From a virus: 25,455 nt of DNA. A program made the translations under genes and the position numbers. Below, piece by piece: positions 1 through 25,455 of the stretch. Every line of letters begins with the position of its first letter. Position 1 is the first letter of the stretch. The notes under the pieces were generated by a model that did no database searches, had not been told where the DNA came from, and saw only the letters and a program-made list of their open reading frames with translations. The stretch covers positions 1 through 25,455 of the IMG/VR virus record IMGVR_UViG_3300021437_000076. One strand, written 5' to 3'.

Positions 1-390
1 CAGGGCTCCGGTTTGGGCGCGAAATTCCGAGTCGATGCGGCGGATCGTGATGCTGCCGTCTTTGAGGTATCGGGCGATCGGATTTGCCGCGCGAACGATT
101 CGCTCGACTTCGGCTTGCTGGCGATCGGTTGCTAGCTCACGCATCTGCAGCAGCGTGTTTCCTGTCGTTGGGCTCGACGACAATTCTCCCCGTTGGACGA
201 ACATCGCCATCTGCACACCCGCGTCGATTGGGTGAATGGTCTTCGAGCGACCATCCGCGTCAACCGCATGGTCACGCGTCAACCCGTCGTACATCGGCGC
301 CGCTGGCACGAAATTGCCGCGCGGCAGCTTGGGCACAGACGGATCGTAACCGCCCGGCGTCGAGCCGAATGGGTAGGAAGGAATTGGCAT
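1..390 (-). CDS. Baseplate wedge protein, gp25/gpW-like (partial, C-terminus outside window)
   Basis: The frame is open from an ATG at 390 to the left edge, 130 codons with no stop. The start lies 3 bases after the stop of the proline-rich gene, so it continues the baseplate operon. The protein opens with a Gly/Pro-rich stretch (MPIPSYPFGSTPGG). It then has a compact domain with HPIDAGVQMAMFVQRGELSS, a GNTLLQMRE segment and an RIVRAANPIARYL segment. By my recollection the pattern of a conserved His-Pro-x-Asp helix, an RG-x-hydrophobic turn and an AANP motif fits proteins in the gp25 slot after the spike gene in Mu-like tails. That family forms the wedge around the central hub and starts sheath assembly. 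The slot after gp44/gp45-like genes is the main support; the family match is inferred from motifs only, and Mu gp46 would be the positional equivalent. Confidence 0.6.
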   Translation of the reverse strand, partial: MPIPSYPFGSTPGGYDPSVPKLPRGNFVPAAPMYDGLTRDHAVDADGRSKTIHPIDAGVQMAMFVQRGELSSSPTTGNTLLQMRELATDRQQAEVERIVRAANPIARYLKDGSITIRRIDSEFRAQTGAL

Positions 391-393
391 GGA

Positions 394-753
394 TCAGATC
401 AGAGGCGCATCGAGGGGACAGGTGCCGGCAGGAAGAATCGGTAGAGCCGGAAAGGTCGGGATCGGTAACGCTGGGGCTGCTGGACGAGGAACAATGTCAG
501 GGATCCCCGGCAACGGTGGAGCAGTCGGAGCGCCTATTCTTGGTCTCGCTGGCACCATTGGAAGTGGCGGCATCGTTGGGATTGGTAGCTCCGGAGTCGC
601 AGGCAAAAAGCTGATCGGCGGAACCCCGGGAAGTTCAAAGCTACCAATCTTTGGCTTTGCCGGAACGATAGGGAGCGGTGGCGCAGTTGAGATCGGTAGT
701 GCCGGAGCAGCAAGCGCCACAACCAGAACCGCGAACGCGCATCTAGTAGCCAC
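394..753 (-). CDS. Proline-rich repeat protein with signal-peptide-like N-terminus
   Basis: This is a 119-aa protein. It starts with GTG at 753 and overlaps the spike gene's stop by one base (TAGTG), and it ends 3 bases before the wedge gene, so it sits neatly in the operon. Residues 1-20 look like a signal peptide or membrane anchor: two Arg/Thr polar residues followed by the hydrophobic run FAVLVVALAAPA. The rest is about two and a half copies of a roughly 39-residue unit carrying LPIxTxPPLPxVPAxPxIG followed by a GxPxxxPxPA segment. There is a single Cys in the signal region and another near the C-terminus. I do not recognise the family. A secreted or membrane-tethered proline-rich protein is unexpected inside a baseplate cluster. 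It might be a spike-associated or envelope-contacting factor, but function is unknown. The antisense strand reads as a glycine-rich frame, which I take as a shadow. Confidence 0.6.
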   Translation of the reverse strand: MATRCAFAVLVVALAAPALPISTAPPLPIVPAKPKIGSFELPGVPPISFLPATPELPIPTMPPLPMVPARPRIGAPTAPPLPGIPDIVPRPAAPALPIPTFPALPILPAGTCPLDAPLI

Positions 754-1499
754 TACAATCCCTTTGCGAGCGTCGTTCCCACCGCGGGTAAAGCGAGAGC
801 TGCCGAGTTGAACAGCGCGCCCAAAGATGCGCCGGTAAGCGGAGTCGCCCCGGTTGCGCCAATCGCTGACCCAAGCGCAGCCAACCAGGTCTCGAACAAG
901 GTCAAATTGATAAGAGGTTGCCCGCCTACTCCTCCGATGTCAGCGCCGCCAACGATCTTGGTGTTTCCGTTCAGCACGATCCCTGACGCATTGATCTCAA
1001 TGTATGCGTCGCCAGCGGCGTTCTTGATTGTGACCGAGTTTTCTAGCATCGTGATGGACATACCATCAGCATGACGTAGGTCGACGACGCGCTTCGGCGG
1101 ATCGCTGGAGTCAAATCCAATCTGGAGCAGGTGCGCTTTAGCGCCGCCCTCGATTGGCACATAGAATGTCGTGGTCTCAGTGTCGTAATCCTGGAGGAAG
1201 AACGACCCTTTCGAATTGTAGAGGCCACTGCTTCCGCCTGATGCCGGTGGAATCTTTTCCAGATCCCGCCCATCAAACCCGCACCAAGCAAACCCTTCTT
1301 TGCCCTCGTCAACGAACAGGCATAGCGCCCCTTCGCCGTCCGCATTGGCGTCCAGTGGCCTGCTGATGAGCCCGTACATGCCGACCTGCGCGCGTCCATG
1401 CACGCCTGGGGCTTCTCCGAATCCGTCGGTCTGTACGCCAAGCATGCCGGTTTCATCGTAGGCGACGGCGACCGCGGTACCGAGTTGCCAAGGTCCCAT
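753..1499 (-). CDS. Baseplate spike protein, Mu gp45 / gpV-like
   Basis: This central spike or baseplate protein of 248 aa would pierce the outer membrane below the hub. I chose the ATG at 1499 because it is coupled to the preceding hub gene as TAATG and has an AGGGAG ribosome binding site 9 bases upstream; a further in-frame ATG at 1541 would add 14 residues inside the hub gene. Early residues (GTAVAVAYDETGMLGVQTDG) resemble the OB-fold start of gp45/gpV. The middle carries Gly/Asp-rich strands. A late stretch around SVTIKNAAGDAYIEINASG followed by IVLNGNTKIVGGADI has the alternating hydrophobic pattern of the triple-stranded beta-helix found in phage spikes. An Ala/Gly/Leu-rich tail of about 50 residues ends the protein. 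The order hub, spike, wedge is that of Mu gp44-gp45-gp46. I am confident of the class; the metal-binding tip HxH motif is not obvious. Confidence 0.78.
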   Translation of the reverse strand: MGPWQLGTAVAVAYDETGMLGVQTDGFGEAPGVHGRAQVGMYGLISRPLDANADGEGALCLFVDEGKEGFAWCGFDGRDLEKIPPASGGSSGLYNSKGSFFLQDYDTETTTFYVPIEGGAKAHLLQIGFDSSDPPKRVVDLRHADGMSITMLENSVTIKNAAGDAYIEINASGIVLNGNTKIVGGADIGGVGGQPLINLTLFETWLAALGSAIGATGATPLTGASLGALFNSAALALPAVGTTLAKGL

Positions 1500-2803
1500 T
1501 ACGACCAACTCCCTGAGGCTTCGTTGCCACGCGCTGTCCAAGATCCGGTAGCCCCAGCCGTTCCCGGAGGCGTAGCGATCACGATCTTACCCGGGTTCGC
1601 TTTCACGGTTGCCAATGCGGACTTTGCCTTCTTCTGTACGTCTGGATTCGATTCGGCGATGTAGAGCAAGTCGGCGGGGCGAATCAGCTCGACCGTCGTT
1701 TCCTTCTGAGGGTTCATCGAGAAGGTCGTGGATTCTAAGTAGTGCGGCCCAGTGATTCCAAGTTCGTCGTCTTGAACCTTCGCTACCGTATCGGGTCCCC
1801 AGACGGCCGAGCCTGTGCCGATGAGAGCTGGCGTGTGATGCCCCTCGAACGTGTAGCTCAATTCCCAGCCCGATCGTCGCTCTTCAGAAGCGTAGCGTCG
1901 CGCCAAATATTCGGCCTGCGCTGTCGTAGAGATGTGGTCGTCGTGGTAGGTGATGACGTCCGAGAATCCGTAGTTGACCATCTCGGGATCCACGTACTCA
2001 CCACGGATCCGATTGCGTCCACCTTTGCCGCGACCAAAGCGCCCATAGACGATGTATTGGGCGTGCCTGTTGGTAGTGTCGTCCTTGAACGAATGGCGCA
2101 GGACATTGACGGCATTACGATCGACGCCACGCTGGCGTACGGCCACATAGGATGGCTCGGTCAGGAATCCCGGCGTCGACAAAATGAACTTGCCGTCTCC
2201 CGCACACCACAGAAACAGCCCGGCGAGGCGATATTGCTCTTGGAGCCAATCGTACCAACGCTGCCCGACCTTTGCCTTGAGCCACTTGTACTCCATCTTC
2301 GAGCCGCCGGTGCTGGGTAGCCCGGTCTCGATGACCCGAACCTGTTCCTCTGCCGGAACTGCTGCGACCGCAGCCTTGGTCACTGCAATTCGGTTCGCCC
2401 CATTGCCAGCCACGAGCTCGTGATGGTCGAGACCGACGAGGTTCATGACTCGGCGGGTGATGTCGTAGTAGGTTTTCTCAGTGAAACTGATATCCTCCTC
2501 AGTGTGACAGTTCATCAGTTTGCGCATGTAGTCGCGCCCCTTGATCTCCACCACGGTCGAGTTGCCACCGGGAACGCCGCGCGAATCGATGATCCCGCTC
2601 TGAATCAGGACGTCGTTGATTTTGAGTTGAAAGCCTAGTCCTGGGCGACAGATATCGAGCAACGTCTTGGCCACATCGGACCATCCCAACCGCAACGAGA
2701 ATGCAGCGGGCTGCGTCATTACCGCTACCTTGATCTCGTAGCTCTCACAAATGGCGGTCGCTTTGCCGTCAATGATGAGTTGTACGGTATCGTCGATGCC
2801 CAT
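1499..2803 (-). CDS. Baseplate hub protein, Mu gp44 (gpP) / gpD-like
   Basis: The protein is 434 aa and matches the size and slot of the Mu gp44 / T4 gp27-like hub, which forms the trimeric ring joining tail tube and spike. The N-terminus (VQLIIDGKATAICESYEIKV) is the typical first beta-domain. It is followed by the grafting region with VEIKGRDYMRKLMNC and a segment rich in aromatic residues (GQRWYDWLQEQYRLAGLFLW). Further on come VRQRGVDRNAVNVLRHSF, in the style of the second hub barrel, and the LIRPADLLYIAES segment. The last 45 residues are low-complexity Gly/Ala/Thr/Ser. The ATG is 3 bases after the stop of the upstream 112-aa gene (TAG-TCC-ATG); no strong ribosome binding site is seen, so translational coupling is likely. 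It is followed by the spike gene with a one-base overlap. Confidence 0.85.
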   Translation of the reverse strand: MGIDDTVQLIIDGKATAICESYEIKVAVMTQPAAFSLRLGWSDVAKTLLDICRPGLGFQLKINDVLIQSGIIDSRGVPGGNSTVVEIKGRDYMRKLMNCHTEEDISFTEKTYYDITRRVMNLVGLDHHELVAGNGANRIAVTKAAVAAVPAEEQVRVIETGLPSTGGSKMEYKWLKAKVGQRWYDWLQEQYRLAGLFLWCAGDGKFILSTPGFLTEPSYVAVRQRGVDRNAVNVLRHSFKDDTTNRHAQYIVYGRFGRGKGGRNRIRGEYVDPEMVNYGFSDVITYHDDHISTTAQAEYLARRYASEERRSGWELSYTFEGHHTPALIGTGSAVWGPDTVAKVQDDELGITGPHYLESTTFSMNPQKETTVELIRPADLLYIAESNPDVQKKAKSALATVKANPGKIVIATPPGTAGATGSWTARGNEASGSWS

Positions 2804-2806
2804 GGA

Positions 2807-3145
2807 CTACGCCGCTTTACTGCTCACGCACGACGATCCGGGTCGCGGCCTAGAGCACGCACACGGCTCACTGAATACCGCTATAAGCTCGAATGATTCC
2901 GTTGACGCAAACACTTCACGAAGCTTCGCGCAGCATTCGTCCGCGTTCGCACCATAGGTGTCACATAGCGCGACATGGATTTCCATCTCGGGACTCTTAC
3001 GGAATTCCAAGGTGGCACCGATCGTGAATCCGCGAATCGTTTCCTGCTCAGCGAGCAAGGATAGTGCGTCACGAAATCCGATGACCCCAGACTTCGGCCT
3101 GCGTCGCAACGCAATGGTTGCCTTTCCCCAGATCCTGTTCGCCAT
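2807..3145 (-). CDS. Conserved-position hypothetical baseplate-region protein
   Basis: This is a 112-aa protein between the DNA-circularisation-like gene and the hub gene. The start is well supported: the ATG at 3145 has AAGGGAGA 4 bases upstream, and the upstream gene stops 14 bases before. The sequence is a mixed alpha/beta small domain with a basic patch (KATIALRRRPKSG) near the N-terminus, TIGATLEFRKSPEMEIHVAL in the middle and a Cys-rich last third (DECCAKLRE, EPCACSR, SSCVSS). I do not recognise the family. In Mu the two genes flank each other directly, so this is an extra gene; a tail-hub accessory or adaptor role is a guess from position. Six cysteines in a short cytoplasmic phage protein is slightly unusual and might mean metal binding, but there is no clear CxxC pair. 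Confidence 0.6.
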   Translation of the reverse strand: MANRIWGKATIALRRRPKSGVIGFRDALSLLAEQETIRGFTIGATLEFRKSPEMEIHVALCDTYGANADECCAKLREVFASTESFELIAVFSEPCACSRPRPGSSCVSSKAA

Positions 3146-3159
3146 GCGTCTCCCTTTCC

Positions 3160-4035
3160 CTAGTTATCGTAGTAACGAATCCGCGTTCCCGCTGGAATCG
3201 CCGTAGAGTCCTCGATGACGTTCAGCCCGAGCAAGTCACCCGCTCGCGAAGCGTCTCCGTGGTACACGGCAATCGACACCTGAATCAGCGTCATCTGTGT
3301 TGGCAGCACGTAGTACTTGAACTCTAGCCCCTTCGCGGCCAAATCGTTGGCAAAATTGCGTACCGTTTCCCAAAGGGCCACGAATACCGATAGACCCGTG
3401 AGGTTCATCGGATCTGCCAGCTCCTTCGCGGTTGCATCTGCCTCGCGAAACAACCCTTCGAGGTAGTCGATCTTGGACTGGACTAGCGCCGAGTAGAGCT
3501 GGAATTGGTCCTTGATTCCCAGGACGAAACCGACCGCAGCGGCAATCTTGCTGAAGATGTCGGCCTGATACTTGTGGTCCTGGAACTGCGCCAAACTGTC
3601 GCCCATCGGCGCGCGATTCACCTGGATGAAATTCTGGATCGGGAACTCGAAGTCCATGTCCTCGACGAACTTCGCCGTAAATGCCAGTCCGCTTCGGATC
3701 GTGTTCTTCTCGGTTAGAGTGAGCTCCTTGCAGTAGGCTTGGATGGTCCCAATCCATGGGATCACCAGATCGCCAGTCCGTTCCTCCTCACAATGCATTC
3801 GCATTACGCCAGCAGCCAGCAACGGATTCGGATACTGCACTGATGGTAGATTGGCATCGAAGCGGCCTGAAACGTCGATGACGTACAGATCCCGGCCCAT
3901 CTTCTCCGATGAAGCGCCCCGTGTATGCGGGTAGATGTGCTCGTGCGTTCGGATCCCGATGCGCACCGAGGCAGACTCCACCGCCAGTTGGATGCCCTCG
4001 AAGCGCCAGCGTTCGAACTTGTCGAGCTCGCCCAT
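3160..4035 (-). CDS. DNA circularisation N-terminal domain protein (Mu gpN-like tail hub component)
   Basis: The 291-aa protein begins with WRFEGIQLAVESASVRIG and an EHIYPHTRGASSEKMGRD segment with YVIDVSGRFDA. This is the pattern of the DNA_circ_N family (Mu gpN), in which a beta-domain resembling the hub handles assembly between tape measure and baseplate. Despite the family name, structural work on Mu-like tails treats it as a baseplate protein. The C-terminal 50 residues (around LIQVSIAVYHGDASRAGDLL and the following LNVIEDSTAIPAGTRIRY) look like the LysM/gp53-like ending seen in this family. It is shorter than Mu gpN. The ATG is 2 bases after the tape measure stop, and the only ribosome binding site candidate is AAGAAG, so coupling is likely. 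Downstream is the 112-aa gene. The family call is good; its exact structural role is inferred. Confidence 0.8.
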   Translation of the reverse strand: MGELDKFERWRFEGIQLAVESASVRIGIRTHEHIYPHTRGASSEKMGRDLYVIDVSGRFDANLPSVQYPNPLLAAGVMRMHCEEERTGDLVIPWIGTIQAYCKELTLTEKNTIRSGLAFTAKFVEDMDFEFPIQNFIQVNRAPMGDSLAQFQDHKYQADIFSKIAAAVGFVLGIKDQFQLYSALVQSKIDYLEGLFREADATAKELADPMNLTGLSVFVALWETVRNFANDLAAKGLEFKYYVLPTQMTLIQVSIAVYHGDASRAGDLLGLNVIEDSTAIPAGTRIRYYDN

Positions 4036-4037
4036 GG

Positions 4038-6389
4038 CTACTTCTTTGGTGGACCCGCGCGTCCAGAGGGATCAACAGAAGGACCACTGTCGGCCGTGTT
4101 CTTGCCGATATCGCCCGCGTTGGTCACGCGCACATTGAGCGTTTGTCCCTTGAGGCCGTCGGTCGTCGCTTTGGCAAGGGCGTTGACGTCGAGGTCTGAC
4201 TGCTTCCCATACCCGGCAACTACCTGCTCAGCCGCGATGTCTTTCTTCGTTCCCTCAGACATCTTGCCGCCACTGGCGCGCCACTGCTCGAACTCGCCAC
4301 GCTTCTTGGCGATCAGCGCCTCGAGGCCCTTGACGTCCGCTTCGTCGCCAGCGCCGAGTAGGTTCATGAAGTCGCTGCCAAGACCGCCGAAGAAACCCTT
4401 CTTTTCCTGGTATTCCTTAAGCTTCTGTTTTGCCTCAGCGAGTGCGCCGCCGAGTTCTGCGCCATGGACGTTCTTGAGTCCACCGCTGATATCGTTGGTG
4501 GTCTTGACGCCCTCATCATAACTGGACTTTCCAGCGTAGTCGATCGCCGAGTAGACGCCCATGCCGAGGCCAACACCTGCGCCAACCGCCGATAATGCTC
4601 CGCCCCAAGAAGTATTACCGAGCACGCCTTTGACGCCGGGACCGTTGCGCACGAAACCACCGCCAGATCCGCCAGACCCAGGCCCACCTGTTCCGCCGCC
4701 AACGGCGCCTTTGATTGCGCGTTCGAGCAAACCGCGAAGAAACGACTCGGTGAGCGCTCGTGCGATGGCCGCACTGATTGCAAGCGCAACGATCTTTCCG
4801 GGATTCTCAGTTGCCCAGGTGACGAAGCTCGAAAACGCCTGCGTCATCTTGAGAGCCCATGGCGCCAATTGTTCGAGCGCCGGCAACAGCTTAGTCGCTA
4901 ATGACTCCGTGATAACGTCCATCTTCTCTTGGAAAGACGCCGCCTTTGCCGCCATCGTCTGGCTGTATTCCTCAGCCATCTTCTGAACGACCTCTTCAGA
5001 CATACCCGTATCAGACCCGCTCATTAGGGTCTTTTCTTCTTTGTCGATCGCCTTTAGGCCGCCTTGCCGGTATAGATCAGTGAAGCGCGATATCGGCCGC
5101 GATCCCATAACAGAAGAGAACATCTTCTGCATCAGGAGCGGATCACCTTTGGTTCTGACGAGCGCCTTCTTGATGATCTCAAACGGATCGTTTAGCAGTC
5201 CCGATTTGTCAAACAGATCGGACTTGTGAAGTCCTAGCTTCATCATGGCTTTGACGCGCGTCGGCGTGGTAAACATGTCAACCATGCGCGACACGCCCGT
5301 TGCGGACTCACGCGCATTGCTGGCTGCTCCACCACGAGCCATCTGCGCCAATGCACCTAGCTTCATGATATTCTGGCCGGTGTCGCCCTTGAATCGCGTA
5401 ACGCCGGAGATTAGTCGCGGCATCGTTTTGGCCAGGTCACCGATCTCAACTGCGCCCAGCTTTCCCTGCCACGCCATACCGCGCATCAACCCATAGATGA
5501 CCTTGGCCTTGTCCGGAATCTCGCCTAGCTTCTTAGACAGCGAAGCCGACGCCTCCATAGCTTCGGTGAAGTTCGCTCCGGTTGCCGCTGATAGTTTCGC
5601 GATGTCCCCCGTTAGCGTGCGAGCGGTCTCGAGATCGCCGGTGATCTTGACGAAGTTCGTTTGTCCCGAAAGAACCTCTTGGGCTCCACCTTTCAGACCA
5701 TACTTTTCTGCCCTAGCATGCGCTTCCTTCTGTAGAATTTCGGCACCGACCTGTTGTCCAGCGGCTCCCTTTTCTCCCGGTTGATAGGCGTTTTGTGAAA
5801 GCAGCTGCGCGGTTTCGTTGAGATCCTTTGCTCGCGCTACGCCGCCCGAAAGCGACATATCAATACCTGCTCCACGCAGCAGATCATTCATCGTCCTGTG
5901 TGCAAACCCAATCGCCCCCTCGGGACGCGGGAAGATGAAGCGGGTCGCTCGGTGACTGGTGCGCGTAGCTAGACGGTCAAGGTCACGGTCACGCGAGAAT
6001 GAGCGCTTACTGAGCGCCGCCATGTGCTCGCGGGTCGCCGCGGCTTCGACAACGCGGTTTTGTCGCAGGTGTTCGCGAGCCTCGAGTTGCAGCGCCGCGA
6101 GTCGTTCCCGGGTGCGTTCTCGGCTGAGCTTCTTGTCTTCGCTGGCCAGTTGCCGCGCCGAAGCCACCTGCTGCTTGAAGATCTCCCGGTTGAGTTTTGA
6201 TTGCTCGGCGTATGCGGCTCGAGCGGCAACAAGTTCGGGATTGGATGCACCACCGCGACCACCGCCGCGAATGGTCATCGAGCGGTTGACAGCACTTTCC
6301 GTGTCCTTGGCGAGCTTGCGCATTTCTGCGAACGAATCACGGACTGAGCGATCAAGCGCTAGACCTAGGGTGGCACGGATGGAGCTCAT
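4038..6389 (-). CDS. Tail tape measure protein
   Basis: At 783 aa this is the longest protein in the window, sitting just after the two chaperone-like genes as tape measures do. Its start ATG overlaps the preceding stop as ATGA. Residues about 50-140 are a dense charged coiled coil (runs such as SRERTRERLAALQLEAREHL). Then comes a long helical body with AKDLNETAQLLSQNAY and an FTEAMEASASLSKKLGEIP stretch of the phage tape-measure type. A hydrophobic segment near residue 535-560 (ENPGKIVALAISAAIARAL) is followed by a glycine-rich linker near 565-590 and a second hydrophobic stretch (SAVGAGVGLGMGVYSAIDYA). The last part has further charged helices (LKEYQEKKGFFGGLGSDF). With about 1.5 angstrom per residue for helical tape measures, 783 residues would set a tail of roughly 115 nm; that figure is an inference. 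The two hydrophobic stretches fit the usual role in membrane passage of DNA. Confidence 0.9.
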   Translation of the reverse strand: MSSIRATLGLALDRSVRDSFAEMRKLAKDTESAVNRSMTIRGGGRGGASNPELVAARAAYAEQSKLNREIFKQQVASARQLASEDKKLSRERTRERLAALQLEAREHLRQNRVVEAAATREHMAALSKRSFSRDRDLDRLATRTSHRATRFIFPRPEGAIGFAHRTMNDLLRGAGIDMSLSGGVARAKDLNETAQLLSQNAYQPGEKGAAGQQVGAEILQKEAHARAEKYGLKGGAQEVLSGQTNFVKITGDLETARTLTGDIAKLSAATGANFTEAMEASASLSKKLGEIPDKAKVIYGLMRGMAWQGKLGAVEIGDLAKTMPRLISGVTRFKGDTGQNIMKLGALAQMARGGAASNARESATGVSRMVDMFTTPTRVKAMMKLGLHKSDLFDKSGLLNDPFEIIKKALVRTKGDPLLMQKMFSSVMGSRPISRFTDLYRQGGLKAIDKEEKTLMSGSDTGMSEEVVQKMAEEYSQTMAAKAASFQEKMDVITESLATKLLPALEQLAPWALKMTQAFSSFVTWATENPGKIVALAISAAIARALTESFLRGLLERAIKGAVGGGTGGPGSGGSGGGFVRNGPGVKGVLGNTSWGGALSAVGAGVGLGMGVYSAIDYAGKSSYDEGVKTTNDISGGLKNVHGAELGGALAEAKQKLKEYQEKKGFFGGLGSDFMNLLGAGDEADVKGLEALIAKKRGEFEQWRASGGKMSEGTKKDIAAEQVVAGYGKQSDLDVNALAKATTDGLKGQTLNVRVTNAGDIGKNTADSGPSVDPSGRAGPPKK

Positions 6390-6919
6390 TCGTCGAAGAG
6401 CCCTAGACTCTGGATGAGCACGGACGCGAGTCTACGGACACGGGCAGCTGCGGGTGCATTCGACTCTGTGAGGCGTTCCAATCGTTCCCCTGCCAACAGG
6501 GCCTCCCCTAAGATGAACAACTCGGCTTCATCGGCGAGCGGCACCGTGGGGCTCGTCTCCAGATGCAGTAATTCGATCCGATCGAACAGGTACCGGATCG
6601 TCTGCGGCTTCAGCATCTTGGGGATGTTAATGTCGGGGAAGGGAAACGAGGGATGCCGATTCCGGCAGTCGTTCGGATCGCAGAGGCCTCGGCACACGAT
6701 GGCCAGCATGATACCGGTATCGTCTTCGGCTTGTAGGGCAGCCGCGTAATCCTCGTCGTTGGGAGTTCGAAGACCGACAACGATTGGGGTCGTCGGCTTT
6801 CCTTCGGCTTCCTCGAGGTACGCCTCTGGCTTGAGCGTCTCGATGCGACCCGCAGGCATCGGCATCTTCGCGCCGTTTGCCCGTCGCCGCTCCTCGATGA
6901 TCTCTGCCAGGTTAGCCAT
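6386..6919 (-). CDS. Tail assembly chaperone-like protein, second of a tandem pair
   Basis: The protein is 177 aa and lies directly before the tape measure gene (ATGA overlap), the slot of the second tail assembly chaperone. Its middle carries VVGLRTPNDEDYAAALQAED, then MLAIVCRGLCDPNDC, FPFPDINIP, a QTIRYLFDRIELLHLETSP helix and a C-terminal helical part. The same order of elements occurs in the upstream 204-aa gene (GLAVQSGDDYAVILKGA, AITCVDPESDPQ, PFFGD, DTILFLAEHQDVWQDECSP), so the two look like paralogues. A typical chaperone pair is joined by a programmed frameshift; here the genes are separate, 12 bases apart, each with its own ATG. The ribosome binding site before this ATG is weak. Chaperones of this kind coat the tape measure before tube polymerisation. 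Family not recognised by sequence; the call rests on position and the internal similarity. Confidence 0.6.
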   Translation of the reverse strand: MANLAEIIEERRRANGAKMPMPAGRIETLKPEAYLEEAEGKPTTPIVVGLRTPNDEDYAAALQAEDDTGIMLAIVCRGLCDPNDCRNRHPSFPFPDINIPKMLKPQTIRYLFDRIELLHLETSPTVPLADEAELFILGEALLAGERLERLTESNAPAAARVRRLASVLIQSLGLFDE

Positions 6920-6931
6920 TGCGTTCGCGCT

Positions 6932-7546
6932 CTACGGCGTGGTTGTGGAAGGTGAGCCAGAGATAGAATTGAGCATCGGTAATGAATGCAGCAGGTTCAC
7001 CGAGAAAAGCACTAATTTCAACCGCGTGGCGGCACTGAGTCGCATAACGGCTAAAGGGCCCTCTGCCGCGACCTCCGCGAGCATTTGATAATACTCCTCG
7101 GGCGTACGATCGCGCTTTCCGTCGCCCTGCGGACTGCACTCGTCCTGCCAAACGTCTTGGTGCTCAGCGAGGAACAGAATCGTGTCTCGTCCAATATTCG
7201 GGTGCGACAAAATGCACGAAACCCGTTCTTCGACGCTCGGGTTGTCCGAATCGCCAAAGAACGGGATTGGGTGTTGTGGATCCGATTCCGGATCCACGCA
7301 CGTGATCGCTATCGTATAGACGGCTTTGCCGTAGTCGTAGAGCTCGCTGCCGTCCTTGGGTTCGCCTCCGCGATCGATCGCGAACTTGGTTGCACCCTTG
7401 AGAATCACGGCATAGTCATCGCCGCTCTGCACCGCGAGTCCCACGGTAACCCTAGCGGGAGCGTCCGACTCCATGAGATTCTTCAGGGGAATCTCGATGG
7501 AGCGAATCTGGCGCGTGCCGCGCAATATTGACCGCAGACGAGACAT
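6932..7546 (-). CDS. Tail assembly chaperone-like protein, first of a tandem pair
   Basis: This is a 204-aa protein between tail tube and the second chaperone-like gene. The start ATG at 7546 has GAGG 4 bases upstream and is preceded by a 140-base gap containing strong hairpins. The N-terminus (RSIEIPLKNLMES) is basic; the core has AVQSGDDYAVILKGATKFAI, ELYDYGKAVYTIAITCVDPE, a PIPFFGD turn, then RDTILFLAEHQDVWQDE. The DDY, DP and QDEcSP elements recur in the next gene. I know similar cores from uncharacterised tail genes lying between tube and tape measure, but cannot name a Pfam family with certainty. The C-terminal third is helical and ends in Thr/Pro. No slippery heptamer leading into the next frame is visible near its stop codon. 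Confidence 0.6.
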   Translation of the reverse strand: MSRLRSILRGTRQIRSIEIPLKNLMESDAPARVTVGLAVQSGDDYAVILKGATKFAIDRGGEPKDGSELYDYGKAVYTIAITCVDPESDPQHPIPFFGDSDNPSVEERVSCILSHPNIGRDTILFLAEHQDVWQDECSPQGDGKRDRTPEEYYQMLAEVAAEGPLAVMRLSAATRLKLVLFSVNLLHSLPMLNSISGSPSTTTP

Positions 7547-7566
7547 TGAACCTCACACAGCATGAG

Positions 7567-7634
7567 GATCCGTCAGCGGCGGATCTTAGTTAGGGCTAGC
7601 GAACACAGCAGCGCTGCTTACGGTGTCGCTAGCC
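7567..7634 (-). promoter_or_regulatory. Tandem hairpins between tail tube and chaperone genes
   Basis: The 140-base gap at 7547-7686 holds two strong inverted repeats. One pairs GATCCG (7567-7572) with CGGATC (7580-7585) around a 7-base loop. The other pairs GGCTAGCGA (7594-7602) with TCGCTAGCC (7626-7634), continues after a one-base bulge with CAC/GTG, and encloses the 12-base perfect palindrome AGCAGCGCTGCT (7607-7618). On the minus-strand transcript the hairpins lie after the tail tube stop and before the chaperone ribosome binding site. No U-run follows, so a partial terminator or an RNA-stability element that keeps tube message in excess is more likely than a full terminator. Confidence 0.55.
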
Positions 7635-7686
7635 TGGGCACCGGGCTAACCAAGGATAGGGAGGTAACCTGGTCAACCGAGGAAGC

Positions 7687-8070
7687 TTACCCTACTTTGC
7701 GGATCTCCCCACCTACCAACGAGCACGAGAACGTCGTGGTACCGTTGGCAGCCTTCCCGGTGTACTTGAACGACTTCACCATCATGTTCGCCGTCAAGAT
7801 GCGGCCATCGATGATTCCGAAGGTGAAATCCGTGTATTCCTTCGACTTGTAGAGGTCGAAGATCGCTTGCGTTGAATCCTTGCCAGCGACACAGATGGCG
7901 GAATCGATCGTGACCGAGGAAGTCTCAACACCTTCGCTGGCGCCAGCGACCTTACCGTCAACGATGATCTGCTCGCTGTTGGATTCACCGTCGATGGTCG
8001 AATCCGTTTGGAACTCGACCTTGCGCCCACTCTTGCCGTAGCACGAGAAATTGCGGAACTTGTCAGCCAT
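7687..8070 (-). CDS. Tail tube protein
   Basis: This 127-aa protein follows the sheath gene, as tail tube genes do in Mu-like and P2-like phages. It would stack as hexameric rings inside the sheath. The sequence is nearly all short beta strands: KFRNFSCYGKSGRKVEFQTD, then VETSSVTIDSAICVAGKDS, an FTFGIIDGRILTANMMV strand pair and a C-terminal strand TTTFSCSLVGGEIRKVG. The length and all-beta pattern fit the gpFII / Mu gpM-like tube fold, though it lacks strong sequence motifs. The ATG at 8070 has GGGGA 5 bases upstream, and the sheath stop is 10 bases before. A hairpin-rich gap follows, consistent with the high copy number needed for this protein. Confidence 0.8.
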   Translation of the reverse strand: MADKFRNFSCYGKSGRKVEFQTDSTIDGESNSEQIIVDGKVAGASEGVETSSVTIDSAICVAGKDSTQAIFDLYKSKEYTDFTFGIIDGRILTANMMVKSFKYTGKAANGTTTFSCSLVGGEIRKVG

Positions 8071-8080
8071 TTGGATCCCC

Positions 8081-9583
8081 TTACGCGGCCGTCTGGTTGA
8101 CGTTTGCGCCGAGTTGGAAGGCCTTAGGTTTCACGTAGACGGGGATCGCCGACATGATGCAGTTGCGGGTCGTGTCCCATTCGCTCTGCGGAGGATGCTC
8201 GTCGACCAGATAGACCCAGCCGTTGTTTGCGAATCCGCGCATCGCGCTCGTCAGTAGGGCGTTCCAATTGTTCGGCGTGATGACACCAGCGCTTGGCTGT
8301 GCACCCGTCGGGTTGTCGGGCTCCGCCCACATGTTGGTCGCGGTGACGGCAGTCCAGAGAGCGCCAACTTCGCGGTTGATCCGATCCGTGACGTCCACGT
8401 CGGTCCAGTCGCGAGTGCGATAGTCGGGTGAGGTACCGGTCAGGCACTTGGTTGTGATTCCGCGCACAATGACGACATCGGTGCCTTCGGTGCGGACCAC
8501 ACATAGTCCGTTGTTCAGCGCGTTTTTCTGGGTAGCGTGCCCGGGATTGTCGGACTTGAGTTGAGGCTGCGCACCGACCAAGCGACACTCCGCGGTCTGG
8601 GCCCACTTGAAGTTCGGTTGCTGAGCAACCATCGAGGCCCGCATGGCCGCGACTTTGCCCGCTACCCACGCCACGCTGTTCTCGAGGTATTGGCCCCAGA
8701 CGAGCGTCGAACGCGCATCATTCAATGTAGTGTTTGCCAACGATGCTGCCGCCGAGTATCCGCCGCAGATCGCATAGATGGCGTTCTCGAGGTGGGAGAC
8801 TCCGGGTAGCGCCTCACTGACCAGCTGGGCCTTAACGAGCCCCATGGTGGTCGTGTCGTTGGCGGCAATGGCCAAGAAGTCATAGGTGTCGCCCGTGAGG
8901 TTCGCGAGTTGCGGGGCAATCGAATCCGCGCCCGCTCCACTGCCGAAAGTCCAGAGACCAGAGTGCCCGGCTACCGCTGCGCCTACGGTGACGGTCGCGG
9001 TCAGACCTGGTACATCCGAGAGGTCGAGCTGCAAGAGTAATTGGTTGCCGCGTGCGCCAGTGTTGCGGTTCGTTAGGGTGACGGCCGAACTCGATGGAGA
9101 AGATGTGGCTTGCGCACGGATGATCGACTTGCACGCCAGATCCATGTTCGTCGCGGTAATGGTCGTGGCCTCTCCAGCCGCAACTCCGAAAGCGAATGCT
9201 TTGCCGCCAATTCTGCCGCGGGCGGTGCCGTTGCGGACCGAGCCGTTGCTGAATGTAACGACGATGCTGGACGCTACTGGCCCAGCTGCGGGCTCGAGAA
9301 CTGGGGCCGCATAGACGTTGACATTGCCGACGCTGAGCGCGCCATAGACGATTGTTGCGCACTCGGAGCCATAGCCGAGTAGTGAGTCCGCGTCTGCTTC
9401 CGAGACGAGCGGGCCAACCACGTCCACGTCGGGAGTAGCGGTGCCGGCTGAAGTCTTGTTTCCGATCGCGCAGACCTTGACCGGCAACTGCCCGATCGCG
9501 ATCAATCCAGCGCCCAGCACCGAAGCCCGGTAACTGCCCGGCACTGCATCGTCGGTGGCGAATCCAGATACTAGGATCGTCAT
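8081..9583 (-). CDS. Tail sheath protein (Mu gpL-like)
   Basis: The 500-aa contractile sheath subunit polymerises around the tube. The N-terminus (FATDDAVPGSYRASVLGAG) with the following LIAIGQLPVKVCAIGNKTSA matches the opening of Mu-type sheath proteins, in which the first residues form the linker arm to the next subunit. An ADADSLLGYGSECATIVYGA segment is the familiar SxxDA-x-LFGxGS pattern. The variable middle is Ala/Thr/Gly-rich. The conserved C-terminal domain contains VVRGITTKCLTGTSPDYRTR, WTDVDVTDRINREVGALW and a final WDTTRNCIMSAIPVYVKPKA strand. The start at 9583 has AAGGA about 9 bases upstream. It ends 10 bases before the tube gene. Presence of a sheath makes this a contractile-tailed phage. 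Confidence 0.92.
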   Translation of the reverse strand: MTILVSGFATDDAVPGSYRASVLGAGLIAIGQLPVKVCAIGNKTSAGTATPDVDVVGPLVSEADADSLLGYGSECATIVYGALSVGNVNVYAAPVLEPAAGPVASSIVVTFSNGSVRNGTARGRIGGKAFAFGVAAGEATTITATNMDLACKSIIRAQATSSPSSSAVTLTNRNTGARGNQLLLQLDLSDVPGLTATVTVGAAVAGHSGLWTFGSGAGADSIAPQLANLTGDTYDFLAIAANDTTTMGLVKAQLVSEALPGVSHLENAIYAICGGYSAAASLANTTLNDARSTLVWGQYLENSVAWVAGKVAAMRASMVAQQPNFKWAQTAECRLVGAQPQLKSDNPGHATQKNALNNGLCVVRTEGTDVVIVRGITTKCLTGTSPDYRTRDWTDVDVTDRINREVGALWTAVTATNMWAEPDNPTGAQPSAGVITPNNWNALLTSAMRGFANNGWVYLVDEHPPQSEWDTTRNCIMSAIPVYVKPKAFQLGANVNQTAA

Positions 9584-9587
9584 GGAC

Positions 9588-9986
9588 CTATTCCTTGCCC
9601 TTCTTCGCGGGCGCTACTGCGTTTGGATCCTTGGCGAGCATCTGCTCAGCCGTGGTGAAGTTCTTGATCCCTGCTTTTGCTGCCGTCTCCGCATCCGCTG
9701 GCACAAGCGCGCCTTCTCGGATCCGATCGATGTAGTAGCGGGTGTTGGGGATTTCCTGGGCGTCCCTGCTGAACTCCCACTCGACGTCGTGTTGTTCACT
9801 GCCGACGAATCCCGACAGGGTTCCGACCTGAACCATCTCGCCGCGCTGAGTTACGACTGGCACTGCGCCGATGTACCGACCAGCAATGTGCTCGACAGGA
9901 TCGGACGCGCACGCGCACATCGGGTCACCGCCGAACAGAAACGGATTCGGCAGAACCCGCAGAGTGTCTCGAGGTTTCTTCGCCAT
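9588..9986 (-). CDS. DUF2635-like small tail protein (Mu gp38-like)
   Basis: This 132-aa protein lies just upstream of the sheath, where Mu has gp38 (DUF2635). Features of that family can be traced: an N-terminal basic strand with LRVLPNP, a central proline/Gly stretch, and NTRYYIDRIREGALVPAD resembling the family's Tyr/Trp-x-Arg-x-x-x-Asp/Glu-Gly segment. It is roughly twice the family's usual length because of an insert with GEMVQVGTLSGFVGS and a Lys/Ala-rich tail. Two ATGs are adjacent (9989 and 9986). I prefer 9986 because GGAG then lies 5 bases upstream, with the ATG overlapping the previous TGA by one base. A short MCACASD cysteine cluster is present. The family call is tentative and the position is the main argument. 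Confidence 0.55.
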   Translation of the reverse strand: MAKKPRDTLRVLPNPFLFGGDPMCACASDPVEHIAGRYIGAVPVVTQRGEMVQVGTLSGFVGSEQHDVEWEFSRDAQEIPNTRYYIDRIREGALVPADAETAAKAGIKNFTTAEQMLAKDPNAVAPAKKGKE

Positions 9987-10540
9987 CATTTCTCCAGTCG
10001 AGTGGCAATTCCGGCAAATCCCTGCCGAACGATTTGTTCCAGTCGAACCCGTCCATAATCGAGAGCGGGCTCCATGAATGCGTAGGGCTTGCTGCCCGGG
10101 TGGTGGACGTACGCAGCAAAGTGCTCGTCGCCACCGGCGTCTTTCCAGCGCAGCGCTAGGCCGCGTCCAACGATATGCTCGTGCGGTCCTTTGCCTGTTG
10201 CGCGGCGTGATTGACCTTGCCGCGTCGGTCCGATCATCCCGTGGCCAGCCTTGGGCCAGATGTCGTGAGCTTCCGTGCTCTTCTCAACGAACGACGCGTA
10301 CTTCTGCGGAGCCTCAATCTGGACGATGAAGTAAGCGCCACGGCTACCGATGACCCGCATCGAGATAGTGCTGCGTAGCTGCCGGGTGTGGTCCTTGAAA
10401 GTTCCGTGCTTGGCTCGCGCCGTGACCGCTTTGCCTGTCGCGATCACCGCTTCGTGCTGCAGCCGTTCGAACTCCGATTGGATCTTGCGCTCGAGAGCGT
10501 CAATCCCCTGGTAGTCGAAGCTGAGGCGCGTCGTGCTCAT
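9986..10540 (-). CDS. HK97 gp10-like head-tail completion protein
   Basis: The 184-aa protein starts with FDYQGIDALERKIQSEFERL and has EAVIATGKAVTARAKHGTF. Further on are QLRSTISMRV and the terminal signature HHPGSKPYAFMEPAL. Helix-strand architecture plus the PGSxPYxFMxPA ending is the hallmark of the HK97 gp10 family (also Mu gpG/gp31-like), which fills the neck between head and tail. An insert of about 30 basic residues (GPTRQGQSRRATGKGPHEH) sits in the middle. The ATG at 10540 overlaps the previous gene by 41 bases and has only a weak GGG upstream, so re-initiation is probable. It ends with TGA overlapping the DUF2635-like start. Confidence 0.78.
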   Translation of the reverse strand: MSTTRLSFDYQGIDALERKIQSEFERLQHEAVIATGKAVTARAKHGTFKDHTRQLRSTISMRVIGSRGAYFIVQIEAPQKYASFVEKSTEAHDIWPKAGHGMIGPTRQGQSRRATGKGPHEHIVGRGLALRWKDAGGDEHFAAYVHHPGSKPYAFMEPALDYGRVRLEQIVRQGFAGIATRLEK

Positions 10541-10880
10541 GCAGACTACCCATCAGCGAAAGAACGAAGGGAGAAACCGTTGACCAAACGTGCTCTTGAC
10601 GCAGCCGGAAACGCTTGATCGTGTAGCCGCGCAGCCCGCTCACGTTGTGACGGCCAATGGCGCCGGGGCGCTCGGGCTTGACGCGTACACGTTGCTGAGT
10701 CGGCAGCACTGGCTCGGACTCAAGTAGCTTGGTGAGAAATATCGACAGTTCACTACGCCACTCACGCTGGGTTGGAAGCAGCGGATCGGACTCAAGTAGC
10801 TTGGTGCCGTTAGTTTTGCTCCAAAGTTCCGCGACTTCCTTGTTGATCTGCGCAACGATGCCGGCTTCGAACTTGTTCAT
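10500..10880 (-). CDS. Hypothetical neck-region protein with an internal duplicated segment
   Basis: This is a 126-aa protein starting at the ATG that overlaps the upstream stop (ATGA at 10877-10880), with GGGA 8 bases before. An alternative start at 10892 would add 4 residues. The N-terminus is a helix (MNKFEAGIVAQINKEVAELW). It is followed by two in-frame copies of a 24-residue unit, recognisable as TKLLESDPLLPTQ and TKLLESEPVLPTQ. The second half is basic (VRVKPERPGAIG, YTIKRFRLRQEHVW). I do not recognise a family. The last 41 bases overlap the gp10-like gene. It lies among neck and completion proteins, but nothing else identifies a job. If it were not a gene, about 335 bases of the operon would be empty, which would be out of character. 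Confidence 0.55.
   Translation of the reverse strand: MNKFEAGIVAQINKEVAELWSKTNGTKLLESDPLLPTQREWRSELSIFLTKLLESEPVLPTQQRVRVKPERPGAIGRHNVSGLRGYTIKRFRLRQEHVWSTVSPFVLSLMGSLHEHDAPQLRLPGD
10714..10806. repeat. Two copies of a 21-bp exact repeat, 72 bp apart
   Basis: The words at 10714-10734 and 10786-10806 are identical over 21 bases, beginning TCGGACTC and ending GCTTGGTG on the plus strand. The bases just before them (from about 10693 and 10765) are also similar but diverged. The 72-bp period is exactly 24 codons, so the duplication keeps the reading frame of the 126-aa protein and yields its TKLLES(D/E)P(L/V)LPTQ copies. The near-identity suggests a recent tandem duplication. Confidence 0.85.
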
Positions 10881-11614
10881 GGCACATCCCAATGGATCTG
10901 AGCGGCTTCAGGCTCGGCGATCGTATCCACCGTGATTGCCGCGTTGGCGGCTACTGCTGCGTCGAGCTTGCTTCGCACGTTCGGCGCGTTCTCTTCGAAC
11001 AAAGTCTCTTGCTCGCTGATTGGGATCGTGAATTCAACCGCCGGGAATCGCTTCGTCGGCAAGTCTTCGCTCATCCCAATCTCGAGCACCGTGGGCTTGA
11101 CCTTCACGGTGTAGATTTGCCGCATCAGGTTAGCCCAATCGGTCAGGCTAGACCCATACATGAGCGCGTACGGGTCGGCTTCGCGCGGCTTGCGGTAGCC
11201 TTTCACGTAGTCGTCTCGAAAGGCTCGGCCAACTGCACCGTGTAAAGCTTGGACGAATGGAGAGCGAACCGCTTTCCAATACTGAGCAGCCAACGGCAAC
11301 ACCCAAAGCGCTGTGATGTTGGACTTCAACTCGCAGAGCTCGTCAGCGATCCATTCTTCCGTGAACGACTCGGCGTCGCGAAAGATGAATAGCGCCGGAA
11401 GCCCAGCGGTAACGAACGTATTGTCTTTGGGGTTGTTGGTCTCGACGCGTCCGCAAACGTCCGTGTTGCCACCAATCGAATTCCAGGCACGACCACACGC
11501 AGCGCGAATCGCTGCCTGCATGAAGTTACCGAGAATCGTTAGAAGCGGATCTCCGACAGGCAGATCGGTCGTATTGACCGGGAGTTCGAGGGCGCCGACA
11601 TGATCGTGTGCCAC
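10877..11614 (-). CDS. Hypothetical head-tail connector / tail-terminator-slot protein
   Basis: The 245-aa protein is read from GTG at 11614, one base after the stop of the 66-aa gene (TGA-G-GTG); no ATG is available near the N-terminus. The sequence starts LPVGDPLLTILGNFMQAAIR. It then has an AGLPALFIFRDAESFTEEWI block, a long helical segment with LKSNITALWVLPLAAQYWKA and FVQALHGAVGRAF, a Tyr-rich middle (DPYALMYGSSLTDW) and a beta strand block VEFTIPISEQETLFEE. The LFIFRD strand followed by an Asp/Glu helix is reminiscent of tail terminator (gpU / gpZ-like) folds, and a terminator gene is otherwise missing. It is much longer than those, so the role is only a positional guess. It overlaps the next ATG by 4 bases. 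Confidence 0.6.
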   Translation of the reverse strand: MAHDHVGALELPVNTTDLPVGDPLLTILGNFMQAAIRAACGRAWNSIGGNTDVCGRVETNNPKDNTFVTAGLPALFIFRDAESFTEEWIADELCELKSNITALWVLPLAAQYWKAVRSPFVQALHGAVGRAFRDDYVKGYRKPREADPYALMYGSSLTDWANLMRQIYTVKVKPTVLEIGMSEDLPTKRFPAVEFTIPISEQETLFEENAPNVRSKLDAAVAANAAITVDTIAEPEAAQIHWDVP

Positions 11615-11857
11615 CTCAGAAATCCCCGCTATGCTCTGCCTCTATCCTGATCTCGGTTCGTCCAACGATTCGTTTGCACAACAACAATCCGTCAACGTAG
11701 CGGCGTCGCGCACTCAGTTTGCCAATGGATGACTGTAAGCGAACAGGATCTCCAGGGTGAGACCAAATCATCTGATGCGCCGCAGCGAGCCCGCGAAAGT
11801 ATTGTTTGAAGCTCATCGTCTCTGCGATCCCTTCGTGTATTCTCAGAAATCCCCGCT
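11615..11857. repeat. 16-bp direct repeats flanking the 66-aa gene
   Basis: CTCAGAAATCCCCGCT occurs at 11615-11630 and again at 11842-11857, 227 bases apart. On the coding (minus) strand each copy encodes Ser-Gly-Asp-Phe-stop. Both the gp36-like protein and the 66-aa protein therefore end in SGDF with the same stop codon. Recombination between the copies would remove precisely the 66-aa gene and leave the neighbours joined with the same junction. Confidence 0.85.
11616..11816 (-). CDS. Small basic protein, possible inserted or duplicated gene
   Basis: The 66-aa protein begins MSFKQYFRGLAAAHQMIW and is basic throughout (LSARRRYVDGLLLCKRIVGR), ending IRIEAEHSGDF. The ATG at 11816 has AAGGGA 11 bases upstream, a long but usable spacing. 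It sits between the gp36-like gene (26 bases away) and the 245-aa gene (1 base). Its last four residues and stop codon lie in a 16-bp repeat also ending the gp36-like gene. The WSHPGDPV and RRYVDGLLLCKR segments are reminiscent of short head-tail joining proteins, but I do not recognise it. Reality as a gene is likely from the tight fit; function unknown. Confidence 0.55.
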   Translation of the reverse strand: MSFKQYFRGLAAAHQMIWSHPGDPVRLQSSIGKLSARRRYVDGLLLCKRIVGRTEIRIEAEHSGDF

Positions 11858-12325
11858 GTTCATGATTCCGTTCTGCGACCCAAGGAACATTCGCTGATGG
11901 TCGTCGGTGACGATTCCGCCAACGTTGCGCGGCTCTGGTTCCGGGGGATTGTCGGCGATGCGCAGGATTGACGATTGGATCCTATCCATAATCTCGTCTC
12001 CCTCGGCGAACTTTGGGATCCCGTAGGCGCGCACGTATTCGGCGTGCCGGTTGTAGGCGATCCCTTCGCAGTAGCAGAGTTCGGCGTCTTGCAGGAGCGC
12101 CGGAACGTCCGCCGGAACTGCCGCCGATGGTAGGGTGACGTAGATGGGAGGCAGCCGCGAAATGGTGCGTGCGTGTCCTCGTTTCAGGATCAACAGCACC
12201 GCTTCAGAAGCGTCAACCGTGTCTGCGTCACCGGTCTGATCGTCGTCCAAAAGCGCAAAGTAGGTCGGAGGCGATAACGCCGCACGCAGCATCGATGCGG
12301 TAACGTACGGCGTTAGTTGGGGCAT
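11843..12325 (-). CDS. Head-tail connector, Mu gp36-like (DUF1320-type)
   Basis: The 160-aa protein begins MPQLTPYVTASMLRAALSPP, a typical opening of the DUF1320/gp36 adaptor family. In that family the first helices bind the portal ring, and a repeated Asp/Glu-rich loop (DDDQTGDADTVDASEAVLLI) follows. Later elements are ALLQDAELCYCEGIAYNRHA with EYVRAYG, then EGDEIMDRIQSSILRIAD. The C-terminal DDHQRMFLGSQNG segment is also typical. The position after capsid and before the completion proteins agrees. The ATG follows the preceding TAA by 2 bases with no ribosome binding site, indicating coupling. The C-terminus lies in the 16-bp direct repeat. Confidence 0.75.
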   Translation of the reverse strand: MPQLTPYVTASMLRAALSPPTYFALLDDDQTGDADTVDASEAVLLILKRGHARTISRLPPIYVTLPSAAVPADVPALLQDAELCYCEGIAYNRHAEYVRAYGIPKFAEGDEIMDRIQSSILRIADNPPEPEPRNVGGIVTDDHQRMFLGSQNGIMNSGDF

Positions 12326-12327
12326 GA

Positions 12328-12810
12328 TTACGCTACACGACGGACGATTTCGAACGTGCAGTCTGGATGCGAGGCGATAAGCGAGTTGTCTTGGCGCCGA
12401 CTGATACGGCCGGGCTTGAAGGTATCTTCGACTGGCGCCACGGGATTACCGTGCTCGTCCTCGGTGACATCGCTACCCTTGCATTTCTGCATCGGATAGC
12501 CTTCGATGATGCGCGTAGGTTTTCCGTCCTTCAGATATGATTCGATCAGCGACACCGGAACGATCGCGGTAGGGCCGTCCAACGGCTGCCCATTGGGACC
12601 AATCTTGCGCGCCCCGAGCCATTCGTCCTCGACCTCCAGAACATCGTCCAGAAGCTTTGGACGCTTGGTCGTCTTCTTGGTGCCACCATTCTCGTCGGCG
12701 AGGATATAGTGGCGACCGATCAGCATGCGGCCACAGCCGGGCTTCATACGGATCTCGACGCGTTCGTTTTTGCTTAGCTCTGGCTGAGCCGCTTGGTTTG
12801 GATTTCCCAT
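12328..12810 (-). CDS. Hypothetical head-region protein downstream of the capsid gene
   Basis: The 160-aa hydrophilic protein has a lysine-rich first half (ADENGGTKKTTKRPKLLDDV), a short core (EDEWLGARKIGPNGQPLDGP, then TAIVPVSLIESYLKDGKPTR) and an acidic loop VTEDEHGNP. It starts at 12810 with AGGGAG 6 bases upstream, a strong site just 3' of a hairpin. The position between major capsid and the gp36-like adaptor equals Mu gp35, a small protein of unknown role. I cannot prove homology. It lacks hydrophobic segments, so a soluble head or neck component is most likely. Confidence 0.6.
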   Translation of the reverse strand: MGNPNQAAQPELSKNERVEIRMKPGCGRMLIGRHYILADENGGTKKTTKRPKLLDDVLEVEDEWLGARKIGPNGQPLDGPTAIVPVSLIESYLKDGKPTRIIEGYPMQKCKGSDVTEDEHGNPVAPVEDTFKPGRISRRQDNSLIASHPDCTFEIVRRVA

Positions 12811-12827
12811 GATGTCTCCCTGTAAAT

Positions 12828-12850
12828 GGGGCGGCCACTAGCACCGCCCC
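12828..12850 (-). terminator. Stem-loop after the major capsid gene (attenuator or RNA stabiliser)
   Basis: GGGGCGG (12828-12834) and CCGCCCC (12844-12850) form a 7-bp all G/C stem with a 9-base loop. On the transcript it begins 11 bases after the capsid stop and ends 6 bases before the AGGGAG of the next gene. Only AUUU follows, so it is not a classical intrinsic terminator. It may slow polymerase or protect the capsid message from 3' exonucleases. Confidence 0.5.
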
Positions 12851-12861
12851 TGTTCTGTCGG

Positions 12862-14187
12862 TTATTGCTTGGCGTTGATCAGCAGGTTGCCGATGTATTT
12901 GGAGGTCTGCGTTTCCGCGTCACCAAGTACGAGCACCATCTGGATTCCACCAAGCTCACCGCGTTGCTGATTGAAGAACTGCCGAACGATCCATCCGCGA
13001 CCGTCCACCATGTCGGGAGTGAACTGGCCAGTGTCTGGGACGCTAACGCCGCCCATGCCCCACCGGAACGTAACGGCTGTGCAAACGTCCTCTTGATTAA
13101 CGGGCGGCAACACCGCTGGTCGCCTGAACACCACGATGTCGTTGCCCCAAACAGGGACAAGGGCTCCCGAGGTATCAATGTACTTCATGCGCGAAACGAA
13201 GATTTCTGGGAAGTCCAAAAGCTCCGCCATTTTTTGCGCACTGATGATCCCTGGAACGCCGTTAGGTCCGGCATAGTAGGCGCGAACCGCTGGATTGCGA
13301 CACATGGCATCCCAGATGGGTTCGGGGATAATTGCCGCGTTGGGGTTGCCGAAACTGGCAGCCTTGATGGCGTGGAAATCCTTCACCGGATCACTGTTTG
13401 GGCCGCCATTATACTGATACCCTGCACCCAGCGTCGTCGCGGAATTCCAGTTTCCGGATGTGCGAGCTAGCGCTTGGGCACGAATCTCGCGCTCAAGTAT
13501 GGCAGCCTTGAAGACGCGGCTCAAATGCCCCATCTTGATCCTTAGCGCCGCATCTGCGTTCGCTTCGACCTCAGTCGGAACGAAGGTGCCGATTGCCCTA
13601 AGGATGACCTTGAAGATCGTGTTGCCGAAACGGGGGAAGATCTCCATCGGCGTTGACGCTGATGCTCCCAGCTGCGGAATCGCGCGTTGGAAAGCATCAT
13701 AGCGATCGTACTGCCAGTAGTAGTCGGACTTCTTGGGAACAATCACTGGCGGTGCGTATACGTCCGCTACCGGTCCTTCGTTAGTGTAACCGGTGATGAA
13801 GTTCGGGAGTCCGCCGGCAATGTGAACATCGGCAGGACCAACGTCCAACATCTGCGTCCGCTCCTTCTCGGAGCAATTCGAAAGCAGGAACGTTTGTCGC
13901 GCGAAGTCGCGCACATAATCATCACCGTGTTTGGAGATGCAGGATCCGCCAATGCTCGACGCCGTGAGGGCCGACGAAAGGTGATGGGCCTTGCGGGCCA
14001 GCGCCTTGCAGTGCTCGCTGTCCTGGGTCTTATCCATCGGCTCCCATCGACCAATCGAATTGCCCGCGTTGTCGAAGAGATGTCCGGTAACCAAATCGAT
14101 GTTGGTTGGTCTGCCGCCAAAATCCATCGAGAGGCATTGAGAATTTTCGGGCGCGTCCTTCAGCGGGACGATGTTTTCGTCTGACAT
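12862..14187 (-). CDS. Major capsid protein
   Basis: The 441-aa protein lies between decoration protein and adaptor genes, at the size and place of the shell subunit. The N-terminal 80 residues are polar. A central part with GNTIFKVILRAIGTFVPTEV, AALRIKMGHLSRVFKAAI and EREIRAQALARTSGNW resembles the long spine helix and P-domain of HK97-fold capsids. It is followed by IIPEPIWDAMCRNPAVRAYY, a PEIFVSRMKYIDTSG strand and the final GRGWIVRQFFNQQRGELGG block. The start has AAGGA 7 bases upstream, a strong site fitting high expression. A hairpin follows the stop. I do not see a Mu gpT signature, so it may belong to a different HK97-fold branch. Head-gene order makes the call safe. Confidence 0.88.
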   Translation of the reverse strand: MSDENIVPLKDAPENSQCLSMDFGGRPTNIDLVTGHLFDNAGNSIGRWEPMDKTQDSEHCKALARKAHHLSSALTASSIGGSCISKHGDDYVRDFARQTFLLSNCSEKERTQMLDVGPADVHIAGGLPNFITGYTNEGPVADVYAPPVIVPKKSDYYWQYDRYDAFQRAIPQLGASASTPMEIFPRFGNTIFKVILRAIGTFVPTEVEANADAALRIKMGHLSRVFKAAILEREIRAQALARTSGNWNSATTLGAGYQYNGGPNSDPVKDFHAIKAASFGNPNAAIIPEPIWDAMCRNPAVRAYYAGPNGVPGIISAQKMAELLDFPEIFVSRMKYIDTSGALVPVWGNDIVVFRRPAVLPPVNQEDVCTAVTFRWGMGGVSVPDTGQFTPDMVDGRGWIVRQFFNQQRGELGGIQMVLVLGDAETQTSKYIGNLLINAKQ

Positions 14188-14217
14188 TTTCTTGTCCTTA
14201 GTCCTGTGGTGAAAGGC

Positions 14218-14691
14218 TTACGTGCCCATGGTGGAACCGGTGATCGTGGTTCCGGAGTGGCAGACCATGAAGGGAATGAGGTCCGTGTCGGCGCCGGTGG
14301 CGAGCGCGATTCCGCAACTCGGGTACGCGGCAACGGCCGTGGCGATGTTGTGCGTGTAGCCGCTCGCAATTGAGTTTGCGACTTCAGATCCAGCGGTGAT
14401 CGCGCCCTTACAGATGCCGTTTCGGACGGGACCGAAGCCCTCAATCGTCCCTTCGCTATAGGCGGGGATTTCGTGCGTCGTGATACCGATGCAGCGTGAA
14501 GGAGTGGTGGTGCCGCTTGGCACGGTCACACAAATCTGGCGAATGGCGTCGTTGTCGAGAATGTTTGATGCGTCAACGATTACGAGGGCATTGACCGGAA
14601 TTGCGGTCGCGCCAGCGTTGTAGACGGCGAGAGGAAATACAGGTCGCGTTTCCCCGGTTTGGACGTATGCGGTGGTTGAAGAAGCGGTCAT
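14218..14691 (-). CDS. Capsid decoration / head-stabilising protein (DUF2190-like)
   Basis: This 157-aa beta-rich protein lies directly before the major capsid gene. It contains the motif ETRPVFPLAVYNAGATAIPV with VNALVIVDASNIL, then a CIGITTHEIPAYSEGTIEGF hairpin and a GICKGAITAGSEVANSIASG stretch. A sheet with a Gly-rich EGTIxGFG turn of this sort is characteristic of small capsid decoration proteins such as DUF2190. The ribosome binding site GAGGA lies 5 bases before ATG 14691, and the protease-scaffold stop is 10 bases upstream. Strong initiation and placement next to the capsid gene suggest a high-copy surface protein. Confidence 0.75.
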   Translation of the reverse strand: MTASSTTAYVQTGETRPVFPLAVYNAGATAIPVNALVIVDASNILDNDAIRQICVTVPSGTTTPSRCIGITTHEIPAYSEGTIEGFGPVRNGICKGAITAGSEVANSIASGYTHNIATAVAAYPSCGIALATGADTDLIPFMVCHSGTTITGSTMGT

Positions 14692-14701
14692 GTTTTCCTC
14701 G

Positions 14702-15364
14702 TTACTTGGTGAGTTGTGCGCGGGCCGTGCGGAGCATTTCGTCCGCGTCTAGTTGTGCGGCGGCGAAGGAAAGCATTCGGCCGCTCTTGATGATGAGTTC
14801 GTCCGTTAGTCCATTGAGACCAAGGGCAACGATCCGTTGGTTCTCAGTCACGGTCGTTGAGGTGGTGTCGAGCGCTTGCGCGGTATCGGCTTCGACGCGC
14901 GCACCAGGAGCGGTCGGATTCGAAGCGCCACCGCCGGTCAAGTTGGCAAGCAAATGCTGATGCTCGGGTTCCACCGCGGGGAACGCGGCCCGGAACTCTT
15001 CCGGCGCCTTGTGGATCATCGACAGCAGATGAGGACGCAACTCAGGCGTTAACCCACGCGTGTCTTTATAGGTAACGATCGCCGCGTCGACTTCCGCAGC
15101 CAACGCTTGCTCGGCGATCACATTTGCTTGCGCGGACAGCTCCGAGACCTTCGCGTCGCGTTTGGCCAACTCGGCCTTGAGGCGAGCATTTTCGATCGCC
15201 AGCCTGGCAACCTCGAGGCTCGGAAGTTCACCCGAATCGGCGCTCGCGGCCGTCTCTGTGACGGGTGCCACTTCGGGGACCACAGCGGGCGTTTCCGTCG
15301 CTGCAGCGGGTGCGGGCGTCACTGCCGGAGCGGCTTCGGCTGCCGGCTTTTCTGGATCTGCCAT
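14702..15364 (-). CDS. Nested in-frame scaffold protein (Mu gpZ-like)
   Basis: Inside the protease gene, an in-frame ATG at 15364 is preceded by AGGAG with a 5-base spacer (AGGAGCCGCAATG on the coding strand). This is one of the best ribosome binding sites in the window. Translation from here gives a 220-aa protein starting MADPEKPAAEAAP, with an Ala/Pro/Thr-rich arm, the coiled coil and the C-terminal capsid-contact region. This is the arrangement of the Mu I/Z and lambda C/Nu3 genes, where the scaffold is made in excess from an internal start. The sequence shows the site; the use of it is inferred. Confidence 0.65.
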   Translation of the reverse strand: MADPEKPAAEAAPAVTPAPAAATETPAVVPEVAPVTETAASADSGELPSLEVARLAIENARLKAELAKRDAKVSELSAQANVIAEQALAAEVDAAIVTYKDTRGLTPELRPHLLSMIHKAPEEFRAAFPAVEPEHQHLLANLTGGGASNPTAPGARVEADTAQALDTTSTTVTENQRIVALGLNGLTDELIIKSGRMLSFAAAQLDADEMLRTARAQLTK

Positions 15365-16768
15365 TGCGGCTCCTATTGTTGAGGCCGCCGTGGCGACCGG
15401 TGATTCTGTGGTGGCTTCGGCAGACGCGGCGGTAGGCACACAGGCGCCCGTCTCGTCGTCATCGTTTTCGATGCCATTCTCTTCCATGTACTCGTCGAGG
15501 ATCTTGTCGATGAACTGGATCAGCTCGATCGAACTCATCTCGGAAGCGCCACCGACCATGTCGCGCAGCTTGCCCACATAGTCAGCGAGCTTGATGCCCT
15601 CGTGGGTCGCGGTGGCGTCTCCGTCCACGGCGTCGAGGTGCGACGAAAGATTGGCGAGGGCGTCGCTACAATGTTGAGCGGTCGCCAGTTCATGCAGGCC
15701 AAACGCGGCCTTGAGTTGCGACATCAACTGCGGCGTCGAGCTGTAGCAGTAGGCCTCTAGGGCCTGTGCAGATTTCGGATCGACTTCAGTGAGCGGCATA
15801 GGCCCTCGATCGGTGGTTTGCGTGCCTGATGCGCTTGCTGCGGTAGGTCGCTGCATGCCCAACAGGAAAGGATCGTTGGTGAGAGCGATCGACTTGATGA
15901 GCGGCCCAACCGGCCTATTGCTCACACGGTCGCGCGCTTCCCAGTTGATGAGCGGGCTGATGCCGCCGTACTGATCGCCTTCGAGGTATTGCTTGGCGAG
16001 CGGTAGCCACTGCGTGAGGGCGAACAGCTTGTCGCCGCGACGCTCGAGATCGTAGAACCAACCCTGTGCGGGGGTTCCGCCAGCAGGAATAGATCCGCTG
16101 TTGGCCGGATATGCAGAGGCGTGATTGAAGTCGTACTGGCGACGCTGAACGCCTTCGCGGTGGAAGTTCTCCACCATCGCATCAAGAATCTGCTCGGTGA
16201 TTCGGAATGCGCCTTGCGGGTGACCCGCCCAAGCACCAGTCCGAGCGCATTGGATCCAGACGCGGCCATCACTGTCTTCAGCTGACAGTGCCTGCGTCTT
16301 GTCGATCGGACCGTAGAGTCTCAGCTCGCCGCGAGCCTCGTCGTACTCGGCCGTGTATTGCTGACTGTCAGCGTCAAACGCCGACATCTGGTGATGAATG
16401 AACGTTTTGCCGCCGTTGGGATGGGTGAGTCGAAGCTGGAGCGCTCCCCATTGACCATTCGCTGCGGTCTTTGGCTTCTCGCCGAAACGGCGCTGAGCTG
16501 CTTTCACTCGCCGCTTGATCGCGTGATATTTTCCGTCCGAAATACGACCAGCGTTGTGCTCTTTTTCGAGATCCGACGCTGCCATATCAGCGTGGGTTTT
16601 GTCGCTCAGAGGATATTTTTTGTTCTTTGGATCCCCGTATTGGCTTGTCGGAATGCGCTTCCGCTGTGCCGCATTGAGCTTTCCCATAGGTTGCACCTTT
16701 TCTTGTGCGCCCACAGCTCCGCTGACGTGAACCGAGGCCACGCCAACATCGAGAGGAAGGTCCGCCAT
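14702..16768 (-). CDS. Prohead protease-scaffold fusion (Mu gpI-like) with N-terminal DUF6582-like domain
   Basis: The 688-aa polyprotein has three parts. Residues about 28-95 (LNAAQRKRIPTSQYGDPKNK, YPLSDKTHADMAASDLEKE, HAIKRRVKAAQRRFGE) resemble the DUF6582 helical domain often fused to phage head proteins. Residues about 105-310 match the Mu gpI / prohead protease type: YDFNHASAYPANSG with a conserved His near 215, GWFYDLERRGDKLFALTQWL, GGISPLINWE with Ser near 270, and a SIALTNDPFLLG motif. Assigning His and Ser as catalytic is an inference. The rest is an Ala/Pro/Thr-rich linker and a coiled coil (ARLAIENARLKAELAKRDAK), the scaffold, removed on maturation. The ATG at 16768 has AAGG 5 bases upstream. 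An internal start gives the scaffold alone. Confidence 0.85.
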   Translation of the reverse strand: MADLPLDVGVASVHVSGAVGAQEKVQPMGKLNAAQRKRIPTSQYGDPKNKKYPLSDKTHADMAASDLEKEHNAGRISDGKYHAIKRRVKAAQRRFGEKPKTAANGQWGALQLRLTHPNGGKTFIHHQMSAFDADSQQYTAEYDEARGELRLYGPIDKTQALSAEDSDGRVWIQCARTGAWAGHPQGAFRITEQILDAMVENFHREGVQRRQYDFNHASAYPANSGSIPAGGTPAQGWFYDLERRGDKLFALTQWLPLAKQYLEGDQYGGISPLINWEARDRVSNRPVGPLIKSIALTNDPFLLGMQRPTAASASGTQTTDRGPMPLTEVDPKSAQALEAYCYSSTPQLMSQLKAAFGLHELATAQHCSDALANLSSHLDAVDGDATATHEGIKLADYVGKLRDMVGGASEMSSIELIQFIDKILDEYMEENGIENDDDETGACVPTAASAEATTESPVATAASTIGAAMADPEKPAAEAAPAVTPAPAAATETPAVVPEVAPVTETAASADSGELPSLEVARLAIENARLKAELAKRDAKVSELSAQANVIAEQALAAEVDAAIVTYKDTRGLTPELRPHLLSMIHKAPEEFRAAFPAVEPEHQHLLANLTGGGASNPTAPGARVEADTAQALDTTSTTVTENQRIVALGLNGLTDELIIKSGRMLSFAAAQLDADEMLRTARAQLTK

Positions 16769-17233
16769 CTATCCCTTGGGCAGCATCGCCACGTTTCGAG
16801 CGCGTCCCGGAAATCCGAGGATGCTCCAGGCGGTCGTATTGGTGGCGTTCGCGACTGCCGAGATCCGGAAGAACACCGACCTGCAACCGAATACCTGGAT
16901 CTCGTACATGGTCAGATCAGGCGCGAGCGCACCCGTGCTCTGAATGGCTGCCGACGCGAGTGTGACGCCTGGATTTGCTCCGATGAGCAGCCGCCGCCAC
17001 CGTGCCCCATCCGCTGCCCCTGAGTCCCGAAACAGCGGTTCGATCGTCATGGTCGGCGACGTACCAGCGGTGATCTCGACCCCAACAAATATCGTGTCGT
17101 ACAACCAACAATCCACCGCAGACGCCGGCGGGACATTGGCGTCCGTCAACGTCGTGTTGTCGGCAGCAATTGCGCCCGCGCCCGCGCGCAGGACCGATAC
17201 TTGGCCGGGGGTTAGCAGGATGGATCGTGCCAT
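16769..17233 (-). CDS. Hypothetical beta-rich structural protein
   Basis: The 154-aa protein stands between the fibre-like gene and the protease (its TAG directly abuts the next ATG). The sequence is beta-sandwich-like: RSILLTPGQVSVLRAGAGAI, a Thr/Ala loop, LYDTIFVGVEITAGTSPTMT, RWRRLLIGANPGVTLASAAI, MYEIQVFGCRSVFFRISAVA. There are no charged helices or signal peptide. The ATG at 17233 is 3 bases after the fibre stop with no ribosome binding site. I do not recognise it. Close coupling with the repeat-containing 380-aa protein suggests the two act together, for instance as head fibre and its anchor. Confidence 0.6.
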   Translation of the reverse strand: MARSILLTPGQVSVLRAGAGAIAADNTTLTDANVPPASAVDCWLYDTIFVGVEITAGTSPTMTIEPLFRDSGAADGARWRRLLIGANPGVTLASAAIQSTGALAPDLTMYEIQVFGCRSVFFRISAVANATNTTAWSILGFPGRARNVAMLPKG

Positions 17234-17236
17234 CGA

Positions 17237-18379
17237 CTACCAGTTTGTGATCGTGTAAAAAATCGTACTGATGTCAGCGATGTTGATAGATCCGTCCGCA
17301 ACACAGGCGTTGATGACCACCGCTGCTGTGCCGATGATGCCCGCGGTATTACTGCCGGGCGCAGACGCGTAACCGTTGACGGTTAGCGTGCACGTGTTGG
17401 CGGTCGCGCGAGAGACATGGATGGTGCTCTTAGTGGTGCTCTTGAGCCAGAGCCCCTGAGTCGCGCCGAGCGTGACGGTTCCAGCAACGAGCGTCGCCGT
17501 GCCCTTGACGACTCGCGGGTATAGGACCGGATCATTGGTGTCGACGACGGCGCCTTTAGTCGCGCTCGACTTCCACGAGCTGCCACCGTAGAGGGTCCCT
17601 TCGTAGCCGGCCTCGAACACGGTGCCGAGCGGGATCACCTTGGCGGCTGCCCACCAATTTGGACGAGTCAACGGAGCGGTCGTAGAGACCGTGCCGACCA
17701 CGTAGGGACCGTTCTGTGCCGCAGTCGTCTGCTTACAGAGCAACACGACGTCGCCCGCTGCGTACGTGATGCCGTCTTGGCTAACCGCAAATGCCGCTAG
17801 GTTCGATATGTTCGAGTCGACGACGCCGCGAACCTGGTAGACGTTTGAGTTGACCTGTTGGTTGTACATGGCCGCGGATTGCGTGCCAGCGGCGATCGCC
17901 GTGGCGGCACCATAGGTCGTGTCCGTGCGAGAGCTAAAGTCCAGAGTGTCGGTACCCAGAACCTTCGTGCCGGGCCAACCCGCAGTCGACATGTTCCAAT
18001 GAGTTCCAGCACCAGCCGTTCCAGAAACAACCGACACCAACATGCCCGACTGGATCTTGTCGGCCATATCGGCATCATCAGCGCGCCTCAATGCACAGCT
18101 ACCAGACGACACTGCTCCGGCGATGTAGATGCCGTTCTGCGAATGTGTCGACTGATCCTTGACGAGAATTCGATCGCCCTCGACAATCGTCCCGCTGGTA
18201 TCGATGGTCGTCGAAACCGAGGTCAGCGTCAGGTTGGTGGTTGTTGCATACTTGCAGAGTCGAACCGGCACCGCGCCGTTCATCATGCCAGCCGTTGACT
18301 TGTAGATGACCTTAGCCGCTTCGGACGGCAGTTGCAGGCGTTGCTCGCTGACAACCGTGGGATTCGTGAGATACGTCAT
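17237..18379 (-). CDS. Fibre-like structural protein with duplicated GD-x-LV-x-QNGxY modules
   Basis: The 380-aa protein, low in charge and rich in Thr/Ser/Gly/Ala, contains two copies of a module of about 60 residues. Copy one has TIVEGDRILVKDQSTHSQNG followed by IYIAG and LRRADDADM. Copy two has ITYAAGDVVLLCKQTTAAQN followed by GPYVVGTV and LTRPNWWAAAK. The GDRxLVKxQxxxxxNGIYxV element is common in phage fibre and head-decoration proteins, where it forms beta-hairpin domains. A C-terminal block of beta strands follows (GTATLVAGTVTLGATQGLWL). The ATG at 18379 has GAGGA 6 bases before. It stands in the head module, separated from the tail genes, so a head fibre or decoration role is more likely than a tail fibre. 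Its leader runs antisense to the HNH gene's control region. Confidence 0.65.
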   Translation of the reverse strand: MTYLTNPTVVSEQRLQLPSEAAKVIYKSTAGMMNGAVPVRLCKYATTTNLTLTSVSTTIDTSGTIVEGDRILVKDQSTHSQNGIYIAGAVSSGSCALRRADDADMADKIQSGMLVSVVSGTAGAGTHWNMSTAGWPGTKVLGTDTLDFSSRTDTTYGAATAIAAGTQSAAMYNQQVNSNVYQVRGVVDSNISNLAAFAVSQDGITYAAGDVVLLCKQTTAAQNGPYVVGTVSTTAPLTRPNWWAAAKVIPLGTVFEAGYEGTLYGGSSWKSSATKGAVVDTNDPVLYPRVVKGTATLVAGTVTLGATQGLWLKSTTKSTIHVSRATANTCTLTVNGYASAPGSNTAGIIGTAAVVINACVADGSINIADISTIFYTITNW

Positions 18380-18448
18380 GAGAGTTCCTCAGTGCGTTTT
18401 GGTTTCTGAGCAGCAGCCTGATTGGGCGTGCCGGAAGGTGGAAAGCAG

Positions 18449-18476
18449 TTGTCGATAGCTGCCAGCGCGCTATCAT
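18449..18476 (+). promoter_or_regulatory. Candidate promoter of the HNH endonuclease gene
   Basis: TTGTCG (18449-18454) and TATCAT (18471-18476) are separated by 16 bases, giving 4 of 6 and 5 of 6 matches to the sigma70 -35 and -10 boxes. Transcription would start near 18483, exactly at the first base of the leader's long helix. The spacer contains a GATAGC/GCTATC dyad (18454-18474) that partly covers the -10. It is the only promoter-like pair I found just upstream of this plus-strand gene. Confidence 0.45.
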
Positions 18477-18482
18477 TGGTGA

Positions 18483-18548
18483 GTCGATTCCCTGTGCTGC
18501 GTTACTGATCCTTTCACGGCGACAGGGAGTCGACACTTGAAAGGATCA
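18483..18548 (+). promoter_or_regulatory. Two interleaved, mutually exclusive RNA helices that control the HNH ribosome binding site
   Basis: Helix A pairs GTCGATTCCCTGT (18483-18495) with ACAGGGAGTCGAC (18522-18534), 13 pairs with one G-U. Helix B pairs TGATCCTTTCA (18506-18516) with TGAAAGGATCA (18538-18548), 11 perfect pairs. The order A, B, A', B' is a pseudoknot topology. Only 3 bases join A' to B', too few to span a 13-bp helix, so full formation of both is unlikely and the leader looks like a two-state switch. B' contains the ribosome binding site AAGGA (18541-18545), 10 bases before the ATG. Helix B hides it; helix A leaves it free. Confidence 0.65.
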
Positions 18549-18555
18549 AACACTC

Positions 18556-19071
18556 ATGAAACAGATCCCGCTAACCCAGGGACAGTTCGCATTGGTTGAC
18601 GATGAGGACTTCGAGCGGATCAATGCGCATAAATGGCACGCTTATCGAGATCAGCATACCTGGTATGCTCGTACCAATGAGGCACGTTGCGCCGGAAAAC
18701 AACGTACCGTTATGATGCATCGACTGCTGTTGCGTGCGCCTCCGCTAAGCAAGATCGATCATATCGACGGAAATGGCCTTCATAATTGGAAGGCAAATCT
18801 ACGCGTTGTTACCGACCGTCAGAACGCTCAAAATCTTCATATGGCTAGGTCGTGTTCTTTGCCTGGAGTTAGCTGGATAGCTTCGCGCGGTAGGTTCTTG
18901 TCCCAAATCCACGTCCGGCAAACAACTCACAACCTAGGTCGATATCTTACTGCGGAAGAGGCTTACGCTGCTTACTACTCTGCGTGCCTACAACTTGGAG
19001 AATCGGTTGAGCTTCTGCCTTTGCCGACTTGCCAGATAAAGCATCGTCTTCTACCAAAGGCGCTTCGGTAG
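18556..19071 (+). CDS. HNH homing endonuclease with AP2-like DNA-binding domain
   Basis: This 171-aa plus-strand gene lies inside a minus-strand operon. Residues 52-95 hold an HNH nuclease core: RTVMMHRLLLRAP, KIDHIDGNGLHNWKANLRVV and TDRQNAQN, with the metal-binding D68-H69, the H76-N77 pair and N81/N90. The N-terminal QIPLTQGQFALVDDEDFE with INAHKWHAY is the usual start of this free-standing phage HNH family. Residues about 103-142 (LPGVSWIASRGRFLSQIHV, then LGRYLTAEEAYAAYYSAC) form an AP2-like DNA-binding domain. Such genes copy themselves into homing sites by double-strand breaks. The ATG follows AAGGA by 10 bases, part of a leader that can fold two ways. Its last 125 bases overlap the portal gene antisense. 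Confidence 0.88.
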   Translation: MKQIPLTQGQFALVDDEDFERINAHKWHAYRDQHTWYARTNEARCAGKQRTVMMHRLLLRAPPLSKIDHIDGNGLHNWKANLRVVTDRQNAQNLHMARSCSLPGVSWIASRGRFLSQIHVRQTTHNLGRYLTAEEAYAAYYSACLQLGESVELLPLPTCQIKHRLLPKALR

Positions 19072-20563
19072 GATCTGCTGGACGTGGCCCGTCCTTCGCC
19101 GTCAGCATCCGGGTTCGACGCCCCGTCGTGTCGTCTTTGGCCAACAGCTTCAGCGGCGTCTTGCTCTCAAGGTCATCGATATCGACTGGCGCATCCATGG
19201 ACGTCATGTCCTTGGCCATCGTGATCAGTTCTTGCGGTTTCGGGATGGCGCTGATGTCGGCGACAATTCGCGGCGCGTAAGACCGGGGAAGAGCCGGGTG
19301 ATTGAGCTGCGTCCAGGGCAACGCGAGCCCGAATCGCAACGTGTCTGACATTGCGCCAGCCGAGTAGCTCAACACCTTGTCCGTGTTGGCGTCGGCGGTG
19401 GTAGCAGTGGCGAGGTTGCCGTTTGGACCCGGCTCCGTCGTGAAAGCTTGTCCGAGTAGCCCTTTGGCGATCGAACGATTCAGGTAGCTCAGGAACTCCA
19501 TCGCCGTCATGGCGGCAGCCGCGCGGAGCAGTTCGACCCTGACCGTATTCGGCAGCGCCGCGGAATTCATTGAACCGCTACCGAAGGCTGCCAATGCAGC
19601 GTTCAGGAGTTCGATGTCTTTCTTGTCCGCGATGGGCGTTTCGTGCCCGGGCTGCAGGGTTCGGTTGAAATACCCCAGCACCCAAGGGCGAATGACGCGC
19701 TCGAAGTCTTGCGCGGAACAGCGGGTCACCATGCGCTTGAGCAGCATGTAGAAGGCAACGAATCGGCCTTCGCCGTCACGCGTCGGATACTCCTTGCTGA
19801 GGCTCGGAGTGTGGATCAGGAACTTGCCCGGGTACTTGGCGACGGGCAATCCGTAGACGCCAACCGTCGGTCCCATATAATCGCTGCCGGGACCAACCAG
19901 GCCCTGGTCGTACACGTACAGATCCCACGTTACTGGGTTCGTGTAGTTGAGGCGGCGCGTGTGGATGAATCGGAGGTCGGAGATGTCCCAGACGGATTTC
20001 GTCGGGTGCTCCCACATGATCTCGTGGCCCGCTACGCCATCCCAATCGGCCCAAGCGAGCTGCTGGATCCGTTGGGTTCGGTACGGGATGTTGTCGAACT
20101 CGAGTGCGAATTCATCAGCGACCCGCTTGGTCAGATCGCGCTCTGCATCGGTCGCGGAATCGCCAAGTCTTGCCGGTTCGACCGTGTAGCGACCGCACGC
20201 GATTCCAAGGATTCGCGCTCGAGCAACCGCGCGAGTGTCGGGGTCGTTCTCGAGAAGTTCGCTCAGCAGATCGACAAGCTGGTAGCGCCAGCCTGAATTG
20301 GCCAGCCTGAACGCCGTCGAGACATACTGCCCACTGAGCGATTGCCCGATGATGGTCGGGTAGCGGTCAATGATGGGCTGCTCAGCAAACTGAGCCTGGC
20401 GGTTCGGCGCTAGCAAGGGCGGAACCAGGATCGGATCCTGTTGTCCGTACTGAGGCGGATCGAACCAGTTGCGAACCTGTGCCCGGTCAGGATCCGGCAA
20501 TGCCCGGACGGCGTTCATCTCGGCTTCGAATGCCGATGGTGCTCGTTTCGAGAATGGCCACAT
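18947..20563 (-). CDS. Portal protein, DUF935-type (Mu gp29-like)
   Basis: The 538-aa protein would form the dodecameric DNA gate at the head vertex. Motifs of the Mu gp29/DUF935 family include YVSTAFRLANSGWRYQLVDL, LLSELLENDPDTRAVARARI, RIQQLAWADWDGVAGHEIMW, FIHTRRLNYTNPVTWDLYVY and FERVIRPWVLGYFNRTLQPG. The start is coupled to the 77-aa gene as TAATG. The order terL, small gene, portal is standard. The last 41 codons (SGKSAKAEAQPILQVVGTQS and the basic end) lie antisense to the HNH gene. That tail is low-complexity and probably came from, or was shaped by, insertion of the endonuclease; comparing relatives without it would show this. Confidence 0.88.
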   Translation of the reverse strand: MWPFSKRAPSAFEAEMNAVRALPDPDRAQVRNWFDPPQYGQQDPILVPPLLAPNRQAQFAEQPIIDRYPTIIGQSLSGQYVSTAFRLANSGWRYQLVDLLSELLENDPDTRAVARARILGIACGRYTVEPARLGDSATDAERDLTKRVADEFALEFDNIPYRTQRIQQLAWADWDGVAGHEIMWEHPTKSVWDISDLRFIHTRRLNYTNPVTWDLYVYDQGLVGPGSDYMGPTVGVYGLPVAKYPGKFLIHTPSLSKEYPTRDGEGRFVAFYMLLKRMVTRCSAQDFERVIRPWVLGYFNRTLQPGHETPIADKKDIELLNAALAAFGSGSMNSAALPNTVRVELLRAAAAMTAMEFLSYLNRSIAKGLLGQAFTTEPGPNGNLATATTADANTDKVLSYSAGAMSDTLRFGLALPWTQLNHPALPRSYAPRIVADISAIPKPQELITMAKDMTSMDAPVDIDDLESKTPLKLLAKDDTTGRRTRMLTAKDGPRPADPTEAPLVEDDALSGKSAKAEAQPILQVVGTQSSKQRKPLPQ

Positions 20564-20796
20564 TACTGGTCCTGTTGTCCGGGGAGTTTTCCGTAGCCAC
20601 GCAGGACTTCTTCGAGGTCTTGTTCCGCTTCGGTGTTTTGCTGCTCAGCGGCGGCACTATGAAAGCGATAGAGTTTGGCGGCAGAGGCAGGGTTGGTGGG
20701 GTCGACGATTTCGTTCCCGTCAAGCTCTGGAGTCCGTTGCGATGCATCACTCGACTCAAATGTCGGCGCTTGCCCCGCCAGATTCTTGTTAGCCAT
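20563..20796 (-). CDS. Small acidic hypothetical protein between terminase and portal
   Basis: The 77-aa hydrophilic protein starts MANKNLAGQAPTFESSDAS at 20796, 4 bases after the terminase stop. It ends with GKLPGQQDQ-stop, with the stop overlapping the portal ATG. Glu/Asp/Gln-rich helical content (HSAAAEQQNTEAEQDLEEVL) may form a coiled coil. The family is not recognised. The tight coupling on both sides supports a real gene; a role at the terminase-portal interface is only suggested by position. Confidence 0.6.
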   Translation of the reverse strand: MANKNLAGQAPTFESSDASQRTPELDGNEIVDPTNPASAAKLYRFHSAAAEQQNTEAEQDLEEVLRGYGKLPGQQDQ

Positions 20797-20800
20797 CGCG

Positions 20801-22282
20801 CTACATGTTCAGAACGGAAATGTAGGGTCGTACCAGTTTTACGGAGTCAAACGACACTTCGCGCACCGGAACAACACTGATCTGCCCATCGTTCACCGCA
20901 TGCATGAGGGTGATGATGGTCGACAGGTAATCGAGGCCGTTGGTCGCGTACTTGTTGCGACCACTCGGCATCAGGTGGAGCTTGCACCCCTTGGCCTGCT
21001 GCAGAAGCTTGTCGTGTTCGCAAAGGGAAAGCTGACCGTCCTTCAGAATTCGGCGCAGCAGCGTGAAAGCGTCATGTTTGCTGGTGTCGGTCCACGCGTA
21101 CGGAACGAAGGTGATTCCGTGCTGTGAAAACAGCGTATCGAGGCCAGCTTCTTCGCGCTGATCCCCGAACACAACGTCGGTTCCCCACGCTCTTGCTCGA
21201 GCTGCAATGCGCTCGACGACTTCGCCCATCTTGATGTTGGCTAGAACGGCGTCCTCGATGCCGTCGACCTCGCCGATGACCAATCCCTTCGCTGATTCGT
21301 AGCCGGCACACCAAGCGAAAGCGTCACCGCGGAGTGAGCTGGCATCGATGCAGAGGAACGAACAACCTACCTTGGGTGACTGCGGAACATCGAACGCGGC
21401 CGTTACGTGCGCGGCATCCAAGGCCTTGCTGATGGTCGCGCCTGGGATCGCCTCGTATTCCCGGATCAGGATCTTCTCGTCACCCTTGGCCTTTATGAGG
21501 CATTGTTCGCGGGTGATGCTGGGATTGGCTACCCAACTCGGAGCGCTGGCCACGACCTGCTCGGCGGTGTCGCCCTTCTCGAATAGGTCGTAATGGTAGT
21601 CGTCGATGCCCCAGGGGCTCGAGATGATGAGCGACCGCACACCGGGGTGAGTGATCGTCATTGCCTCGATCGAGCTGATGACTTCCTGCGCGGGGTTCGC
21701 CGAGTGGTTGCTGTTCTCCCACTTCGCCGCTTCGTCTGCGGAGTACCCGATGCAACGAAATCCGGAGACTGCGCCGATTTGGCAGGCGAAGACTCGAACG
21801 CCGCGCTTCAGACTAGGGATGATGATCGAATCGCCAGCCGCTTGGAACTCGACCCTGAGCGCTTCGAAGAACGATTCGTAAAGCCTAAGGCGTTCCTTAG
21901 CTTCTTCCTTCGATTCCGATACCTGCGCCCAGTAGTGGATTTCGCCGGCTGGGATCGCAAAGCGACCGTTCAGGATCTCGTTGCAGCCGACCTTGACCGA
22001 GGTGTTGCTTTTTGCTCCGCCTCGACCTACTCGATAGACGGCGGCCAATGCGGTCGGGTGCGCGTAGAAGCGCGCTAGTTCCGCCTTCCACCAGTCGAGT
22101 AACGGATGATGGCCCGATGCCGCCAGCTTGGCGTCCATGGTCAGCAGGGTCTCGAAGGAAGATCCAACGCCGACTGGCTCGCCCTGACTACTCGTCGCCG
22201 CCAGTTTCGCCAATCTCTCCTTCGCCATTTGCCCCAGCGTCTTCGGCTGCTGCGACCGCGGCGAGTAGAACAGCGTAGGCAT
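20801..22282 (-). CDS. Terminase large subunit
   Basis: The 493-aa DNA-packaging motor combines an ATPase and a nuclease. The deviant Walker A is V85-GRGGAKS-92, in which a Ser follows the Lys. Walker B with catalytic Glu is RCIGYSADEAAKW (D183-E184). A coupling motif ISSPWG follows at about 220. The RNase H-like nuclease domain shows FLCIDASSLRGD (D313), VVFGDQREEAGLD (near 375) and a late NGLDYLST Asp. I use the ATG at 22282, which overlaps the small subunit by 95 bases; an ATG at 22228 (MAKERLAKLAATSS) would cut the overlap to 41 bases and keep every motif. Neither has a strong ribosome binding site. It is followed by the 77-aa gene and the portal. Confidence 0.92.
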   Translation of the reverse strand: MPTLFYSPRSQQPKTLGQMAKERLAKLAATSSQGEPVGVGSSFETLLTMDAKLAASGHHPLLDWWKAELARFYAHPTALAAVYRVGRGGAKSNTSVKVGCNEILNGRFAIPAGEIHYWAQVSESKEEAKERLRLYESFFEALRVEFQAAGDSIIIPSLKRGVRVFACQIGAVSGFRCIGYSADEAAKWENSNHSANPAQEVISSIEAMTITHPGVRSLIISSPWGIDDYHYDLFEKGDTAEQVVASAPSWVANPSITREQCLIKAKGDEKILIREYEAIPGATISKALDAAHVTAAFDVPQSPKVGCSFLCIDASSLRGDAFAWCAGYESAKGLVIGEVDGIEDAVLANIKMGEVVERIAARARAWGTDVVFGDQREEAGLDTLFSQHGITFVPYAWTDTSKHDAFTLLRRILKDGQLSLCEHDKLLQQAKGCKLHLMPSGRNKYATNGLDYLSTIITLMHAVNDGQISVVPVREVSFDSVKLVRPYISVLNM

Positions 22283-22676
22283 CTGGCTTGAGAGTCTTCT
22301 CGGCTATATCGAGGAGCTTTGCTCGCTCCTGTACGAGTGAAATGCTTACCTGTGACTTGGCGCCAAAGTGTTGAGAATGCGCGTGCTCGAGAATCCAAGC
22401 GGGCGCCCGAAAGTCTCGATTGCCGTGCTTCTGGATTTGGAGCAAAAGTCGAATGCGCCCCTTGGCAATTGCGGCGTCGACCTTGCCGATAAACTCGGCG
22501 AGCGTCTTGTCGCCGTCGGCAGCGCGCTTACGCCAAATGCGGAGAGTGCGGTCAGAGATGCCGGCGCCCGGACATGCCACCGCGAGAGGAATACTGTTCT
22601 CGAGCAGCTGCAGGAGCCGCTCGGAAAGGTCGCGGTTCAGCTTGGGGCGTCGCCCGGGGGTGTTTCGGCCTGCCAA
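22188..22676 (-). CDS. Terminase small subunit (HTH DNA-recognition)
   Basis: The 162-aa protein has a basic N-terminus GRRPKLNRDLSERLLQLLEN and a helix-turn-helix around SIPLAVACPGAGISDRTLRI with WRKRAADGD (residues about 30-56), of the type that binds the packaging site. A central helical part (KVDAAIAKGRIRLLLQIQKH) forms the oligomer, and the acidic Gly-Glu-rich C-terminus ends GEIGETGGDE. The only in-frame start is TTG at 22676, with AGGAAA 7 bases upstream; the frame is open a further 20-odd codons without ATG, GTG or TTG before a TGA. A weak TTG start may limit the dose of this subunit. It heads the late minus-strand operon, and no strong promoter was evident upstream. Confidence 0.82.
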   Translation of the reverse strand: MAGRNTPGRRPKLNRDLSERLLQLLENSIPLAVACPGAGISDRTLRIWRKRAADGDKTLAEFIGKVDAAIAKGRIRLLLQIQKHGNRDFRAPAWILEHAHSQHFGAKSQVSISLVQERAKLLDIAEKTLKPDAYAVLLAAVAAAEDAGANGEGEIGETGGDE

Positions 22677-22783
22677 TGCGCTTGTTTCCTGTTGCGGGAT
22701 TTCGTGTCGATTTTTGGCTGAAGCCGGTAGCTGTTTCCCGGTTCAACCCTAGGATTCAGCTTGTTTTCAGTTGTGGGATATTT

Positions 22784-22811
22784 TTGACTCCACGGCCGAA
22801 GTCGCTAGAAT
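22784..22811 (+). promoter_or_regulatory. Candidate promoter of the ASCH gene
   Basis: TTGACT (22784-22789) and TAGAAT (22806-22811) with 16 bases between are a good sigma70 match (5 of 6 for each). The start point would fall near 22818, about six bases before the ASCH ATG at 22824. The transcript would be almost leaderless, in agreement with the absence of a convincing ribosome binding site there. The intergenic region 22677-22823 separates this gene from the divergent terminase operon. Confidence 0.5.
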
Positions 22812-22823
22812 GATGATTGCATT

Positions 22824-23186
22824 ATGAAATGCCTATCCGTCAAGCAGCCCTGGGCGAGTCTCATCGACAGTGGTCGCAAAACCATCGAGCTACGCAAACG
22901 TCCCTGGAGTTATCGCGGTCCACTGATCATCTGTGCTAGCGGCAAACCTCGTCTAAATACTGCGTACGAGATTGGCCCGCTCGGGGTCTCCATCTGTCTG
23001 GTCGAACTGGTCGATGTGCGTGCCCCACAATTTGGCGACGAGCAGCTAGCTTGCCACTCGACAGATGGCTATCTCTGTTGGTGTCTGCGTCTCATCCGCA
23101 CATTGCCACACGTGTCAATATCTGGGCAATTGTCGCCCTGGAGTCCCGCAACGGACTTGCTCAATCGACTTGGGCTAGCTGCCTAG
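22824..23186 (+). CDS. ASCH-domain protein (PUA-like fold, possible acyl-base amidohydrolase or reader)
   Basis: The 120-aa protein is almost wholly an ASCH domain: MKCLSVKQPWASLIDSGRKT, then IELRKRPWSYRGPLIICASG, then a core with GVSICLVELVDVRAPQ. The GRKTIELR element matches the ASCH signature. K19 aligns with the lysine of E. coli YqfB, a characterised N4-acetylcytidine amidohydrolase; the YqfB Thr is replaced by E22 and E61 may match its Glu. That comparison is from memory. ASCH proteins bind RNA or modified bases, so a reader is equally possible. It is divergent from the terminase operon and convergent with the ABC-GNAT gene, overlapping it by 26 bases. The start follows a nearly leaderless promoter. 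Confidence 0.8.
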   Translation: MKCLSVKQPWASLIDSGRKTIELRKRPWSYRGPLIICASGKPRLNTAYEIGPLGVSICLVELVDVRAPQFGDEQLACHSTDGYLCWCLRLIRTLPHVSISGQLSPWSPATDLLNRLGLAA

Positions 23187-23997
23187 CCTCGTCCGTTTTC
23201 ATTGCGGCGCCGTGAAATTCGAAGCTCGCTGCCCGTCTGTTCGTTGTACGGGTCTTTGCCAGCGATTTCATTTTGCCCCCGTCAGCCGCCGTGAATCCGT
23301 GTGCGGTCAATCGCCAGTTCGGGCTACGTGACTTTGCGGCAATGTCACCTGGATGAGCCGTACGATGAAACGCTCGAAGCCCAAGCCCTGCCCACATGGC
23401 AGCCAGCTCATCGACCAGTACTGCGCCGATCCCAACGCCCTGAAAGTCCGGCAGGCAAACGTTACGATGTGTTCGGCGAGCGCCGCGCCCATCCTTGAGT
23501 CGACCAACGAATGGCAGCCAAGAGCTGAACGCTACCGGGCGTCCGTCATGATAGGCAGCGAAGCACCAAGCGGACTTGCTGAGCTCTGCGCTCATATAGT
23601 GATGCGGCGCGAAAAGTGGCCACATCTGATTGCTGACCCGGCGGATTTCCAGCTCAATTGCTGGCCGTCGCCGAAGTAACCTCCACGCGAAGCGGCCCGC
23701 GTGAGGCTCTAGGATCCAATCGGGCTGCAGCCATTCCACGATGTCATCGTGGCAGCTGACCGCGATAAACTTGCGAGTGCTGCGTCGAATCGCCTTCGAG
23801 ATTGCGCAGGAGCCGATTCGGGCCACCGTGCGATCAATAACCGACGTGAATTCATCAACGACAATGAGTTCGCGATCATCCAACAACGCACGGGCCATTG
23901 TCGAACGAAACTGCTCGCCATTGGACAGAACTCGGAATGGCTTGAGCCAGCTGGGTGGGCTCGAAAATCCGACGGCGCTAAGCGCACCGGTAATGTC
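23161..23997 (-). pseudogene. ABC-ATPase/GNAT fusion, 3' part after an in-frame TGA
   Basis: This is the downstream part of one gene broken by TGA at 23998-24000; the frame continues without shift into DITGALSAVGFSSPPSWLKP. It carries the ABC signature VLSNGEQFR, Walker B LIVVDEFTSVID and the H-loop SCHDD. After WLQPDWILEP comes an acetyltransferase domain with RPAIELEIRRV, SKSAWCFAAYHDGRPVAFSS, the acyl-CoA loop CLPDFQGVGIGAVLVDELAA and HPGDIAAKSRSPNWRL. The longest piece that could start on its own is at ATG 23898, which would lack the signature motif and Walker A. All motifs after the stop are intact, so the change is recent or the stop is read through. It converges on the ASCH gene (26-base overlap). 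Confidence 0.75.
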
Positions 23998-24309
23998 TCA
24001 AATCGAATGCTTGGCGTCGAAGCTGTCGACTAGACTTTTGGACGGGTGCCAGTCGTAACCCTGGACGATGTTGTCGCCGAACAGATGTCGGGCAACTGAA
24101 GTCTTGCCGGCTCCGCTGGGGCCCACGATGAGACCAATTTGCCAGAGGCGCTCATGGAGAGGGACATCGAAGTGATAGGACGCCGACGAGTGTCGGGTCT
24201 CCGGTACGTCGAAAATTCCCTCGAGCTGGACCGCTCGCGGAGTGCGTTCGATCTCGACATTGAGATCTAGATCAACGCGCGGCACTTGTGCCCCATCTCC
24301 TGCGCCCAC
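23998..24309 (-). pseudogene. ABC-ATPase/GNAT fusion, 5' part ending at an in-frame TGA
   Basis: This upstream fragment encodes 103 residues with IGLIVGPSGAGKTSVARHLF, a clean Walker A at residues 63-70, and the family segment GYDWHPSKSLVDSF. It ends at KHSI followed by TGA, where relatives as I remember them continue directly with DIT. A CGA, AGA or GGA codon changed by one base would give it. The start may be ATG 24309 or, with GGGG 5 bases upstream, GTG 24285; both overlap the ParB-like gene. The complete gene would be 23161-24309, about 380 residues. ABC ATPase plus GNAT fusions next to ParB-like genes recur in phages; their biochemical role is not established. Confidence 0.72.
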
Positions 24310-24962
24310 TCGATGACCGCCAGTTGTTCCTCTTCGGATTCAACCGTGATCACCACCTGGAACGAAGTGTCGAGTTTGACTTCCTTCTCGAGTTCACCAA
24401 GACCGTACAGATCGTCTGCGAGTCTATCGATCTTGCTCGGGTCGAAACCCAAATCCTCAACATCGGGAAGACTGAACTCCGACAGAACATCCGGCAGCAA
24501 CTCCGCGTCCCAATCGGCCCATTCGTTCGCCTTGTTGTCGGCAATCGCCAACTGATGCGCCTGTGCGCTTGTCAAGTCAGCGCGAACTCGAACTGGAACC
24601 ATCCCAGTCTCGGCAGTTCGTATCGCATCCGGGTGCCACTTCGATCGTTGTGCCTTGGAGCACTGCGGTAGCTTACGCTGCAGAAGTTGGACGGCTTTCT
24701 TGCGGGTGTGCCCACCAAGAATCTGTTTGCGTCCGCCTGTCGGGTCGATCCACGCCAGAAGAGTCGAACCGAACCCTAGCTTGACGATTAGTTTCGCCAG
24801 CTTGGGCGCCGCTTCGTCGTTCTTCCGCGGGTTCTTCTCCCACGGGTCCAGCTCGTCGATATGCACCCATTCGGCCGCTAAGCCCTCGGACGCGATCGGA
24901 GACGGATCATTTCGGCAGTCCGGCTGATTGCCCGTCTTTTCGGCTGTCGAATTTCGTCCCAT
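24267..24962 (-). CDS. ParB-like nuclease-domain protein
   Basis: The 231-aa protein has a ParB/Srx-type N-terminal domain. VHIDELDPWEKNPRKN is the opening strand-turn. It is followed by LAKLIVKLGFGSTLLAWID and the ILGGHTRKKAVQ motif, equivalent to the GxxR box GxxH/R-R-x-x-A of the family. Later come VPVRVRADLTSAQAHQLAIA with DNKANEWADWD, typical of phage-encoded ParB-like proteins rather than chromosome partition ParB. No helix-turn-helix or C-terminal dimer domain like that of plasmid ParB is seen. The acidic C-terminal part contains FQVVITVESEEEQLAVIEWA. The ATG at 24962 stands 11 bases after a remnant frame, and the ABC-GNAT frame overlaps its end, indicating an operon. Confidence 0.82.
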   Translation of the reverse strand: MGRNSTAEKTGNQPDCRNDPSPIASEGLAAEWVHIDELDPWEKNPRKNDEAAPKLAKLIVKLGFGSTLLAWIDPTGGRKQILGGHTRKKAVQLLQRKLPQCSKAQRSKWHPDAIRTAETGMVPVRVRADLTSAQAHQLAIADNKANEWADWDAELLPDVLSEFSLPDVEDLGFDPSKIDRLADDLYGLGELEKEVKLDTSFQVVITVESEEEQLAVIEWAQEMGHKCRALI

Positions 24963-24973
24963 TGTTGCCGGAT

Positions 24974-25171
24974 CTATTCTTCCGCCTGCGAGTCGGGATG
25001 TTGCCTCTCCCGCCTCCGCGCCTGGCCTTCAATCGCCCGCTCGCCGATGGTCGCGCCTAGGCTGCCCCGTTGCCGCTCCGACGGTCTCAGGCGTATCCTG
25101 CGCCCCGTAGCGGGGTCGGTCCGGTGTGTGAACCACTCGGGCGGGACGTTGACGATTTGGCGGCGCGCCGT
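24974..25171 (-). pseudogene. Startless reading frame following a TGA, upstream of the ParB-like gene
   Basis: After TGA (25172-25174) the frame runs on for 65 sense codons to TAG at 24974, with no ATG, GTG or TTG. The peptide looks protein-like: RQIVNVPPEWFTHRTDPATG followed by an Arg-rich helix (AIEGQARRRERQHPDSQAEE). It ends 11 bases before the ParB-like ATG, as an operon gene would. It is either the 3' part of a gene broken by the TGA or a spurious frame. I do not recognise it. Confidence 0.35.
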
Positions 25172-25324
25172 TCAATCGGAGAACATCGTTCGGACGCTTC
25201 TTGCCGTTCGAAACTCATAAACGACTTGAGTTGTCAAACTCGGGAGCTCTGCCTCGGTCTGCTTCTCAAACGCGTGTTTTTTTGGGCGTCGAATCTGACG
25301 ACTCTCTACGATGGGGGAGTTCAT
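25172..25324 (-). CDS. Short reading frame ending in TGA, possibly the 5' part of a broken gene
   Basis: An ATG at 25324 with GAGG 8 bases upstream gives 50 residues, MNSPIVESRQIRRPKKHAFE to RTARSVRTMFSD. The stop TGA is followed in the same frame by a further 65 open codons. The start lies 17 bases after the TAG of a frame entering from the right, so it fits the operon spacing. An A7 run (25277-25283 region) within it is a possible site of slippage or sequencing error. Family not recognised; low confidence. Confidence 0.3.
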   Translation of the reverse strand: MNSPIVESRQIRRPKKHAFEKQTEAELPSLTTQVVYEFRTARSVRTMFSD

Positions 25325-25341
25325 TCGTGGTGCCTCGTGGG

Positions 25342-25455
25342 CTAGGATGCGCCTATCCCGGTCCGCCCTGGACCATCTGGAGGCGTCACGTTCCGACCAA
25401 AGCCGGCATCCCATCGGGCGGCTACCCCGCGTGAATCAGGGATCTTGACGCACAG
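25342..25455 (-). CDS. C-terminal end of an unidentified upstream gene (partial)
   Basis: From the right edge the minus strand is open for 37 codons, ending in TAG at 25342. The peptide LCVKIPDSRGVAARWDAGF continues to GRTGIGAS. It may be the tail of a gene whose start lies outside the window; with so few residues nothing can be recognised. The next candidate start with a ribosome binding site is 17 bases downstream. Confidence 0.3.
   Translation of the reverse strand: MCVKIPDSRGVAARWDAGFGRNVTPPDGPGRTGIGAS

Follow-up and report, generated by a model that had tools for sequence, protein, structure and literature searches.

The window, by which we mean the whole analysed stretch of 25,455 nucleotides (25 kb) from a virus record, contains a Mu-like late operon on its minus strand, with terminase, Mu-type portal, head and protease genes. 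At the 3' end of the portal gene lies a plus-strand gene for a protein of 171 residues, which was matched to the PHROG HNH endonuclease family with an E value of 1e-22. Its matches to the Pfam families HNH_3 (21.7 bits, cut-off 24.8) and AP2 (22.2 bits, cut-off 33.3) were both under the Pfam cut-offs. Residues D68, H69, N77 and N81 of the protein are invariant and common to its relatives, the closest of which, found in viral contigs and genomes, were roughly 40–48% identical to it. The gene is probably a homing endonuclease gene of the free-standing HNH-AP2 type. The coordinates of all features are collected in Table 1.

Table 1. Features of the locus and of related leaders (numbers without prefix are positions in the window)
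Feature	Position	Strand	Basis or remark
Detached tail of the portal reading frame, GTPNQAAAQKPKRTEELS and stop	18377–18432	-	Stop overlaps the ATG of the next gene (ATGA), as in relatives
Direct repeat GCGTGCC, copy 1, 7 bp, promoter side	18426–18432		Exact repeat of 18982–18988
Sigma70-like promoter candidate, TTGTCG-16-TATCAT	18449–18476	+	9/12 matches; predicted RNA 5' end 18482–18483
Helix A, 5' arm, GTCGATTCCCTGT	18483–18495	+	Helix search, folding
Helix B, 5' arm, TGATCCTTTCA, in the loop of helix A	18506–18516	+	Helix search, folding
Helix A, 3' arm, ACAGGGAGTCGAC	18522–18534	+	Helix search, folding
Helix B, 3' arm (B'), TGAAAGGATCA, holds ribosome binding site AAGGA (18541–18545)	18538–18548	+	Helix search, folding
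Weak third helix around the ATG, GGATC 18543–18547 / GATCC 18564–18568, in the helix-A fold	18543–18568	+	Folding
HNH-AP2 endonuclease gene, 171 aa	18556–19071	+	Pfam HNH_3 and AP2 (below cut-off), PHROG HNH
Portal protein gene, Mu-type	18947–20563	-	Portal_Mu E=4e-32; relatives L027–L030; 3' end interrupted by the insertion
Direct repeat GCGTGCC, copy 2, far end of the insertion	18982–18988		Repeat match; flank alignment with relatives
int-alpA RNA or look-alike	L066:1414–1479		Directly upstream of HNH-AP2 gene
int-alpA RNA or look-alike	L091:1409–1475		Directly upstream of HNH-AP2 gene
int-alpA RNA or look-alike	L002:2912–2981		Directly upstream of HNH-AP2 gene

Insertion of the HNH-AP2 gene and its leader in the portal gene

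Alignments with related portal genes show the HNH gene and its leader to be an insertion of ~556 bp, antisense to the Mu-type portal gene at its 3' end. The HNH gene was absent at this site in four relatives (portal identity 60–66%), in all of which the portal stop was located at or adjoining the start of the next gene. In the window, about 556 bp lie between the portal body and the former portal tail; the insertion replaces the last ~17 portal residues and moves apart two genes that in the relatives have adjoining or overlapping stop and start codons. When the flanks were rejoined at the 7-bp repeat, an in-frame portal tail was restored, and the alignment of this DNA with the relatives ran through the junction. 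For every relative (L027–L030), the rejoined DNA outscored the uninterrupted reading; it beat nearly all shuffles for L027, L028 and L029, and for L030 it was equalled by 31 of 300 shuffles.

Homology to the HNH relatives (LGESV, corresponding to LGETV in L002) continues for a few residues beyond the repeat, which makes the exact edge on the HNH side of the insertion less certain. Alignment with the relatives indicated that the last ~27 codons of the HNH gene are antisense portal DNA. The G+C content of the insertion is about 0.50–0.54, compared with about 0.60 in its surroundings, and helices A and B both lie entirely within it. Promoter candidate, leader and HNH-AP2 gene together appear to constitute a small mobile unit. 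It was also observed that the HNH and portal genes overlap antisense by 125 bp (18947–19071), and that the C-terminus of the HNH protein past about residue 144 is apparently encoded by portal DNA, yet matches the family motif LGE(S/T)V.

Two interleaved helices in the leader and their calculated folding

A first-pass annotation of the leader had described two interleaved helices in the order A-B-A'-B', the second of which contains the AAGGA serving the ATG at 18556. Both helices were found at the positions and with the lengths described. Helix A consists of 13 pairs, including one G-U pair (18488 with 18529), and helix B of 11 perfect pairs; the AAGGA, 10 nt from the ATG, is fully inside the 3' arm of helix B. 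Helix A is the longest near-perfect helix in the whole window (span up to 80 nt), and besides helix B just one other perfect helix of at least 11 bp occurs there. When 18380–18575 was shuffled 2000 times with preservation of dinucleotides, a helix of at least 13 bp appeared in 2 shuffles and one of at least 11 bp in 48, and an interleaved pair of helices of at least 11 bp was obtained in none. The A/B pair is therefore beyond chance.

A sigma70-like pair had been taken to fix the RNA 5' end at the first base of helix A. Such a pair is present and points near 18483, but its match is close to chance level. A scan of 900 bp found one such site where chance alone would give about 0.5, so that an RNA 5' end near 18483 would be only a guess. 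A small dyad (GATAGC 18454–18459 / GCTATC 18470–18475) occupies the spacer of the promoter candidate. A leader peptide of four codons with a GTG start (18494–18508) was also considered and rejected; its sole possible ribosome binding site, GGTGAG (18478–18483), lies upstream of the predicted RNA start.

Folding of the RNA 18483–18600 was calculated with an equilibrium model that includes neither proteins nor coupled translation nor pseudoknots. In the calculated ensemble, helix A was present at 97% and helix B at 0.7%, and the AAGGA was about 78% open. The best A fold had an energy of –38.1 kcal/mol and the best B fold one of –34.8 kcal/mol; with this gap of 3.3 kcal/mol the two folds are nearly balanced in the model. 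The A fold leaves the ribosome binding site mostly open, and helix B, when formed, hides it completely, in line with the competition that had been proposed. It had further been proposed that helix A forms first during transcription with the site open, which was supported by the folding and by the order of the arms, the 3' arm of helix A being complete at 18534 and that of helix B at 18548. The barrier between the two folds on a nested path was estimated to be ~25–28 kcal/mol, and for this reason an RNA that has adopted one of them may stay in it, unless the change is assisted by pseudoknotted intermediates. Because A leads B both in time and in energy, the default state of the leader is, according to the model, open without an outside trigger. 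The folding thus bore out two near-balanced folds with A first, but the default was open and a drive toward B did not appear.

The calculated balance was sensitive to the 5' end of the RNA. With either arm of helix A blocked, or with the RNA starting at 18496, the probability of helix B was 0.97–0.99 and the openness of the site was 0.00. For RNA starts at 18483, 18484, 18485, 18486 and 18487, the probability of helix B was 0.007, 0.12, 0.30, 0.82 and 0.99, respectively; loss of 3–4 bases from the predicted 5' end was thus enough to tip the calculated equilibrium to helix B. Between 10 and 70 °C the modelled ON/OFF contrast was maintained, and a temperature switch was rejected, the model state being unchanged over this range. 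How far the A fold leaves the site open varied with the modelled 3' extent (0.40–0.93 up to 18800, 0.03 at 18900), partly because GGATC of B' is also able to pair with GATCC 18564–18568.

Leaders of related HNH-AP2 genes

The viral, phage, plasmid and genome collections searched yielded no homologous leader. DNA searches of phages and plasmids, helix-pattern searches of viral contigs, and a search among HNH relatives in viral contigs and genomes each returned none. The single exact match to the helix-B pattern (L026) was set aside, since the gene there is unrelated. A B'-ATG pattern gave 31 matches, a good part of which is within chance by a rough count. Comparison of the leader with the Rfam covariance models gave no match at the gathering score or at E up to 5. 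A riboswitch or other known RNA, and an intron in the portal gene, were rejected as there was no Rfam match on either strand. In 84 leaders of related HNH-AP2 genes, a ribosome binding site was recognisable in 44; it lay in a helix of at least 8 bp in 2 of the 84, and the interleaved arrangement (8 bp or more) was seen in none of them.

The int-alpA RNA (RF02996) was found directly 5' of related HNH-AP2 genes, above the Rfam threshold in L066 and L091 and under it in L071. An int-alpA-like RNA 5' of the HNH-AP2 gene of L002 was detected with a two-sequence model made from L066 and L091. The L091 match (41.9 bits, threshold 35.8) was obtained in 'evalue' mode and missed in 'gathering' mode, probably because of speed filters. 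By eye, the leaders of L071, L047 and L107 resemble the int-alpA ones. The association of int-alpA with HNH-AP2 genes is not named in the title of the Rfam family. The window leader shares with these RNAs a position directly 5' of an HNH-AP2 gene, but its fold and sequence differ; it had no int-alpA match in Rfam and scored 1.6 bits against the model of HNH-leader examples. Structured leaders thus recur in some members of the HNH-AP2 family, but the leader of the window stands alone. Two other RNAs were observed near HNH-AP2 genes, namely a group I intron (Rfam, 55.9 bits; L097:2413–3086) about 0.5 kb downstream of such a gene in a viral contig, and a permuted tmRNA match (60.5 bits; L047:1057–1272) upstream of one in a 24-kb viral contig.

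A possible ON-by-default leader and its alternatives

We tentatively read the leader as an ON-by-default device in a mobile unit, with an anti-sequestor hairpin that depends on the RNA 5' end. In an RNA starting at or before 18483, hairpin A would fold first and trap the 5' arm of helix B in its loop. Hairpin A would then serve as the anti-sequestor, with the ribosome binding site mostly open and the gene ON by default. If A were unavailable, helix B would form and the whole ribosome binding site would be hidden (OFF), as calculated for shortened RNAs. The trigger for OFF may be an RNA start or trimming 3–4 or more bases downstream, or capture of an arm by a protein or another RNA; candidate disruptors of A are trimming, an alternative start, a protein, or antisense RNA transcribed from the late operon of the opposite strand. 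The likely role would be to let the gene's own promoter give a brief burst of endonuclease, with shortened or aged RNAs shut off. The narrower proposal that the leader is a translation switch reading the 5' end of its own mRNA, so that an intact end means ON and loss of 3–4 bases means OFF, is rather doubtful.

The ON-by-default reading is supported by the occurrence of the interleaved helices in 0 of 2000 shuffles, by the location of leader and gene together inside the insertion, and by the sharp tipping at 18484–18487, next to the predicted 5' end at 18482–18483. There are also published precedents in leader RNA structures that control I-TevI, segB and mobE (PMC2988022). Against it, the arrangement is known from a single sequence with no homologous leader found in the collections searched, and the interleaved pair with the site in helix B was seen in 0 of 84 related leaders (at least 8 bp). 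Moreover, the 5' end is predicted from a promoter match near chance, the openness of the site depends on the modelled 3' extent, and the equilibrium model ignores proteins, coupled translation and pseudoknots.

The two dyads might instead act as DNA, being operators just 3' of the promoter that are bound by a repressor or by the AP2 domain of the endonuclease. They are long, nearly perfect inverted repeats beginning at the predicted +1, a further dyad lies in the promoter spacer, and I-TevI is described in PMC2988022 as repressing its own promoter through an overlapping operator. However, the similarity of the leader to the insertion (putative homing) site was matched by 404 of 500 shuffles, by which an operator resembling the homing site was rejected; copies of the half-sites elsewhere in the window were at chance level, and the precise position of the ribosome binding site within B' would be left unexplained. 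We regard operators as unlikely. It is still less likely that hairpin A alone is relevant, acting as a stem at the 5' terminus that would make the mRNA more stable and leave the start region unobstructed, with helix B incidental. Such a role would agree with A beginning at the predicted +1 and being present in 97% of the ensemble, and with the hairpin beside, not over, the ribosome binding site of seg43(25) in Aeromonas phage 25 (PMC2988022). But a perfect 11-bp complement of the ribosome binding site in the loop of A is unlikely to be there by chance, and in the calculation helix B controls the fold whenever A is missing. Template switching during formation or insertion of the element could also have left the inverted repeats as functionless by-products, as their perfect or near-perfect pairing within a mobile insertion and their absence from all related leaders found would suggest; since two events would be required, one of them placed precisely on the ribosome binding site and the second beginning at the predicted +1, this origin appears improbable.

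A pseudoknot stabilised by a ligand or protein, combining helix B with the inner part of A and concealing the ribosome binding site, seems very improbable. The topology is that of an H-type pseudoknot and the duplex energies are favourable for both stems, but full A together with full B leaves 3 nt to span 13 bp, which makes that form sterically implausible. With A shortened to ~6–7 inner pairs, loop 3 would be 9–10 nt and a pseudoknot would be possible on modelled geometry; against it, Rfam gave no family match even at E up to 5. In the first-pass annotation, helix A was supposed to form first and then refold spontaneously to B, as a timer that shuts the gene. The first step agrees with A being first in the growing chain, and the folds are within ~3 kcal/mol of each other; however, A exceeds B in stability as well, being the ground state (97%, against 0.7% for B), and the nested A-to-B barrier is estimated at ~28 kcal/mol. 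Because nothing in the calculation drives A to B, a timer is scarcely credible.

The ON-by-default reading can be compared with known systems. In PMC2988022 and PMC3014915, T4-type homing endonuclease genes are described as having their ribosome binding site covered by a hairpin, which cannot arise in the transcript from their own late promoter. As in I-TevI, I-TevII, I-TevIII, segB and mobE of phage Aeh1, the leader in the window has a helix able to cover the ribosome binding site of a phage endonuclease gene; mobE is likewise an HNH gene within another phage gene, according to the same two papers. The T4-type transcript from the own late promoter is described there as lacking the hiding helix, whereas the predicted transcript of the window has both arms of B, its predicted start (18482–18483) being upstream of them. 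A stable hiding helix is present as helix B, but in the calculation only when A is absent. Unlike these T4-type leaders, the leader of the window has a second interleaved helix, A, which in the calculation holds the site open. A very stable hairpin just 5' of an uncovered ribosome binding site, like helix A, is described for seg43(25) in a passage of PMC2988022 that mentions no competing helix over the site. In the timP type I toxin mRNA, mutually exclusive folds of a full-length mRNA for a harmful protein decide translation (PMC11228461), as is proposed here for the leader of the window. There, the active fold is a pseudoknot and the trigger is an antisense RNA (PMC11228461); no such partner was seen in the window.

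The leader of the window is plausibly a variant that works like T4-type hairpin control. It was classed as a variant and not as a member because the predicted promoter does not exclude the arms of the hiding helix from the transcript. Most documented cases of RNA control of phage homing endonucleases come from T4-type phages and involve a single hiding helix. On the evidence of one sequence, we consider the leader plausible as a new form of the RNA control exerted on homing endonuclease genes. Should it behave as in the calculation, the ribosome binding site of a gene inserted in a Mu-like phage would be guarded by a 5' hairpin, within a compact leader that is ON by default. A sharp prediction would follow, namely that a change of 3–4 bases at the RNA 5' end decides the fold. 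Such a leader would be a simple means of ensuring that a DNA-cutting enzyme is made only from newly synthesised transcripts of its own promoter.
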